Below the pieces are notes generated by a model, which searched no databases, had not been told where the DNA came from, and was given only the letters and a program-made list of their open reading frames with translations. 64,000 nt of DNA from assembly GCF_040782645.1 (NCBI RefSeq), contig NZ_CP160403.1, positions 7,537,001-7,601,000 on the forward strand, written 5' to 3'. The position numbers and the translations under genes are program-made. Below are positions 1 to 64,000 of this stretch, piece after piece; position 1 is the first letter of the stretch, and each line of letters begins with the position of its first letter. This DNA comes from Streptomyces sp. HUAS ZL42. Lineage in GTDB: Bacteria > Actinomycetota > Actinomycetes > Streptomycetales > Streptomycetaceae.

Positions 1-711
1 GCCACCACCCTGATCCGCGCCGACGGCTTCACCGCCCGCTGGATCACCTTCGCCAACGACTGGCTGCGCGCCGACCACCCCGGCGTCACCGGTACCCAGG
101 CCGTCGCCGTCAAGGTCCAGGGTGACCGGTCCGCCTTCCACCACTGCCGCTTCCTCGGCCACCAGGACACCCTGTACGCGGACTCCTTCGCCCTCGGCGT
201 CTTCGCCCGTCAGTACTACTCCCACTGTTATGCCGAGGGCGACGTCGACTTCGTCTTCGGCCGGGCGACCGCGGTGTACGAGCACTGCCACTTCCGCACC
301 CTGAACCGCACCGACCTGGCGGCGGCCCCGTACGGCTTCGTCTTCGCCCCCTCGACGGCCGGCGCCAACCCGCGCGGCTACCTGGTGACACGCAGCCGTG
401 TCACCAGCGAGGCCCCCGACGCCTACTACAAGCTCGCCCGCCCCTGGGTCCCCAGCTCCGACACCACCGCCCGCCCGATGCTCACCGTCAGAGAGACCTG
501 GCTCGGCCCCGGCATCGACGCGGTCGCCCCCTACACCAACATGCGCGACGCCTATCCCTGGCAGACCATGCGCTTTTGCGAGTACGCCAACTCCGGCCCC
601 GGCGCGGTGATCTCCGTACCGGAGAACCGTCCGCAGCTGACGCCGGAGGAGGCCGCCGTGCAGACCCCGCGGACGTATCTCGGGGACTGGAGGCCGTATG
701 GGTGTCCGTGA
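1..711 (+). CDS. Pectinesterase (carbohydrate esterase family 8), 3' part
   Basis: Would demethylate methyl-esterified homogalacturonan outside the cell, preparing pectin for the lyases encoded next door. The reading frame is open from the left edge, so the N-terminus and any signal peptide lie outside the window; 236 residues are visible. Family motifs are clear: GHQDTLY at visible residues 53-59 (stabilising Gln and acid/base Asp), GDVDFVFG at 80-87 (nucleophile Asp) and a later LARPW containing the conserved Arg. The C-terminal half looks complete and ends normally. No terminator is visible in the 124 bases before the next gene. Family call is firm; substrate preference is inferred. Confidence 0.93.
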   Translation, partial: ATTLIRADGFTARWITFANDWLRADHPGVTGTQAVAVKVQGDRSAFHHCRFLGHQDTLYADSFALGVFARQYYSHCYAEGDVDFVFGRATAVYEHCHFRTLNRTDLAAAPYGFVFAPSTAGANPRGYLVTRSRVTSEAPDAYYKLARPWVPSSDTTARPMLTVRETWLGPGIDAVAPYTNMRDAYPWQTMRFCEYANSGPGAVISVPENRPQLTPEEAAVQTPRTYLGDWRPYGCP

Positions 712-736
712 CCCGGTGGGGCGGCGGGGGCGTGAA

Positions 737-770
737 ATATCGAACAATCGTCCAATGCGTCCCTGATCGT
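737..770. promoter_or_regulatory. Candidate IclR-type half-site upstream of the pectate lyase gene
   Basis: The spacer before the pectate lyase gene contains ATATCGAACA (737-746). The identical ten bases occur at 10270-10279, in the palindrome between the IclR regulator and the aldehyde dehydrogenase. A GTTC half-site follows at 768-771, about 22 bases downstream of the GAAC. This suggests, but does not show, co-regulation of pectin breakdown and uronate catabolism. Confidence 0.3.
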
Positions 771-834
771 TCATGGCCAAGAAGGTGACAGGACGGAGTC
801 GAGATATCCAATCCCACGAAAGGACCCGCACGCC

Positions 835-1950
835 ATGCGTCGCATCAGGGGCTCCCTAACCGCTCTCGCCGTCGCCACCGTCGGCGCCGGACTCGCCGTC
901 CTGCCCACCCAGGCCCAGGCCGCGACCGTGGTCGTCAGCAACTCGACCGATCTGTCCAACGCCATCAAGAACGCCACGCCCGGCACCCTCATCCAGGTGC
1001 GCGGCGGCACCTACTACCCGACGGCCACCCTGCAGTCCACGGCCAACGGCACCTCCTCGTCGCCCATCACCCTCACCGCGTACGGCTCGGAGACCGTCAA
1101 GATCGACGGGTCGTCGCTGCCGTCCGGTTCCTGGATCTTCAAGCTGACCGCCGACTACTGGAACGTCTCCAACATCACGTTCCAGAACTCTCCCGACAGC
1201 GCGGTCGTCTGCCAGTCCTGCACCGGCACCAACTGGAACAACGTCAAGACCATCAACGGCGGCGACTCCGGCTTCACCCTCACCGGGGACGGCACGGTCA
1301 ACAACACCGTCAGGAACATCGACTCCTACGGCAACTACGACCCGGCCAACCACGGCGAGAACGCGGACGGCGTCGCCATCAAGTTCGGCTCGGGCACGGG
1401 CAACCTCGTCACGGGGGCCCGGCTGTACAACAACTCGGACGACGGAATCGACCTGTGGTCCTTCTCCTCACCGGTGACCATCGAGCACACCTGGGCCTTC
1501 GGCAACGGCAAGAACCGCTGGGGCGACTCCGCCTTCGCGGGCGACGGCAACGGCTACAAGCTGGGCGGCGACGGCGAGGTCGTCGCACACGTCGTCAACA
1601 ACTCCGCCGCCTGGGACGACGCCGGCAACGGCTTCACCGAGAACAGCAACAAGGGCGCCATCGTCATCAACCGGACGACCGCGTACGCCAACGGCAAGTG
1701 GGGCTACTACTTCGCCACGAGCTCTGCCCGCCTCGGCAAGAACCTGGCCGTGAGCAACGGCAGCGGCCTGGTGAACAAGGGCTCCTCGGTCGTCTCGGCC
1801 GGCAACAACTGGGACAGCGGGATCAACACGCCCGCCTTCAGGTCCACCGACGCGTCGAGCACGTACAACGCCCGGAAGTCCGACGGCTCCCTGCCCGACA
1901 CCACGTTCCTGACCACGGGCAGCACCACCATCGGCGCGACCATGAACTGA
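835..1950 (+). CDS. Secreted pectate lyase-like right-handed beta-helix protein (copy 1)
   Basis: Predicted extracellular pectate lyase cleaving polygalacturonate by beta-elimination. It has 371 residues. The N-terminus is basic (MRRIRGS), followed by a hydrophobic stretch and an Ala-x-Ala type cleavage region near residue 30. The body is a parallel beta-helix with regularly spaced Asn-rich turns and motifs such as RGGTYYPTATL, VKIDGS, GDSGFTL, DGIDLW and FGNGKNRWGDS, which look like the PL9-type family. An AAAGGA ribosome site lies about ten bases before the ATG. A close paralogue lies at 3463-4617 and shares most of these motifs at the same positions, so the pair arose by duplication. The exact PL family is inferred from motifs only. 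Confidence 0.88.
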   Translation: MRRIRGSLTALAVATVGAGLAVLPTQAQAATVVVSNSTDLSNAIKNATPGTLIQVRGGTYYPTATLQSTANGTSSSPITLTAYGSETVKIDGSSLPSGSWIFKLTADYWNVSNITFQNSPDSAVVCQSCTGTNWNNVKTINGGDSGFTLTGDGTVNNTVRNIDSYGNYDPANHGENADGVAIKFGSGTGNLVTGARLYNNSDDGIDLWSFSSPVTIEHTWAFGNGKNRWGDSAFAGDGNGYKLGGDGEVVAHVVNNSAAWDDAGNGFTENSNKGAIVINRTTAYANGKWGYYFATSSARLGKNLAVSNGSGLVNKGSSVVSAGNNWDSGINTPAFRSTDASSTYNARKSDGSLPDTTFLTTGSTTIGATMN

Positions 1951-2038
1951 CGCCCCGAAACCCGTTGTCCGGTCGGGAAGGTAAAGATCGGGCAACGGGT
2001 CTCGCGCTCAGTAGGGTGACGCGCGTAGAAAACCTGTC

Positions 2039-2836
2039 ATGCATAAGCCATATCGCATCGCGGCCCTCGTCGCCGCCTGCACCCTCGCCGGCGGCGCCCT
2101 CTACGGTGCCGGTGCCGCCACGGCCGGCCAGTCCACGGCCAACTCCACCCACGAGCCCTACAACATCGGGCTCCTGGTGAAGGACATCGACACCTACTAC
2201 GGCACCACGCTCGACGGCAACGGCGTGTACCAGGCGTCCAAGGACAGCCAGTACGCCAAGGACCTCGCGAGCATCGACAAGGCCGCCCGCAAGTACATCG
2301 ACAAGGCGGCCCGAAAGGCGAAGAAGAAGGGCGAGAAGCCCGCGGTCGTCTTCGACATCGACGACACACTGCTGCTCAGCCTCGACTACGAGAAGCGCTA
2401 CAACTACACGTACAACCCCACCACCTGGGCCGACTACGTGAACAAGGCCGACCGCCCGGCCGTGTTCGGCAGCCCCGAGCTGGTTCAGTACGCCGAGTCC
2501 AAGGGCGTCGAGGTCTTCTACAACTCGGGCCTGAGCGAGGCGCAGCGCACCGCCGCGGTCGCGAACCTGAAGAAGATCGGCGCCGATGTGAACCTCGACG
2601 CCGGCCACATGTTCCTCAAGGACAAGGCGAACCCGCCGGCCTACCTGAGCGCCTGCGCCACCCCGGGCACCTGGACCTGCACCACCGTCCAGTACAAGTC
2701 CGGCACCCGCAAGCACATCGAGGACGACCTCGGGTACGAGGTCATCGCCAACTTCGGCGACCAGTACTCGGACCTCGAGGGCGGCTACGCCGACAGGACG
2801 TACAAGCTGCCGAACCCGACGTACTTCGTCAGCTGA
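2039..2836 (+). CDS. Secreted HAD-family acid phosphatase
   Basis: Predicted extracellular class B/plant-type acid phosphatase releasing phosphate from organic esters. It has 265 residues. The N-terminal signal-like segment (MHKPYRIAALVAACTLAGG and following) contains an Ala/Gly-rich hydrophobic core. The catalytic HAD motif FDIDDTLL lies near residue 105, motif II is the NSGLS region near 162, and a late acidic motif NFGDQYSDLEGG matches motif IV. The start follows a pyrimidine-rich stretch without a strong ribosome site. The 3' end overlaps the convergent GH43 remnant by eight bases. The phosphatase family is clear; the substrate is unknown. Confidence 0.9.
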   Translation: MHKPYRIAALVAACTLAGGALYGAGAATAGQSTANSTHEPYNIGLLVKDIDTYYGTTLDGNGVYQASKDSQYAKDLASIDKAARKYIDKAARKAKKKGEKPAVVFDIDDTLLLSLDYEKRYNYTYNPTTWADYVNKADRPAVFGSPELVQYAESKGVEVFYNSGLSEAQRTAAVANLKKIGADVNLDAGHMFLKDKANPPAYLSACATPGTWTCTTVQYKSGTRKHIEDDLGYEVIANFGDQYSDLEGGYADRTYKLPNPTYFVS

Positions 2837-3227
2837 CGCCTCGTACCGGCCTGATCGACTCGAGGGTCGGCACCACCGGGAGAATCGATCCGTCGGCCGC
2901 GAACTCCATGCGGTCGACGGTCGTTTCCCGGTGCGTGCCGTCCCCGGCCGGCTTCCCGGGGCCGTTGAGTGCGAACCGGTGGTAGACGATGTACCAGTCG
3001 TCGGTGCCGGGCGTGTTCACCACGGAGTGGTGGCCGGTGGCGAGGATGCCGTACTCGGGTCGCTTGGACAGGATCGTCCCCCGCTCGGTCCACGGGCCGA
3101 GCGGGGGACGATCCCGTCGCCAGTGCAGGGGATCGTTGCCGCGGCTGAGGGCGTAGCGGATCTGCTCGCCGTCGGCGGTGCCCTCGCCGGTGAAGTAGGC
3201 GAAGAGGTAGCCGGCGTAGTGGGGCAT
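2829..3227 (-). pseudogene. Collapsed glycoside hydrolase family 43 gene (deletion chimera)
   Basis: An open frame of only 132 residues, whereas GH43 enzymes usually exceed 300. The N-terminal 37 residues (AGYLFAYFTGEG, then ALSRGNDPLHW) look like the start of one GH43 subfamily. From about residue 44 the sequence jumps to a GH43 C-terminal segment (GPWTERGTIL, ILATGHHSVV, WYIVYHRFALN). Nearly all of the five-bladed propeller, including most catalytic residues, is missing. The reading frame is kept across the junction. The two halves resemble different GH43 subfamilies to me, so a deletion fusing two neighbouring genes is as likely as one internal deletion. The junction coincides with a perfect inverted repeat. 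Probably non-functional. Confidence 0.8.
3071..3114. repeat. Perfect 18-bp inverted repeat at the GH43 deletion junction
   Basis: Arms 3071-3088 and 3097-3114 are exact reverse complements, separated by eight bases (3089-3096). The repeat lies inside the collapsed GH43 frame, exactly where sequence from the 5' part meets sequence from the 3' part (residues about 38-52). One arm codes for the natural TERGTIL segment. The other seems to be a mirrored copy, as expected from fold-back or template-switch repair rather than from a terminator. Confidence 0.85.
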
Positions 3228-3462
3228 GTCACATCCTGTGGGAGTCTGGGGGATTCTGTCGCATGGGGGTCATCGGGAGTCTCACCAGCGGGGCCCCGAA
3301 GGTCAATCGGAGGGGGAGGGGCGGAAGGGGATCGAAAGTTTCGCCCGACTTCGCGCGGGGTCGGCAACCTATTCCGGCCACGGTGGCGACTGGTGTGCAG
3401 AAACGGGCCGGGGCGGCCCCTCCGGCCCGTTTCGTCCCCACCTCCTAGGAAAGGAACGCCCA

Positions 3463-4617
3463 GTGCTACTGAGCACCGGACGCCACCGCAGGACGCGGAC
3501 CCTGTCGATCGCCGCGGCCGTGGCCATGGCCGCGTGCGCAGGCGGCGTCTACCTCGGCCTGTTGAACGGCGGAGCGCAGGCCGCCTCGACCACGGTCACC
3601 GTGTCCACCACCGCACAGCTGGAGTCGGCCGTGAAGAACGCGGCCGCCGGCACCGTCATCCAGGTCCGCGGGGGCACGTACTATCCGACGGCCACCCTCA
3701 AGTCCACGGCCAGCGGCACGAGTTCGGCCCGCATCACGCTTCAGGCCCACGGCAGCGAGAAGGTGAAGATCGACGGCTCCAAGCTGCCGGCCGGCTCGTG
3801 GCTCGCCGGGATCTACGGCAGCTACTGGACCGTCCAGAACCTCACCTTCCAGAAGTCCCCGGCACAGGGCTTCGTCGTCACCTCGTCCACCGGTGGGATC
3901 TTCAAGAACCTGGTCACCGCCAGCAACGGCGACTCCGGGTTCACGCTGCGCGGCGACAACACGGTCAACAACCTCGTGCAGAACCTGGACAGTTACGGCA
4001 ACTACGACGCCGCCAACCACGGTCAGAACGCGGACGGCATCGCCATCAAGTTCGGCTCCGGCACGGGCAACAAGATCACCGGCGCGCGCCTGTACAACAA
4101 TGCGGATGACGGGCTCGACCTCTGGCAGTTCTCCTCGTCGCTCACCATCGACCACTCCTGGGCCTTCGGCAACGGCAAGAACCGCTGGAACGACTCGGCC
4201 TTCGAGGGCAACGGCAACGGGTTCAAGCTGGGCGGCGGTGGCGTCGCCGTCGCCCACGTCGTCAACAACAACGCCGCCTGGGACAACACGCTGAACGGGT
4301 TCACCGAGAACTCCAACACCGGGGCGATCGTCCTCAACCGGAACACCGCGTACTCCAACGCGCAGGCCGGCTTCTACTTCGCCACGGGCAAGGCGCGACT
4401 CGCGCGGAACCTGTCGGTGAGCAACAAGGGCGGACTGTCCAAGCTGGGCAGGTCCACGGTGTCCGCGGCCAACAACTGGGACAGCGGGGTGAGCACGCCT
4501 TCGTTCAAGTCGACGGACGCGACGACGACGTACGGCGCGAGGAAGTCGGACGGGTCGCTGCCCGCCACCGCCTTCCTCACCACGGGCTCGACGGCCATCG
4601 GCTCGACCATGAACTAG
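3463..4617 (+). CDS. Secreted pectate lyase-like right-handed beta-helix protein (copy 2)
   Basis: Second pectate lyase-like enzyme, 384 residues, paralogous to the product of 835-1950 along its whole length (shared RGGTYYPTATL, KIDGS, NGDSGFTL, FGSGTGN, FGNGKNRW, TENSN motifs). The GTG start at 3463 is chosen because AGGAAAGGA lies just upstream and the following residues make a typical signal peptide: a basic GRHRRTRT, then a hydrophobic core, then GGAQAAS at the likely cleavage site. A strong terminator follows 14 bases after the stop. Together with copy 1 it gives the locus two extracellular depolymerases for pectic acid. Confidence 0.88.
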   Translation: MLLSTGRHRRTRTLSIAAAVAMAACAGGVYLGLLNGGAQAASTTVTVSTTAQLESAVKNAAAGTVIQVRGGTYYPTATLKSTASGTSSARITLQAHGSEKVKIDGSKLPAGSWLAGIYGSYWTVQNLTFQKSPAQGFVVTSSTGGIFKNLVTASNGDSGFTLRGDNTVNNLVQNLDSYGNYDAANHGQNADGIAIKFGSGTGNKITGARLYNNADDGLDLWQFSSSLTIDHSWAFGNGKNRWNDSAFEGNGNGFKLGGGGVAVAHVVNNNAAWDNTLNGFTENSNTGAIVLNRNTAYSNAQAGFYFATGKARLARNLSVSNKGGLSKLGRSTVSAANNWDSGVSTPSFKSTDATTTYGARKSDGSLPATAFLTTGSTAIGSTMN

Positions 4618-4631
4618 GGCGCCGGCGCATG

Positions 4632-4669
4632 GAAACGCCCCCGTCGGCCGTCACCGACGGGGGCGTTTC
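4632..4669 (+). terminator. Perfect 16-bp hairpin terminator after pectate lyase copy 2
   Basis: Arms 4632-4647 and 4654-4669 are exact reverse complements around a six-base loop. It sits just after the stop codon and ends in a short T run. It is also placed to stop transcription arriving from the opposite strand. Confidence 0.85.
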
Positions 4670-4721
4670 TCGTGCCGGCCGGGTGGGGGCTCCAGCCGGC
4701 CTGCCGGCCTTGAGGGGGGAC

Positions 4722-5322
4722 TCAGGCCAGCAGATCGATGCAGTCGAACGAGGTGCCCGCGCTGAGATGGCCCGAGCCGCCCGAACCACTGACGACGTCG
4801 ATCTTCAGGACGTTGTACCGGGAGGTGTCCGTCTTCCATGCACTGGAAGGGACGCTGAAAGTGAACCTGTGGTTGTTTCCCCGGTACGAACCCGTGGTGA
4901 GGGAGCGGGTGGCGGGCTGGGTGGGGGCCGCGGGGATGGCTGAGACCCAGCCGTTCACCGTCACGCGAGGCCGGCCGTTGGCGAACGCGTCCGTCACGCC
5001 GATCCGGAGGGTGTGCGCGGCGGCCGCCTGCTCCTTGGTCAGCTTGAAGTGGACCAGGACGCCGTTGTTGACGTCCTTCCAGATGTAGGCCGGGAAGGAC
5101 GCGGTGTCGTTGCCGCCGCCGCCCCGACACCTTGATCGTCGACGACACGGCCTTGCTGCCGTTGGCGGTCGGCCAGGAGGACGCGGCGCCGGCGGAGGAG
5201 AGCATCGTCGTGGTGAAGATCGCCGCGCCCGTGATGCCGAGGGCCGCGGTGCCCGCGATCGCGGCCCGCCGTCCCGTGACCCGGCGGCGGTGGCGGATGC
5301 GTTGTTCGGCTCGTGCAGTCAT
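4722..5322 (-). pseudogene. Frameshifted secreted protein with a rhamnogalacturonan-lyase-type C-terminal domain
   Basis: The N-terminal frame from the ATG at 5322 (AAGGA six bases upstream) encodes a signal-peptide-bearing segment, MTARAEQRIRHRRR then a hydrophobic core, up to TIKVSG. Removing one base from the four-base C tract at 5122-5125 (plus strand) restores a continuous frame reading GGGNDTASFPAYIWKD and on through VTVNGW, YRGNNHRFTF, VVSGSGGSGHLS to the stop at 4722. That part resembles the C-terminal beta-sandwich of family 4 rhamnogalacturonan lyases. Even when repaired, the protein is only about 200 residues and lacks a catalytic domain, so it would be a lone secreted binding-type domain. 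The frameshift could be genuine or a sequencing error. Confidence 0.72.
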
Positions 5323-5403
5323 GCCCATTCCTTGCGTGGGGGAGGATGCTTGCGTCTCCTGGTCGCCACGCGCGGGGAAAGGGTTGCCGCGTCTCCGGAT
5401 TTT

Positions 5404-6264
5404 TTACGAGTCGCCCGCGGAGCCGGACTGGGCCGCGAAGTCGCCGCCCACCGAACGCTGCTCGCCGTCGGCGGTGGCCGTGATCGTGTAGCTGTCGCCC
5501 TTGGCGTCCCGGCCGCCGCGGTCGTGGTTGTACTGCCCCGCGAACACCCAGTCGCCCGCCTGGGCCGTACGGCCCTCCTTGAGCACCCAGGTGTAGACGA
5601 GGAAGCCGTCCTGCTCGGTGACCGTCAGGGTGAAGTCCTGCTCCGGCAGGGAGCGCCAGGCGCCGGCCGAGGAGACCCCGCCCGTCTGCGCGATCTTCAA
5701 CTGCACGGTGAGCGCGGTCAGTTGCGCCGACGTCTTGAGGGTGACGTTGCTCTGCGCCCAGAACTCGTTGCTGTGCGGGTCCACCGAGCCGTCCGACCAC
5801 AGCGGCCCGTCCTCGACGCGGTCGACCGGCGGCAGCACGCTGACGGAGGTGGAGGGCTTGGACTCGGGAGTGGGTGAGGAGGACTTGCTCGGCCTGGGCG
5901 AGTTCTGCGCGGCGCCGGAGCTCGGCGTGGGACGCTGCGAGGCGGGCGGGCGGTGCGTGGCATCCGGTGAGTGGACCGGCGTCGGGGAGACCGCGACCGT
6001 CTGCTGCTGCGCGGGTTCGTCCTTCACCGCGGACGCCACCGCGTATCCGCCGACCGCGAGCATGCCCGCGACCGCGGCCGTGGCGCTCACGATCCGCGCC
6101 CAGCCCCACACCTGCGGACGCGTGGCCCGGTGGTCGGCGCGGGTCTGCTCGGTCATGCCGCGCTCGATCCGGGCCAGGATGCGGGCCCGGTCCGGTTGGT
6201 GCGCCTCGGCCGCCTCGTGCAGCCGGGCGCGCAGCTCGTCGTGCACGTCCCGCTGCATCGTCAT
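5404..6264 (-). CDS. Membrane protein, putative anti-sigma factor with extracytoplasmic beta-rich domain
   Basis: 286 residues. Residues 1-56 are charged and presumably cytoplasmic (HDELRARLHEAAEAHQPDRA, RILARIERGM). Residues 57-80 form one transmembrane helix, residues 86-143 are a Pro/Ser/Thr-rich linker, and residues about 145-286 form an extracytoplasmic domain with many Val/Thr-rich strands and aromatic residues (FLVYTWVLKEGR, DWVFAGQYNHD). The gene overlaps the upstream sigma factor by four bases (ATGA), so the two are translationally coupled, the usual layout for sigma/anti-sigma pairs. A GGAGGAAGG site precedes the start. Anti-sigma function is inferred from layout. The outer domain could bind a polysaccharide, since pectin genes lie immediately downstream. 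Confidence 0.72.
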   Translation of the reverse strand: MTMQRDVHDELRARLHEAAEAHQPDRARILARIERGMTEQTRADHRATRPQVWGWARIVSATAAVAGMLAVGGYAVASAVKDEPAQQQTVAVSPTPVHSPDATHRPPASQRPTPSSGAAQNSPRPSKSSSPTPESKPSTSVSVLPPVDRVEDGPLWSDGSVDPHSNEFWAQSNVTLKTSAQLTALTVQLKIAQTGGVSSAGAWRSLPEQDFTLTVTEQDGFLVYTWVLKEGRTAQAGDWVFAGQYNHDRGGRDAKGDSYTITATADGEQRSVGGDFAAQSGSAGDS

Positions 6265-6827
6265 CGGTCCCTTCCTCCGGCCTCACCGGTGCGCGCCATC
6301 GCGGCATGCATCCGTAGCGGAGCCTTCTGTGTGCCGAGCAGCTTCTGCAGCTCGGCCATTCCCTTTGAGGTCTGGCTCTTCACCGTACCCACCGAGACCC
6401 CCAGGGCGAGTGCGGTGTCCTTCTCCGAGAGGTCGAAGGCGTGCCGCAGCACCACGCAGGCCCGTTTGCGGAACGGGAGTCTACGCAGCGCGGACTGCAC
6501 GTCCACAACACCTGCTATGTCGGGGTTTTCGGTGTTCTCTTCGCGTTGCGACCAGAACAGTGCGATCCTGCGGCGCTCCCGGACGGCACTGCGGATGCGG
6601 GTGCGGGCCAGGTTGGCGACGACGCCGCGCGCGTACGCCACCGGGTGATCGGCCGCGCGCACCCGGTCCCAGCGGTGCCACAGCGCGAGGAGCGCGTCCG
6701 CCGCGAGGTCGTCGGCGGCGTCCGCCTCGCCGGTCAACATGTGGGCGAGCCGCGCCAGTTCGGCGTGATGGCGTTCGAAGAAGGCATGGAACTCCACGGA
6801 GGCGGCGTCGTCGACGACTGTGCCCAC
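6261..6827 (-). CDS. SigE-family ECF RNA polymerase sigma factor
   Basis: Small group 4 sigma factor, 188 residues from the GTG at 6827, chosen because GAGAAGAGG lies six bases upstream; an in-frame ATG at 6887 would add 20 residues. Region 2 covers FHAFFERHHAELARLAHMLT through ALLALWHRWDRV. Region 4 covers LRRLPFRKRACVVLRHAFDL and the helix-turn-helix LALGVSVGTVKSQTSKGM. It directs transcription in response to a signal presumably sensed by the membrane protein encoded by the overlapping next gene. The nearest downstream genes on the same strand are pectin-related remnants, which hints at, but does not prove, a cell-wall-polymer regulon. Confidence 0.9.
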   Translation of the reverse strand: MGTVVDDAASVEFHAFFERHHAELARLAHMLTGEADAADDLAADALLALWHRWDRVRAADHPVAYARGVVANLARTRIRSAVRERRRIALFWSQREENTENPDIAGVVDVQSALRRLPFRKRACVVLRHAFDLSEKDTALALGVSVGTVKSQTSKGMAELQKLLGTQKAPLRMHAAMARTGEAGGRDR

Positions 6828-7098
6828 GGGTGACCTCTTCTCGATACGGATTCCGGCAGGTGACCGGGGTTGTCTGCGCTGTGTCATGTGAATGACATGA
6901 GGACATCCCGGGGAGATCTCGGGACGAGATCCGGAAGCGTAGCAGTGATCAATGACGGGGGATCGTACGGGGCTTCGAACACCGTATGGTCGCGCGAACC
7001 TGATTCCGTAACACGGGGAAAACCTGAAACGGGTTCAACGGGGGAACAATCCAGCCAGCATCCGCACACCGATCATTCAGGCAACAAGGAGCGTCCCC

Positions 7099-8550
7099 AT
7101 GTCCGCATCGCAGAAGGTGGCCGACCGGGCGGGTTCCGCGCCCCCGGGCGTGAACAGCGTCGACCGGTACTTCAAGATCTCCCAGCGGGGATCCACCTTC
7201 GGCCGTGAGATACGCGGCGGCTTCGCCACGTTCTTCACGATGGCCTACATCCTTGTCCTGAATCCCATCATCCTGGGCAGCGCCAAGGACAAGTTCGGCC
7301 ACCAGCTCGACACCGTCCAACTCACCACCGCCACCGCCCTGGTGGCCGCGGTCATGACGATCATCATGGGCGTCGGCGGCAACCTGCCCCTCGCGCTCGC
7401 CGCCGGCCTCGGGCTGAACGCGGTCGTCGCCTTCCAGATCGCCCCGCTGATGAGCTGGGACGACGCGATGGGACTCATCGTCCTCGAAGGCCTGCTGATC
7501 TGCGTGCTGGTGGTGACCGGACTGCGCGAGGCCGTCATGCACGCCATCCCGCAGGCGCTCAAGCAGGCGATCAGCGTGGGAATCGGCCTGTTCATCGCCT
7601 TCATCGGCTTCGTCGACGCCGGATTCGTCAGCCGCATCCCGGATGCGGCGGGCACCACCGTCCCCGTGCAGCTCGGCGGCGCCGGCGCCCTCACCGGCTG
7701 GCCCGTCCTCGTCTTCTGTCTCGGTGTGCTGCTGACGATCGGTCTGCTCGCCCGCAAGGTCAAGGGCGCCATCCTGATCAGCATCGTCACCATGACCGTC
7801 GTCGCGATCGTCATCAACTCGATCGCCGACATCAAGACCTGGGGCCTGACCACACCCGCCTGGCCGGACAAGGTCGTCGACACCCCCGACTTCGGACTCA
7901 TCGGCCACTTCAGCCTGTTCGGCGCCTTCGGCGAGACCAGCGCCGTCACCGTCGTCCTGCTGGTCTTCACGCTGATCCTGTCCGACTTCTTCGACACCAT
8001 GGGCACGGTCGTCGGCATCAGCGCGGAGGCGGGCCTCCTCGACGAGGAGGGCAAGGTGCCGGGCCTCGGCCGGGTGCTGCTCATCGACGGCGCGGCCGCG
8101 GTCGCCGGCGGTGCGTCCTCCGCCTCCTCCGCGACCTCCTACATCGAGTCGGCGGCCGGCGTCGGCGAGGGCTCGCGCACCGGCTTCTCCAACCTGGTCA
8201 CCGGCGGCCTGTTCGCCCTCGCCCTGTTCCTGACCCCGCTGCTGACCATCGTCCCGCTGCAGGCGGCCGCGCCCGCGCTCGTCGCGGTCGGCTTCCTGAT
8301 GATGACCCAGGTCAAGAACATCGACTGGGACAAGTACGAGATCGCCATCCCCGCGTTCCTGACGATCGCCGTGATGCCGTTCACGTACTCCATCACCAAC
8401 GGCATCGGCGCCGGCTTCCTGGCGTACGTGGTGATCAGGACGGTGCTGGGCAAGGCGAAGGACATCCACTGGCTGCTGTGGGGGGCCTCGGCGCTGTTCG
8501 TGGTGTACTTCGCGATCGACCCGATCGAGCAGATTCTGGGCGTCAGGTAA
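7099..8550 (+). CDS. NCS2-family purine permease (AzgA-type)
   Basis: Proton-linked uptake of hypoxanthine, guanine or adenine across the membrane. It has 483 residues and about 12-14 hydrophobic segments. Family motifs include FFTMAYILVLNP in the first membrane segment, the amphipathic LGLNAVVAF, SDFFDTMGTVVG and the substrate-site region SSASSATSYIESAAGVGEG. The soluble N-terminus (about 30 residues) starts at an ATG with AAGGAG nine bases upstream. It is transcribed alone, away from the sigma operon, and a hairpin follows. The AzgA subgroup call rests on these motifs; the exact purine is not determined. Confidence 0.9.
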   Translation: MSASQKVADRAGSAPPGVNSVDRYFKISQRGSTFGREIRGGFATFFTMAYILVLNPIILGSAKDKFGHQLDTVQLTTATALVAAVMTIIMGVGGNLPLALAAGLGLNAVVAFQIAPLMSWDDAMGLIVLEGLLICVLVVTGLREAVMHAIPQALKQAISVGIGLFIAFIGFVDAGFVSRIPDAAGTTVPVQLGGAGALTGWPVLVFCLGVLLTIGLLARKVKGAILISIVTMTVVAIVINSIADIKTWGLTTPAWPDKVVDTPDFGLIGHFSLFGAFGETSAVTVVLLVFTLILSDFFDTMGTVVGISAEAGLLDEEGKVPGLGRVLLIDGAAAVAGGASSASSATSYIESAAGVGEGSRTGFSNLVTGGLFALALFLTPLLTIVPLQAAAPALVAVGFLMMTQVKNIDWDKYEIAIPAFLTIAVMPFTYSITNGIGAGFLAYVVIRTVLGKAKDIHWLLWGASALFVVYFAIDPIEQILGVR

Positions 8551-8563
8551 GCGCTGCTAAGGG

Positions 8564-8597
8564 GCGGCGGGGCCGCATCGATATGCGGCACCGCCGC
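8564..8597 (+). terminator. Hairpin terminator after the purine permease gene
   Basis: Two 7-bp paired blocks (8564-8570 with 8591-8597, and 8572-8578 with 8583-8589) are separated by one mismatch and closed by a CGAT loop. It starts 14 bases after the stop codon. Confidence 0.65.
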
Positions 8598-8647
8598 GCG
8601 GGCGCGATCAGCCACGGACGGCCCGCAGTTGATCGCGCAGCCCAGGC

Positions 8648-8856
8648 TCAGTTCTCCAGCGCCGCCTGCATCATCGCCTTGGCAACCGGTGCCGCCAGGC
8701 CATTACCGCTCACCTCGGAACGATCGCGTTGCGCCGGTTGTCCTTGTCTTCCGCGAGGGCCTGGCCGTCGTAGAACTGCACCCAAGTGGCCATGACGAGC
8801 AGAGCGAACGCGAGGAGCAGCGCGAAGACGGACGCCCGCCTGATCGTCTTGTTCAT
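8648..8856 (-). pseudogene. Deletion scar of a penicillin-binding protein gene (PbpA-like)
   Basis: The ATG at 8856 opens a 48-codon frame (MNKTIRRASV, hydrophobic core, TWVQFYDGQALAED, DNRRNAIVPR, stop at 8710) matching the start of Streptomyces class B penicillin-binding proteins of the PbpA type: membrane anchor followed by the NRRNAI region. Immediately afterwards, in a different frame, the sequence encodes GNGLAAPVAKAMMQAALEN and a stop at 8648, which is the usual extreme C-terminus of the same proteins. The roughly 400 residues between, with the whole transpeptidase domain and its SxxK, SxN and KTG motifs, are gone. Only the anchor peptide could still be made. Confidence 0.78.
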
Positions 8857-8947
8857 CCCGGTCAAGAGGACGAGCGGGACGGCGGGGACCGTTCCCCTCC
8901 GCCCGCTTTCTCATCGAGCGTTCATGTACGCCTCATGTGCGACGGCC

Positions 8948-9421
8948 TCAGGCGTCGAGCGTCAGCACGACCTCGTCGATGTTCTCGCCCCGCGCGTGCG
9001 CGTATCCCGTGGTCCGGGCGGTGACCCGGAAGCCGCACTTCTCCAGGACGCGCCGCGAACCCGCGTTGTCCGCCGCCGCCCGCGCGTACAGCGGACGCTC
9101 CGGCACCTCGGCCAGCAGGCCGCGCAGCGCGGTCGTGGCCAGGCCCCGGCCCCAGTAGGCGCGGTCGATCCAGTACGTGACCTCCCGCTCGCCCGGCTCG
9201 CCGTACACCGACGCGCTCCCCACGACGTCCCCGTCGGCGAGGACCGTCCGCGCCACTATGTCGGCGGACGCCCGGATCCGCTTCCAGTGCGCTTCGAAGG
9301 CATCCCGGTCCCTAGGGTCCGGCGGGGTGAACGCCGCCATCCGGACGGCCTCCGGGTCGTTCATCATCCGGAAGAAGACCGGCAGATCGCTGTCGTGGAC
9401 CTCGCGCAGAACGACATTCAC
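8948..9421 (-). CDS. GNAT-family N-acetyltransferase (RimJ/RimL-like)
   Basis: 157 residues with the GNAT fold. The N-terminal LREVHDSDLPVFFRMMNDPE is typical of RimJ/RimL-like enzymes. The central GDVVGSASVYG and the acetyl-CoA-binding YWGRGLATTALRG (motif A with Gly-rich loop) are followed by AADNAGSRRVLEKCGF, the conserved motif B. The acceptor substrate cannot be read from sequence. The gene starts three bases after the IclR gene ends, so the two probably share a transcript. Confidence 0.88.
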   Translation of the reverse strand: MNVVLREVHDSDLPVFFRMMNDPEAVRMAAFTPPDPRDRDAFEAHWKRIRASADIVARTVLADGDVVGSASVYGEPGEREVTYWIDRAYWGRGLATTALRGLLAEVPERPLYARAAADNAGSRRVLEKCGFRVTARTTGYAHARGENIDEVVLTLDA

Positions 9422-9424
9422 AGG

Positions 9425-10198
9425 TCAGAGCCTCCGGGTGGCGAGTGTGAGACGGTCACGCGCGTCGAACAGGGCGTCCTTCACCATCTGCTCGTGCGCC
9501 GGGGTCAGGCGCGCCACCGGCACCGAGCAGCTGATCGCGTCGCGGGCCGGCGTGCGGTAGGGGATGGCCACGCCGAAGCAGCGCAGGCCCAGCGTGTTCT
9601 CCTCGCGGTCGACGGCGAAGCCCTGCTCCCGCACCTGGTGCAGCTCCTCGATGAGCTTCTCCCGGTCGGTGATCGTGTTCTCGGTGAGAGCGGGGAGCGT
9701 CTCCGGGAGCATCTTGCGGACCTGCTCGTCCGTGTACGTGCTGAGCAGCGCCTTGCCGAGCGAGGTGGAGTGGGCGGGGAGGCGGCGGCCGACCCTGGTG
9801 AAGGGGCGCAGGTAGTGCTGGGACTGGCGGGTGGCCAGGTAGACGACGTTCGTGCCGTCGAGCCGCGCCAGGTGGATCGTCTCCGTCGTGTCGTCCGACA
9901 GACGGTCCAGGGTCGGGCGGGCCGCCGCCACCACCTCGTCGCCGTCGATGTACGACGTGCCGACGAGCAGCGCCCGTACGCCGATGCCGTACCGCGTGCC
10001 CGTGGCGTCCGTCTCCACCCAGCCCAGCTCCACGAGCGTGCGCAGCAGCATGTACAGGCTGGACTTGGGATAGCCGACCGCCTCCTGGACCGCCGCGAGG
10101 GAGTGCATTCCGGGTCGTCCGGCGAAGTACTCGAGCAGCTCAACCGTCCGTACGGCGGACTTGACCTGCGCCCCGCCCCCCGTCTCGCCTGCCGACAT
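9425..10198 (-). CDS. IclR-family transcriptional regulator
   Basis: 257 residues from the ATG at 10198, preceded by GAAGGGGTCAAGG; an in-frame upstream ATG at 10252 is less likely because it lies in the operator region. The N-terminal winged helix-turn-helix (VKSAVRTVELLEYFAG, then GYPKSSLYMLLRTLVELGWVE) is followed by an IclR effector-binding domain (TTETIHLARLDGTNVVYL, PAHSTSLGKALLS, TLGLRCFGVAIP). It is divergent from a ketoglutarate-semialdehyde dehydrogenase, and a palindromic site lies between them, so it likely controls that gene in response to a sugar acid or its catabolite. The effector is not known. Confidence 0.9.
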   Translation of the reverse strand: MSAGETGGGAQVKSAVRTVELLEYFAGRPGMHSLAAVQEAVGYPKSSLYMLLRTLVELGWVETDATGTRYGIGVRALLVGTSYIDGDEVVAAARPTLDRLSDDTTETIHLARLDGTNVVYLATRQSQHYLRPFTRVGRRLPAHSTSLGKALLSTYTDEQVRKMLPETLPALTENTITDREKLIEELHQVREQGFAVDREENTLGLRCFGVAIPYRTPARDAISCSVPVARLTPAHEQMVKDALFDARDRLTLATRRL

Positions 10199-10262
10199 CG
10201 GCCTTGACCCCTTCGTTCGACGCGAAATAGTCTCCGACAGCATATTCATCATCAGAGACAGT

Positions 10263-10278
10263 GTTCAGTATATCGAAC
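10263..10278. promoter_or_regulatory. Candidate IclR operator between regulator and dehydrogenase
   Basis: GTTCAGTATATCGAAC is a 16-base imperfect palindrome with 12 of 16 positions symmetric. The half-sites are GTTC and GAAC around a TATA core, the size and shape typical of IclR-family operators. It lies 65 bases upstream of the IclR start and 73 bases upstream of the dehydrogenase start, where it could control both promoters. Confidence 0.6.
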
Positions 10279-10350
10279 ATCCCTGGTGGATGACCTAGTA
10301 ACTGCGGTATTGCATGCGGCATTACGGCATCGACGTGAAAGGGACCTGCG

Positions 10351-11880
10351 GTGGCAGCAGCACCAGTCTGGAGTGTCGACCCCCGTACCGGGAAGCAGCG
10401 TGAACAGGTTGCGGTGGAGGCCACAGTCCAGGAGGTGGACGCCGCCGTCCGCGCCGCGCACGACGTGCGCGGCTCCCTCGCCGACCGTTCGGTGCGCTCG
10501 GCGTTCCTGCGCGCCGCCGCCGCGCGGCTCGAGTCCGCCAAGGACCAGCTCGTCGAGGCCGCCGACGCCGAGACCGCGCTCGGCCCGGTCCGCCTGACCG
10601 GCGAGCTCGCCCGCACCTGCTACCAGCTGCGGGCCTTCGCGGACATCGTCGACGAGGGCGCCTTCCTCGACGTGGTGATCAACCACCCCGACGACACCGC
10701 CACCCCGCCCGTCCCGGACCTGCGCCGCTACAAGGTGCCGCTGGGCGTCGTGGCCGTCTACTCGGCCTCCAACTTCCCCTTCGCCTTCTCGGTCGCCGGC
10801 GGCGACACCGCGAGCGCGCTTGCCGCGGGCTGCCCGGTCGTCGTCAAGGCCCACCCCGACCACCCGGCCCTGTCCGAGCTGGTCGCCAAGGTCCTGCGGA
10901 CGGCCGCCGCCGAGCACGACATCCCCGCGGAGGTCGTGGGCCTGGTGCACGGCTTCGAGGCCGGCGTCGAGCTGATCAAGCACCCGCTGGTGTCCGCGGC
11001 GGGCTTCACCGGTTCGATCCGGGGAGGCCGCGCCCTCTTCGACGCGGCCGCCGCCCGGCCGGTGCCGATCGCCTTCCACGGCGAGCTGGGCTCCCTCAAC
11101 CCCGTGGTGGTGACGGAGGCCGCGGCCGCCGAGCGCGCCGAGGCGATCGGCGCCGGGCTCGCGGGCTCGATGACGCTCGGCGTCGGTCAGTTCTGCGTGA
11201 AGCCGGGGCTCGTGCTGGTGCCCACCGGTGCGGCGGGCGACGGGCTGGTCAAGTCGCTGACGGACGCGGTCAGCGACACGGAGTCCGGTGTGCTGCTCGA
11301 CCACCGCATGCGGGACAACTTCGTCGCCGGGGTCGCCGAGCGTACGGAGCTTGCCGACGTGGAGTCGCCGGTGACGCCGGGCGCGGGCGGCGAGCACACC
11401 GTGAGCGCGGGCTTCCTGACGGTGCCGGCGAGCCGACTGGCGTCCGAGAGCGAGTACGACCTTCTCCTCGAGGAATGCTTCGGGCCGGTGACCGTCGTGG
11501 CCCGCTACGAGGACGACACCGAGGTACGGGGTGTGCTGTCCCGGCTGCCGGGGAACCTCACCGCGACCGTTCACCTGTCCGCGGAGGAGGCGGCCGGTGA
11601 GGGGCGTGGCGCGGAGATCCTCGCGGAGCTGACGCCGCTTGCGGGGCGTGTGCTGGTGAACGGGTGGCCGACGGGAGTTGCGGTTGCCCCGGCTCAGCAT
11701 CACGGAGGGCCGTACCCGGCGACCACGTCGACGTCCACGTCTGTGGGCGGTACCGCCATCGAGCGGTGGCTGCGGCCGGTTGTCTATCAGAACGCTCCGC
11801 AGGCGCTGCTGCCGGTGGAGCTTCGCGATGAGAACGCGCTGGGGCTGCCCCGCCGGTTCAACGGGCAGCTGGAGCGGTAG
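10351..11880 (+). CDS. Aldehyde dehydrogenase (NADP+), 2-ketoglutaric semialdehyde dehydrogenase type
   Basis: 509 residues, aldehyde dehydrogenase superfamily. It resembles the subgroup oxidising 2-ketoglutarate semialdehyde to 2-ketoglutarate, the last step of non-phosphorylating catabolism of uronates, aldarates and pentoses. Visible motifs are YSASNFPFAFSVAGGDTASALAAG (shown in parts: SASNFPF, GGDTASALAAG), the cofactor-contacting FTGSIRGG, the active-site LGVGQFCVKPG with catalytic Cys, and EECFGPV. The GTG start is supported by GAAAGGGA six bases upstream. Located divergently from an IclR regulator, in a genome neighbourhood with pectin depolymerases, it would plausibly finish galacturonate degradation, but the upstream enzymes are not in this window. 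Confidence 0.85.
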   Translation: MAAAPVWSVDPRTGKQREQVAVEATVQEVDAAVRAAHDVRGSLADRSVRSAFLRAAAARLESAKDQLVEAADAETALGPVRLTGELARTCYQLRAFADIVDEGAFLDVVINHPDDTATPPVPDLRRYKVPLGVVAVYSASNFPFAFSVAGGDTASALAAGCPVVVKAHPDHPALSELVAKVLRTAAAEHDIPAEVVGLVHGFEAGVELIKHPLVSAAGFTGSIRGGRALFDAAAARPVPIAFHGELGSLNPVVVTEAAAAERAEAIGAGLAGSMTLGVGQFCVKPGLVLVPTGAAGDGLVKSLTDAVSDTESGVLLDHRMRDNFVAGVAERTELADVESPVTPGAGGEHTVSAGFLTVPASRLASESEYDLLLEECFGPVTVVARYEDDTEVRGVLSRLPGNLTATVHLSAEEAAGEGRGAEILAELTPLAGRVLVNGWPTGVAVAPAQHHGGPYPATTSTSTSVGGTAIERWLRPVVYQNAPQALLPVELRDENALGLPRRFNGQLER

Positions 11881-11934
11881 CGTCGTAGCCGCGTGCCCCT
11901 GAAGGCGCACAACTGAACCTGGGATAATCAGGTA

Positions 11935-12543
11935 ATGGACGTCGAGCTTCCCGAACTTCCCTTTCCCCTCCGTACCTATGGTCCCGACGGGCACTGGTCC
12001 TACGAGGACGGTGTCCTCACCGGGTGGGCCGGTTCCCGGCAGGACCGGTTCGTGCCGCCCACCGGTGACGGGCTCGACCCCGCCTCCGACGCGCCGCGTC
12101 TCCTGGGGGCTCCCGAAGGGGAGTTCCAGTTGATCGCCCGCGTCACCGTCGGGTTCAACGCCTCCTTCGACGCCGGGGTGCTGTACGTCCATGTCGGTGA
12201 GCGGGCCTGGGCCAAGCTCTGTCTGGAGTACTCCCCGGATGTGCCCACCGTCTGCACGGTGGTCACACGGGGGCACTCCGACGACGCCAACTCCTTCACC
12301 GTGGAGGGGAGTTCGGTGTGGCTGCGGGTCAGCCGCACCGGGCGCGCCTTTGCCTTCCACGCCTCCCGCGACGGCGAGCGCTGGACCTTCGTCCGGCTGT
12401 TCACGCTGGGCGACGAGAAGGAGACGGACGACGCCCTGGTCGGTTTCATGACCCAGTCGCCGATGGGGGAGGGGTGTGTGGTCACGTACGACCACCTGGA
12501 GTTCCGGCCTGCCTGGCCGGACGACCTCAGAGACGGAAGCTGA
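11935..12543 (+). CDS. DUF1349 domain-containing protein
   Basis: 202 residues forming a single concanavalin-like beta-sandwich of the DUF1349 family (motifs DRFVPPTGDG, VGFNASFDAGVLYVHV, AWAKLCLEYSPD, VVTRGHSDDANS, VGFMTQSPMGEG). No signal peptide, so probably cytoplasmic. The family's biochemical role is unsettled; proteins of this type occur near carbohydrate genes. A GATAAT sequence at 11923-11928 lies only six bases before the ATG and there is no ribosome site, so the message is probably leaderless. Confidence 0.85.
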   Translation: MDVELPELPFPLRTYGPDGHWSYEDGVLTGWAGSRQDRFVPPTGDGLDPASDAPRLLGAPEGEFQLIARVTVGFNASFDAGVLYVHVGERAWAKLCLEYSPDVPTVCTVVTRGHSDDANSFTVEGSSVWLRVSRTGRAFAFHASRDGERWTFVRLFTLGDEKETDDALVGFMTQSPMGEGCVVTYDHLEFRPAWPDDLRDGS

Positions 12544-12580
12544 ACGGAACCGGACCGCCCGGCCCCTCGTCCTCCGTTGC

Positions 12581-13084
12581 ATGATCAGTGAGCGAGCGAC
12601 CGCAGGCCGAGTGATCCGTACCGCCGTGCCCGCCGAGGTGGAGGCCGTCGTCGCCCTGCATGCGCGAGCTCGGGCGACGTACCACCCGCACGGGGCCCCG
12701 CAGGAGGGCACCGACTGGCTCGCCGACTGGCGCGCGGCCATCGAGCGGCCCGACGGGCATGTGCTGTGCGTGGTCGTGGAGGGCCGGATCGTCGGCCTCG
12801 CGTCCTTCCGCACCCCGGAGGGCTGCGCGCCGGACACGGTCAAGCTGTTCCAGTTCCACGTCGACCCCGGCCACTGGCGCTCCGGCGTCGGCACGGCCCT
12901 GCACACGGCCTGCGTCGAGGAGTGGCGCGCCGACGGCCGCCGGACCGCCCTGCTCGACGTGCACGTCGACAACCGGCGCGCCCAGGCCTTCTACGCCCGG
13001 CAGGGCTGGGTCCCGGACCCGCGGAACCCGCCGGCCGAGGGGGACCACCACCTGCACCTGCGCTTCTCCGTGCCCGGGGAATGA
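12581..13084 (+). CDS. GNAT-family N-acetyltransferase
   Basis: 167 residues from the ATG at 12581. Acetyltransferase with N-terminal IRTAVPAEVEAVVALHARA, central LCVVVEGRIVGLASFRTPE, acetyl-CoA loop HWRSGVGTALHTACVEEW and HVDNRRAQAFYARQGWV at the end. The substrate is unknown. The ribosome site is weak, and the in-frame GTG ten codons downstream is an alternative start. It follows the DUF1349 gene closely in the same direction and may be co-transcribed. Confidence 0.85.
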   Translation: MISERATAGRVIRTAVPAEVEAVVALHARARATYHPHGAPQEGTDWLADWRAAIERPDGHVLCVVVEGRIVGLASFRTPEGCAPDTVKLFQFHVDPGHWRSGVGTALHTACVEEWRADGRRTALLDVHVDNRRAQAFYARQGWVPDPRNPPAEGDHHLHLRFSVPGE

Positions 13085-13159
13085 TCCCGGCTGCTTGAAC
13101 GTTCATGTACCCGGCGGAGGGAGTCTCCGTACCCGTACGACCTGGAGAGAGCCGAGAGC

Positions 13160-13876
13160 ATGCGCGTCGAGATCTGGTCGGACATCGCCTGTCCGTGGTG
13201 CTACGTCGGCAAGGCCCGCTTCGAGAAGGCGCTCGAGGCCTTCCCCCACCGCGACCGGGTCGAGGTGATGCACCGGTCCTTCGAACTGGACCCCGGCCGC
13301 GCCAAGGACGACGTCCAGCCGGTGATCACCATGCTCACCCGCAAGTACGGCATGAGCGAGGCGCAGGCCCTGGCCGGTGAGGACAACCTGGGCGCGCAGG
13401 CGGCCGCCGAGGGTCTGGACTACCGCACCCGGGACCGCGACCACGGCAACACCTTCGACATGCACCGTCTGCTCCACTTCGCCAAGGAGCAGGGCCGGCA
13501 GGACGAGCTGATCCAGATCCTGTACCGGGCCAACTTCGCCGAGGAGCGGTCCCTCTTCTCCGAGGGTGACGAGCGGCTGGTGGAGCTCGCCGTCGAGGCC
13601 GGTCTCGACGCCGACGCCGCCCGCAAGGTGCTCGCCGACCCGGCCGCGTACGCCGACGAGGTCCGCGCCGACGAGCGCGAGGCCGCCCAGCTCGGTGCCA
13701 ACGGGGTGCCCTTCTTCGTCCTCGACCGCAAGTACGGCGTCTCCGGCGCCCAGCCCGCCGAGGTCTTCGCGCAGGCGCTGACCCAGGCGTGGGGCGAGCA
13801 CTCGCCCCTGAAGCTGATCGACGACGGCGGCGCGGACGCCTGCGGCCCGGACGGGTGTGCGGTGCCGCAGCACTGA
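13160..13876 (+). CDS. DsbA-family oxidoreductase (FrnE-like)
   Basis: 238 residues, thioredoxin-fold with helical insertion. The active site CPWC lies at residues 11-14 in SDIACPWCYVGKARFEKAL. FrnE-type features are HRSFELDP, GNTFDMHRLLHFAKEQG and the cis-proline region GANGVPFFVLDRKYGVSGAQ. There is no signal peptide, consistent with cytoplasmic disulfide isomerase or polyketide-associated relatives. An extra pair of cysteines near the C-terminus (CGPDGC) could bind a metal or form a regulatory disulfide. The start is supported by TGGAGAGAG upstream. Physiological partner unknown. Confidence 0.9.
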   Translation: MRVEIWSDIACPWCYVGKARFEKALEAFPHRDRVEVMHRSFELDPGRAKDDVQPVITMLTRKYGMSEAQALAGEDNLGAQAAAEGLDYRTRDRDHGNTFDMHRLLHFAKEQGRQDELIQILYRANFAEERSLFSEGDERLVELAVEAGLDADAARKVLADPAAYADEVRADEREAAQLGANGVPFFVLDRKYGVSGAQPAEVFAQALTQAWGEHSPLKLIDDGGADACGPDGCAVPQH

Positions 13877-13972
13877 AACGCCCAGGTCAGGGCCGATCCA
13901 TAAGCGTTGTTTAGGGAAACCACGTAAAAATCCGCAATGGACTATGGCTTCCGGGGGCCGCACAGTGGACCC

Positions 13973-15025
13973 ATGGAGACCTTCGAGAGCCTCGTCCGTG
14001 CCGAGTTCGCCCCGAAGAACACCTACCTGAACACCGCGAGCAGCGGGCTGCTTCCGGCCCGTACCGTGACCGCTTTGCGGGAGGCCGTGCGGCTGCGGGC
14101 CGAGGGCAGGCCGCTGGACCCGCTGTTCGCCGACGTGGAGGCGGCCCGGTCCGCCTTCGCCCGGCTGGCCGGCGTCCCGGCCGCCCGGGTGGCGGCGGGC
14201 GCCTCCGTCGCCGCGCACACCGGGCTGGTCGCGGCCTCGCTGCCCGCGGGCGCCGAGGTCCTGACCGCCGAGGACGACTTCGCCTCCGTCGTGAACCCCT
14301 TCCACACCCGCGGCGACCTCAAGGTGCGGGCCGTGCCGCTGGAACGGATCGCCGAGTCCGTCCGCCCGGGCACCGCGCTCGTCGCGGTCAGCGCCGCACA
14401 GTCCGCCGACGGCCGGATCGCCGACCTGCCCGCACTGCGGGAGGCCGCCCGCGAGCACGGCACCCGTACGTACGTCGACTTCTCCCAGTCCGCCGGCTGG
14501 CTGCCGATGGAGGCCGGCGCCTACGACTACGCCGTCTCCATCACCTTCAAGTGGCTGCTCGGCCCGCACGGGGCGGCCTTCCTGGTCGTCCCGGAGGACT
14601 TCGGCGGACTGACGCCGGTGCTGGCCGGCTGGGTCGCGGGGGAGACCCCCTGGGACAGCTGCTACGGCCCCGTCACCGAACTCGCCCACTCCGCCCGCCG
14701 CTTCGACGTGAGCCCCGCCCTCTTCGCCTACGCCGGTCTGCGCCACTCCCTCGCTCTCGTCGAGGAACTCGGCGTGCACGCGGTGCACGCCCACGACCTG
14801 GCCCTCGCCGACCGCTTCCGCGCGGGACTCGCCAGGCTCGGCCACGCACCCGTGCCCGCTCCCGGCTCGGCGATCGTGTCCGTGCCCGGACTCGGCCACC
14901 GCCAGCCGGAGTTGAGCGCGGCGGGCATCGAAGTCTCCAACCGCGCGGGCAACTTGCGCGCTTCCTTCCATCTGTACAACACCACCCAGGACGTCGATCG
15001 CATCCTGGACGTCCTGTCTTCCTGA
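13973..15025 (+). CDS. Aminotransferase class V-fold PLP-dependent enzyme
   Basis: 350 residues from the ATG at 13973 (an in-frame ATG at 13937 would add 12). Fold type I PLP enzyme: N-terminal FAPKNTYLNTASSGLLPARTV, aspartate region YVDFSQSAGWLPM contacting the pyridine ring, and Schiff-base lysine in SITFKWLLGPHG. Related proteins include isopenicillin epimerase-like and cysteine desulfurase-like enzymes. The missing cysteine-loop features argue against a true desulfurase. Its substrate cannot be named. No ribosome site is evident, so the message may be leaderless. Confidence 0.83.
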   Translation: METFESLVRAEFAPKNTYLNTASSGLLPARTVTALREAVRLRAEGRPLDPLFADVEAARSAFARLAGVPAARVAAGASVAAHTGLVAASLPAGAEVLTAEDDFASVVNPFHTRGDLKVRAVPLERIAESVRPGTALVAVSAAQSADGRIADLPALREAAREHGTRTYVDFSQSAGWLPMEAGAYDYAVSITFKWLLGPHGAAFLVVPEDFGGLTPVLAGWVAGETPWDSCYGPVTELAHSARRFDVSPALFAYAGLRHSLALVEELGVHAVHAHDLALADRFRAGLARLGHAPVPAPGSAIVSVPGLGHRQPELSAAGIEVSNRAGNLRASFHLYNTTQDVDRILDVLSS

Positions 15026-15081
15026 ACCACTGGCGCGGACTCCGCCGGGACGCTAGGAAAGGCACCAGGGGTGGTGGTGCC

Positions 15082-15687
15082 GTGGAGTCCACGGGCGATA
15101 CGTCCGTACAACCGACCGCCGACGCCGAGCTGCACCGGCGGCTCGTGTACGGCGACGAGTCCGCGCTGGCCGAGGCGTACGCGGCGTACGGCGGGCTGGT
15201 GCGACGGGTCGCCGTGCGGGTCACCCACAGCGCGGCGGCCGCCGAGGACGTGGCGCAGGAGGTCTTCGCCCAGCTGTGGAGCAGGCCGTACGCCTTCGAC
15301 GCGAGCCGCGGCAGCCTGCGCACCTGGCTGTCCATGGTCGCGCACCGGCGGGCCGTGGACTGGGTGCGCAGCGAGGCCCGGCACCGCAAGGACGCCGGCG
15401 CCGACGACTCGGCGCTGCAGGCCATGCCCGCGCCCGGCCCCGGCCCCGACGAGGCCGTCGTCGACCGTGAGCGCTCCCTGCTCCTGCACAGCGCCCTCGC
15501 CGAACTCCCGCAGCCGCAACGGGAGGTCGTGCACCTCGCCTACTTCGCCGGCCGGACCTACCGGCAGGCAGCCGCAGACCTCGGCATCCCCGAGGGCACC
15601 GCCAAGACCAGGCTGCGCACCGCCCTGCGCACCTTGGCGGAGACTTTGGCCGACCCGCCGGACCCCGCGCTGGAAAGAGGCGCATGA
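15082..15687 (+). CDS. ECF-family RNA polymerase sigma factor
   Basis: 201 residues from the GTG at 15082. Region 2 spans LVYGDESALAEAYAAYGGLV to WLSMVAHRRAVDWVRSEARH, with the conserved AEDVAQEVFAQLW. Region 4 spans LAELPQPQREVVHLAYFAG and the helix-turn-helix QAAADLGIPEGTAKTRLRTAL. It resembles the SigK/SigL-like group that is paired with zinc-binding anti-sigma proteins. The next gene, 52 bases downstream, encodes such a protein, so the two form a regulatory pair. Target promoters are unknown. Confidence 0.93.
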   Translation: MESTGDTSVQPTADAELHRRLVYGDESALAEAYAAYGGLVRRVAVRVTHSAAAAEDVAQEVFAQLWSRPYAFDASRGSLRTWLSMVAHRRAVDWVRSEARHRKDAGADDSALQAMPAPGPGPDEAVVDRERSLLLHSALAELPQPQREVVHLAYFAGRTYRQAAADLGIPEGTAKTRLRTALRTLAETLADPPDPALERGA

Positions 15688-15739
15688 TGGCGACAGGGTG
15701 TCGGGCAGGGTGTCGGGCAGGGGAAGGAGGTGGGGTGCG

Positions 15740-16750
15740 GTGAGCACCGAGCACGACGGCGTACGGGACCTGCTGGCCGCATGGGCCTTCGGTGCCCTGC
15801 CACCAGCCGAGGAGCGGACGGTCCTCCCCCACCTGGCCGAGTGCGACAGCTGCGCGGCGGAGGCGGCACGGCTGCGGGACACGGTGGGCCTGCTGGACGG
15901 GCCGACGCCGGGCGGGTCCGCTCCCGGCGGCCCCGCTCTCGATGCCGTCCTGTCCGTCGCCGTACGGGCGCGACCCGCCGTACCGCGCGTGGCCGAGCAC
16001 GCCGCCCCCTACGCCGCCGCGGTGTCCGCGCTGAGGGTGCTGCTCCCCGAGGCCGCGGGCCGCTGGACGACGCCGGTCGTGCACGACTGGGACGTGCACG
16101 CGACCGTCGCCCACCTCATCGCCGCCGACGAGCAGCTGGCGGAGTTGCTGGGTCTCGCCGCGCGGGTGCCGCCCTCCCGGATGCCCGAGGGAACCGGTCC
16201 GGACGACGCCTGGAACCGGCGCACCGCCGACGTCATCGCCCACGAGCGCGGCCGTACCCCCGAGGAGACCGTCGCCGCCTGGTCCGCGCAGGCGGCCGGC
16301 CTGCTGGCCACACCCGAGGCCCGGGACCACGAACGGGCCGCGCGGGCCATGACGTTGATGGGCCTACGGCTGCCCGTCGCCGAACACTTCCTGGTGCGCG
16401 CCTTCGAGACGTGGATCCACACCGACGACATCGGCCGCGCCCTGGGCCTCACCGTCCCGCCGCCGCCCGAGGAGCATCTGGGGCGGCTGGTCCGGCTCGC
16501 GGTACGCATCCTGGGCGCGGCCCTCGGACCCACCGCGCCGCCGGTCCTCTTCGCGGTCGAGGGTGCGGACGAGTGGGTGCTGGGTTCCGCGGACGAGCCC
16601 GTACGGGCCGAACTCGCCCTGGATCCAGTCGACTTCTGCCTGCTGGTCGGCGGACGGTACGCGCCGGACGCGGTCCCGCGCACCGAGTCGGGGGACGCGG
16701 GGGTCGTACACGACGTGCTGGAGCGGGCGGCGTCACTGTCGTGGCTGTGA
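15740..16750 (+). CDS. ZAS anti-sigma domain fused to a mycothiol-dependent MDMPI domain
   Basis: 336 residues from the GTG at 15740, nine bases after GGAAGGAGG. Residues about 5-50 form a zinc anti-sigma domain: LLAAWAFGALPPAEERTVL then HLAECDSC, the HxxxCxxC metal site. Residues about 80-336 resemble the mycothiol-dependent maleylpyruvate isomerase N-terminal (DinB-like) fold: VHDWDVHATVAHLIAADEQL, AEHFLVRAFETWIHTDDI. The preceding gene is its likely sigma partner. Mycothiol is the main actinobacterial thiol, so the fusion suggests a thiol- or redox-linked anti-sigma factor, but ligand control is inferred. Confidence 0.85.
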   Translation: MSTEHDGVRDLLAAWAFGALPPAEERTVLPHLAECDSCAAEAARLRDTVGLLDGPTPGGSAPGGPALDAVLSVAVRARPAVPRVAEHAAPYAAAVSALRVLLPEAAGRWTTPVVHDWDVHATVAHLIAADEQLAELLGLAARVPPSRMPEGTGPDDAWNRRTADVIAHERGRTPEETVAAWSAQAAGLLATPEARDHERAARAMTLMGLRLPVAEHFLVRAFETWIHTDDIGRALGLTVPPPPEEHLGRLVRLAVRILGAALGPTAPPVLFAVEGADEWVLGSADEPVRAELALDPVDFCLLVGGRYAPDAVPRTESGDAGVVHDVLERAASLSWL

Positions 16751-16781
16751 CGGCCGCCCGCTCCGGAGCGGGACTTATCCA

Positions 16782-16808
16782 ACCGGCGTGAAGTCCCGTG
16801 CTCCGATG
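16782..16808. repeat. Duplicated remnant of the ectD 3' end
   Basis: Bases 16782-16808 match 16833-16859 at 23 of 27 positions. Read on the minus strand, the remnant encodes IGARDFTPV, the same peptide as the last residues of ectoine hydroxylase, but it lies just outside the gene. It looks like a trace of a tandem duplication or of replacement of the gene's 3' end. Confidence 0.75.
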
Positions 16809-16825
16809 CCCCGGTCGAGCGCGGC

Positions 16826-17713
16826 TTACGTCACCGGAGTGAAATCCCTGGCTCCGATGAACGCCGGCCTGCGCACCGGTGCCGCGAAGGGCTCGACCGC
16901 CTGGTTCTCCACGCTGTTGAACACGATGAACACGTTGCTGCGCGGGAACGGTGTGATGTTGTCGCCGGAGCCGTGCATGCAGTTGCAGTCGAACCAGGTC
17001 GCCGAACCGGCCCGGCCCGTGAACAGCTTGATGCCGTACTGCGAGGCCATGGCGGTCAGCGCCTCGTCCGACGGGGTGCCGGCGTCCTGCATCTGCAGCG
17101 ACTGCTTGTAGTTGTCCTTCGGCGTGGCCCCCGCACAGCCGAGGAAGGTGCGGTGCGACCCCGGCATGATCATGAGGGCGCCGTTGGTGGCGTAGTTCTC
17201 GGTCAGCGCGATCGACACGGACACCGTTCGCATGTTGGGCAGGCCGTCCTCGGCGTGCCAGGTCTCGAAGTCCGAGTGCCAGTAGAAGCCGCTGGCGCCG
17301 AAGCCCGGCTTGACGTTGATCCGCGACTGGTGGACGTAGACGTCCGAGCCGAGGATCTGCCGGGCCCGCCCGACGACCCGCTCGTCGCGCACCAGCTCGG
17401 CGAAGACCCGGCTGATCCGGTGCACTTCGAAGACGGAGCGGATCTCCTTCGACTTCGGCTCGACGATCGACCGCTCGTCGGCACGGATCGCCGGGTCGGT
17501 GACGAGCCGCTCCAGCTCCCGCCGGTAGACGGCGACTTCCTCGTCGGTGATGAGCTGCTCGAGGGCGAGGAAGCCGTCGCGCTCGTACGACTGGAGGTCG
17601 ACGGCCGGGATGGGGCCGGGCGTGTCGGGAGCGCCCCACACGACCGGATCCTGACGCGGGACGGACACTTCGGTCGCGCCTCGGCTGGGGTAGAGATCAG
17701 TGGCTGTGGTCAT
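16826..17713 (-). CDS. ectD: Ectoine hydroxylase
   Basis: Fe(II)/2-oxoglutarate dioxygenase converting ectoine to 5-hydroxyectoine in the cytoplasm. 295 residues, the usual length. Iron ligands are visible: His146 and Asp148 in YWHSDFE and the distal His247 in CMHGSGDN. The EctD signature region around residues 141-160 (FYWHSDFETWHAEDG) is intact, as are FNSVEN and the 2-oxoglutarate-binding RSNVF. It is the last gene of ectABCD, starting six bases after ectC ends. A partial copy of its 3' end lies just downstream. The gene is also called thpD in Streptomyces. Confidence 0.97.
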   Translation of the reverse strand: MTTATDLYPSRGATEVSVPRQDPVVWGAPDTPGPIPAVDLQSYERDGFLALEQLITDEEVAVYRRELERLVTDPAIRADERSIVEPKSKEIRSVFEVHRISRVFAELVRDERVVGRARQILGSDVYVHQSRINVKPGFGASGFYWHSDFETWHAEDGLPNMRTVSVSIALTENYATNGALMIMPGSHRTFLGCAGATPKDNYKQSLQMQDAGTPSDEALTAMASQYGIKLFTGRAGSATWFDCNCMHGSGDNITPFPRSNVFIVFNSVENQAVEPFAAPVRRPAFIGARDFTPVT

Positions 17714-17719
17714 GATCCT

Positions 17720-18118
17720 TCACACCTCCTCGGTCAGCAGGGGGTAGACACCGTTCTCGTCGTGGTCCTCCCGGCCGGTCACGGGCGGGTTGAAGACACA
17801 GATGCAGCGGAAGTCCTCCTTGATCCGCAGCGTGTGCCTCTCGTGCCCGTCCAGGAGGTACATGGTGCCGGGCGTGATCGTGTACGACCGCCCGGTCTCG
17901 TTGTCGGTGAGCTCGGCCTCGCCCTCCACGCAGACGACGGCCTCGATGTGGTTCGCGTACCACATGGACGTCTCCGTACCCGCGTACAGAATCGTCTCGT
18001 GGAGGGAGAAACCGACCCTCTCCCTGGCGAGGACGATGCGTTTGCTCTCCCATGTGCCGGACGCCGCCTTCACGTGCCGGTCGGTGCCTTCGATGTCCTT
18101 GAACGAACGGACGATCAC
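17720..18118 (-). CDS. ectC: L-ectoine synthase
   Basis: Cupin enzyme closing N-gamma-acetyl-diaminobutyrate to ectoine. 132 residues, the usual size. The start is the GTG at 18118 ([16 protein letters not shown]), with AAGGAGGAAG upstream and a four-base overlap with the ectB stop. Cupin features include [20 protein letters not shown] (iron-binding region), [18 protein letters not shown] and [14 protein letters not shown]. It forms a translationally coupled operon with ectB. Confidence 0.97.
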
Positions 18119-19410
18119 GGTGCTGTACTTCCTCCTTGCTGGACGGTCTCCCTGACGGCACGGGCGAGGACGCGCAGCCCCTCGTCCAGTTCGTCGGGCG
18201 TGATGGTGAGGGCGGGCAGCAGCTTGACGACCTCGCTCTCCGGGCCGGAGGTCTCGATGAGCAGCCCCAGCTCGAACGCGCGCCGCGCGACCTGCTCGGC
18301 CCGCGCCTTCTCGTGGAACTCCAGGCCCCACACCAGACCCCGGCCCCGGTACTCCTTGACGTCGGCGAGGTTCTCCTCGGTGATGGCGATGAGCCCCTGC
18401 TCGATCTGCTCGCCGCGGGCCCGGGTCTGTTTCTCCATCGCCGACCCGTCCGCCCAGTACGTCTCCAGGGCGGCGGTGGCTGTGACGAAGGCGGGGTTGT
18501 TGCCGCGGAACGTGCCGTTGTGCTCGCCGGGCTCCCAGACGTCCAGCTCCGGCTTGAACAGGCAGAGCGACATCGGAAGGCCGTACCCGCTGATGGACTT
18601 GGACACGGTGACGACGTCGGGCACGATCCCGGCCTCCTCGAAGGAGAAGAACGCGCCGGTGCGCCCGCAGCCCATCTGGATGTCGTCGACGATCAGCAGC
18701 ATGTCCTGGCGCTCGCACAGGCCGGCGAGGGCGCGCAGCCACTCCGGGCGCGCAACGTTGATGCCGCCCTCGCCCTGCACGGTCTCCACGATCACGGCGG
18801 CGGGTTTGTTGAGCCCGGACCCCTGGTCCTCGAGCAGACGCTCGAACCAGAGGAAGTCGGGGACCTTGCCGTCGAAGTAGTTGTCGAACGGCATCGGGGT
18901 GCCGTGCACGAGCGGGATGCCCGCCCCGGCCCGCTTGAAGGCGTTGCCGGTCACGGCCAGCGACCCGAGCGACATGCCGTGGAAGGCGTTGGTGAACGAC
19001 ACGATCGCCTCGCGCCCCTTCACCTTCCGTGCCAGCTTCAGCGCGGACTCCACGGCGTTGGTGCCGGTCGGCCCCGGGAACATGACCTTGTACGGCAGGT
19101 CGCGCGGCCGCAGCACCAGGTCCTGGAAGGTCTGCAGGAAGGTCCGCTTGGCGGCGGTGGACATGTCGAGCCCGTGGGTGACGCCGTCCCGCTCCAGGTA
19201 GTCGATCAACGCCCGTTTGAGCACGGGGTTGTTGTGGCCGTAGTTGAGTGATCCGGCACCGGCGAAGAAGTCCAGGTACGTGTGGCCGTCCTCGTCGTGC
19301 ATCCGGCTGCCCCGGGCACGGTCGAAGACGGTGGGCCAGCCGCGGCAGTAGCTGCGCACCTCGGACTCCAGGGTCTCGAAGACGCTGAGGTCGGGCTGGG
19401 TGATGGTCAC
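18115..19410 (-). CDS. ectB: Diaminobutyrate--2-oxoglutarate transaminase
   Basis: Class III PLP aminotransferase converting aspartate semialdehyde and glutamate to 2,4-diaminobutyrate, the first ectoine-specific step. 431 residues, full length. Motifs: [16 protein letters not shown] near the N-terminus, [17 protein letters not shown] (phosphate-binding), [12 protein letters not shown] (PLP-ring Asp) and the Schiff-base Lys in [11 protein letters not shown]. It lies between ectA (26-base gap) and ectC (overlap). The ectB-specific [17 protein letters not shown] start confirms the assignment over other ornithine-type transaminases. Confidence 0.97.
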
Positions 19411-19436
19411 GGTGAATCGCTCCTCGGTGTGGGGGG

Positions 19437-19943
19437 TCAGAGGGAGAGGGGACCGATGCGGTACAGGACTTCGGGGTCGTGCGGACCGTCGGGGAACAGG
19501 CCCGTGTCGAACAGGACCTCCCGCTCGACGGTGGCGCCGTGGCGCGCGGCGTACGAGGTGAACAGCCGCTCGGAGGCGGTGTTGCCCGGTGTGATCGTGG
19601 TCTCGACGCAGTTCAGCCCGCGCTCGGCGCCGATCCGCGCGGTCAGCCCGTCGAGCAGGGCCGCGGCGAGCCCGTGCCCCCGGTAGGCCGCGTCGACCGC
19701 GACCTGCCAGACGAGCAGGGTGCGCGGACGCTCCGGCCGCACATACCCGGTGACGAACCCGACCGGCTCCCCGTCCTCTCTGCGCGCCACCGCCGAGGTG
19801 CCGGCGAAGTCACGGCACCACAGCAGGTAGCTGTACGAGGAGTTCAGGTCGAGGGTTACGGAGTCCTTGGCGATACGCCAGAGCGCAGTTCCGTCCGCCA
19901 CCGACGGGCGGTCGATGAGCAGGTCTGCTTGTGCGGCAGTCAT
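19437..19943 (-). CDS. ectA: Diaminobutyrate acetyltransferase
   Basis: GNAT enzyme acetylating 2,4-diaminobutyrate at the gamma-nitrogen. 168 residues from the ATG at 19943. EctA hallmarks: [36 protein letters not shown], the acetyl-CoA loop [16 protein letters not shown] and [19 protein letters not shown]. No Shine-Dalgarno sequence precedes the ATG. Instead, a perfect AT-rich inverted repeat lies six bases upstream, so translation may be leaderless or depend on that element. First gene of the ectABCD operon. Confidence 0.95.
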
Positions 19944-19948
19944 GCGAA

Positions 19949-19972
19949 TTGAATTTAGCGAGGGAAATTCAA
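19949..19972. promoter_or_regulatory. Perfect 8-8-8 inverted repeat at the ectABCD promoter
   Basis: TTGAATTT and AAATTCAA flank an eight-base spacer as perfect inverted copies. The element ends five bases before the ectA ATG. It is strikingly AT-rich for this genome and sits where a repressor would block transcription start or ribosome entry. An operator for osmotic or thermal control of ectoine synthesis is the natural reading, though the regulator is not identified. Confidence 0.6.
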
Positions 19973-20471
19973 AATTGCATGGCCGGTCGGGGTTATGTCG
20001 CGGCTGTTCCTGTGTTATCACGCGGGCGCGTGCCGGTGTGCGAGAAGGCGACGAAATGCGGCATTTTATCCCGCTGATAAGCCGCATAACGGTCACCTTG
20101 TGGAACGCGTCACAGGGGCGTAACCCTCACGAGACCCACTCGAATTATGCCTGCCATTGTTCGCAGAATCTTTGCGTTTAGGTCGATGGAAAGCGGGCAG
20201 AAGAACGCGGGAAGCTACCCTTGAAAGGGAGGGTGAAATAATAGAGCAATTACCTGGAATTCAGACTCGGTCCCCGTCGGTCCAGTGCTCCTTCCAGTCC
20301 GGCACCGAGAGGTGCGGCCGGAGGAAGGGCACCGCCAGGCCGGTCGCCCCTTGGATCCCTCCCACTCCCAACTTCTTAGGTCCGGCGGCCCTGCAACCAT
20401 GGGTTTATTTTGAGGATCTCAAACTTCTCCTTATAATCGGAACCCACAGTTCCCGCATAGGAGGCTCCCCC
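19973..20471. other. Non-coding divergent spacer between ectA and the amino acid ABC operon
   Basis: About 500 bases without a convincing gene on either strand. The part near ectA is relatively AT-rich and contains a compound hairpin at 20056-20087. The part near 20,440 holds an AT-rich stretch just before the AGGAGG of the ABC operon and probably carries that promoter. An open frame beginning at 20157 continues into the lipoprotein gene but lacks a ribosome site and coding character before 20472. Confidence 0.6.
20056..20087. promoter_or_regulatory. Compound hairpin in the ectA upstream spacer
   Basis: ATGCGGC (20056-20062) pairs with GCCGCAT (20081-20087). Inside it TTATC (20066-20070) pairs with GATAA (20076-20080), leaving a five-base loop and a small bulge. 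It could be a cis-acting RNA hairpin or a nested operator. No T run follows on the plus strand. Confidence 0.4.
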
Positions 20472-21323
20472 GTGAAGACGATCCTCGGGCGCCGGGCCCG
20501 CATCCTGGCCGCCACCACCGCGACGGCCGGGCTGGTGCTCGTGGCCGGCTGCTCCTCGGACGACAACGGGGGCAGCGGCACGAAGACCGCCGCCGGTGGC
20601 GTCGAACTCGTCAAGGCCGGGCAGCTCACCACCTGTACGCACCTGCCGTACCCGCCCTTCCAGTCGGAGATCGACGGCAAGGTGCAGGGCTTCGACGTCT
20701 CCCTCATCGACCTGGTCGCCGAGAACCTGGGCGTGAGGCAGGAGATCCTCGACACACCGTTCGAGAACTTCAAGACCGGCGCGTTCCTCAACTCCGGGCA
20801 GTGCGACCTCGGCGCGGCCGGCATGACCATCACCGAGGAGCGCAAGAAGAACGTCGACTTCTCGGACCCGTACTTCGACGCCACCCAGGCCGTCCTGGTC
20901 GACAAGGACAGCGGCATCAACTCCCTTGCCGACGTGAAGTCCAAGGGTGCGAAGCTCGGCGCCCAGGCGCAGACCACCGGCGAGGACTACGCCAAGAGCA
21001 AGGGCTTCGACCCGGTCTCCTTCGAGTCGTCCGACGCCGTCCTCAACGGCCTGCGCTCCGGCCAGGTCAAGGCCGTCATCATCGACTACCCGGTCGTCCA
21101 GGGCTGGCTGAAGGACAAGGCCAACGCGGACGCCTTCCAGGTCGCCGACAACCTCAACACCGGTGAGCAGTACGGCTTCACGGTGAAGAAGGGCAACACC
21201 AAGCTGCTCGCGGCGATCAACAAGGCGCTCGCCGACGCGAAGGCCGACGGCACGTACAAGAAGCTGTACGAGCAGTGGATCGGCCCGTACGACGAGTCCG
21301 CGGCCTCCCCTTCGGCGTCATGA
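20472..21323 (+). CDS. Amino acid ABC transporter substrate-binding lipoprotein
   Basis: Extracellular lipid-anchored binding protein (solute-binding family 3) that would capture a polar amino acid or related compound. 283 residues from the GTG at 20472, chosen for AGGAGG seven bases upstream and the signal peptide that follows. A lipobox LVAGC anchors the protein at residue ~27. Fold motifs include LPYPPFQSEIDGKVQGFDVSL (in parts: PYPPFQ, GFDVSLIDLVAENLG), GQCDLGAAGMTITEERKKNVDFSDPYF and the late YEQWIG. First gene of a three-gene importer with ATGA overlaps. Ligand unknown. Confidence 0.93.
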   Translation: MKTILGRRARILAATTATAGLVLVAGCSSDDNGGSGTKTAAGGVELVKAGQLTTCTHLPYPPFQSEIDGKVQGFDVSLIDLVAENLGVRQEILDTPFENFKTGAFLNSGQCDLGAAGMTITEERKKNVDFSDPYFDATQAVLVDKDSGINSLADVKSKGAKLGAQAQTTGEDYAKSKGFDPVSFESSDAVLNGLRSGQVKAVIIDYPVVQGWLKDKANADAFQVADNLNTGEQYGFTVKKGNTKLLAAINKALADAKADGTYKKLYEQWIGPYDESAASPSAS

Positions 21324-22149
21324 CCTCCACGGACGTACAACTCGGCCCGAGGAAAAAGGGACTGACCCGGCGCCAGAGGCGCAGCCTCTCTCGCGGCATC
21401 CAGTACCTCGTCTTCGTCGCGGCCGTGATCGCCTTCGCGGTCGCGGCGGACTGGGGGCGGCTGCGCAACCAGTTCGCGCAGAAGGACATCGCGGACCAGA
21501 TGTTCCCCGACGTCATCACGCTCGCACTGAAGAACACCGTGCTCTACACGGTGTCCGGCTTCGCGGTCGGGCTGGCCCTCGGCATGGTCATCGCGCTGAT
21601 GCGACTGTCGTCCGTGGGCCCGTACCGCTGGCTCGCCGGGGTCTACATCGAGATCTTCCGCGGCCTGCCCGCCCTGCTGATCTTCATCTTCATCGGTGTC
21701 GCCGTGCCCCTCGCCTTCCCCGGCACGGAGATTCCCGGCGGCACCTACGGCAAGGTCGCCCTCGCGCTCGGCCTGGTGGCGGCCGCGTACATGGCGGAGA
21801 CGATCCGCGCGGGCATCCAGGCGGTGCCCAAGGGCCAGATGGAGGCCGCCCGCTCTCTGGGGTTCTCACCGGCCCGGGCGATGATCTCGATCATCATCCC
21901 GCAGGCGTTCAGGATCATCCTCCCGCCGCTCACCAACGAACTGGTCCTGCTCTTCAAGGACTCCTCCCTCGTGCTGTTCCTCGGCGTCACCCTCGAGGAG
22001 CGCGAACTGTCGAAGTACGGGCGTGACCTGGCCAGCCAGACCGCCAACTCCACGCCGATCCTGGTCGCCGGCCTGTGCTACCTGCTGGTCACTATCCCGC
22101 TCGGCTTCGTCGTACGCCGTATGGAGGCGAAGGCCCAGGAGGCCGTGCA

Positions 22150-22153
<4 letters not shown>
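21320..22153 (+). CDS. Amino acid ABC transporter permease
   Basis: Membrane subunit of the polar amino acid importer, 277 residues. The ATG overlaps the stop of the binding-protein gene by four bases. A basic cytoplasmic N-terminus precedes five to six transmembrane helices. The inner-membrane coupling motif that docks the ATPase is visible as [43 protein letters not shown] is the usual first core helix of the HisM-type permease family. It probably works as a homodimer because only one permease gene is present. Confidence 0.93.
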
Positions 22154-22953
<800 letters not shown>

Positions 22954-22963
22954 GGTGCAGTAC

Positions 22964-24061
22964 ATGAGCGATCAGGCGGTGCTGCACATGAAGGGCCGGG
23001 TCCTCGTCGGCCCGGACGAGGACCAGGTCCGCGACGAGCTGTGGGTGGTCGACGGCCGGATCTCCTACGACCGCCCCGTCGGCGCCCGTGACATCCGCAC
23101 CGTCGAGGGCTGGGCGCTGCCCGGCCTGGTCGACGCCCACTGTCATGTCGGCCTCGGCCCGCACGGTCCGGTCGACGAGGACGTGGCGGAGAAGCAGGCC
23201 CTGACCGACAGGGACGCCGGCACCCTCCTCATCCGGGATGCGGGCTCGCCCTCCGACACCCGCTGGATCGACGACCGCGAGGACCTCCCGAAGATCATCC
23301 GGGCAGGCCGCCACATCGCCCGGACCCGCCGCTACATGCGGGGCTACGCGCACGAGATCGAGCCGGACGACCTGGTCGCGTATGTCGCCCGGGAGGCCCG
23401 GCGCGGTGACGGCTGGGTGAAGCTGGTCGGCGACTGGATCGACCGTGAGCTGGGCGACCTGTCGGCCTGCTGGCCGCGGGAGGCGACGCAGGCGGCGATC
23501 GCGGAGGCGCACCGGCTGGGCGCGCGCGTGACGGCGCACTGCTTCGCGGAGGAGTCGTTGCAGGACCTGGTGGAATCGGGCATCGACTGCATCGAACACG
23601 CGACGGGACTGACGCAGGAGCTGATCCCGCTCTTCGCCTCGCGCGGAGTCGCCATCGTCCCGACGCTGGTCAACATCGCCACCTTCCCGCAGCTCGCGGC
23701 CGGCGGTGAGACCCGGTTCCCGCGCTGGGCGGACCACATGCGACGGCTGCACGACCGCCGCTACGACACGGTCCGTGCCGCCTACGACGCCGGCGTGCCG
23801 GTGTACGTCGGTACGGACGCGGGGGGTCACCTGGCGCATGGTCTGGTCGCCGGAGAGGTGGCCGAACTGGTGCGGGCGGGCATCCCACGCGTCGAGGCCC
23901 TCGCGGCGACCACCTGGGCGGCCCGCAGCTGGCTCGGCCGACCGGGACTGGAGGAGGGCGCGGCCGCGGACCTGGTCGTCTACGAGACCGACCCGCGTGC
24001 GGACGTACGGGTGCTGGCAGCACCGCGACGGGTGGTCCTCAACGGACGGATCGTCGGCTAG
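22964..24061 (+). CDS. Amidohydrolase-family protein
   Basis: 365 residues, metal-dependent hydrolase of the amidohydrolase superfamily. The beta-strand 1 motif DAHCHVGLG supplies HxH metal ligands; later ligands are likely the His in VTAHCF, the His in CIEHATGL and the Asp in VGTDAGG. It follows the ABC importer by ten bases and is probably in the same operon, which suggests it hydrolyses the imported compound (an amide, cyclic amide or deaminated derivative). The true substrate is not evident. No signal peptide. Confidence 0.87.
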   Translation: MSDQAVLHMKGRVLVGPDEDQVRDELWVVDGRISYDRPVGARDIRTVEGWALPGLVDAHCHVGLGPHGPVDEDVAEKQALTDRDAGTLLIRDAGSPSDTRWIDDREDLPKIIRAGRHIARTRRYMRGYAHEIEPDDLVAYVAREARRGDGWVKLVGDWIDRELGDLSACWPREATQAAIAEAHRLGARVTAHCFAEESLQDLVESGIDCIEHATGLTQELIPLFASRGVAIVPTLVNIATFPQLAAGGETRFPRWADHMRRLHDRRYDTVRAAYDAGVPVYVGTDAGGHLAHGLVAGEVAELVRAGIPRVEALAATTWAARSWLGRPGLEEGAAADLVVYETDPRADVRVLAAPRRVVLNGRIVG

Positions 24062-24097
24062 CCGACGGCCAGCCGTCCCATCCCGGGGCGCTGCCCC
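24058..24097. terminator. Short hairpins between the convergent amidohydrolase and cobC genes
   Basis: Two small inverted repeats lie between the converging stops: GGCT/AGCC arms at 24058-24074 and a GGGGC-GCT-GCCCC hairpin at 24085-24097. They could act as a bidirectional terminator. No T run follows, so efficiency is uncertain. Confidence 0.4.
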
Positions 24098-24098
24098 T

Positions 24099-25160
24099 TC
24101 AGCGATGCGCCGACGAAAGCGCCCGGGCCAGCGCCGGCAGGAACCCGTTCACCGTCCCCCGGTCCCGCACCGCCAGCCGCAGCCACTCCTCGTCCAGCCC
24201 GGGAAACGTGTCCCCGCGCCGGACCGCGAACCCGAGTTCACGCAGATGCCGCCGCACCGCCGCGGCCCGCGGCAGGCGTACGAGGACGAACGGGCCCTCC
24301 GCGGGCCCGGCGACCCGCACCCCGGCTTCCGCGAACTCCGCCAGTCCCGCGACGAGATGCGCCCGGTCCGCGGCGACGCGGTGCGCCGCGTGCGCCGCCT
24401 CCGCGAGCGCGCGCGGTGACACACATGCCTCCGCCGCCGCCAGCGCCGGCGTGGACACCGGCCACAGCGGCTGCGCCCGCTCCAGCTCCGCGATCGTCCC
24501 GGGGTCGGCGAGGACGTAGCCGATCCGCAGCCCGGCCAGGCCCCACGTCTTCGTCAGGCTGCGCAGGACGACCAGCCCGGGCACGTCCGTACGCCCCGCC
24601 AGCGCCTCCCGCTCGCCCGGCACCGCGTCCATGAACGCCTCGTCGACCACCAACGTCCGCCCGATCCGGGCGAGTCGGGCGATGGTCTTTGCCGGGTGCA
24701 GCACCGACGTCGGGTTCGTCGGGTTGCCGATCACCACCAGGTCGGCCTCCTCGGGGACGACCGCCGGGTCGAGACGGAAGCCGTCCGCCTCCCGCAGCAG
24801 CACCCGGTCCACGCTGTGCCCGGCGGCCCGCAGCGCCGCCTCCGGCTCCGTGAACTGCGGATGCACGACCACCGGCCGGCGGACCTTCAGGGCGCGGGCG
24901 AGCAGCACGAACGCCTCCGCCGCGCCCGCCGTCAGCAGCACCCGCTCCGGCGGCAGCCCGTGCCGCGCCGCCACCGCCGCCCGCGCGGTCCGCCCGTCCG
25001 GGTAGGCCGCGAGCCCGCCGAGGGAGGCGGCGATGTGCTCGCGCAGCCACGCCGGGGGAGTGTCGGCGCGGACGTTCACGGCCAGGTCGACCAGTGTTGC
25101 CCCGTCGTCGCGCACCTCGGAGTCCCCGTGGTGGCGCAGGTCGTGCCCGTCAGTGTGCAT
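24099..25160 (-). CDS. cobC: Threonine-phosphate decarboxylase-like aminotransferase (CobC)
   Basis: PLP-dependent class I/II aminotransferase-fold enzyme of the Rv2231c/CobC type. It would make (R)-1-amino-2-propanol phosphate, the linker in the cobalamin nucleotide loop. 353 residues from the ATG at 25160, which overlaps the cbiX stop by 11 bases; an upstream ATG at 25196 is possible. Motifs: VDLAVNVRADTPP, LTAGAAEAFVLLARAL, VIGNPTNPTSVLHP, VVDEAFMD and the lysine in LRSLTKTWGLAGLRIGY. Last gene of the cobM operon, consistent with a cobalamin role. Histidinol-phosphate aminotransferase is the main alternative on sequence alone. Confidence 0.82.
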   Translation of the reverse strand: MHTDGHDLRHHGDSEVRDDGATLVDLAVNVRADTPPAWLREHIAASLGGLAAYPDGRTARAAVAARHGLPPERVLLTAGAAEAFVLLARALKVRRPVVVHPQFTEPEAALRAAGHSVDRVLLREADGFRLDPAVVPEEADLVVIGNPTNPTSVLHPAKTIARLARIGRTLVVDEAFMDAVPGEREALAGRTDVPGLVVLRSLTKTWGLAGLRIGYVLADPGTIAELERAQPLWPVSTPALAAAEACVSPRALAEAAHAAHRVAADRAHLVAGLAEFAEAGVRVAGPAEGPFVLVRLPRAAAVRRHLRELGFAVRRGDTFPGLDEEWLRLAVRDRGTVNGFLPALARALSSAHR

Positions 25161-26082
25161 GGGAATGCGCGTGCCCTCCGTGGTGATGGCCGTCATGGTG
25201 ATGATGTCCGTCGTCGTCCGGGTGGAAGTGCGGCTGCTGCGGCAGGCCCACCTTGTCCTCGAACCCCGGCAGCGCGATCCGGTACACGCACGAGTCGCAG
25301 TTCATCCGCAGATCGCCCTTCACCGCCTCCTCGTACCGCTCCATCACCAGATCGAGCAGCTCCGGCTCGGGCCCGATGACGTCCGCCGAGCGCACCTCGA
25401 CCTCCGGATGCGCGTCCGCCCAGCCCTCCGTCTGCTGCCGCACCCGGTCCGGCAGGATGCCCGTGAAGAGGAAGTAGGGCAGGACGACGATCCGACGCGC
25501 CCCCAGCCTCACGCACCGGTCCAAACCGCTCGGCACGTCCGGCGCCGCCAGCGACACGAACGCCGTCTCCACGCCGGCGTAACCGCGTCCCTCCCACAGC
25601 AGCCGCGCCGCCTTGTACACCTCGGCGTTGGCGTCGGGATCGGTGGACCCGCGGCCGACCAGCAGCACGGTCACGTCCGCCCGGTCCCGCGGAGTGCGGG
25701 CCGTCCCGCCCAGCGCCTCGTCCAGCCGCCTCTCCAGCACGGACAGCAGCGAGGGATGCGGGCCCAGGGGGCGCCCGTACGTGTACGAGATCCCGGGGTG
25801 CCGTTCCTTCTCGCGGGCCAGCGCCGCCGGGATGTCCCCCTTGGCGTGCCCGGCGGACACCAGCATCAGCGGAACGGCGGCGAAGCGCCGTACACCCCGT
25901 TCGACCAGCTCCGTCACCGCCTCGGCAAGGGGCGGCGGGGACAGCTCGATGAAACCGCCCGCGACGGGCAGTTCGGGGTGGCGGCGCCCCAACTCCCGGA
26001 CGAAGTCGCGGAACGCCTCGGCTCCGGCATCGTCGCGGGTGCCATGGCCGGCGATGAGCAGGGCGGGCGGCGGGGTGGTCAC
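25150..26082 (-). CDS. cbiX: Sirohydrochlorin chelatase family protein (CbiX-type) with His-rich tail
   Basis: 310 residues from the GTG at 26082 (GAGGAG upstream). Two CbiX halves are visible. The first has LIAGHGTRDDAGAEAFRDFV with the metal-binding His and VPLMLVSAGHAKGDIP with the second His; the second has LLVGRGSTDPDAN and VLPYFLFTGILPDRV. These proteins insert cobalt or other metal into sirohydrochlorin. A C-terminal tail of about 25 residues is mostly His and Asp and could store or deliver metal. A MNCDSCVYR motif before the tail adds two cysteines. It overlaps cobH upstream and cobC downstream. In an otherwise late-insertion (CobN) pathway its exact role is open. Confidence 0.88.
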   Translation of the reverse strand: MTTPPPALLIAGHGTRDDAGAEAFRDFVRELGRRHPELPVAGGFIELSPPPLAEAVTELVERGVRRFAAVPLMLVSAGHAKGDIPAALAREKERHPGISYTYGRPLGPHPSLLSVLERRLDEALGGTARTPRDRADVTVLLVGRGSTDPDANAEVYKAARLLWEGRGYAGVETAFVSLAAPDVPSGLDRCVRLGARRIVVLPYFLFTGILPDRVRQQTEGWADAHPEVEVRSADVIGPEPELLDLVMERYEEAVKGDLRMNCDSCVYRIALPGFEDKVGLPQQPHFHPDDDGHHHHDGHHHGGHAHSHAH

Positions 26083-26666
26083 GGGTTCTCCTCGGCAGAA
26101 ATCGGGTGGTACAGCAGGGCGTTGAGCGCGGCCGCGGCGACCGCCGAACCGCCCTTCTCGGACACGTTGCTCACGGCGGGCAGCCCGCTCTCGCGCAACG
26201 CGGCCTTGGACTCGGCCGCGCCGACGAAACCGACGGGCAGGCCGATGACGAGCGCGGGGGAGGCGTCCAGCGTCAGCAGCTCCTCCAGGGCGGTCGGCGC
26301 ACAGCCGATCACCCACAGCGCGCCGGGCCCGACCTGCTCGTACGCCAGCCGGATCGCATGCGCCGAACGCGTCAGCCCCGGCCCGGACCGGGCGTCCTTC
26401 AGCCGGCACACGGTGGCCCGCCGGGTGATCCCGGCCGCGACCATCTCCACGTCGACGACGACGGGCGCCCCGCCGTGCAGGGCGGCGTGCGCCTTCTCCA
26501 ACTCCGCCTCGTCCATGACGAGATCGCCGGCGTAGTCGAGGTCGGCGGCGGAGTGGATGACCCGCTCCACCACCGCGCGGGTCAGCGGCGGGAAGTGCGA
26601 GGTGTCCAGACGGGCGCGCAGCCGCCGGAAGGACTCCTGCTCGATGGGGTGGACCACACGGTTCAT
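26079..26666 (-). CDS. cobH: Precorrin-8X methylmutase
   Basis: Moves the C-11 methyl to C-12, turning precorrin-8X into hydrogenobyrinate. 195 residues. Motifs: IEQESFRRLRARLDTSHFP near the start with the conserved active-site region, VIHSAADLDYAGDL containing the catalytic His, VVVDVEMVAAGITRR and VIGLPVGFVGAAESKAAL. Overlaps both neighbours by four bases within the cobM operon. Confidence 0.95.
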   Translation of the reverse strand: MNRVVHPIEQESFRRLRARLDTSHFPPLTRAVVERVIHSAADLDYAGDLVMDEAELEKAHAALHGGAPVVVDVEMVAAGITRRATVCRLKDARSGPGLTRSAHAIRLAYEQVGPGALWVIGCAPTALEELLTLDASPALVIGLPVGFVGAAESKAALRESGLPAVSNVSEKGGSAVAAAALNALLYHPISAEENP

Positions 26667-28354
26667 TTCGGCTCCTCCTGCCAGCGGTAGCCGCGGGGCG
26701 TCACCATGCGCCCCGCGATGTCCCGGGTCGCCGTGTTGCCGACGGTCACGACCGTCATCATGTCGACCGTCGCCGGGTCGAGGGCGCCCAGTGTCGTGAG
26801 CCGACCGGACTCGTCCGGCCGCGACGCGTTGCGTACGACACCGACCGGCGTCGTCGGCTCCCGGTGCTCCGCGAGGATCGCGAGCGCCTTCGGCAGCTGC
26901 CAGTCGCGGCCCCGGCTGCGCGGGTTGTAGAAGGTCACGACGATGTCCGCCTCTGCGGCGGCCCGCACCCGCCGTTCGATGACCTCCCAGGGCGTGTGCA
27001 GATCGGACAGGCTGATCGACACGTGGTCGTGGCCCAGCGGCGCACCGAGGATCGCGGCGGCCGCGAGGGCGGCGGTGACGCCGGGGACGCCGATCACGTC
27101 GATGTCGTCGGACGCCTCGGCGAGCGCGGGAGAGGCCATGGCGTACACGCCCGCGTCGCCGCTCCCGATCAGCGCGACGGCGTGCCCGCGCCGGGCCTCC
27201 GCGACAGCGGTACGAGCCCGCTCCTCCTCCGCCCCGAGACCCGACTCCAGGATCCGGGTGCCGGGCCGCAGGAGATCGCGGATCTGGTCGACGTACTGAT
27301 CGAGGCCGACGAGGACGGAGGCACGCCGCAGCTCCGCCCTGGCACGCGGCGTGAGCAGGTCCCGGGCGCCCGGCCCGAGCCCGACCACCGCGAGCCGCCC
27401 GCGCGCGGCACGTCGTACGACGGCACAGGTCGCCATGGCGGGCAGACCGTCCGGCCGCTGCGACTTCCGCTTGGGGACGAGGAGTTCACCCCCGCCCACG
27501 AGCGCGGCGGCCTCGGCGACGGAGGGGGTGCCCACGGCGGCGAGGGGGGCGTCGGAAGGGTTGGGGACCTCGACCCGCGCCAACTCCTCGGCGGAGTGGG
27601 TGACCAGGCGAACGCCGAGCCGCTGGGCGGCCTCGACGATGCCGGGCTCGCCGGCCTTGGCGTCCACGGTGGCCAGTTCGGCGACGCTCTGGGCGGACAG
27701 TCCCGCATCCCGCAGCGCACCCTCGACCAGCGTGAGCACCTCTTCGGCGGGGGCACCCTTGGAGGCGCCGACGCCGACGACGAGAGTCGGCGGGTGGAGC
27801 ACCACCTCGCGGTCGCCGGGCTCGATGTGACGGTCCGTCACGCGGATGGAGTGGGTTCCCTCCGCTGCGACCGGGAGCGGAGGAAGCGGCCAGGCCACCT
27901 CCGCCTTCAGCGCCACCCGCTCACCGTCGAGGACGGCCCGCGAGACACCGGCCACATCCCCCGCCACCGGCATTCCGAGCGTGTCCAGGCCCGGCACGCC
28001 CACCGCATCGGTCGCCGTGGTCACCACGGGCTCGGCCCCCAGCAACTCCCCGACCGCGCACGCGAGTTCGTTCGCTCCGCCGCCGTGCCCGCCCACCAGC
28101 GACACGGCGAACCGCCCGGCCTCGTCGACACACACCACACCGGGATCGGACGCCTTGTCGGCGAGCAGCGGAGCGACCAGCCGTACGACCGCCCCCGTGG
28201 CGAGGAAGCACACGAGCTGCTCACACTCCGCGAACGCCCGCCGCACGGCGTCCCCGACGGGCCCGTCGTACACCCGCGTGCGGTCCGGCCACGCCGCGGC
28301 CAGCCGGTCGCGCGCCGCCGCCCCCGCCGCGGTGGCGGAAATGAGGCCGATCAC
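26663..28354 (-). CDS. cobJ: CbiG-CobJ fusion: cobalamin ring-contraction protein and precorrin-3B C17-methyltransferase
   Basis: 563 residues from the GTG at 28354 with AAGGAG upstream. Residues 1 to about 310 are CbiG-like: MIGLISATAAGAAARDRL, LVCFLATGAVVRLVAPLLADK, VVGVGASKGAP and ATVDAKAGEPGI. Residues about 319-563 are the SAM-dependent C17 methyltransferase: LAVVGLGPGARDLLTPRA, GSGDAGVYAMAS, PLGHDHVSISLSDLHTPW and VTFYNPRSRGRDWQL. The two activities act together in ring contraction. The fusion is known in actinomycetes. Overlaps cobL and cobH. Confidence 0.94.
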   Translation of the reverse strand: MIGLISATAAGAAARDRLAAAWPDRTRVYDGPVGDAVRRAFAECEQLVCFLATGAVVRLVAPLLADKASDPGVVCVDEAGRFAVSLVGGHGGGANELACAVGELLGAEPVVTTATDAVGVPGLDTLGMPVAGDVAGVSRAVLDGERVALKAEVAWPLPPLPVAAEGTHSIRVTDRHIEPGDREVVLHPPTLVVGVGASKGAPAEEVLTLVEGALRDAGLSAQSVAELATVDAKAGEPGIVEAAQRLGVRLVTHSAEELARVEVPNPSDAPLAAVGTPSVAEAAALVGGGELLVPKRKSQRPDGLPAMATCAVVRRAARGRLAVVGLGPGARDLLTPRARAELRRASVLVGLDQYVDQIRDLLRPGTRILESGLGAEEERARTAVAEARRGHAVALIGSGDAGVYAMASPALAEASDDIDVIGVPGVTAALAAAAILGAPLGHDHVSISLSDLHTPWEVIERRVRAAAEADIVVTFYNPRSRGRDWQLPKALAILAEHREPTTPVGVVRNASRPDESGRLTTLGALDPATVDMMTVVTVGNTATRDIAGRMVTPRGYRWQEEPK

Positions 28355-29601
28355 AGGGCAACTCCTTCTTCGGTACGTACTGGAGACCTGACGCCCCACA
28401 GCAGGAAAACGGGATTGGTCGCCGCGAGCCGGGTCACGTCCCCCGGCAGCGGTGCCAGACGCGACGACTGCAGCAGCACGCCGTCGCAGTCGAACCCGGC
28501 GCCCGTGAGCGCCTCGCGCGCCGCCGGCACCCGGTCGAGCGCCGCCATGGCGACGACCACCGTCCGCCGCGCACGCCGCGCGCACGCCGTCACGATCTCC
28601 GGCAGCTCGCGGCCCCCGCCGCCGACGAACACGGCGTCGGGCTCGTCGAGGCCGGACAGCACGGTCGGCGCCGCCCCGTGCACGACGTGGACGTCGACGC
28701 CGTGCGCGCCGGCGTTGGCACGGATCCGCTCGACGCCGTCCGCGGTCTTCTCGACGGCGGTGACGGCGGCGCCGAGCCGCGCGCACTCGACGGCCACCGA
28801 ACCGGAACCCGCGCCCACGTCCCACACCAGGTCGCCCAGGCGCGGCCCGAGCCGGGCCAGGGCGAGGGCCCGCACCTCGAACTTGGTGATCATCGAGTCG
28901 CGGTGGGCGAAGCCGGTCTCGTCCAGGGCCCATCCGGCGGGCCGGTCCGGCGGTCCGGCGATCGTGCGCACGGCAGCCGGCGCCCGAGTCTCGTCCAGGC
29001 ACAGCACCACACTCACCGCCGGACCCCACTCGCGGCCCGCGGCCTCGGCCGGCGTGACCTGCTCGACGCTCTCGTCCCGCGAGCCGAGCGACGACGCGAC
29101 GACCAGGACCCGCGAGCCGCCCGTACGCACCAGCGCGGCCCCCAACTCGCGCGGCCCCGCACCCGGCCCCGTCAGGACCGCGACCTTGGGCCGCGCCCGG
29201 CACACATTGACGGCCGTCCGCAGATCACGCCCGTGCGCGCTGACGACCGCGGCGTCGTCCCAGGGCAGCCCGATCCGCGCGAAGGCGGCGGCGACGGAGG
29301 AGACGCCCGGCCGGACATGGAGCCGACGGGGACCGAACCGCTCGGCCAGCGCCCGCACGATCCCGAAGAACCCGGGATCACCGGAGGCCAGCACGACGAC
29401 CGGCCGCTCCTTCTCCACGTACTCCCCGATGACGTCGAGGGCGGGCGCCAGCGGTCCCAGGACGACACGCTCCGCCGCCTCCGGCAGCCGTACGGCCTCC
29501 AGATGCCGCCGCCCGCCGACCACCAGCTCGGCCCCGCCGAGGACGTCTTCGTCGACCGGCGCACCCGTCCCCGTACCGACGACGGTGATCACCGCGGTCA
29601 T
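28351..29601 (-). CDS. cobL: Precorrin-6Y C5,15-methyltransferase (decarboxylating), CbiE-CbiT fusion
   Basis: 416 residues from the ATG at 29601. The N-terminal CbiE domain (ITVVGTGTGAPVDEDVLGGA, LASGDPGFFGIVRALAERFG, RPGVSSVAAAFARIGLPWDD) methylates C5. The C-terminal CbiT domain (ITKFEVRALALARLGPRLGD, VWDVGAGSGSVAVECARLGA binding SAM, FVGGGGRELPEIVTAC) methylates C15 and decarboxylates. It sits between cobM and the CbiG-CobJ gene with four-base overlaps on both sides. Residue order and length fit the standard CobL family. Confidence 0.94.
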   Translation of the reverse strand: MTAVITVVGTGTGAPVDEDVLGGAELVVGGRRHLEAVRLPEAAERVVLGPLAPALDVIGEYVEKERPVVVLASGDPGFFGIVRALAERFGPRRLHVRPGVSSVAAAFARIGLPWDDAAVVSAHGRDLRTAVNVCRARPKVAVLTGPGAGPRELGAALVRTGGSRVLVVASSLGSRDESVEQVTPAEAAGREWGPAVSVVLCLDETRAPAAVRTIAGPPDRPAGWALDETGFAHRDSMITKFEVRALALARLGPRLGDLVWDVGAGSGSVAVECARLGAAVTAVEKTADGVERIRANAGAHGVDVHVVHGAAPTVLSGLDEPDAVFVGGGGRELPEIVTACARRARRTVVVAMAALDRVPAAREALTGAGFDCDGVLLQSSRLAPLPGDVTRLAATNPVFLLWGVRSPVRTEEGVAL

Positions 29602-30416
29602 GTGCCCGCACCCCGCGCGCGCAGGGCCTTGCGGGCCTCCGGGTCGGCCTTGCGGAACCCGTGGAAGTGGCCCGGGTGGTACAGGTGCGAGCGGGTGCCG
29701 TGCGCGTCGAGGGCCGGGCCGACCAGGAACAGGGTGTGCTTCCAGAGCTTGTGCTCCTTGACCGTCTCCTCCAGCGTGCCGATCGTGCACCGCACGACCA
29801 GCTCCTCCGGCCAGGTCGCCTGGTACGCCACGACGACCGGGGTGTCCGTCGGATAGCCGCCCTCCAGCAGCTCCCGCACCAGCTGCCCGCTGCGCGCCGC
29901 CGACAGGAAGATCGCCATGGTGGTGCCGTGCCGGGCGAACTCGCGCACCTCCTCACCGGGCGGCATCGGCGTCTTGCCGCCGCCGAGCCGGGTGAGGACG
30001 ACCGACTGCGCGACCTCGGGAATGGTCAGCTCGCGCTGCGCGAGCGCGGCGACCGCGGAGAAGGAGGACACACCGGGCACGATCTCCGTCTCGATGCCGA
30101 TCTCTGCACAACGGTCGAGCTGCTCCTGAGTGCCGCCCCACAGAGCGGGATCACCGGAGTGGATACGGGCGACGCGCAGCCCCTGTGCGCGGGCCCGCTC
30201 GTACACGGCGACGACGTCCTCCAGCGACATCGTCGCCGAGTCGAGGATCTCCGCGTCCTCGCCCGCGTGCTCGAGGACCTCCGCCTGGACCAGGCTCGCG
30301 GCCCAGATCACGACATCGGCCTCCGCGATGGCACGCGCGGCACGGAACGTCAGCAGGTCGGCGGCGCCGGGGCCGGCACCGACGAACGTCACCTTGCCGG
30401 TGGGGGCATCGGCCAT
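29598..30416 (-). CDS. cobM: Precorrin-4 C11-methyltransferase
   Basis: SAM-dependent uroporphyrin-type methyltransferase, 272 residues. Motifs: VTFVGAGPGAADLLTFRAAR at the start, VARIHSGDPALWGGTQEQ, IVPGVSSFSAVAALAQRELT, TRLGGGKTPMPPGEEV and QATWPEELVVRCTIGTL. The slightly extended C-terminus (SHLYHPGHFHGFRKA) is typical of actinobacterial forms. First gene of the second cobalamin operon, divergent from the ZIP transporter with only 88 bases between the starts. Confidence 0.96.
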   Translation of the reverse strand: MADAPTGKVTFVGAGPGAADLLTFRAARAIAEADVVIWAASLVQAEVLEHAGEDAEILDSATMSLEDVVAVYERARAQGLRVARIHSGDPALWGGTQEQLDRCAEIGIETEIVPGVSSFSAVAALAQRELTIPEVAQSVVLTRLGGGKTPMPPGEEVREFARHGTTMAIFLSAARSGQLVRELLEGGYPTDTPVVVAYQATWPEELVVRCTIGTLEETVKEHKLWKHTLFLVGPALDAHGTRSHLYHPGHFHGFRKADPEARKALRARGAGT

Positions 30417-30453
30417 GGGAATCGGTCCTCTCGTCTACAACAAGTCAGTACGT

Positions 30454-30489
30454 GATCAGCCGTCGGACGTGCGCCGACGGGTGCTGATC
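30454..30489. promoter_or_regulatory. Interrupted inverted repeat between cobM and the ZIP transporter
   Basis: GATCAGC-CGTCGG (30454-30466) pairs with CCGACG-GGT-GCTGATC (30474-30489) around a seven-base loop, with one three-base bulge. It fills much of the 88-base divergent spacer. As DNA it could be a two-way operator; as RNA it would be a hairpin just before the ZIP start codon. No known metal-regulator consensus is recognised. Confidence 0.45.
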
Positions 30490-30504
30490 GGATACCAAGG
30501 GCAC

Positions 30505-31233
30505 ATGGCCGTCTTCGTCGCGCTCGGCGCGTTCCTCATGACGCTGGCCGGCGGCTGGACGGCACAGCGGGTGACCGACCGCCGCCATCTCGTCCTGGGG
30601 CTGGCCGGCGGACTGATGCTGGGCGTGGTCGGCCTGGACCTGCTGCCGGAGGCACTGGAGGTGGCGGGCACCGAGGTGTACGGCGTACCGGCCGCCCTGC
30701 TCCTGTTCGTCGCCGGCTTCCTGCTGGCCCACCTGGTGGAACGCCTGCTGGCGCACCGCCAGGCCGCGCACGGCGCCGAGGAGCGGGACGGCCGCGCTCC
30801 CCAGGTGGGCCTCACGGCGGCGGCCGCGATGGTCGGCCACAGCGCGATGGACGGCGTGGCGATCGGCGCGGCCTTCCAGGTCGGCGGCGGCATGGGAGTG
30901 GCCGTCGCACTGGCGGTCATCGCCCACGACTTCGCGGACGGTTTCAACACGTACACGATCACGAGCCTGTACGGGAACGCCCGTCGCAGGGCGCTCGCCA
31001 TGCTCTTCGCGGACGCGGCGGCACCGGTCGTCGGCGCGGCCTCGACCACGTTCGTCACCATCCCGGAGGGACTGCTCGGCGGCTACCTGGGCCTCTTCGG
31101 CGGCGCACTGCTGTACCTGGCGGCCGCCGAGATTCTCCCCGAGGCCCACCACGAGCACCCCGCCCGCTCGACGCTGCTGTGCACGATCGCGGGGGCGGCG
31201 TTCATCTGGCTGGTGGTGGGTCTGGCCGGTTGA
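30505..31233 (+). CDS. ZIP-family divalent metal transporter
   Basis: 242 residues with about eight transmembrane helices and a His-containing cytoplasmic loop (RLLAHRQAAHGAEERDGR). The ZIP metal-binding core is clear: VGHSAMDGVAIGAAFQVGGG in helix IV and AVIAHDFADGFNTYT in helix V, where His and Asp line the path. The AAAEILPEAHHEHP segment is a further metal site. It sits inside the cobalamin cluster, divergent from cobM and convergent with cobI, so cobalt import for corrin synthesis is an attractive role. Zinc is the default family substrate. Confidence 0.88.
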   Translation: MAVFVALGAFLMTLAGGWTAQRVTDRRHLVLGLAGGLMLGVVGLDLLPEALEVAGTEVYGVPAALLLFVAGFLLAHLVERLLAHRQAAHGAEERDGRAPQVGLTAAAAMVGHSAMDGVAIGAAFQVGGGMGVAVALAVIAHDFADGFNTYTITSLYGNARRRALAMLFADAAAPVVGAASTTFVTIPEGLLGGYLGLFGGALLYLAAAEILPEAHHEHPARSTLLCTIAGAAFIWLVVGLAG

Positions 31234-31244
31234 TCCGAGGACCG

Positions 31245-31976
31245 TCACAGCTTGCCGCCCCGCCCGCCGTCGCGCCGCGCGGGCGCGATGAGCGTGGAGA
31301 GGTACGGCAGGGGAGCACCGTCGAGATCGGCGGCCGGCCGGATGGACTCCCCGGGCAGCCCGAGGGAAGCCCCCCACACGGCGTCGTCGATCCGCCCGGT
31401 CTCCCGCAACGCCTCGGCGACCTCGCCCGCCTGCCGCCCGAACTTGTAGGCGACGACGGTCCCGGGCCCGGCCAGCGCGTCCTTGAGCACGGACGCCCCC
31501 GCGGTCACGGGCACGAGCGTGAGCGGCTCGGTCCCCTCCGTCAGCACGGCCCCCGACCGCGCCGCGAGATCCTGCATGGCGGTGATCCCGGGCACGGTCT
31601 CGACCACGACACCCGGCACCAGCTCGCCGATGGTCTGCGCGAGATAGGTGAACGTCGAGTACACGTTGGGGTCGCCGATGGTCGCGAAGGCGACGGAGCC
31701 GTGCGCCGTCAGCAACTGCGCCACCCGTTCACCGGCCGCGTCCCACGCCGCCTCCCGCCGCGCCCGGTCCGTCCGCTCGTTGAGCGCGAACACGACCCGC
31801 ACGACCTTGTCCTCGGGCACGTAGTGCACAACGGTCGCCTCGGCCCGCCCCTGTTCCCCCGTGTCCATCACGGGTACGACGACGACGTCGGCGGCACGCA
31901 GCGCGTTGACGCCCTTGACGGTCACCAGCTCCGGATCCCCGGGCCCGACCCCGACTCCGACCAGCCTGCTGCTCAT
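31245..31976 (-). CDS. cobI: Precorrin-2 C20-methyltransferase
   Basis: SAM-dependent methyltransferase making precorrin-3A, 243 residues from the ATG at 31976. Motifs: LVGVGVGPGDPELVTVKGVN at the start, VAFATIGDPNVYSTFTYLAQ, VETVPGITAMQDLAARSG and VAYKFGRQAGEVAEAL. The start overlaps the cobB stop by four bases. Last gene of the cobD operon and convergent with the ZIP transporter 11 bases away. Confidence 0.95.
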   Translation of the reverse strand: MSSRLVGVGVGPGDPELVTVKGVNALRAADVVVVPVMDTGEQGRAEATVVHYVPEDKVVRVVFALNERTDRARREAAWDAAGERVAQLLTAHGSVAFATIGDPNVYSTFTYLAQTIGELVPGVVVETVPGITAMQDLAARSGAVLTEGTEPLTLVPVTAGASVLKDALAGPGTVVAYKFGRQAGEVAEALRETGRIDDAVWGASLGLPGESIRPAADLDGAPLPYLSTLIAPARRDGGRGGKL

Positions 31977-33439
31977 GACGTCCGGCACCTCTCCACGAAC
32001 CGACGGGCCGCACCGGGCTGCGACGCCCAGTGCGTGTGCAGATAACTCGCGTGCACGCCGCGCTGTACGAATCCCTCGACGCGCCGCTCGGGCGCCCGCA
32101 CTCCCCACGCAGGGGCCGCCCCCGAGCCCGGCTCGACGACCGTCCGGTGGAACTCGTGCCCGCGCATCCGGGTCCCGGCGACGGCGAGCACGCTGTCGCT
32201 CACGGCGACGGCGTCCCGGTACCCGAGGGTGAGCCTGTCGTCCATGCGCGCGGTGGCGTCGAGCACCCCGCACATCGGCTGCCCGTCCAGCTCCCGGCAC
32301 AGATAGAGCAGCCCGGCACACTCGGCGGCGACGGGAGCGCCGCGCTCCGCGAGGGCGGCGACGGACTTGCGCAGGGGTTCGTTGGCGGACAACTCGGCGG
32401 CGTACACCTCGGGGAAACCACCACCGATGACCAACCCGCCGGTATCGTCGGGCAGTTGCTCGTCACGCAGGGGGTCGAAGAGGACGACCTCGGCACCCGC
32501 GGCGGTGAGGAGCTCGGTGTGCTCGGCATAGGAGAAGGTGAAAGCGGGACCACCCGCGACGGCGACCTTCACCTTGGAGCCCAGGTCGGTGAATCTCAGC
32601 CCGTCCGGCGTTTGAGGACGAGGCCGTTCAGGCCGAAAGCGGGGGTCTGGGGGCGCAGCCCCCAGGGACGGGAAGGGAAGGGGCGGAGGGGGCGACCCAG
32701 CCACGGCCTCAGCCGGATCCCAAGCCGCACCCGACAAGGCACCGGCACTCCGCGCAAGACCAAGCAGCGCTTCGAGATCGCACCCCGCGCTCACCTGCGC
32801 CGCCATCGCGGCGACAGCCTCAACCGCCTCGACCCGCCGCTCGGCGACCGGCACCAACCCCAGATGCCGCGAAGGCGTATCCACCTGAGCCACCCTCCGC
32901 AGCACACCCAACACCGGCACCCCAGCCGAGTCCAACGCCTCCCGCAGCAATCCCTCATGCCGATCCGACGCGACCTTGTTCAGAATCACGCCCCCGACCC
33001 GCACCTCCGGATCCCACGAGGCGAACCCGTGCACCAGCGCAGCCACCGACCGCGACTGCGACGACGCGTCCACGACGAGCACAACCGGCGCCCGCAGCAG
33101 CTTCGCCACATGGGCGGTGGACGCCAGTTCACCCTCCCCCGCGGCCCCGTCGTACATCCCCATGACACCCTCGACGACGGCGACGTCGCACCCGAGGGCC
33201 CCGTGCAGGAACAACGGAGCGACCAGCTCCGGACCGCACAGATAGGCATCGAGGTTCCGCCCCACCCGCCCGCTCGCGAGCGCGTGATACCCCGGGTCGA
33301 TGTAATCCGGCCCGACCTTGTGCGGGGACACGGCGAGCCCCCGCGCGGCGAACGCGGCCATCAGCCCCGTGGCAACGGTGGTCTTGCCGCTGCCCGAAGC
33401 AGGCGCGGCAACGACCAACCGGGGGACAGCAGTCACCAC
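31973..33439 (-). CDS. cobB: Hydrogenobyrinic/cobyrinic acid a,c-diamide synthase with in-frame repeat insertion
   Basis: ATP- and glutamine-dependent amidation of the a and c side chains. 488 residues. The N-terminal ATPase has Walker A ASGSGKTT, KVGPDYIDPGYH, VEGVMGMYDG and the switch region. The C-terminal glutamine amidotransferase has FSYAEHTELLTAAGAEVVLF, GGGFPEVYAAEL and the catalytic Cys in AAECAGLLYLC. Between them, residues about 248-281 form a Pro/Arg-rich stretch (SPPPPLPFPSLG and QTPDGL) encoded by a palindromic repeat normally found between genes. The frame is intact, so the enzyme probably still works with a longer linker. Overlaps cobO and cobI. Confidence 0.94.
   Translation of the reverse strand: MVTAVPRLVVAAPASGSGKTTVATGLMAAFAARGLAVSPHKVGPDYIDPGYHALASGRVGRNLDAYLCGPELVAPLFLHGALGCDVAVVEGVMGMYDGAAGEGELASTAHVAKLLRAPVVLVVDASSQSRSVAALVHGFASWDPEVRVGGVILNKVASDRHEGLLREALDSAGVPVLGVLRRVAQVDTPSRHLGLVPVAERRVEAVEAVAAMAAQVSAGCDLEALLGLARSAGALSGAAWDPAEAVAGSPPPPLPFPSLGAAPPDPRFRPERPRPQTPDGLRFTDLGSKVKVAVAGGPAFTFSYAEHTELLTAAGAEVVLFDPLRDEQLPDDTGGLVIGGGFPEVYAAELSANEPLRKSVAALAERGAPVAAECAGLLYLCRELDGQPMCGVLDATARMDDRLTLGYRDAVAVSDSVLAVAGTRMRGHEFHRTVVEPGSGAAPAWGVRAPERRVEGFVQRGVHASYLHTHWASQPGAARRFVERCRTS
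32596..32695. repeat. Streptomyces-type palindromic repeat inserted in frame in cobB
   Basis: About 100 bases containing GTCCGGCGTTTGAGGACGAG, then a C/T-rich tail on the minus strand and a perfect 8-bp hairpin CTGGGGGC-GCA-GCCCCCAG at 32647-32665. From memory, this arrangement is a common dispersed element between Streptomyces genes. Here it lies wholly inside cobB, contributes about 34 codons without a stop and separates the two enzyme domains. Confidence 0.75.
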
Positions 33440-34032
33440 TCGATGCCCCTCTGGCCCTTCTGGCCGACGTCCATCGGATGCTTGACCTTCGACATGTCCG
33501 TGACCAGATCGGCGAAGTCGACCAGCTTCTCGGGCGCGTTCCGCCCGGTGATCACGACATGCTGGGTCCCCGGCCGGTTCCGCAGTACGTCGACGACCTC
33601 ATCGGTGTCGACCCATCCCCAGTGCATCGGGTAGGCGAACTCGTCGAGCACGTACAACTGGTACGTCTCGGCGGCCAGGTCCCGCTTGACCTGCTCCCAC
33701 CCCTCGCGGGCCTTGTCCTCATTGTCCATCTGGGCGTCGCGCTGCACCCACGACCAGCCCTCACCCATCTTGTGCCAGGCGACGGACCCGCCCTCGCCGG
33801 AGTCCCCGAGCACGCGCAGCGCCCGCTCCTCGCCGACCTTCCACTTCGCCGACTTGACGAACTGGAACACCCCGATCGGCCACCCCTGGTTCCAGGCGCG
33901 CAGCGCGAGCCCGAAGGCGGCGGTCGACTTGCCCTTGCCGACCCCGGTGTGCACGACGACGAGCGGCCGATTACGGCGCTGACGCGTCGTCAGTCCGTCG
34001 TCCGGAATCACGCTCGGCTGTCCCTGAGGCAT
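33433..34032 (-). CDS. cobO: Cob(I)yrinic acid a,c-diamide adenosyltransferase
   Basis: Transfers the adenosyl group from ATP to Co(I) corrinoids. 199 residues, CobA/CobO/BtuR type. Walker A is HTGVGKGKST, followed by AAFGLALRAWNQGWPIGVFQ, the VLDEFAYPMHWGWVD region and ITGRNAPEKLVDFADLVTDM. The start overlaps the chelatase stop by one base (TAATG) and the 3' end overlaps cobB by seven bases. The corrinoid operon context distinguishes it from unrelated PduO-type enzymes. Confidence 0.96.
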   Translation of the reverse strand: MPQGQPSVIPDDGLTTRQRRNRPLVVVHTGVGKGKSTAAFGLALRAWNQGWPIGVFQFVKSAKWKVGEERALRVLGDSGEGGSVAWHKMGEGWSWVQRDAQMDNEDKAREGWEQVKRDLAAETYQLYVLDEFAYPMHWGWVDTDEVVDVLRNRPGTQHVVITGRNAPEKLVDFADLVTDMSKVKHPMDVGQKGQRGIEW

Positions 34033-36097
34033 TACGCGGCCCTCCTGTCGCCCTGAACTTCCCTGACCAGCCCGGCGATCGAGTCCGCCCGCAGCTCGTC
34101 CAACGTCACAGCCGTACCGCCCAGCTCACCCGCGAGCTGCCCGGCCAGCCCCAGCCGCACGGGCCCCGACTCGCAGTCCACGACCACGGACGCGACGCCC
34201 TCGGCCGCGAACAGCCGCGCCGCCCGCCCGGCGAGGGCGACCGGCTCCGTCCCACCCGTCGCCCGACCACCACCCCGGCCGGAGGCTCCCCCAGAGCCGA
34301 AAGCCTGGGGGGACCCCCATCGCGCCACCCCTCCATCTGTGGCCCGCCCGTCCGTGACGACCACGACGAGCGCCCGCCGCGCCGGATCCCGCAGCCGCTC
34401 GACCCGGAGCACGTCATGCGCCCGCAGCAGCCCGGCCGCCAGCGGCGTACGCCCCCCGGTCGGCAGCGACTCCAGCCGGGCGGCCGCCGCGTCGACCGAC
34501 GAGGTGGGCGGCAGCACGACCTCGGCGGCCGACCCGCGAAATGTCACGAGCCCCACCTTGTCCCGCCGCTGATACGCGTCAAGGAGCAGCGACAGCACAG
34601 CACCCTTCACCGCACTCATCCGCTGCCGCGCCGCCATCGACCCCGAGGCGTCCACCACGAACAGCACGAGGTTGCCCTCGCGCCCCTCCCGGGTCGCCTG
34701 CCGCAGATCGTCCCGGCGCACCACGAGCCCCGGCCCCGACCTTCCCCGCGCGCGCTGATGCGGCGCCGCCGCCTGCACGGTCGCCGCCAGGTGCAGCTTG
34801 GTGAGCGTCCCGCGGGGCCGCCGGGCCCCGGTCGTCCGCCCGTGCTCGGTCCGCGCCCGCGAACGCCGCCCGGCGGCACCCTCACCGATCCCGGGCACGC
34901 TCAGCACCTTGGTGCGGAACGGCTCGGCGGCCCGTACGGCGGACTGCTCCCCGGAGCCCGATGCCTGCGGCTCGCCGCCGTCACCCGCCTCCGGGCGGGC
35001 GCCCGTGTCACCGCCTCGCGGACCGGCATCCGGGGTCGGCTGCCCGCCGCCCCCGCCCGGTCCGCCGTCGTCCGGATCGGGATCGTCGTCGCCGGAGAAC
35101 TCCTCCAGCGTCTCGTCGAGCTTGTCCTCGTCGAGGCCCGGCGCGTCGAAGGGGTTCCTGCGCCGCCGGTGCGGCAGCGCGAGCAGCGCGGCCTGCCGTA
35201 CGTCCTCGGCGAGTACGTCGGTCCGCCCGGCCCACGCGGCCAGCGCGGTCGCCGTACGCGCCATCACGATGTCGGCGCGCATGCCGTCCACCTCGAAGGC
35301 GGCACAGGTCGCCGCGATCTGCCGCAGCGCCCCGTCGCCCAGCCGCACGGACGGCAGCAGCTCGCGCGCCGCCACGATCCGCGCCCGTACGGCGGCCTCC
35401 TCGGCCGCCCAGCGCGCGGCGAAACCGGCCGGGTCGTCGTCGTAGGCGAGCCGCCGCCGGACGACCTCGACCCGCTGGTCGGGCTCCCGCGAGGCCGCGA
35501 CCTCGACGGTCAGCCCGAACCGGTCGAGCAACTGCGGGCGCAGCTCGCCCTCTTCGGGGTTCATGGTTCCGACGAGCAGGAAGCGCGCGGCATGCCGTAC
35601 GGAGACCCCCTCGCGTTCTACGTACGAGGCGCCCATCGCGGCCGCGTCGAGGAGCAGGTCGACCAGGTGGTCGTGGAGGAGGTTGACCTCGTCGACGTAC
35701 AGGATCCCGCGGTGCGCGTCGGCGAGCAGGCCCGGCTCGAAGGCCTTCACGCCCTCGGCGAGGGCCCGCTCGATGTCGAGGGCGCCGACGAGCCGGTCCT
35801 CGGAGGCACCGACGGGGAGTTCGACCATGCGGGCCGGACGCCTGCCGCCGTTGCCGGCCTCGTGCGGCCCGTCCGGGCACGCCGGGTCGGGCGCGGCCGG
35901 GTCGCACGAGAAACGGCACCCGGCGACGACGTCCACCTCCGGCAGCAGCGCCGAAAGGGCGCGTACGGCCGTCGACTTCGCGGTGCCCTTCTCCCCGCGC
36001 ACCAGCACGCCGCCGACCGCCGGGGACACGGCGTTCAGCAGCAGCGCGAGCCGCAGGTCGTCCTGGCCGACGACGGCCGTGAACGGGAACGGGGTGG

Positions 36098-36101
<4 letters not shown>
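34032..36101 (-). CDS. Cobaltochelatase-associated AAA/VWA protein (ChlI-ChlD fusion type)
   Basis: 689 residues from the GTG at 36101. The N-terminal AAA+ domain has Walker A GEKGTAKS (36-43), Walker B ILYVDEVNLL and a sensor region MNPEEGELRPQLLDRFGL. An acidic Pro/Gly linker follows, then a VWA domain with the MIDAS motif VVDASGSM near residue 484. It would power cobalt insertion by CobN in place of CobS/CobT. Residues about 594-610 (WGSPQAFGSGGASG) come from a palindromic repeat inserted in frame in the VWA domain after VVVTDGRATDGG. Overlaps cobN by four bases and cobO by one. Confidence 0.9.
34272..34320. repeat. Streptomyces-type palindromic repeat inserted in frame in the chelatase gene
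   Basis: GGAGGCTCCCCCAGAGCCGA and AAGCCTGGGGGGACCCCCAT, end to end (34281-34320), form a hairpin with a CCCCCAG/CTGGGGG core. From memory this is a common dispersed Streptomyces element. Here it is inside the VWA domain and adds about 16-20 residues. The peptide GRAT occurs on both sides (GRATDGG and GRATGGTE), as if the site had been duplicated. Confidence 0.65.
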
Positions 36102-39744
<3,643 letters not shown>

Positions 39745-39748
<4 letters not shown>

Positions 39749-41280
39749 GCGGGCGCTCCCGGTGGAATGAAAGGCAGTCCTTGCGGCGCGCCGGACTCGA
39801 TGAGCCGCCACAGCGCGTCCGTGTCCGCGTGCTGTTCGATCAGGTCGCCGAGCCGGTCGAGCTGCTCCTCGCGCAGCGCGGCGAAAGAGGTGTCGGCGGC
39901 AGGCACGAAACGGCGGCCCGCGGCGGCCGCCACCTCGCGCAGGAAGGCGCGCCGGAAACCGTCCGACTCCAGCGAGCCGTGCCAGTGCGTGCCCCAGGTC
40001 TGGCCGACGCGGCAGCCGTCGAGGCTGTGTCCGATGTCATCGGAGATGAACGCGGTGCCGCCGTCGATCTCCGCGACCCCGTGATGGATCTCGTACCCCT
40101 CGACCCGCTCGCCGAGGGCCTCGCCGACGGGCCGGGTGAGGGTCTTCTCGCGGGCGAACCGCACCCGCACGGGGAGGACACCGAGTCCGTCCACATGTCC
40201 TCGCCGGCTCTCGACCTCGTCCTCGATGTGCTCGCCGAGGACCTGGAAGCCACCGCAGATGCCGAGGACGGGTCGTCCCTCGGCGCCCCTGCGCTTGATG
40301 GCCTCCGCAAGTCCCCGCTCCCGCAGCCACTCCAGCGCGCGTACGGTCCCCCGGGTCCCCGGGATCACTACGAGGTCGGCGTCGGCAAGCTCCTCCGGCC
40401 GGTCCACGAACCGCACGACGACACCGGGTTCGGCGGCCAGCGCGTCGACATCCGTGAAGTTGGACATCAGCGGGATCGCACACACGGCGACACGGAGCAC
40501 GTCCTCGCCGACGGGCGGGGCGACGTTCGACTCCCGGACCGTCCCGCGCAGGGAGACCCGCAGCCCGTCCTCCTCGTCGATGCCGAGGCCGTGGCGGAAG
40601 GGCAGGACGCCGTACGTCTGCCGTCCCGTGAGCCCGTGCAGCATGTCGAGTCCGGGTTCCAGCAGAGAGACATCCCCCCGGAACTTGTTGACGAGGAACC
40701 CGGCGACGAACTCCTGGTCCTCGGGAGACAGCAGGGCGACGGTCCCGAAGAAGGAGGCGAAGACGCCGCCCCGGTCGATGTCGCCGACGACGAGCACGGG
40801 AAGCCGGGCGTTGCGCGCGATCCCCATGTTCACGATGTCGGTGCGCCGCAGATTGATCTCGGCAGGACTGCCGGCACCCTCACAGATCACCGCGTCATAC
40901 GTGCCCCGCAACTCGGCGAGGCAGTCCAGCACCGTCCCCAGAAGCTTCTGTTGCCGCCCGCCGTGATATCCCCGCGCGCTCAGCTCACCGACTGGCTTCC
41001 CCAGCAGCACGACCTGACTGCTCTGCTCGCCACCGGGCTTGAGCAGCACGGGGTTCATCAACGCGGTCGGCTCGACGCGGCACGCCTGGGCCTGCATGGC
41101 CTGCGCCCGCCCGATCTCGGCGCCCTCCCGTGTCACGAACGAGTTGAGGGACATGTTCTGCGCCTTGAAGGGCGCGACCTTGACACCCTGCCGCACCAGC
41201 CAACGGCAGATCCCGGCGGTGACGACACTCTTGCCGGCGTCGGAGGTGGTACCGGCGACGAGAAGACCCCCGCCGGTCAT
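39745..41280 (-). CDS. cobQ: Cobyric acid synthase
   Basis: Amidates the b, d, e and g side chains of adenosylcobyrinate diamide using glutamine and ATP. 511 residues from the ATG at 41280. The N-terminal dethiobiotin-synthetase-like domain contains VAGTTSDAGKSVVTAG and APFKAQNMSLNSFVT, with ICEGAGSPAEINLR. The C-terminal amidotransferase contains VIPGTRGTVRALEWL, the catalytic Cys in LGICGGFQVLG and the His in GTHWHGSLE. Overlaps cobD and cobN by four bases. Confidence 0.96.
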
Positions 41281-42293
41281 GAGAGGCCCCCCAACTGCTG
41301 TGGGCAGTCGTTCCGCAAGGCGGAACTGGTGGGCACAGCCTGCAGCGCCGGGCGCCTCGCAACCCGCCCCCGCAGCAGCGCACCCGCAGCAGTGACCCCC
41401 CACGCGAGCCAGCCAACCCGCCGCGACAACCGAACAGCCCTCTCGATGTCCCCCACTTGCACAGAACGCCCCTCCCCGTTCAGCACAGGCCGATGCTCCA
41501 CGCGCCCCCCATACGCCAACGTCCCCCCGAGCCGTACCCCGAGCGCCCCCGCGAACGACGCCTCCACAGGCCCGGCATTAGGACTCGGATGCTTCACCGC
41601 ATCGGCACGCCAGGCGCGTGCCGCCCCGCGGGGATCACCTCCGGCGACCGCCGCCAGTGCGGCGGTCAGCCGGGCGCCGGGCCATCCGGCAACATCGTCC
41701 AGCCGCGCGGAGGCCCACCCGAACCTCCGGTACCTGGCCGACTTGTGACCGACCATCGCGTCGAGGGTGTTCACCGCCCGGAAGCCGACCAGGCCCGGCA
41801 CTCCGCCCACCGCCCCCCACACCAGCGCCCCCACCACCGCGTCCGACGTGTTCTCTGCGACGGACTCCACAACCGCGCGGGCGATCCCGTCGGCGTCCAG
41901 GGCCTGGGGATCCCGCCCGCAGAGGTGGGGCAGCCGGGCGCGGGCACCCTCGATGTCCCCGGCCTCCAGCGCACGCCCGATGCCCCGGGCCTCGCGCGCG
42001 AGTGAAGTCCCCCCGACGACGGCCCAGGCGGCGGCGCCGGTGAGCGCGACAAAAGCGGCAGGGGACGTACGGACGGCACGGGCGGCGACGGCGCCGAGGG
42101 CGACGGCGCCACCGGCGCACACAACGGCGTGCAGCGCGCCCCACCCCCGGTGGTCCCGCCACAGCACGCGCTCCACGGCACCCGCGGCCCGCCCGAACGC
42201 GGCGACCGGGTGTCCGCGGCGAGGATCGCCGAGGAGCAGGTCACCGAGGAGGCCGGCGGCGGCGCCGTACGCGAAGACGCGATCGGCACGCAT
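41277..42293 (-). CDS. cobD: Adenosylcobinamide-phosphate synthase (CobD/CbiB)
   Basis: Membrane enzyme attaching the aminopropanol (phosphate) arm to adenosylcobyric acid. 338 residues. Motifs: GDLLLGDPRRGHPVAAFGR at the N-terminus, several hydrophobic helices, AVVESVAENTSDAVVGALVW, VNTLDAMVGHKSARYRRFGW and AVKHPSPNAGPVEASFAGAL. First gene of the operon controlled by the cobalamin riboswitch. The last 20 residues (VPTSSALRNDCPQQL) come from a palindromic repeat that also supplies sequence up to the cobQ start, so the C-terminus is probably extended compared with relatives. Confidence 0.94.
   Translation of the reverse strand: MRADRVFAYGAAAGLLGDLLLGDPRRGHPVAAFGRAAGAVERVLWRDHRGWGALHAVVCAGGAVALGAVAARAVRTSPAAFVALTGAAAWAVVGGTSLAREARGIGRALEAGDIEGARARLPHLCGRDPQALDADGIARAVVESVAENTSDAVVGALVWGAVGGVPGLVGFRAVNTLDAMVGHKSARYRRFGWASARLDDVAGWPGARLTAALAAVAGGDPRGAARAWRADAVKHPSPNAGPVEASFAGALGVRLGGTLAYGGRVEHRPVLNGEGRSVQVGDIERAVRLSRRVGWLAWGVTAAGALLRGRVARRPALQAVPTSSALRNDCPQQLGGLS
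41297..41339. repeat. Streptomyces-type palindromic repeat forming the cobD 3' end
   Basis: Outer arms GCTGTG/CACAGC and inner arms GTTCCGC/GCGGAAC frame an AAG loop, with the direct repeat TGGGCA present on both sides. From memory this GTGCCCACC/GTTCCGC element is widespread between Streptomyces genes. Here it lies in frame in the last codons of cobD. Confidence 0.65.
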
Positions 42294-42394
42294 CGGCTCA
42301 GCCGACCGCTGGATCAGGCAGAGCGCTGGTACTGAACCTCAATCGGCAGCCGAGCATGGCGATATGTCCTCACTCAGGGTGTCCGCGCCCTGGT

Positions 42395-42600
42395 TCGACG
42401 AGACCGGCGGTGAGAGTTCCTGGCTCCCGGGGCTTACTACCCCGGTGACAGTGGCGGGACCGCGCCGGACTCGCACCGGCTTCCTCTCCTGCCGCCGTAC
42501 ATGGCTCCGGCAGTCCACCACGGCCCTGGAAGGGCCGTCAACTTGCCGCTGACCTGCGACGGGAGAGTGTGCTGAGGCCCACACACGGGCCGTCGGTGCC
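42395..42600 (-). promoter_or_regulatory. Cobalamin riboswitch upstream of cobD
   Basis: On the minus strand the leader contains the conserved cobalamin-aptamer core: GGAAGCCGGTGCGAGTCCGG followed directly by CGCGGTCCCGCCACTGTCAC, then a GGGG...CCCC stem, then the B12 box AGCCAGGAACTCTCACCGCC near 42400-42425. These match the family consensus. Transcription runs into cobD, whose ATG is about 100 bases downstream, so high cobalamin should lower expression of the seven-gene operon. The 5' limit is approximate; a terminator of the preceding operon ends at 42611. Confidence 0.93.
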
Positions 42601-42610
42601 GTCACAGAAA

Positions 42611-42648
42611 CCTGGGGTGCGGGACGGCGATCCGTCCCGCACCCCAGG
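42611..42648 (-). terminator. Perfect 17-bp hairpin terminator after the pit operon
   Basis: Arms 42611-42627 and 42632-42648 are exact reverse complements around the loop CGAT. It lies 18 bases past the stop of the small membrane protein gene and just upstream of the riboswitch, insulating the two transcription units. Confidence 0.9.
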
Positions 42649-42665
42649 TGCTGTTGCTGTGCTGG

Positions 42666-42887
42666 TCAGGCGACGATCAGCGAGATCCCGTACGCCACCG
42701 CCCCCGCGCACGCCGCGAAGCAGACGTACGCGCCGGTCATCGCCAGCACGGCCGAGTCGCCCTGCGCGGCGGCCCGTTCGCGGCGCGACAGGCCCGCGAT
42801 GCCGAGGGTGAACAGGGCCACGAGGGCCACGGTGACCACGAGGCTGACGCCGAAGACGGAGCCGAGGGCTGCCCAGTCGATCTTCAT
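42666..42887 (-). CDS. Small two-helix membrane protein linked to Pit
   Basis: 73 residues with two hydrophobic helices (GVSLVVTVALVALFTLG at about 12-30 and AYVCFAACAGAVAYGISLIV at 53-72) joined by a basic loop SRRERAAAQGD. Ribosome site GAAGGAAG precedes the ATG. It follows the phosphate transporter gene by 32 bases and ends at a strong terminator, so it is the second gene of a pit operon. I do not recognise a characterised function. A transporter accessory role is inferred from position only. Confidence 0.8.
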   Translation of the reverse strand: MKIDWAALGSVFGVSLVVTVALVALFTLGIAGLSRRERAAAQGDSAVLAMTGAYVCFAACAGAVAYGISLIVA

Positions 42888-42919
42888 GGTGCTTCTTCCT
42901 TCGTACCCGGTCGGGCGGC

Positions 42920-44158
42920 TCAGACGGCGGCCGGCGGGGTCGCCGGTTCCGTGGTGGCGGTGGGGGCCGGGATCGTGGCGGCCAGGTCCTCGGCGACCGT
43001 GCCCGTCGGGGGGACGGCCACCGCGGCCATCGCCGTGGTCACCACACCGGCCGGCTCGCCGTGGTCGTTGACGTTGCTGTGGTCCACGACCTCGCGGCGG
43101 GAGATCCTCCAGATCGCGGCGCTGGAGGCGACCAGGAAGACGGCGACGACCGCCGTGCCCCAGGAACCGAGGTTCGTCACGGACTCGGCCAGCGCGCCCA
43201 CGAGGGCCGCGGCCGGGAGGGTCAGGCCCCAGGCGACGAACATGCGGGTCGCCGTCGACCAGCGGACCACGCCGCCCTTTCGGCCCAGGCCCGCGCCCAT
43301 CACCGAGCCGGAGACCGAGTGCGTGGTGGAGAGGGAGAAACCGAGGTGGGAGGAGGCCAGGATGACCGTGGCCGCGCTGGTCTGGGCGGCGAAGCCCTGC
43401 TGCGGCTGGAGGTCGGTCAGGCCCTTGCCCATGGTGCGGATGATGCGCCAGCCGCCGAGGTAGGTGCCGAGCGCGATGGCGAGGCCCGCGGAGAGGATGA
43501 CCCAGGTGGGAGGGTCGGAGTCGGGGGCGACGGCGCCGCCGGCGACCAGGGCGAGGGTGATGACGCCCATCGTCTTCTGCGCGTCGTTCGTGCCGTGGGC
43601 GAGGGAGACCAGGCCGGCCGAGGCGATCTGGCCCGCGCGGTAGCCCTTCTCGGCGGCCTTGCCGTCCGCCTTCTTGCCCAGCGTGTAGGAGAAGCGCGTG
43701 GCGAGCATCGCCGCGATGCCCGCGACCAGCGGGGCCGCGATCGCGGGGATCAGGACCTTGGTGACCAGGACGTCACCGTGGACCGCGCCCAGGCCGGCCG
43801 AGGCGATGGTGGCGCCGATCAGACCGCCCATGAGGGCGTGGGAGGAGCTGGAGGGCAGTCCCACCAGCCAGGTCAGCAGGTTCCAGAGGATCGCGCCGAC
43901 CAACGCGGCGAAGATGACCTCGGGACGGATGCCGGTCTCGTCGACGAGACCCTTGGAGATCGTGTTGGCGACCTCGACGGAGAGGAAGGCGCCCACAAGG
44001 TTGAGCACGGCGGACATGGCCACCGCGACCTTGGGCTTGAGTGCACCGGTCGAGATGGTCGTGGCCATCGCGTTGGCGGTGTCGTGGAAACCGTTCGTAA
44101 AATCGAACGCGAGTGCTGTTACCACCACAATCGCGAGGATCAGCGAGAAGTTTTCCAT
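42920..44158 (-). CDS. pit: Low-affinity inorganic phosphate transporter (Pit family)
   Basis: Proton/metal-phosphate symporter, 412 residues, about ten transmembrane helices. The two Pit signature repeats are visible: ALAFDFTNGFHDTANAMATT near the N-terminus and LVSLAHGTNDAQKTMGVITL in the middle. GLPSSSSHALMGGLIGA and LSTTHSVSGSVMGAGLG are the conserved helix ends. A cytoplasmic loop with charged residues (GKKADGKAAEKGYRAG) precedes the second half. A Pho-type box lies 33-70 bases upstream, so expression likely responds to phosphate via PhoP. The small membrane protein gene follows. Confidence 0.95.
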   Translation of the reverse strand: MENFSLILAIVVVTALAFDFTNGFHDTANAMATTISTGALKPKVAVAMSAVLNLVGAFLSVEVANTISKGLVDETGIRPEVIFAALVGAILWNLLTWLVGLPSSSSHALMGGLIGATIASAGLGAVHGDVLVTKVLIPAIAAPLVAGIAAMLATRFSYTLGKKADGKAAEKGYRAGQIASAGLVSLAHGTNDAQKTMGVITLALVAGGAVAPDSDPPTWVILSAGLAIALGTYLGGWRIIRTMGKGLTDLQPQQGFAAQTSAATVILASSHLGFSLSTTHSVSGSVMGAGLGRKGGVVRWSTATRMFVAWGLTLPAAALVGALAESVTNLGSWGTAVVAVFLVASSAAIWRISRREVVDHSNVNDHGEPAGVVTTAMAAVAVPPTGTVAEDLAATIPAPTATTEPATPPAAV

Positions 44159-44190
44159 TTACCCAGGCATTCGTTCGAAGTCATTGGCCG

Positions 44191-44227
44191 GTTGAACGTA
44201 GGTAACCTGGGTGAACGGAAGGTGAAC
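44191..44227 (-). promoter_or_regulatory. Candidate PHO box upstream of pit
   Basis: Read on the minus strand, GTTCACC (44221-44227) is followed exactly 11 bases later by GTTCACC (44210-44216). Two weaker copies then appear: GTTACCT near 44200-44206 and GTTCAAC at 44191-44197. Direct GTTCACC repeats on an 11-base period are the known PhoP-binding signature in Streptomyces. The position just upstream of the pit start fits direct control. Confidence 0.8.
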
Positions 44228-44301
44228 TGGGGCAGGCTTTGTGGTGTCGGAAGGTGTGGGTCGCCGCTCCGTTTGGATTCGACGGCCCCGGCGCCGTACG
44301 G

Positions 44302-45057
44302 CTAGGAGCCCCGGGCGAACTTCTTCAGCTGGGTCGCGGACCCGTTGAAGAGATTCTGGTCACCCGGCAGGCTGCCGCTGTTGTCGTACTGCCAGAACGT
44401 CCAGAACGACCAGCCGGCGGGCAGTGACCCCGCGTTCGCCGACTCGTGGCGGGCGATCCATAACCCGTGGTCCGCGGCGAAGGCCCGGCTGCCCCCGGTG
44501 CACGTGTTCCACCAGTGGGTGGTCGTGTAGATCACCGGACGGCGGCCGGTCAGCCGCTTCACCTCGTCGCTGAAGGACCTGATCCAGCCGACCATGGCCG
44601 CCTTGGTCAGGCCGTAGCAGCCGTGCTTTCTGTCGTACGGGTTGTATTCGATGTCGAGCGCGGGCGGCAGCGTCCAGCCGTCCGAGCTCCACGCGCCCCC
44701 GTTGCGCACGAAGTACGCCGCCTGCGTCCTGCCGGGCGACTTGTTCGGCACCGCGAAGTGGTACGCCCCCCGGATGATGCCCGCGTTGCGGGCGCCGCCG
44801 TACTGCCGGCCGAAGTACGGGTTGCGGTAGGTCGTGGACTCGGTCGCCTTGACGTAGACGAACCTGGCCCCCTTGTCCTTCGCGCTCTGCCAGTCCACGT
44901 CCTTCTGGTGGGACGAGACGTCGTGGCCCTTCGGCGGGCTCGCCGCCGAGGCCGGCAGTCCGGCGAGCGCGGTTCCCGCGACGGTGAGCGCCGCGACGGA
45001 CGCGGCTGCCGCGATGACACGGGTACGGCGAAGGGACGGTTTGCGATCACGGGCCAT
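44302..45057 (-). CDS. Secreted GH25 lysozyme (1,4-beta-N-acetylmuramidase)
   Basis: 251 residues from the ATG at 45057, preceded by a G-rich ribosome site. The signal peptide has a basic start (MARDRKPSLRRTRV), a hydrophobic core and cleavage near PASAASPP. The GH25 domain has KGHDVSSHQKDVDWQSAKDKG with the first catalytic Asp, FVYVKATESTTYRNPYF with the Glu-containing strand, LDIEYNPYD (the DxE catalytic pair) and WTFWQYDNSGSLPG at the end. It cleaves peptidoglycan outside the cell, in wall turnover or attack on other bacteria. Monocistronic. Confidence 0.94.
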   Translation of the reverse strand: MARDRKPSLRRTRVIAAAASVAALTVAGTALAGLPASAASPPKGHDVSSHQKDVDWQSAKDKGARFVYVKATESTTYRNPYFGRQYGGARNAGIIRGAYHFAVPNKSPGRTQAAYFVRNGGAWSSDGWTLPPALDIEYNPYDRKHGCYGLTKAAMVGWIRSFSDEVKRLTGRRPVIYTTTHWWNTCTGGSRAFAADHGLWIARHESANAGSLPAGWSFWTFWQYDNSGSLPGDQNLFNGSATQLKKFARGS

Positions 45058-45267
45058 ATTCCCCCCCGGAATGGCGACGTGCACGACAAATCGCCCCGAG
45101 GCTACTGGAAGATCCGCGAATGCCGGTCGATCTCCGGCCAATCACCTCAAGAGAGTGATGTATCCGTATATGCACTCTGCCGGAGGCGTGCGCTCCGCCC
45201 TACAGTGCCCGCCCCACGGTGCTCGGCCCCGTCGGCGGCCCCGGGTCGTTCCTGGCAGGATCGCCGC

Positions 45268-45921
45268 ATGGCTGAGCAGAACGAGGAGGCGCGCGCCTGG
45301 GAGGCGCTGGTGGCGACCGCCCGACGGACCGTGACCGACGGACTGGTCGTCGGCACCTCCGGCAACGTCTCGGTGCGCGTCGGTGACACCGTGCTGGTCA
45401 CGCCGTCGGGCGTGCCCTACGACCGGCTGACGCCGGACGACGTCACCGGCGTCGATCTCGACGGCAGACAGGTGCTCGGCGCGCTGGTCCCCACCAGCGA
45501 GCTGCCCATGCACCTCGCCGTCTACCGCACCACCGACGCCCGCGCCGTCGTCCACACCCACGCCGTGCACGCGACCGCCGTCTCGACCCTCGTCCCCGAG
45601 CTCCCGACGATCCACTACATGACCGGAGCGCTGGGCGGCCCCGTCCGGGTCGCCGCCTATGCGACGTACGGCACCGACGAGTTGGCCGAGAACATGCTCC
45701 ACGCCCTCGCCGGCCGCACCGGCTGCCTCCTCCAGAACCACGGCACCCTCACCTACGGCGCCTCCCTCGACCAGGCCTACGACCGCACCGCCCAACTGGA
45801 GTGGATGTGCCGGCTGTGGCTGACGGCCTCGTCGGTGCCGGGCCTGACTCCGACGCTGCTGTCCGAGGAGCAGCTCGCGGAGGCGGGGGAGCGGTTGCGG
45901 GGGTACGGGCAGCGAGGGTGA
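45268..45921 (+). CDS. Class II aldolase/adducin-family protein
   Basis: 217 residues, zinc-dependent aldolase fold related to L-fuculose- and rhamnulose-1-phosphate aldolases. Motifs: GTSGNVSVRVGDTVLVTPSG (phosphate and substrate binding), the catalytic/metal region ELPMHLAVYRTTDARAVVHT, AVHATAVSTLVPE with zinc-binding His, and LLQNHGTLTYG with the third His. No sugar operon surrounds it, so the substrate is uncertain. The ATG follows AGGA at a suitable distance. Confidence 0.9.
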   Translation: MAEQNEEARAWEALVATARRTVTDGLVVGTSGNVSVRVGDTVLVTPSGVPYDRLTPDDVTGVDLDGRQVLGALVPTSELPMHLAVYRTTDARAVVHTHAVHATAVSTLVPELPTIHYMTGALGGPVRVAAYATYGTDELAENMLHALAGRTGCLLQNHGTLTYGASLDQAYDRTAQLEWMCRLWLTASSVPGLTPTLLSEEQLAEAGERLRGYGQRG

Positions 45922-46018
45922 ACTCCGGGCCGGTCCCGTGCCGTCCGGCTTCTGCCGCCCCTCACCCGAGGCGGTGCCACCACTGGCCGGTAGGAGGATC
46001 GGCCAGGACACTGGACGG

Positions 46019-47146
46019 GTGCGCACTGTCAAAGCGACGGCCGCCGCCGTCACCGCAGCCCTGGCAGCCGGTGCCGCGGGCATCGCCGCCGGCCGGCTCG
46101 CCAGCGACGCCGCGCTCAGGGCGACACCGGGCCGGCCGCTGCCCACCGAACCCCGCCTCACCGTGCACGGCACGGCCGCCGGCCGGATCACGCTCACCCG
46201 CGACCTGGCCTCCCTGCGCCCCGGTACCTACGGCCTCGCCGGGGACGGCTCCCACGCGGTCGTCGGCGCCGTCCTGGACGCCGCCCCGCACGCCGCCGAC
46301 ACCGTCGTACGCCGCCTGGAACGCGTCACCCACGGCACCCTGAACTCCGGCGACCGGGTCTGGCTCACCCCGAACGTGCACATCGGCAACCCGGCCGCCG
46401 CCCTCGGCCTCGAGTACGCCGACGTCGACGTCCCCGGCGAACTCGGCCCGCTCCCCGCATGGTTCGTGCCCGGCGTCCGGGACACCTGGGTGATCGCGGT
46501 GCACGGCCTGGGCACCACCCGCGAACACGCCCTCAACGTCATGGGGTTCCTGCACCGCCACCGCTTCACGGTGCTCGCCCTCGCCTACCGCGGCGACCTC
46601 GGCGCACCCCGCCCCCCGGACGGCCTCAACCACCTCGGCGACACCGAGTGGCGGGACGTCGACGCGGCGATCCGCTACGCCGTGCGGTACGGCGCCGAGC
46701 GCGTCGTCCTGCACGGCTGGTCCACCGGCGCCACCATGGCCCTGCGCGCCGCCGCCCACTCGCCCCTGCGGGACCGTGTCTCGGGACTCGTCCTCGACTC
46801 CCCGGTCCTCCACTGGGCGAGCACGCTGCGCGCCCTCGCCACCGCCCGCCGCACACCGGGCGCGCTGCTGCCGCTGGCGGTTCGGGCGGCGCAGGGCCGC
46901 ACGGGACTGCACGCCGACCGCACCGACCCCGCCGCCGACCCGGACGGGCTCCGTGTCCCGACCCTGATCTTCCACGGCCCGGGCGACACGGTGGCCCCCT
47001 GGGCGCACTCCCGCCGCCTCGCCGAACGCGGCCGCGGCCTCGTCGCGCTCCACCCGGTCCAGAACGCCCCGCACGGCGCGATGTGGAACGCGGACCCCGA
47101 CGCGTACGAGGAAGCGCTACGGCGCTTTCTGACGCCGCTGATGTGA
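46019..47146 (+). CDS. Membrane-anchored alpha/beta-hydrolase
   Basis: 375 residues from the GTG at 46019. An N-terminal hydrophobic Ala-rich segment (residues 4-30) is a signal anchor. The hydrolase fold starts near residue 140: WVIAVHGLGTTREHALNVMG (oxyanion region), nucleophile elbow LHGWSTGATMAL with catalytic Ser, LVLDSPVL, IFHGPGDTVAPW with the acid and a terminal His in NAPHGAMWNAD. It resembles extracytoplasmic Streptomyces esterase or peptidase-like proteins of unknown substrate. Stands 97 bases after the aldolase gene. Confidence 0.87.
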   Translation: MRTVKATAAAVTAALAAGAAGIAAGRLASDAALRATPGRPLPTEPRLTVHGTAAGRITLTRDLASLRPGTYGLAGDGSHAVVGAVLDAAPHAADTVVRRLERVTHGTLNSGDRVWLTPNVHIGNPAAALGLEYADVDVPGELGPLPAWFVPGVRDTWVIAVHGLGTTREHALNVMGFLHRHRFTVLALAYRGDLGAPRPPDGLNHLGDTEWRDVDAAIRYAVRYGAERVVLHGWSTGATMALRAAAHSPLRDRVSGLVLDSPVLHWASTLRALATARRTPGALLPLAVRAAQGRTGLHADRTDPAADPDGLRVPTLIFHGPGDTVAPWAHSRRLAERGRGLVALHPVQNAPHGAMWNADPDAYEEALRRFLTPLM

Positions 47147-47347
47147 GACGGGCGGCGCCGCAACCGCCCCGCCGCACGCCCCCCGCACCACCCCCTTCCA
47201 CACCGGTCGCCCCTATTCCGTTTAAGGCCGTACCACTGGCTTGATCTCGGCCCCGAGCCGCCCGCAGGGCCCCGTGCGTTGGCCATCCCGTCGCCCCCCG
47301 TGACATTCCGTTTGGGTTTTCGGACCGTCAACCGGAAGACTGCACCC

Positions 47348-48778
47348 GTGACGTCCCGTATCCCGCGCGACTCCAGGCTTCGACTCGTCCGCCCGCGACC
47401 CCTGGCCGCCGCCCCCAGAGCTGTGAACCAGCGGCGCCAACGCCGCCCCGCGCCCCGCCCTCCGGAGGGCACACCGGCCCCCGCGGAGCTGGCCAGAATG
47501 GCGCGCTCCGGTCTGGCCGCCGCGGCCCGCGTCGCGCACTGGGCCGACGCCGCCCTCGGCCCCGGCCGCGACGGCGCCACCGCCGACGGCAAGGCCACCC
47601 TCTCCGACGCGAGCGCCGAACGGGCCGCCCGCGACCTGGGCCTGACCGCCACTCAGGTCCGCGCCGACTGGGACACCGCCCGCCTCGCCGGCCTCGTCGA
47701 GGTGCACGGCGACAGCGCCCGCCCCGGCTGGCGACTGCGCGCGTGGGACCGCGACGACAGCGCCGTACTGCGCGGCTGGGTCGCCCTCTTCGACGCCTGG
47801 TCGCTCGCCCACCCGGAAGCCGCCGACCACGAGCCCGCCGCCGTCGCCGAGGTCGTCTCGGCCATGCCCCAGGTGCTCTCGTTCCTCCAGCTGTCCGCCG
47901 GTCCCGTCCCCGTGGAGCAGCTCCTCGACCTGCTGCGGCAGCGGGTCACGGAACTGCGCACCGAGCGCTGCGAGATCCCGTACGGCCCCCAGCCCGTGAC
48001 GACGGAGGCCGTCGCGCCCTCCCTCGTCGCCGAACCGGCCGAGTCGGCGACCGGCACCGCGCTCGCCCCCCTCCTCGACTGGGCCCTGCACGCGCTCGCC
48101 TCCGTCGGCGCCCTCACCTACGGGGACGGGCAGGCCACGCTCACCCCGCTCGGCAGCTGGGCGGTCTGGGTCAAGCTGGAGCAGATCTGCGTCGCCGCGC
48201 AGAGCCCCGCGGGGAACATCGAGCAGGCCGCCGAGGACATGCTCCGCGGCTGCGCCCAGCTGCGCCCCAACGCGGCCCGCGCCGAGTACCGCGCCTGGCT
48301 CGCCGCCCGCCCCGTCGGCAGCGCCGTCACCGAACTGCTCGACGCCGCCCGCGGCGAGGACGCCCTGCTGCGCGGCCTCGCCTTCGAGGCGCTGCGCGTC
48401 GTCGGCGCACCCGCCGAGCCCGACGTCCGCGCCGTCGTCGACGAGCCGGCGCTGCGCCCGTACGCCCTGCTGTGGCTGGCCGAGCACGACGGAGTCGACC
48501 CCGAGGACGCGCACGAGGTCCTCACCCGTGAAGAGGCCACGTGGCTGTGGGTGGACACCGCCGCGGCCGTCGCCGACCACGGCGAGGCCCCCATGCTCGT
48601 ACGGCACCTGGAGTCCGCGCTGCAGCCCACCGTCCCCGCGCTGCTCGACGAGGTGCGCACCGTAGGCCACCCCCGCACCGTGCAGGTCCTGGTCGCCCTC
48701 GCCGCCGCCCACCCCGACCCCGCCCTGGCCAAGGCCGTACGCCGGGCGGCCTTCCAGGTGCACACCGGAGGCGTGTAG
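47348..48778 (+). CDS. Conserved actinobacterial protein of unknown function
   Basis: 476 residues from the GTG at 47348, with GGAAG upstream; a further upstream ATG at 47279 lacks coding character. The first 45 residues are basic. Residues about 80-140 resemble a winged-helix region (SDASAERAARDLGLTATQVR, LAGLVEVHGDSARPGWRLRAW). The rest is helical and rich in Ala and acidic residues (VLSFLQLSAGPVPVEQLLDL, DWALHALASVGALTYGDG, AAEDMLRGCAQLRPNAAR). Repeated helical hairpins in the last third (residues 330-470) look like HEAT-type packing. I do not recognise the family. Standalone gene convergent with the VOC gene. Confidence 0.8.
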   Translation: MTSRIPRDSRLRLVRPRPLAAAPRAVNQRRQRRPAPRPPEGTPAPAELARMARSGLAAAARVAHWADAALGPGRDGATADGKATLSDASAERAARDLGLTATQVRADWDTARLAGLVEVHGDSARPGWRLRAWDRDDSAVLRGWVALFDAWSLAHPEAADHEPAAVAEVVSAMPQVLSFLQLSAGPVPVEQLLDLLRQRVTELRTERCEIPYGPQPVTTEAVAPSLVAEPAESATGTALAPLLDWALHALASVGALTYGDGQATLTPLGSWAVWVKLEQICVAAQSPAGNIEQAAEDMLRGCAQLRPNAARAEYRAWLAARPVGSAVTELLDAARGEDALLRGLAFEALRVVGAPAEPDVRAVVDEPALRPYALLWLAEHDGVDPEDAHEVLTREEATWLWVDTAAAVADHGEAPMLVRHLESALQPTVPALLDEVRTVGHPRTVQVLVALAAAHPDPALAKAVRRAAFQVHTGGV

Positions 48779-48784
48779 GAGCGG

Positions 48785-49198
48785 TCAGGCCCCCGTCTCA
48801 GGGGCGTACGTGCCGAAGCTCCAGATGTTGCCCTCGGCGTCCCGGGCCATGTAGTCCCGCGAGCCGTAGTCCTGGTCCGTCGGGGGCATCAGGATCTCCG
48901 CGCCGTGCTCCACGGCCCGCTGGTGGTGCGCGTCCACGTCGTCCACGACGATGTAGACCCCGGCCGGGCCCGCGTCCTTCATCGCGGTGTCGAAGACGCC
49001 GCCGCGGCCCTTCGAGCCGAGCATCACCGCGCCGTTGCCCTGCACCAGCTCGGCGTGCATCACCGAGCCGTCCTCCGTCTCGTACACCGACAGCTCGGTG
49101 AAGCCGAAGGCCTCCGTGAGCTGCTTGATCGCCGCCTTCGCGTCCTTGTACAGCAGCGTGGGGTAGATGCTCGGACGCCCGCCGTTCCTGCCCGCCAT
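48785..49198 (-). CDS. VOC-family (glyoxalase/bleomycin-resistance fold) protein
   Basis: 137 residues from the ATG at 49198, nine bases after AGGGAG. It shows the two beta-alpha-beta-beta-beta repeats of the vicinal-oxygen-chelate fold: IYPTLLYKDAKAAIKQLTEA, then SVMHAELVQGNGAVMLG, and GVYIVVDDVDAHHQRAVEHG, then MARDAEGNIWSFGTY. The latter resembles PhnB/YecM-like members. Substrate or ligand unknown. Convergent with the preceding gene, six bases apart. Confidence 0.88.
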   Translation of the reverse strand: MAGRNGGRPSIYPTLLYKDAKAAIKQLTEAFGFTELSVYETEDGSVMHAELVQGNGAVMLGSKGRGGVFDTAMKDAGPAGVYIVVDDVDAHHQRAVEHGAEILMPPTDQDYGSRDYMARDAEGNIWSFGTYAPETGA

Positions 49199-49338
49199 GC
49201 CGATCACTCCCTTGTGATCACTACCGGAACCAATCGCCTGCTGCCCAGTCTTGCAGCGACCACCGACAATGCGGTGACGCTCGTCGCACGACCCGGCCCG
49301 AACACCCGAACGCAGAAAAAGTGGTTGCACGGCACCGT

Positions 49339-49374
49339 TAGACTGGCCTCATGGCCATTCTCCTCGCGCATTAG
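49339..49374 (+). promoter_or_regulatory. Candidate -10 element and leaderless leader peptide (MAILLAH) before the ABC-F gene
   Basis: TAGACT at 49339-49344 has the shape of an actinobacterial -10 element. An ATG begins seven bases later at 49351, where transcription would start. This ATG opens a seven-codon frame MAILLAH with a TAG stop at 49372-49374, 59 bases before the ABC-F start. No ribosome site precedes it, which fits leaderless translation. Short leader peptides often control ABC-F genes by ribosome stalling. No other element is visible in the 235-base spacer. Confidence 0.5.
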
Positions 49375-49433
49375 ACGGCGGGAACGTCCTCAGCCGCCCA
49401 CCCGCCACCCAACATCCGCCCTGGAGTCTGTCC

Positions 49434-51032
49434 GTGATCTCCGCCTCCGGTATCGAGCTGCGCGCCGGTGCCCGCGTCCTCATCGAAAACGCCTCCTTCC
49501 GTGTCGCCAAGGGCGACCGCATCGGCCTGGTCGGCCGCAACGGAGCAGGCAAGACGACCCTCACCAAGTGCCTCGCCGGCGAGGGCATCCCCGCCGCCGG
49601 CCAGATCACCCGTTCCGGCGAGGTCGGCTACCTCCCGCAGGACCCCCGCACCGGCGACCTCGACGTCCTGGCTCGCGACCGCGTCCTCTCCGCCCGCGGT
49701 CTCGACGTACTGATCCGCAAGATGCGCGACAACGAACAGCGCATCGCCACCGGCAAGGGCGCCACCCGCGACAAGGCGATGAAGCAGTACGAGCGCCAGG
49801 AGACCGAGTTCCTCACCAAGGGCGGGTACGCCGCCGAGGCCGAGGCCGCCACCATCGCCGCCGCGCTCAACCTGCCCGACCGGGTGCTCAGCCAGCCGCT
49901 GCACACGCTCTCCGGCGGTCAGCGCCGCCGTATCGAGCTGGCCCGCATCCTGTTCTCGGACGCGGACACCCTGCTGCTCGACGAGCCGACGAACCACCTC
50001 GACGCCGACTCGATCATCTGGCTGCGCGACTACCTGAAGACCTACCGCGGCGGTTTCATCGTCATCTCGCACGACGTCGACCTGGTCGACACGGTCGTCA
50101 ACAAGGTGTTCTACCTGGACGCCAACCGGGCCGCGATCGACATCTACAACATGGGCTGGAAGCTCTACCAGCAGCAGCGCGAGGCCGACGAGAAGCGCCG
50201 CAAGCGCGAGCGTGCCAATGCCGAGAAGAAGGCCGCCGCGCTCAACGCCCAGGCCGACAAGATGCGCGCCAAGGCCACCAAGACGGTCGCCGCGCAGAAC
50301 ATGGCCCGGAGGGCGGACAAGCTGCTGGCCGGCCTGGAGGCGGTCCGCCAGTCCGACAAGGTGGCCAAGCTCCGCTTCCCGGAGCCCGCCCCGTGCGGCA
50401 AGACCCCGCTGATGGCCGAGGGCCTGTCGAAGTCGTACGGCTCGCTGGAGATCTTCACCGACGTCGACCTGGCCATCGACAAGGGCTCGCGGGTCGTCAT
50501 CCTCGGCCTCAACGGCGCCGGCAAGACCACCCTGCTGCGGCTCCTCGCGGGCGTCGAGCAGCCGGACACCGGCGCGGTCGTCCCCGGCCACGGCCTCAAG
50601 CTCGGCTACTACGCCCAGGAGCACGAGACCCTGGACCCCGACCGCACGGTCCTGGAGAACATGCGCTCCGCGGCCCCGGACATGGACCTCGTGGAGGTCC
50701 GCAAGGTGCTGGGTTCGTTCCTGTTCTCCGGCGACGACGTCGACAAGCCGGCCGGAGTCCTCTCCGGCGGCGAGAAGACCCGACTGGCCCTCGCGACCCT
50801 CGTCGTCAGTTCCGCGAACGTGCTCCTCCTCGACGAGCCGACCAACAACCTCGACCCGGCCAGCCGCGAGGAGATCCTCGGCGCGCTGCGCACCTACAAG
50901 GGCGCGGTCGTCCTCGTCACGCACGACGAGGGCGCGGTCGAGGCGCTGCAGCCGGAGCGGATCATCCTGCTGCCTGACGGCGTCGAGGACCTGTGGGGCG
51001 CCGACTACGCGGACCTCGTCACCCTGGCATGA
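49434..51032 (+). CDS. ABC-F family ATPase (ribosome-associated)
   Basis: 532 residues, soluble protein with two ABC domains and no membrane segment. First domain: VGRNGAGKTT, signature LSGGQRRR and LLLDEPTNHLD. Second: GLNGAGKTT, LSGGEKTR and LLLDEPTNNLD. A charged linker of about 80 residues (EKRRKRERANAEKKAAAL and following) between them is the P-site tRNA-interaction motif of ABC-F factors. These proteins act on stalled or drug-bound ribosomes. Whether this one is a housekeeping factor or a resistance protein is unclear. The GTG start has CTGGAG upstream, and a candidate leader peptide precedes it. Confidence 0.93.
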   Translation: MISASGIELRAGARVLIENASFRVAKGDRIGLVGRNGAGKTTLTKCLAGEGIPAAGQITRSGEVGYLPQDPRTGDLDVLARDRVLSARGLDVLIRKMRDNEQRIATGKGATRDKAMKQYERQETEFLTKGGYAAEAEAATIAAALNLPDRVLSQPLHTLSGGQRRRIELARILFSDADTLLLDEPTNHLDADSIIWLRDYLKTYRGGFIVISHDVDLVDTVVNKVFYLDANRAAIDIYNMGWKLYQQQREADEKRRKRERANAEKKAAALNAQADKMRAKATKTVAAQNMARRADKLLAGLEAVRQSDKVAKLRFPEPAPCGKTPLMAEGLSKSYGSLEIFTDVDLAIDKGSRVVILGLNGAGKTTLLRLLAGVEQPDTGAVVPGHGLKLGYYAQEHETLDPDRTVLENMRSAAPDMDLVEVRKVLGSFLFSGDDVDKPAGVLSGGEKTRLALATLVVSSANVLLLDEPTNNLDPASREEILGALRTYKGAVVLVTHDEGAVEALQPERIILLPDGVEDLWGADYADLVTLA

Positions 51033-51080
51033 CCCGCCCGCCTGACCCGGCGGACGGTCACGATCGCTTGATCGAATACG

Positions 51081-51124
51081 TGATCCACTGCGTATGGATC
51101 ATTCGGCCCATCGGTGATCCATCA
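51081..51124. promoter_or_regulatory. Repeated TGATCCA/TGGATCA sites downstream of the ABC-F gene
   Basis: TGATCCA (51081-51087) and its exact inverse TGGATCA (51095-51101) flank a seven-base spacer, and a third TGATCCA begins at 51115. The cluster lies in the 374-base spacer before the small HTH gene and could be an operator array. Function is inferred. Confidence 0.4.
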
Positions 51125-51172
51125 TCTGTGTGAGATCTCCTCGTATCGAGGTGTGTCCTACAACGATTTCGC

Positions 51173-51203
51173 GGCCGATCCCTCCGCCGGTGAGGGATCG
51201 GCC
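51173..51203. terminator. Perfect 12-bp inverted repeat in the ABC-F / HTH spacer
   Basis: GGCCGATCCCTC (51173-51184) and GAGGGATCGGCC (51192-51203) are perfect inverse copies with a seven-base loop. It may terminate ABC-F transcription or act on the HTH gene leader. The rest of the 51033-51406 spacer shows no gene on either strand. Confidence 0.5.
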
Positions 51204-51406
51204 GTCGCGCGTCTCTGACCTGGTACTTCGCGGAAGAACCCGTTCGGCCGTACGGACGCCATCGTTTGGAATCACTGATTCCGCTTGTGGGGATGTGCTC
51301 CTGTCGTCAAAAGCCTGTCTCACGGACCTTGCCGAATGGGTGGCCATGAAGCCCCGGAGGGGTGATCATGAGGGGACCAGAGCGCACTTCCCATGAGGAG
51401 GCACGG

Positions 51407-51628
51407 GTGGCCGAGACTCTGAAGAAGGGCAGCCGGGTGACCGGCGCCGCGCGCGACAAGCTCGCGGCAGACCTGAAGAAGAAGTACGACTCCGGTGCGA
51501 GCATCCGGGCACTGGCCGAAGAAACCGGCCGCTCGTATGGCTTCGTACACCGGATGCTCAGTGAGTCGGGCGTCACGCTGCGTGGGCGTGGCGGGGCAAC
51601 GCGGGGCAAGAAGGCCGCTTCGTCCTGA
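51407..51628 (+). CDS. Small helix-turn-helix DNA-binding protein
   Basis: 73 residues from the GTG at 51407, six to seven bases after AGGAGG; the longer frame from 51368 lacks a ribosome site. A helix-turn-helix is evident in LKKKYDSGASIRALAEETGR followed by SYGFVHRMLSESGVTLRGRG, like the resolvase/transposase-type HTH found in small Streptomyces regulators. Basic N- and C-termini suggest DNA contacts. Target unknown. Possibly autoregulated through the inverted repeats upstream. Confidence 0.85.
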   Translation: MAETLKKGSRVTGAARDKLAADLKKKYDSGASIRALAEETGRSYGFVHRMLSESGVTLRGRGGATRGKKAASS

Positions 51629-51745
51629 CCCCGGGCGGCCCATCGGCTTCGATGGTGGCCACCCGGTCGGTTGTCCGATCGGCCGGGTGGTTACTGTGCA
51701 GTCACTTAGCTTTGCTCTGCTGACCGCACTCATCGGAGGCGCCCC

Positions 51746-52552
51746 ATGTCCACGCCCGACCAGGACGTCGTTACCCCCCTGCTCGACAAGGACGGCGTAC
51801 GGCTCACCGTCGACGACGCACTCGCCACGGTGACGCTGACCAGCCCGGCCAAGCGCAACGCGCAGAGCCCCGCGATGTGGCGTGCGCTCGCCGAGGCCGG
51901 TCGGTTGCTGCCGGGCTCCGTCCGGGTCGTCGTGCTGCGTGGCGAGGGCAAGTCCTTCTCCGCAGGGCTCGACCGCCAGATGTTCACGCCGGAGGGGATC
52001 GAGGGCGAACCGTCCTTCATCGACCTCGCGCGCAGCAGCGACGGGGAACTGGACGCTGCCATCGCCGAGTTCCAGGAGGGCTTCACCTGGTGGCGGCGCA
52101 ACGACATCGTGTCCATCGCCGCGGTGCAGGGACATGCCATCGGGGCGGGGTTCCAGCTCGCCCTCGCGTGTGATGTGCGCGTCGTCGCGGACGACGTGCA
52201 GTTCGCCATGCGCGAGACCAGCCTCGGGCTGGTGCCGGACCTCACGGGCACGCATCCGCTGGTTTCGCTGGTCGGATACGGGCGCGCGGCCGAGATCTGC
52301 CTGACAGGGCGGTTCGTCGCGGCCGAGGAAGCGGTGAGCTCCGGGCTGGCGAGCCTTTCGGTGCCGGTGGAGGAACTGGACGGCGCGGTGCGGGATCTGG
52401 CCGCGGCGGTCCTGGCCGCGCCTCGGGACGCGGTGATCGAGACCAAGGCCCTGTTGCGTGGGGCTGCGGATCGTACGTATGACGAGCAGCGTGCCGCGGA
52501 GCGGGCCGCGCAGGCGCGGCGGCTCCGGGACCTGGCCGGCGTCGGCGAATGA
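51746..52552 (+). CDS. Enoyl-CoA hydratase/isomerase-family protein
   Basis: 268 residues, crotonase superfamily. It has the substrate-binding SPAKRNAQSPAMWRALAEAG, the oxyanion-hole RGEGKSFSAGLDRQ and the central GHAIGAGFQLALACDVRVVAD. The second catalytic position in FAMRETSLGLVPDLTGTHPL carries Glu/Asp-like residues, with TG rather than the GG of many hydratases, so exact chemistry is open. C-terminal helices (GRAAEICLTGRFVAAEEAVS) are typical. Starts after CGGAGGCGCCCC. Fatty or amino acid beta-oxidation is likely but not specified by the neighbours. Confidence 0.9.
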   Translation: MSTPDQDVVTPLLDKDGVRLTVDDALATVTLTSPAKRNAQSPAMWRALAEAGRLLPGSVRVVVLRGEGKSFSAGLDRQMFTPEGIEGEPSFIDLARSSDGELDAAIAEFQEGFTWWRRNDIVSIAAVQGHAIGAGFQLALACDVRVVADDVQFAMRETSLGLVPDLTGTHPLVSLVGYGRAAEICLTGRFVAAEEAVSSGLASLSVPVEELDGAVRDLAAAVLAAPRDAVIETKALLRGAADRTYDEQRAAERAAQARRLRDLAGVGE

Positions 52553-52577
52553 GCCGTGCGCCGACCGGTACTGCTCT

Positions 52578-53294
52578 TCAACTCACCGTCGTGACCAGTA
52601 CCGCCACCGTCGGGTGATCCGGTAGCGCCTCCGACACCGCGGCGCGGACTTCGCGGGCCACGTCCACCGCACGATGGCCCGCGCGGACCGCGATCTCCAC
52701 GCGCGCGTGGCGGTGCGGCAGGGCTGTTTCCCCGCGGCGTTCCTCGAGGTGCACCGCACGGCCCAGGCCGCCCAGTGTGCCTGTCAGACGGGACACGCCG
52801 GGGACGCCCAGAGCGGCCGCGGCCGCTCGGCTCTCGGCGCTGTCCACGGTGGCCGCGGCCGTCGGCGGCTCGGGCGGACGGACGACCGCAGGCTCCGGTT
52901 CCTCGTCCAGCAAGGCCGTCACCCGGAGATCCACCTCCGTCACCGTCAGGCCCAGATCCTCCGCCGCGGCCGTCGCCAGAATCGCCCTCAACCGGGACGC
53001 CGTCGCCGGCAGGGGCCCGGACGGTGCGGCCGCGAAGTCCGCCGTCACCCGCAGCGGGCCGGGCGGCAGGCCGCTCGGAGGCGGTGGTACGGCGGGTTCG
53101 TCCGTGTCCTCAGGGGCCGCCGCGGCGATCCGGAGCGTGCCCAGGCGCACCTCCGGGAGGTCCCGGGAGGCCGCCAGGCGCAGCACCGCCTCCGCCGCTC
53201 TCTCCGTGATCCACGCGCCGTCGCGCGGCCCGCCCAGGGGCAGGAGTCTGCCCAGGCCCAGTTGATGCCGTACCGTCTGCGTCCACCCGTCCAC
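52578..53294 (-). CDS. Asp23/Gls24-associated protein, divergent member of the envelope-stress cluster
   Basis: 238 residues from the GTG at 53294, six bases after GGAGGA; an ATG two codons earlier abuts the ribosome site and fits worse. The sequence shows repeated Asp23-like segments: AWITERAAEAVLRLAASR, LRVTADFAAAPSGPLPATAS and, near the end, ARVEIAVRAGHRAVDVAREV followed by RAAVSEALPDHPTVAVLV. A Pro-rich linker separates the parts. Its divergent placement from five co-directed Asp23-type genes suggests a shared promoter region and role in envelope stress. Precise function unknown. Confidence 0.72.
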   Translation of the reverse strand: MDGWTQTVRHQLGLGRLLPLGGPRDGAWITERAAEAVLRLAASRDLPEVRLGTLRIAAAAPEDTDEPAVPPPPSGLPPGPLRVTADFAAAPSGPLPATASRLRAILATAAAEDLGLTVTEVDLRVTALLDEEPEPAVVRPPEPPTAAATVDSAESRAAAAALGVPGVSRLTGTLGGLGRAVHLEERRGETALPHRHARVEIAVRAGHRAVDVAREVRAAVSEALPDHPTVAVLVTTVS

Positions 53295-53389
53295 CGTCAT
53301 TCCTCCAGCCTGCCGCATCCCCGGAGCGCACCGCGGCATCCGCGCTTACCTTGGTCGAAGGGGACTACGACCGAAAAGGACGTACGGCG

Positions 53390-53863
53390 ATGACCGAGAT
53401 GACGGAACAGAACCGGACGCAGGGCGCAGAACCTACGGTCCAGGCACGCAAGGTCACCCAACGGGGCGGCGGGGATCCGGCGGCCCGGGGCCGGACGACC
53501 ATTGCCGACGGTGTCGTCGAGAAGATCGCCGGTATGGCGGCCCGGGACGTCCCGGGTGTGCATGCCATGGGCAGCGGACTGTCGCGCACCTTCGGAGCCG
53601 TTCGGGACCGGGTGCCCGGCGGATCGAAGTCCGTGACGCGCGGGGTCAAGGCCGAAGTCGGCGAGGTGCAGACCGCGCTCGACCTGGAGATCGTCGTCGA
53701 CTACGGCGTGTCGATCTCCGATGTCGCAGGAGACGTGCGGGAGAACGTCATCGCGGCGGTGGAACGGATGACCGGACTCGAAGTGGTCGAGGTCAACATC
53801 GACGTGAGTGATGTGAAGCTGCCGGAGGAAGAGGAAGAGGAGCCGGAGCGTCGGATCCAGTGA
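53390..53863 (+). CDS. Asp23/Gls24 family envelope stress response protein
   Basis: 157 residues. The Asp23 core is clear: GRTTIADGVVEKIAGMAARD, VPGVHAMGSG, VQTALDLEIVVDYGVSISDV and DVRENVIAAVERMTGLEVVE. The tail is strongly acidic (LPEEEEEEPERR). In Gram-positives these proteins associate with the membrane via AmaP and respond to cell-wall stress. The gene leads a cluster of five co-directed genes. AAAGGA lies ten bases before the chosen ATG; a second ATG three codons on is possible. Confidence 0.92.
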   Translation: MTEMTEQNRTQGAEPTVQARKVTQRGGGDPAARGRTTIADGVVEKIAGMAARDVPGVHAMGSGLSRTFGAVRDRVPGGSKSVTRGVKAEVGEVQTALDLEIVVDYGVSISDVAGDVRENVIAAVERMTGLEVVEVNIDVSDVKLPEEEEEEPERRIQ

Positions 53864-53895
53864 CCGGACGACGGCACCGCTGAGGGGAGCGCACC

Positions 53896-54078
53896 ATGAG
53901 CATGGCCGTGGTCGGCATGATCGCCGGAATGGCGCTGGGCTTCGCCGGGTACTTCGGCGGGTTCGGAGCCTTCCTGCTGGTGGCTGCCCTGGGCGCCATC
54001 GGGTTCGTCGTCGGCCGGTTCCTCGAGGGGGACCTCGAACTCGGCGACTTCTTCCGCACGCGTGAACGGCGGCGGTGA
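53896..54078 (+). CDS. Small two-helix membrane protein of the Asp23 cluster
   Basis: 60 residues: MSMAVVGMIAGMALGFAGYF and GGFGAFLLVAALGAIGFVVG form two tight hydrophobic helices with Gly-rich faces, followed by a charged tail (LEGDLELGDFFRTRERRR). It resembles DUF2273-type partners encoded beside Asp23 and AmaP genes, probably helping anchor the complex. GAGGGGAGC precedes the ATG. It overlaps the next gene by four bases (GTGA). Confidence 0.85.
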   Translation: MSMAVVGMIAGMALGFAGYFGGFGAFLLVAALGAIGFVVGRFLEGDLELGDFFRTRERRR

Positions 54079-54458
54079 CGTCCGTGAGCGAAGGGGCCGG
54101 TGCGCTCGGCGGCCGTCTGGCCGTCGTTCCGCCGGGTGAGCGCGGCGCCACCCGGATCGCCGACCGGGTCGTCGCGAAGATCGCCTCGCAGGCGGCGCGT
54201 GAGGCGGTCGGCGCGCTGCCGCGGGACGCCGCGCGCCCGCACGCCAACGTCGTCGTCCACCACGACGCCGTCCACGTCCGCGTCCACCTCGAGCTCGGTT
54301 ACCCGACCGACATCGGCGCGCGCTGCCGTCAGGTGCGTCGACATGTCACCGAGCGGGTAGGCGCGTTGGTGGGAATGCAGGTTCCGGAGGTCTCCGTCCA
54401 CGTGGAACGGCTGTATCCGGTACCGGCACACGGCGTGGCACAGGGGAGGACGCCATGA
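54075..54458 (+). CDS. Second Asp23/Gls24-like protein
   Basis: 127 residues from the GTG at 54075, overlapping the preceding stop; a GTG three codons later is possible. Short Asp23-type core: GATRIADRVVAKIASQAARE, ANVVVHHDAVHVRVHLELGY, RCRQVRRHVTERVGALVGMQ and VPEVSVHVERL. It lacks the acidic tail of the first copy. Translationally coupled to neighbours on both sides. Likely a structural partner rather than an enzyme. Confidence 0.85.
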   Translation: MTSVSEGAGALGGRLAVVPPGERGATRIADRVVAKIASQAAREAVGALPRDAARPHANVVVHHDAVHVRVHLELGYPTDIGARCRQVRRHVTERVGALVGMQVPEVSVHVERLYPVPAHGVAQGRTP

Positions 54459-55141
54459 GCGAGCCCCAGGGCTCCGAGGGCACCACACAGCGACTACCGG
54501 TCATCGAGAAGGACACCGAGACCGACGCCGGACTCGACCAGTCGGCGTCCGCGGCGTCGTACGAGCCCCTGCCCCCGGGCGTCAAGGGCGAGGACGGCGG
54601 CGGTCACCGCTTCTGGTCGGCGCGCCGCGTCCCGGCGGGCATCGTCGCGCTGCTGCTTCTTGTCGTCGCGGGCGCCTTCCTCTATGACATCGCCGCCGTG
54701 CGCGCCGGCCGGCGCGCCCTGAGCTGGCGCAGGGAACTGGCCCGGCAACTCGCCGAGCGGCCCCTCGACGACATCTGGGTCCTGGTCGGCGCGGGCGTCG
54801 CCGCCGCCCTCGGCCTCTGGCTGATCGTGCTCGCCGCCACGCCCGGCCTGCGGGACGTCCTGCCGATGCACCGCACGCACCCCGACGTGCGCGCCGGACT
54901 GCACCGGGGCGCGGCCGCGCTGGTGCTGCGCGACCGGGCGATGGAGGTGTCCGGCGTGCAGTCGGCGCGGGTGCGGATGGGCCGCAGACGCGCCGACGTC
55001 CGCGCGGTCTCGCACTTCCGTGAACTGGACGACGTACGCGCCGATCTGGACGCCGTGCTCGCCGAGGCGATCCGGGGGCTGGGCCTCGCCCGGCCGCCCG
55101 CGCTGTCGGTGCATGTGCGCCGGCCCGGACGGAAGGGGTGA
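54455..55141 (+). CDS. Membrane protein with DUF6286-type C-terminal domain
   Basis: 228 residues. A polar N-terminus of about 65 residues is followed by two transmembrane helices (GIVALLLLVVAGAFLYDIAA near 69-88 and IWVLVGAGVAAALGLWLIVL near 108-128). A soluble alpha/beta domain follows with VRAGLHRGAAALVLRDRAME, VRMGRRRADVRAVSHF and PALSVHVRRPGR. The soluble part resembles the DUF6286 domain seen with actinobacterial Asp23 genes. Overlaps both neighbours by four bases. Exact role unknown; membrane scaffold for the Asp23-like proteins is inferred. Confidence 0.82.
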   Translation: MSEPQGSEGTTQRLPVIEKDTETDAGLDQSASAASYEPLPPGVKGEDGGGHRFWSARRVPAGIVALLLLVVAGAFLYDIAAVRAGRRALSWRRELARQLAERPLDDIWVLVGAGVAAALGLWLIVLAATPGLRDVLPMHRTHPDVRAGLHRGAAALVLRDRAMEVSGVQSARVRMGRRRADVRAVSHFRELDDVRADLDAVLAEAIRGLGLARPPALSVHVRRPGRKG

Positions 55142-55725
55142 GGGCGGTGCTCAGGACCGTCAACCGTGTGCTGCTCGGGGTCGTCGGCCTGGTGCTGGTC
55201 GTGCTGGGCGGATCCGTGCTGGCAGTCGGCCTGGACGCTCCGGCGCCCTCCTGGTGGATCCACGACGGGCCGCACGACGTGCTGCTCAGCGACGCCGAGC
55301 GGACCCGCTGGCGTGACACCGACTGGTGGTGGGCGACCGTCATCGCGGTGCTCGCGGTTGTCGTCCTGCTCGCCCTGTGGTGGCTGACCGCGGCACTGCG
55401 CCGGCGCCGCCTCGCCGAGGTACTCGTCGACACCGGCGACGGCGCCGGTGCGCTGCTGCGCGGCCGGGCCCTGGAGGGCGTCCTCGCCGGCGATGCGAGC
55501 GACCTGGACGGCGTGGCCCGCGCCCACGTCCACCTCACCGGCCGCCGCAGCGCCCCGGAGGCACGGGTACGGCTCCTGCTCGAACCCCACGTCGACCCGG
55601 CCACGGCACTCCACCACCTGACCACCCAGTCCCTGACCCACGCCCGCAATTCGGCGGGCCTGGAGTCACTTCCGGCGGAGGTCCGGCTGAAGGCCGCCAA
55701 GCATGGTGCGGAAAGGGTCAGTTGA
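55138..55725 (+). CDS. amaP: AmaP-like alkaline shock response membrane anchor protein
   Basis: 195 residues from the GTG at 55138. Two membrane helices (LLGVVGLVLVVLGGSVLAVG near 12-31 and WWATVIAVLAVVVLLALWWL near 63-82) enclose a short outer loop. A cytoplasmic domain follows with VLVDTGDGAGALLRGRALEG and VRLLLEPHVDPATALHHL. This is the AmaP layout: membrane anchor plus Asp23-interacting domain. Last gene of the cluster. Its stop is six bases from the convergent SDR gene. Confidence 0.82.
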   Translation: MRAVLRTVNRVLLGVVGLVLVVLGGSVLAVGLDAPAPSWWIHDGPHDVLLSDAERTRWRDTDWWWATVIAVLAVVVLLALWWLTAALRRRRLAEVLVDTGDGAGALLRGRALEGVLAGDASDLDGVARAHVHLTGRRSAPEARVRLLLEPHVDPATALHHLTTQSLTHARNSAGLESLPAEVRLKAAKHGAERVS

Positions 55726-55731
55726 GGCGCC

Positions 55732-56487
55732 TCAGAACCCGTGCCGCATGCCCCCGTCGACGGGCACCATGACCCCCGTCAAATAGGAAGCTGCCGGAGA
55801 CAGCAGAAACGCAGCCGTCCTCCCGAACTCCTCGGGCGTCCCGTAACGCCGCAGGGGGATACGGGATTCGTTGGCCGCACGCGTGGCCTCGGGGTCGGCG
55901 GACAAGCCGTCCAGCTCCCGCACCCGATCCGTGTCGATACGAGCCGGCAGCAGCCCCACGACCCGAATCCCCCGCGGCCCCAGCTCGTCCGCGAGGGACT
56001 TGGCGAACCCGGCGAGACCGGGCCGCAGGCCGTTGGAGATCGTCAGCCCCGGAATCGGCTCGTGCACGGAACCGGAAAGCACGAACCCGATGACACCGCC
56101 CGCCTCCAACTCCGCGGTCGCTGCCCGGGCGATCCGTACGGCCCCGAGGAACACCGACTCGAACGCCGCCTGCCACTGTTCGTCCGTGTTGTCCGCGACG
56201 AACCCCGGCGGCGGCCCGCCGACGCTGACGAGAACCCCGTCGAGAGCACCGAAGTGCTCGCGCGCCGCCGCGATCAGCCGCGCGGGTGCGTCCCCGTCGC
56301 CGTTGTCGATGGCCACACCGGCCGCGTTGGGCCCCAGTTCGGCCGCCGCGTCGGCGACCCGCTTCTCGTCCCGCCCCGATATGACCACCTTCGCGCCGTC
56401 GGCGACGAGCTCGCGCGCGGCGGCGTTGCCGAGTCCCCGGGTGGCTCCGGTGACGACGTACACCCGGTCCTTCAGTCCAAGATCCAT
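55732..56487 (-). CDS. Short-chain dehydrogenase/reductase
   Basis: 251 residues, classical SDR. The NAD(P)-binding Rossmann motif is VTGATRGLGNAAARELVADG; ISGRDEKRV suggests NADPH preference. Later features are LVSVGGPPPGFVADNTDEQW, SGSVHEPIPGLTISNGLRPG (where the usual catalytic Tyr-xxx-Lys is replaced by N-GLRP) and the C-terminal VPVDGGMRHGF. The atypical active site suggests altered or lost catalysis, as in some divergent SDRs. It follows the GH15 gene by five bases in the symporter-sigma operon. Substrate unknown. Confidence 0.88.
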   Translation of the reverse strand: MDLGLKDRVYVVTGATRGLGNAAARELVADGAKVVISGRDEKRVADAAAELGPNAAGVAIDNGDGDAPARLIAAAREHFGALDGVLVSVGGPPPGFVADNTDEQWQAAFESVFLGAVRIARAATAELEAGGVIGFVLSGSVHEPIPGLTISNGLRPGLAGFAKSLADELGPRGIRVVGLLPARIDTDRVRELDGLSADPEATRAANESRIPLRRYGTPEEFGRTAAFLLSPAASYLTGVMVPVDGGMRHGF

Positions 56488-56492
56488 GGCTC

Positions 56493-58280
56493 CTATCCTG
56501 CCCCCTCGGTCCCGAACAGGGCGAGGGCGGTGTTCACCAGGCCGATGTGGCTGAAGGCCTGCGGGAAGTTGCCGAGCTGGCGTTCGGCCACGGGGTCGTA
56601 CTCCTCGGACAGGAGGCCTACGTCGTTGGTGAGGTTCACCAGCCGGTCGAACAGCTCGCGTGCCTCGTCGGCACGGCCCGTCATGTGCAGTGCCTGCGCG
56701 AGCCAGAACGAGCAGGCCAGGAAGGTGCCCTCGTCGCCGGGCAGTCCGTCGACGGTCGTCTCGTCGGTGCTGTAGCGGCGCAGGAAGCCGCCGTGGTCCA
56801 ACTCCCCGCGGATCGCGTCGACGGTTCCGATGACGCGCGGGTCGTCGGGCGGCAGGAAGCCGACGCGGGGAATGAGCAGGAGGGAGGCGTCGAGCTCGCG
56901 TGAACCGTAGTACTGGGTGAAGGTGCCCCGCTCGGCGTCGTAGCCCTTCTCGCACACCTCGCGGTGCACGTCGTCGCGCATCTCCCGCCAGCCGTCCAGG
57001 TCACCCTTCAGCTCCGGGTTGTTCTCCAGCGCGCGCACCGCCCGGTCGGCGGCCACCCACACCATCACCTTCGAGTGCACGAAGTGGCGCCGGCCGCCGC
57101 GCACCTCCCACAGCCCCTCGTCCGGCTGCCGCCACTCCGAGCGCAGCCAGTCCATCACGGTGGCCTGGATGGACCACATGTGCGGCTTGGTGGACAGACC
57201 CGAACGACGCGCCAGCGACAGCGAGTCCATGACCTCGCCGTACACGTCCAGCTGCAGCTGGTTCACGGCCTCGTTGCCGATGCGTACGGGCCTGGAGCCG
57301 ACGTGGCCCGACAGCCACGGCACCTCGAACTCGGGCAGCCGGCGCTCGCCCGCCACCGAGTACATGATCTGCAGGTCCGCCGGGTCGCCCGCGACCGCGC
57401 GCAAAAGCCAGTCGCGCCATGCCTCGGCCTCCTCGTGGTAGCCGCAGCTGAGGAGTGCGTTCAGGGTGAGGGTGGAGTCGCGCAGCCAGCAGTAGCGGTA
57501 GTCCCAGTTGCGCACGCCGCCGAGTTCCTCGGGCAGGGAGGTCGTGGGCGCCGCGACGATGCCGCCCGTCGGGGCATAGGTGAGGGCCTTGAGGGTGATG
57601 AGGGAGCGCACGACGGCGTCCCGGTGCGGGCCGTCGTAGCGGCAGCTGCTCGCCCACTTCTGCCAGTCCGCGACGCTGCTGCGCAGCGCCTTGTGCGGGT
57701 CGACGAGCGGTGGGCGGGGCTCGTGGGAGGGGTGCCAGGTCAGGACGAACGCGACCTTCTCGCCCTGCTCGACGGTGAACTCCGAGCGGGTGCTGAAGTC
57801 CTCGCCCCAGGTGTCCACCGCGGGTTCGCTGCGCAGCCAGACCGAGTCCGGGCCCGCGATCGCCACCCGGTGGCCGTCGGACCTGCGCATCCACGGCATG
57901 ATGGAGCCGTAGTCGAAGCGGAGCCGGATCGTGCTGTGCACCGTGACGCGCCCGGCGAGGCCCTCCACGATGCGGACGAGGTCGGGGGCGCGGTCGCGCT
58001 GGGGCATCAGGTCCGTGACGCGGACCGTGCCCTCGGCGGTCTCCCAGTCGGTGTCCAGGACGAGAGTGCCGGGGCGGTAGGCGCGCCGCGTGCAGTGACC
58101 CTCTGCCCCCTTGGGGGCGATCCTCCAGTGGCCGTTGTCCGTGTCGCCGAGCAACCGGGCGAAACAGGCGGCCGAGTCGAAGCGGGGGAGACACAGCCAG
58201 TCGACGGAACCGTCCCTGCCGACCAGGGCGGCCGTCTGTTCGTCTCCGATGAGCGCGTAGTCCTCGATGCGCGGGTGCAC
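56493..58280 (-). CDS. Glycoside hydrolase family 15 protein (glucoamylase/trehalase-like)
   Basis: 595 residues, cytoplasmic (no signal peptide). The N-terminal beta-sandwich starts with IEDYALIGDEQTAALVGRDG and VDWLCLPRFDSAACFARLLG; the (alpha/alpha)6 barrel contains GGVRNWDYRYCWLRDSTLTL with the general-acid region and GFLPPDDPRVIGTVDAIRGE. These motifs are typical of actinobacterial GH15 enzymes that include cytosolic trehalases. Start GTG at 58280 follows GGAACTGC. It is probably co-transcribed with the upstream sigma-linked membrane protein. Trehalose or maltooligosaccharide substrate is inferred, not proven. Confidence 0.92.
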   Translation of the reverse strand: MHPRIEDYALIGDEQTAALVGRDGSVDWLCLPRFDSAACFARLLGDTDNGHWRIAPKGAEGHCTRRAYRPGTLVLDTDWETAEGTVRVTDLMPQRDRAPDLVRIVEGLAGRVTVHSTIRLRFDYGSIMPWMRRSDGHRVAIAGPDSVWLRSEPAVDTWGEDFSTRSEFTVEQGEKVAFVLTWHPSHEPRPPLVDPHKALRSSVADWQKWASSCRYDGPHRDAVVRSLITLKALTYAPTGGIVAAPTTSLPEELGGVRNWDYRYCWLRDSTLTLNALLSCGYHEEAEAWRDWLLRAVAGDPADLQIMYSVAGERRLPEFEVPWLSGHVGSRPVRIGNEAVNQLQLDVYGEVMDSLSLARRSGLSTKPHMWSIQATVMDWLRSEWRQPDEGLWEVRGGRRHFVHSKVMVWVAADRAVRALENNPELKGDLDGWREMRDDVHREVCEKGYDAERGTFTQYYGSRELDASLLLIPRVGFLPPDDPRVIGTVDAIRGELDHGGFLRRYSTDETTVDGLPGDEGTFLACSFWLAQALHMTGRADEARELFDRLVNLTNDVGLLSEEYDPVAERQLGNFPQAFSHIGLVNTALALFGTEGAG

Positions 58281-58314
58281 GCAGTTCCGGGTTCCCGGTG
58301 GGCCCGGAAGGCAA

Positions 58315-58629
58315 TCAGGGCATCGGCCGGGGGAGTGACGGACCGGCGACGGCGGAGCCCGTTCCCGAGAAGATCACCCCCGGATCCGCCGGGGCCTGGT
58401 TGAGGACCCACAGACCGATCAGCGTGGCCAGGGCGAACACGACCGCGATGAGGACGGCGAGGACGAGCCTCCGGCGGCGTTCCCGGCGCAGCCACTCCCC
58501 GCGTGCCGTGCGGTAGGCGTCGGGAGCGGCCTGCACGCCGCCCGCCAGCGCGGCGAGGGCCTCCCGCAGCTCTCGCTCCGTGCGGTCCGGACTGGTGCCA
58601 TGCGACGGAGTCACATCTCGATGCGTCAT
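58315..58629 (-). CDS. Single-pass membrane protein, putative anti-sigma partner
   Basis: 104 residues. The N-terminal ~65 residues are polar and charged (SPDRTERELREALAALAGGV, YRTARGEWLRRERRRR), then one transmembrane helix (LVLAVLIAVVFALATLIGLW at about 69-88), then a short outer tail ending in Pro. The start overlaps the sigma gene stop by four bases. Small membrane proteins in this position commonly hold an ECF sigma factor at the membrane. No zinc-finger motif is present, so the call rests on topology and context. Confidence 0.7.
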   Translation of the reverse strand: MTHRDVTPSHGTSPDRTERELREALAALAGGVQAAPDAYRTARGEWLRRERRRRLVLAVLIAVVFALATLIGLWVLNQAPADPGVIFSGTGSAVAGPSLPRPMP

Positions 58630-59192
58630 CGCCGGGCCTCCATCGCCTGGGTCAGTGCGGCGAGGCCGCGCGCCGTGTGGGTCTTGACTGATCCGCAGGA
58701 GATCCCCATCGCTGCGGCGATCTCGCTCTCCTTCAGGCCGAGCCAGTGCCGCAGCACCAGCGCCTCGCGCTGCCGGGCCGGCAGCTGCTGGAGCGCGTCG
58801 ATCAGCACCCGCTGGTCGTCGTGCAGGAGCGCGGTGCTCTCGGCGGAGGCGACGAGCTCGTCCCTGGGCTTCTCCTCGTGCCGGCGGGCCACTTGGAGGT
58901 GACGTATCCGCATCCGTGTCAGATTGCAGACGGTGGACCTCAGATAGGCCTCCGCCGCCTCGGTCTCCCGCAGTCGCCGCCACTTCCGGTAGATCTGGTA
59001 GTAGGCCTCGGCGACCACGTTCTCCGGGTCGTCGGCGCCGAGCAGTACGGCGAGGCGCAGCATCGAGGCGTAGTGCAGCTCGAACAGGCGGGCGAGGGCG
59101 GCCTCCCGCTCCAGGTCGGCCGGGTCGCTCACCGCAGGTGTGAGCGCGGCCGGCCGAGGCATCGGTACAGGGGCGCTGGATGCGCGTCTCAC
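58626..59192 (-). CDS. SigE-like ECF RNA polymerase sigma factor coupled to a symporter
   Basis: 188 residues from the GTG at 59192. Region 2: ALARLFELHYASMLRLAVLL, then DDPENVVAEAYYQIYRKWRR and YLRSTVCNLTRMRIRHLQVA. Region 4: QQLPARQREALVLRHWLGLK and ESEIAAAMGISCGSVKTHTA. A GGGAGCG site precedes it. The start overlaps the symporter stop by four bases (GTGA) and the stop overlaps the membrane-protein start (ATGA), so symporter, sigma factor and membrane protein form one coupled unit. Target genes unknown. Confidence 0.9.
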   Translation of the reverse strand: MRRASSAPVPMPRPAALTPAVSDPADLEREAALARLFELHYASMLRLAVLLGADDPENVVAEAYYQIYRKWRRLRETEAAEAYLRSTVCNLTRMRIRHLQVARRHEEKPRDELVASAESTALLHDDQRVLIDALQQLPARQREALVLRHWLGLKESEIAAAMGISCGSVKTHTARGLAALTQAMEARR

Positions 59193-60745
59193 GGTTTGTT
59201 CGCTCCCGTCTCCGGGCGCCACCTCACGGTCAGGCGCGGCGGCAGGTCGGTCAGATCGGTGCCGCGCGGGACACCGAGGCGTTCCAGGGCCGCGGTCCCG
59301 GCCACGGTGACGATCAGGTTGAGGGCAAGGGCGGCGAGCCCGGCGTAGATGTCCAGAGGTCCGAAGCCCAGGCCCACGATGGACGAGAACCCCTCGCGCA
59401 CCACCATGAAGGTCCCGGCCACCATGCCCACACCCCATCCGGCGAGCAGGGCCCGCGGATGCAGCCGGCCGGTGAACAGCCCCACGGCCACCGCAGGGAA
59501 GATCTGCAGGATCCAGACCCCGCCGAGGAGCTGGAGGTTGATGGCGTCCTGGTCGCGCAGCCCGAACACGAACGCCACCGCGCCCACCTTGGCGGTGAGC
59601 GACACGGTCTTGGCGATGCGCACCTGCCGCTTGGGCGTGGCGGTGGGGTGGACGTACTCGACGTACACGTTGCGGACGAAGCTGGTGGCGGCCGCGATCG
59701 ACATCACGGCGGCGGGTACCAGGGCCCCCACGGTGATCGCGCCGAACACCAGCCCGGCCAGCGGCCCCGGCATCAGCCGGTCCACCAGCATCGGCACGGC
59801 CGCCTCGGCACCGCCCTCCGGCGCCCGCACCCCGGCCGCGAGCGCCGCGATGCCGAGGAAGCCGAACAGGGCGAGCAGCCCGGTCCACGCGGGCAGCGAC
59901 ACGGCGGTCTTGCGCAGGGTGCGCGGGCCGTCGGCGGCGAAACCGGCGGTCAGCACGTGCGGGTACATCAGCAGGGCCAGCGCGCTGCCGAGGGCGAGGG
60001 TGGCGTAGGCGGGCTGCTGGGCGGGGGAGAGGAGCAGGGGCGAATGGGCCGCGTCCGTGCCGCCGAGCCGCCGCGCCGCCCCGTCGAAGACCTGGCCGGG
60101 GCCGCCGAACCGCTCCAGGACCAGCCAGCACACGGCGGTGAGCGAGACGAAGACGGCGACCGCCTTGAGCGCGGAGATGACGGCGGGGGCGCGCAGCCCG
60201 TGCCGGTAGGTCGCCACCGCGAGCCCCGCGAACAGCGCCACCATCACCAGATCGCCGGTCGCGCCCCGCGGATACAGGCCACCGGCCGTGAGCACCGCCC
60301 TTATGCCGAGCAGCTGCAGCGCCAGATACGGCATCGTCGCGAGGATCCCGGTCAGCGCGACCACCAGGGCCAGCGGCGGCGAGCCGTACCGGCCGCGCAC
60401 GAAGTCTGCGGCGGTGACGTAGCCGTGCCGGTGGGCCACGGACCAGAGGCGGCTCAGCAGGACGAAGGCGATCGGGCAGACGATCACCGTGTACGGCACC
60501 GCGAAGAAGGCGGGCGCACCGTTGCCGTACGCCAGTCCCGGTACGGCGGTGAAGGTGTACGCGGTGAAGATCGTGCCGCCGAGCAGCAGCCAGGTCCAGA
60601 CGGGGCCGAGGCTGCGGTCGGCCAGCGCCCAGCCCTCCAGTGCGGGCAGCCGGTCGCTGGGGCGCAGGCGGCGCGCGGTCACGGCGAGCAGCGACGCTCC
60701 GCCGATCACGGCGAGGAACGTCGCTGTCATGGCGCCATCGGCCAT
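59189..60745 (-). CDS. Sodium:solute symporter family transporter (monocarboxylate type)
   Basis: 518 residues, about 13 transmembrane helices of the SSS family. Motifs: WTWLLLGGTIFTAYTFTAVP near helix II, RLWSVAHRHGYVTAADFVRG, LQLLGIRAVLTAGGLYPRG and VGALVPAAVMSIAAATSFVR (the conserved region near helix VIII/IX). It resembles MctP-type uptake systems for lactate, pyruvate, acetate or alanine. Relatives often lie beside a DUF3311 gene, and one is present divergently at 60914. Starts with an ATG at 60745; an internal ATG five codons on is possible. First gene of an operon that also encodes a sigma factor. Confidence 0.9.
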   Translation of the reverse strand: MADGAMTATFLAVIGGASLLAVTARRLRPSDRLPALEGWALADRSLGPVWTWLLLGGTIFTAYTFTAVPGLAYGNGAPAFFAVPYTVIVCPIAFVLLSRLWSVAHRHGYVTAADFVRGRYGSPPLALVVALTGILATMPYLALQLLGIRAVLTAGGLYPRGATGDLVMVALFAGLAVATYRHGLRAPAVISALKAVAVFVSLTAVCWLVLERFGGPGQVFDGAARRLGGTDAAHSPLLLSPAQQPAYATLALGSALALLMYPHVLTAGFAADGPRTLRKTAVSLPAWTGLLALFGFLGIAALAAGVRAPEGGAEAAVPMLVDRLMPGPLAGLVFGAITVGALVPAAVMSIAAATSFVRNVYVEYVHPTATPKRQVRIAKTVSLTAKVGAVAFVFGLRDQDAINLQLLGGVWILQIFPAVAVGLFTGRLHPRALLAGWGVGMVAGTFMVVREGFSSIVGLGFGPLDIYAGLAALALNLIVTVAGTAALERLGVPRGTDLTDLPPRLTVRWRPETGANKP

Positions 60746-60913
60746 GGGTCACCGTCCTTGGTGTGCCTGTGCCCTCGCAGCAGAGTTGCGCGAGGCGCCC
60801 GTCCGGAGGACACGGAACCGGCGGGAAATTTCCTGGAAATTCGTTGTCAACCGGATCCGGCGGGTGGGCAACTCTTGCACAGACCCACAGCGAGCGGGAG
60901 AGGAGTGCAGGTC

Positions 60914-61132
60914 ATGGCACGAACCGGTCATCACCGGCTACGGCGCGTCGCGATCGCCGTACTGCTTCTCGCGCCCGCCGCGGGACTGCTGTGGGTCCCC
61001 TGGTACGCCGGCGCGAGTCCGCGGCTGGCCGGGACGCCGTTCTTCTACTGGTACCAGCTCGCCTGGGTGCCGGGGTGCGGCCTCTGCCTGCTTGCCGCCT
61101 ACGCGCTGACGGACCGACATCGCCGCCGCTGA
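60914..61132 (+). CDS. DUF3311 small membrane protein
   Basis: 72 residues. Two hydrophobic helices (VAIAVLLLAPAAGLLWVPWY and FFYWYQLAWVPGCGLCLLAA, the second extending to YALTDRHRRR) with a short loop. The WVPWY and FFYWYQLAW motifs identify DUF3311, usually encoded next to SSS monocarboxylate symporters. AGGAG lies nine bases before the ATG. In this window it points away from the symporter, instead of preceding it on the same strand, and is followed 73 bases later by cstA. Confidence 0.88.
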   Translation: MARTGHHRLRRVAIAVLLLAPAAGLLWVPWYAGASPRLAGTPFFYWYQLAWVPGCGLCLLAAYALTDRHRRR

Positions 61133-61205
61133 TCCTCTTCTGATTCACGCGCACTTCTCTGATCGACGCGCACTTCTTGTCACACCGCCCCGGTGAGGAG
61201 CCGCC

Positions 61206-63374
61206 ATGCCTGCATCCGCCATGCCCGAATCCGCTCTGCCGAGCCCAGAAGGGCCGCCGTCCCCGCGGTCCCGAATGACACCCCGCTCGATCCTGACGTG
61301 GAGCGCGGTCGCCGTGGCCGGCGCGATCGGCTGGGCCGTGCTCGCCCTGTCCCGGGGCGAGGAGATCTCGGCCGTCTGGCTGGTCGTCGCGGCCCTCGGC
61401 TCGTATGCGATCGCCTACCGCTTCTATTCGCGCTTCATCGCCCGCCGGGTCCTCCAGGTCGACGACAGCCGCGCCACTCCCGCCGAACGCCTGGAGGACG
61501 GCGTCGATTACCACCCCACCGACAAGCGGGTGCTCTTCGGCCACCACTTCGCGGCCATCGCCGGAGCGGGACCTCTGGTCGGCCCGGTCCTGGCAGCCCA
61601 GATGGGCTACCTGCCGGGCACCATCTGGATCATCGCGGGCGTGATCTTCGGCGGGGCGGTGCAGGACATGGTGGTCCTGTTCCTCTCCATGCGCCGGGAC
61701 GGCAAGAGCCTGGGCCAGATGGCCCGTGACGAGATCGGCAAGGTGGGCGGCGCCGCCGCTCTGATCGGCGTCTTCGCCATCATGATCATCCTGCTCGCGG
61801 TTCTGGCGATGGTCGTCGTCAACGCGCTGGCCGAGTCCGCGTGGGGCACCTTCTCGGTCAGCATGACCATCCCCATCGCCCTCTTCATGGGCTTCTACCT
61901 GCGCTACCTGCGGCCGGGCCGGGTCGTGGAGACCAGCTTCATCGGTGTGGCGCTCCTGCTCCTCGCCATCCTCGGCGGTGGCTGGATCCAGGACTCCTCG
62001 CTCGCCGAGTACTTCGTCTGGAGCCCGGAGACCCTGGTCTTCTGCCTGGTCGGCTACGGCTTCGTCGCCTCCGTGCTGCCCGTGTGGATGCTGCTGGCCC
62101 CCCGCGACTACCTCTCCACCTTCATGAAGGTCGGCACCATCGCCCTGATGGCCGTCGGCGTGGTGATCGCCGCCCCGCACCTCAAGGCCGAGTCGGTGAC
62201 CGACTTCGCCTCCAACGGCGCCGGACCGGTGTTCGCCGGGTCGCTGTTCCCGTTCCTGTTCATCACCATCGCCTGCGGAGCCCTGTCCGGCTTCCACGCC
62301 CTGGTCTCCTCCGGCACCACTCCGAAGCTGATCCAGAAGGAGTCCCAGGTCCGGATGATCGGCTACGGCTCCATGCTCACGGAGTCCTTCGTCGCCGTCA
62401 TGGCGCTGATCGCCGCCTGTGTGCTCGAACCGGGCCTGTTCTACGCGATGAACTCCCCGGCCGCGCTGCTCGGCCCGTCCGTCGACAGCGCCGCCGAAGC
62501 GGTGAAGAACCTCGGTTTCACCATCACCCCGGACCAGCTCACGGCGGCGGCCAAGGCCGTCGAGGAACAGACGCTGGTGGGCCGCTCCGGCGGTGCGCCC
62601 ACGCTGGCCGTGGGGATGTCCGAGATCTTCTCCGGCGTGATCGGCGGCGCCGGGCTGAAGGCCTTCTGGTACCACTTCGCGATCATGTTCGAGGCGCTGT
62701 TCATCCTCACCACGGTGGACGCCGGTACCCGGGTCGGCCGCTTCATGCTCCAGGACATGCTCGGCAACGTGTGGAAGCCGATCGGCCGGGTCACCTGGAA
62801 GCCGGGCATCTGGATCACCAGCGCCCTGGTCGTCGGAGCCTGGGGATACTTCCTCTACGCCGGTGTCACCGACCCGCTGGGCGGCATCAAGCAGCTGTTC
62901 CCGCTGTTCGGCATCGCCAACCAGCTGCTGGCCGCGGTGGCCCTGGCCGTCACCACCACCGTGCTGATCAAGTCCGGCAAGCTGCGCTGGGCGTGGGTCA
63001 CCGGCATCCCGCTGGTCTGGGACGTGGCCGTCACCTTCACCGCCGGCTGGCAGAAGATCTTCTCCGACGACCCGAAGATCGGCTTCTTCGCCCTGCGGGA
63101 CAAGTACGCCCAGGCCATCGACAGCGGCCAGCTCCTGCCGGGAGCCACCGACATGGACGACATGCACACCATCGTGGTCAACAACACGGTCGACGGTGTG
63201 ATCATGGCCGTCTTCCTGTTGCTGGTCCTGACGGTCCTGGTCAACTGCGCGGTCGTGTGCGTCCGCGCCGTACGCGCCACGCAGCCGCTGCCGACGACCG
63301 AGGCACCGTACGTCGAGTCCCGCATCGACGTGCCGGCGCAGCGCAGCGAACCCCTGGCGGAGGTCCGGGCATGA
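61206..63374 (+). CDS. cstA: Carbon starvation protein A (CstA-type pyruvate/peptide transporter)
   Basis: 722 residues, about 16-18 membrane helices. CstA motifs: RVLFGHHFAAIAGAGPLVGP and VLAAQMGYLPGTIWIIAGVI early, AVQDMVVLFLSMRRDGKSLG, LSGFHALVSSGTTPKLIQKE, ESFVAVMALIAACVLEPGLF and FEALFILTTVDAGTRVGRFM. CstA-family proteins import pyruvate or peptides under carbon limitation. Ribosome site GTGAGGAG precedes the ATG. It overlaps the next small gene by four bases. Lies near a monocarboxylate-type symporter, so the region appears devoted to small organic acid uptake. Confidence 0.94.
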   Translation: MPASAMPESALPSPEGPPSPRSRMTPRSILTWSAVAVAGAIGWAVLALSRGEEISAVWLVVAALGSYAIAYRFYSRFIARRVLQVDDSRATPAERLEDGVDYHPTDKRVLFGHHFAAIAGAGPLVGPVLAAQMGYLPGTIWIIAGVIFGGAVQDMVVLFLSMRRDGKSLGQMARDEIGKVGGAAALIGVFAIMIILLAVLAMVVVNALAESAWGTFSVSMTIPIALFMGFYLRYLRPGRVVETSFIGVALLLLAILGGGWIQDSSLAEYFVWSPETLVFCLVGYGFVASVLPVWMLLAPRDYLSTFMKVGTIALMAVGVVIAAPHLKAESVTDFASNGAGPVFAGSLFPFLFITIACGALSGFHALVSSGTTPKLIQKESQVRMIGYGSMLTESFVAVMALIAACVLEPGLFYAMNSPAALLGPSVDSAAEAVKNLGFTITPDQLTAAAKAVEEQTLVGRSGGAPTLAVGMSEIFSGVIGGAGLKAFWYHFAIMFEALFILTTVDAGTRVGRFMLQDMLGNVWKPIGRVTWKPGIWITSALVVGAWGYFLYAGVTDPLGGIKQLFPLFGIANQLLAAVALAVTTTVLIKSGKLRWAWVTGIPLVWDVAVTFTAGWQKIFSDDPKIGFFALRDKYAQAIDSGQLLPGATDMDDMHTIVVNNTVDGVIMAVFLLLVLTVLVNCAVVCVRAVRATQPLPTTEAPYVESRIDVPAQRSEPLAEVRA

Positions 63375-63559
63375 GGGCCGCCCGCTGGGCCCGGGCCGTG
63401 CGCTGGTACCTGCGGGAGCTGACGGGGGAGGCGGAGTACGACCGCTACTGCGAGCGGCACCGACGCCACCACCCCCTCGCACCGGTACCGACCCCGCGCG
63501 AGTACCACGTGATGCGGACCGTGCACCGGGAAACCCACCCGCAAGGCCGCTGCTGCTGA
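63371..63559 (+). CDS. YbdD/YjiX-family small protein linked to CstA
   Basis: 62 residues, highly basic and aromatic: MRAARWARAVRWYLRELTGE, then AEYDRYCERHRRHHPLAPVP and TPREYHVMRTVHRETHPQGRCC. The YLRELTGEAEYDRYCERHR core is typical of the small soluble partner encoded directly after cstA genes, required for transport in some species. The ATG overlaps the cstA stop by four bases. A strong terminator follows. Confidence 0.9.
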   Translation: MRAARWARAVRWYLRELTGEAEYDRYCERHRRHHPLAPVPTPREYHVMRTVHRETHPQGRCC

Positions 63560-63578
63560 CACCGGCAGCGAGAACCGC

Positions 63579-63637
63579 GGGGCGGGCGCGCCGGCCGGGC
63601 TCTGACCGGCGCACCCGCCCCGTACCCCCCTTTTTTT
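63579..63637 (+). terminator. Rho-independent terminator after cstA-ybdD
   Basis: A 16-base stem (63579-63594 with 63606-63621, one mismatch) and an eleven-base loop are followed by a run of seven T residues at 63631-63637. Confidence 0.92.
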
Positions 63638-63670
63638 CGCACTTTTCGCACTCGACTTTTCGCACTCGAC
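63634..63670. repeat. Short tandem repeat TTTTCGCACTCGAC
   Basis: Two perfect 14-base copies (63643-63656, 63657-63670) follow a 9-base partial copy (63634-63642) that merges with the terminator T run. Probably replication slippage next to the hairpin. It lies just upstream of the next gene. Confidence 0.85.
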
Positions 63671-63680
63671 CGGGACCGAG

Positions 63681-64000
63681 ATGCTCAGACGCCGCCCAGC
63701 CCTGCTGACCCGCCCCGAACTCGACGACCACGCGCTCCACTCGACCCTGACCGAACTCCGCCCGACGGCACAGCTCCACGGCCTCGGCGCGGGCCGCACC
63801 CGCCCGGCGTGGGAGCCGGTCGCCGAGCTGCTGCGCGACACGGGGCGGGACTGGGACCGGCGGGTGCACCGGATCTCCGTGCTGGCGCGGCAGCTGCCGC
63901 CCGCGGTCGGCGAACGGTGGTACGCCGACCGCCCCGCGGACGCGGACGCCCTGGCGCTGCACGCCTGGACCCGGGCGACCCGGGCCGCCGCCGAGGGGTG
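63681..64000 (+). CDS. Unrecognised gene, 5' part only
   Basis: An ATG at 63681 opens a frame that is uninterrupted to the window edge (106 codons). Visible residues include MLRRRPALLTRPELDDHALH, ELRPTAQLHGLGAGRTRPAW, VAELLRDTGRDWDRRVHRIS and VGERWYADRPADADALALHA. The alternating Leu/Arg/Asp helices look like the start of a TPR- or helical-repeat-type protein, but I do not recognise a family. The short tandem repeat and terminator lie directly upstream. Coding bias is strong, and the ribosome site GGGACCGAG is weak. Confidence 0.7.
   Translation, partial: MLRRRPALLTRPELDDHALHSTLTELRPTAQLHGLGAGRTRPAWEPVAELLRDTGRDWDRRVHRISVLARQLPPAVGERWYADRPADADALALHAWTRATRAAAEG

What the first reader, a model, noticed from the sequence alone, without database searches (positions are those of the whole stretch)
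31973..42293. Three different palindromic repeats inserted in frame inside one cobalamin operon
Seen: cobB (32596-32695), the ChlI/ChlD chelatase gene (34272-34320) and cobD (41297-41339) each contain a hairpin-forming repeat that keeps the reading frame. Known: repeats of these shapes are, from memory, dispersed between Streptomyces genes; in-frame palindromic insertions are described in Rickettsia but rarely discussed here. Inference: the operon has tolerated repeat invasion at a domain linker, a VWA loop and a C-terminus, making new protein segments. Three unrelated repeat classes in one operon suggest a tolerant hot spot or a shared insertion mechanism.
Basis: partly seen in the sequence, partly recalled or inferred. 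Interest (0 to 1): 0.78.

Follow-up and report, generated by a model that had tools for sequence, protein, structure and literature searches.

The report
Palindromic repeats inside Streptomyces cobalamin genes
Three short hairpin-forming repeats that are scattered through Streptomyces genomes lie inside vitamin B12 genes without breaking them, and one of the three turns out to have added nearly the same 14-amino-acid peptide to many unrelated Streptomyces proteins.

Summary
In this Streptomyces genome cobB, chlID and cobD each carry a different dispersed palindrome (A, B, C) read in frame; orthologues without them show that they are additions.
A is REP-like: 26 of 27 copies are intergenic and cobB holds the one coding copy; 28 of 75 species carry it in the cobB linker.
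C (cobD tail) is mostly intergenic (17 of 21 copies examined) and often has B nested in it (12 of 21).
B is the real find: a palindrome of 24-45 bp, canonical 42 bp. In this genome 14 of 41 sites were called genic; eight of those encode LPHSRLRSSGGTPI or a near form, and that peptide, with at most 2 mismatches, is in all 52 proteins a search returned, from about 30 families. Orthologous empty sites mostly have 6 bp where B stands, net +36 bp for the 42-bp form, with no target duplication.
An operon-wide hot spot is not supported in relatives; the cobB linker, though, is a recurrent landing pad.
In-frame palindromes are a known kind (Rickettsia RPE, coding REPs). This family, its six-bp swap and its frame bias I did not find in print in the searches named. 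The mobilising enzyme is unknown.

The parts
31973..33439 (-). cobB; repeat A is translated in the linker between the CbiA and GATase_3 domains
   Evidence: Pfam CbiA residues 8-193 and GATase_3 291-474; linker comparison
32597..32695 (.). Repeat A, about 100 bp, REP-like, translated as SPPPPLPFPSLGAAPPDPRFRPERPRPQTPDGL
   Evidence: 27 matches in this genome, 26 intergenic; in 85 of 121 genus genomes
34032..36101 (-). chlID (ChlI/ChlD-like chelatase)
   Evidence: AAA_lid_2, Mg_chelatase, VWA_2 matches
34257..34337 (-). 81-bp (27-aa) in-frame insert after TDGRAT; contains B; edges uncertain because GRAT is repeated at both ends
   Evidence: absent in 72 of 75 readable sequences, shared with L038, 17-aa form without the hairpin in L013
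34286..34321 (.). Repeat B, 36-bp variant CTC...ATC
   Evidence: B family 41 sites in this genome; 6 bp at the same place in L013
41277..42293 (-). cobD; its tail is extended by repeat C; its stop overlaps the cobQ start (ATGA)
   Evidence: CobD_Cbib to residue 289; tail comparison
41297..41340 (.). Repeat C palindrome, no stop codon in six frames
   Evidence: C family context; frames
39745..41280 (-). cobQ (name recalled, not searched), start codon overlapping the cobD stop; in L007 and L051 it carries a B element
36098..39748 (-). cobN (name recalled), no A, B or C found; used as the anchor for relatives
33433..34032 (-). cobO (name recalled), no A, B or C found
42395..42534 (-). Cobalamin riboswitch upstream of cobD
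   Evidence: Rfam RF00174, 49.5 bits

Best explanation
The three segments are copies of Streptomyces dispersed palindromic repeats that landed in coding DNA and were kept because they do not break the frame. Shown: each is an addition against orthologues; each belongs to a family; A and B are found across the genus; at the sites with clear empty orthologues B mostly stands where they have 6 bp, with elements of 24, 36, 39, 42 or 45 bp, so the frame is kept; coding B copies mostly have a frame-compatible length and one reading frame prevails. Inferred: B moves as a non-autonomous palindrome, perhaps through a single-stranded or fork-associated hairpin that replaces about six bases; a copy survives inside a gene when it lands in a loop, linker or tail and gives a harmless peptide; existing tolerant inserts (the A-filled cobB linker, C in cobD, the short chlID insert) then gather further copies, so nesting builds up. 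A is a REP-like repeat that lies between genes but not between divergent ones, whose cobB copy is an old or repeatedly renewed exception.
For: Families and counts. Genus: B in 98 of 121, A in 85 of 121. Insertions against orthologues. Exactly 12 extra residues against the best solved homologue of LigD (5dmu), a bifunctional P450 (9wuc) and PhoD (2yeq). DNA empty sites: 12 bp against 48 here in 24 of 25 relatives for PhoD and 15 of 19 for LigD. With the element taken as CTC...ATC (or ATT, ATG, CAG), 6 bp in PhoD 25 of 27, cobQ 75 of 79, chlID 1 of 1, cobB/A 5 of 5 for L070, and C paralogues of the same genome 3 of 7 for each of two filled copies. Peptide in 52 of 52 returned proteins at up to 2 mismatches. 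Frame-compatible length 13 of 14 genic against 15 of 27 intergenic, p=0.015; one of six frames in 8 of 14, p=0.0007. Five other frames pooled gave 156 candidates and 7 proteins against 2041 and 52 for the main frame.
Against: No mobilising enzyme was found: the 8 regions that hold all 10 Y1 matches of this genome have no match to the B pattern, only two loose 13-mers at 2 mismatches, and 14 of 30 B-rich genomes have no Y1 match. No movement was observed. Boundaries are ambiguous because element ends and targets share bases: the replacement may be 2-6 bp. cobD/C gave 5 bp, C paralogues 6 bp in only 3 of 7, L020 in 2 of 5, the ZIP-like gene in 50 and 42 of 79; I take the rest as poor flank anchoring without having proved it. 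Genic calls come from a simple codon model trained on cob genes that needs an open frame, so a copy that broke its gene could be missed; this weakens the frame statistics. L105 and L110 are doubtful genes. Part of the conservation of A in cobB is ascertainment.
Confidence: 0.8

Rival explanations
1. Ordinary proline-rich or flexible linkers that merely resemble repeats.
For: The cobB linker and the cobD tail vary in length through the genus, and of 163 supported insertions in the loci only 4 were flagged palindromic.
Against: DNA identity to dispersed intergenic copies, clean presence/absence in orthologues, the same 14-mer in about 30 families.
Confidence: 0.03
2. The cobalamin operon is a tolerant hot spot, or a shared mechanism targeted it.
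For: Three coding copies in 10.3 kb, 0.0009 such windows expected per genome; B in cobB, cobD, cobQ and chlID of relatives.
Against: Post hoc choice; 5 hand-grouped events inside against 3 outside the operon, p=0.24; different spread of the three insertions; many other genes carry B.
Confidence: 0.12
3. The hairpins are kept as RNA elements (attenuation, RNase III sites, stability) that tune the riboswitch-controlled operon; the protein segments are side effects.
For: All three fold into hairpins; A in cobB is more conserved (90.8%) than its flanks (81-82%) in 103 of 105 pairs; none of 26 intergenic A copies lies between divergent genes.
Against: Patchy presence in chlID and cobD; folding z only -1.3 to -2.0; strong reading-frame preference of B; one search chose sequences by their match to A.
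Confidence: 0.12
4. B is moved by a Y1 (IS200/IS605 or RAYT-like) transposase.
For: Genomes with PF01797 carry more B, median 9 against 3, p=0.006; 10 matches in this genome.
Confidence: 0.15
5. The segments are skipped in translation (bypassing) or are assembly errors.
For: Translationally bypassed palindromes are reported in mitochondria of a yeast (passage in PMC6649704).
Against: The inserts keep the frame in length and recur in independent assemblies. That genic copies lack stops is no argument, since the gene calls require it.
Confidence: 0.03

Closest known systems
Rickettsia palindromic elements (RPE) and Wolbachia palindromic elements (WPE)
   Same: Palindromic DNA repeats, intergenic and in frame inside many unrelated protein genes (RPE: passages in PMC2229807; WPE: title in its reference list).
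   Different: RPE are 105-146 bp there; B is 24-45 bp. RPE target duplication is marked '?' there; B stands in place of about 6 bp. Different phylum. No sequence comparison with RPE or WPE was made.
GTAG- and CGTC-tagged REPs inside ORFs (PMC3733652, passages)
   Same: Short palindromes, some entirely inside ORFs of unrelated proteins; R. conorii RPE-6 and RPE-4 are CGTC repeats.
   Different: CGTC repeats are listed there from 5 phyla, Actinobacteria not among them, and that word does not occur in its main text. B has C-tract ends, no GTAG or CGTC tag. Repeat A holds a CGTC near one end; whether it fits a CGTC family was not tested.
Bacterial MITEs
   Same: Small, non-autonomous, hairpin-forming, sometimes fused in frame (passages in PMC2229807).
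   Different: No target-site duplication seen; much shorter.
Potential intrastrand triplex (PIT/BoxC) motifs (PMC4666352, passages)
   Same: B has two C tracts that could share one G tract, like the layout of two hairpins sharing a homopurine strand.
   Different: Triplex formation not tested; the passages seen study E. coli copies between genes.

Membership tests
Coding palindromic elements (RPE kind) | Palindromic repeat present both between and within genes | tested here: met
   B: 27 intergenic, 14 called genic
Coding palindromic elements (RPE kind) | In-frame insertion in unrelated proteins, absent from orthologues | tested here: met
Coding palindromic elements (RPE kind) | Length 105-146 bp as described for Rickettsia | tested here: not met
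   B 24-45 bp; length from PMC2229807
Coding palindromic elements (RPE kind) | Sequence relationship to RPE families | not tested
   no RPE sequence was fetched
REP/RAYT system | Association with a Y1 (RAYT) transposase flanked by the repeat | tested here: not met
   8 regions with all 10 Y1 matches of this genome, no B-pattern match; other genomes not examined for this
REP/RAYT system | GTAG tag at one end | tested here: not met
   41 aligned B copies and their flank consensus show none
REP (general), for repeat A | Extragenic location, not between divergent genes | tested here: met
   26 of 27 intergenic; 0 of 26 between divergent genes
MITE | Target-site duplication | tested here: not met
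   target bases are missing, not doubled, at the sites compared
Intrastrand triplex motif | Triplex forms in DNA | not testable with these tools
   needs NMR, CD or chemical probing

The most novel reading that the evidence does not exclude
B is a new class of mobile DNA that moves by swapping itself for about six base pairs instead of being inserted, with element lengths in multiples of three, so that a hit in a gene adds a peptide without a frameshift; one of its six readings, LPHSRLRSSGGTPI, is favoured so strongly that it acts as a genus-wide peptide cassette, tolerated or even useful in surface loops.
Probability: 0.3. Interest if true: 0.88.

Novelty: new variant of a known kind. Interest (0 to 1): 0.72.

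Why it matters
In-frame palindromic insertions were first made known (recalled) from Rickettsia and later from REPs in other bacteria; here they occur in a large, free-living, industrially important genus, in proteins such as LigD, a P450, PhoD, sigma factors and B12 enzymes. They offer many natural experiments on how folded proteins accept the same 12-residue addition, and the six-bp swap is a concrete handle on an unknown mobility mechanism. Annotators will also meet the peptide as a false signal of homology.

Tried and rejected
Strict patterns for the chlID and cobD repeats found only themselves; looser ones were needed. A Y1-transposase link was tested and not supported. An unbiased search for insertions of 21 bp or more among 81 sequences gave 163 events seen in at least two comparisons (257 in all), 122 genic, 109 of those in multiples of three, but only 4 were flagged palindromic; most length change in this region is therefore not from these repeats. 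AlphaFold of ChlID gave mean pLDDT 34.6 and was discarded, so the VWA-loop placement rests on the TDGRAT motif and alignment, and 'surface loop' for the other proteins is inference. A first script for empty sites used loose fuzzy anchors and gave nonsense for many sites; one search replaced it (one search dropped). Operon-wide hot spot: not supported in relatives. Print: searches cover an open-access library only and show capped lists; in those lists I saw no paper describing these Streptomyces repeats, and the peptide and B strings gave no paper. A groES primer in PMC5427115 resembles repeat A with one extra base (passage only).
Full report
Setting. The window lies in a 9.87-Mb, single-contig genome whose closest named matches are Streptomyces. 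cobD, cobQ, cobN, chlID, cobO and cobB run on the minus strand from 42293 to 31973, behind a cobalamin riboswitch at 42395-42534. Pfam was run for CobB, ChlID and CobD; the names cobN, cobO and cobQ are recalled.

Observation. They belong to three families, here A (cobB), B (chlID) and C (cobD).

Are they insertions? I fetched 80 named Streptomyces loci around cobN (the best 80 of 563). ChlID runs straight from TDGRAT to G in 72 of 75 readable sequences; the window and L038 have 27 extra residues there, and L013 has 17 without the hairpin (six truncated loci dropped). CobD is mostly 311-321 residues long; the window (338) and L003 (358) have a longer tail holding C, and in L003 that C is interrupted by a B. 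Eight other CobDs of 325 or more have no C by pattern, so the tail is variable anyway. Two further database CobDs, P0027 and P0038, carry B in the same tail. In CobB, 28 of 75 sequences carry A in the linker between the two domains, 34 have no trace and 13 have partial traces (six without a CobB match dropped). With a stricter pattern all 25 A hits in the 81 sequences lie in CobB. The carriers of the chlID insert are scattered on a cobN tree, and L077, nearest to L013, lacks it, which points to allele exchange, repeated gain or loss.

What the families are. A: 27 matches in this genome, 26 intergenic, none of the 26 between divergent genes, four of them in one array; 85 of 121 genus genomes have it. 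C: 21 copies by context in the regions fetched, 17 intergenic and 4 called genic (window, L090, L092, L110), 12 with B nested; 6 places were not fetched. B: 41 sites, 14 called genic, L105 and L110 doubtful; 98 of 121 genus genomes have it, 1120 pattern rows in all.

B as a coding element. Of the 14 genic copies, eight share orientation and phase and encode LPHSRLRSSGGTPI or a near form, in a P450, a LacI regulator, a LigD polymerase, an ABC transporter, a mannosyltransferase, a phytase-like protein, a GNAT and a gp25 protein; the other six are in other frames, including PhoD, an alginate lyase and the window's chlID. A search with the repeated peptide gave 52 proteins at E up to 10; all 52 hold the peptide with at most 2 mismatches. 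By source names and Pfam codes I group them into about 30 families, and every organism visible in the listing is Streptomyces; proteins from jgi and lgn sources carry no organism. Most E-values are weak because the match is 14 residues long; the peptide itself is the evidence. P0014, P0017 and P0019 hold two copies. Five other frames pooled gave 7 proteins from 156 candidates, one of them this genome's own L110 product, against 52 from 2041; the two queries differ in words and length, so the ratio is only a guide. One of the seven is a CobB with two B copies inside its A segment (P0068).

How B sits. Against the best solved homologue LigD, the P450 and PhoD show exactly 12 extra residues. Against relatives PhoD has 12 bp where this genome has 48 in 24 of 25, and LigD in 15 of 19 (loci without both flanks dropped: 3 of 28 and 2 of 21). 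With the element taken as CTC...ATC (or ATT, ATG, CAG), the empty site has 6 bp in PhoD (25 of 27), cobQ (75 of 79), chlID (1 of 1) and cobB/A for L070 (5 of 5). It has 6 bp in 3 of 7 C paralogues of this genome for each of two filled copies, 50 and 42 of 79 for a ZIP-like gene and 2 of 5 for L020, and 5 bp in cobD (1 of 1); there I suspect poor flank anchoring but did not prove it. Element lengths are 24, 36, 39, 42 and 45. No target duplication is seen. Because element ends and targets share bases, the true replacement may be 2-6 bp. The canonical 42-mer has no stop in six frames, but neither have 29% of its shuffles, so that alone proves little. Genic copies keep a frame-compatible core length (13 of 14) more often than intergenic ones (15 of 27), p=0.015; since genic calls require an open frame, this is weaker than it looks.

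Mechanism. Selection would explain the frame bias: a protein tolerates some readings better. The movement itself is open. A Y1 transposase is associated statistically but not physically. B's two C tracts around one G tract suggest a hairpin or triplex that could stall a fork and be copied by template switching; this is inference.

Hot spot. Three coding copies in one operon is nominally rare, but it was chosen post hoc, and in relatives hand-grouped B events are 5 inside against 3 outside, p=0.24. The cobB linker is the exception: A, B, a second inverted A-like copy (L006) and double B (P0068) occur there.

A in cobB is 90.8% identical between 15 chosen species against 81-82% in flanks, 103 of 105 pairs. 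The species were chosen by match to A, so part of this is bias; gene conversion from dispersed copies, fresh insertion or an RNA role could explain the rest.

Novelty. RPE, WPE and coding REPs make the kind known (passages of PMC2229807, PMC3733652, PMC6649704). The Streptomyces families, the six-bp swap and the peptide were not seen in the searches, which cover open-access papers only and list a capped number.

Noticed in passing
window 42395-42534 minus: Cobalamin riboswitch upstream of cobD, so the repeats probably sit in a B12-regulated transcript.
   Followed up: no
L004 19168-19205 and L007 18820-18863; orthologue in the window 30481-31233 plus: A ZIP-like transporter gene (name recalled) has B elements of different length (39 and 45 bp) at the same site in two species, while the window copy is empty; hints at target preference.
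   Followed up: partly
L120 1810-2163 (G000 6080510-6080862): Four copies of repeat A in a row at about 110-bp spacing in one intergenic region.
   Followed up: no
cobB linker in 15 species, window 32597-32695: The A segment is more conserved between species than the surrounding cobB DNA, although it encodes a linker; selection of species biases this.
   Followed up: partly
P0014, P0017, P0019, P0068: Single proteins holding two B-derived peptides, tandem in P0019.
   Followed up: no
PMC5427115: A published groES-promoter primer in S. ambofaciens resembles repeat A with one extra base, so it may prime at other sites (passage).
   Followed up: no
L007 and L051 cobQ: The same in-frame B at the same cobQ site in two species that are not neighbours on the cobN tree.
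   Followed up: partly
CobD tails of L013, L031, L036, L043, L068, L077, L078, L079: Long CobD C-termini without repeat C, so this tail grows by other routes too.
   Followed up: no
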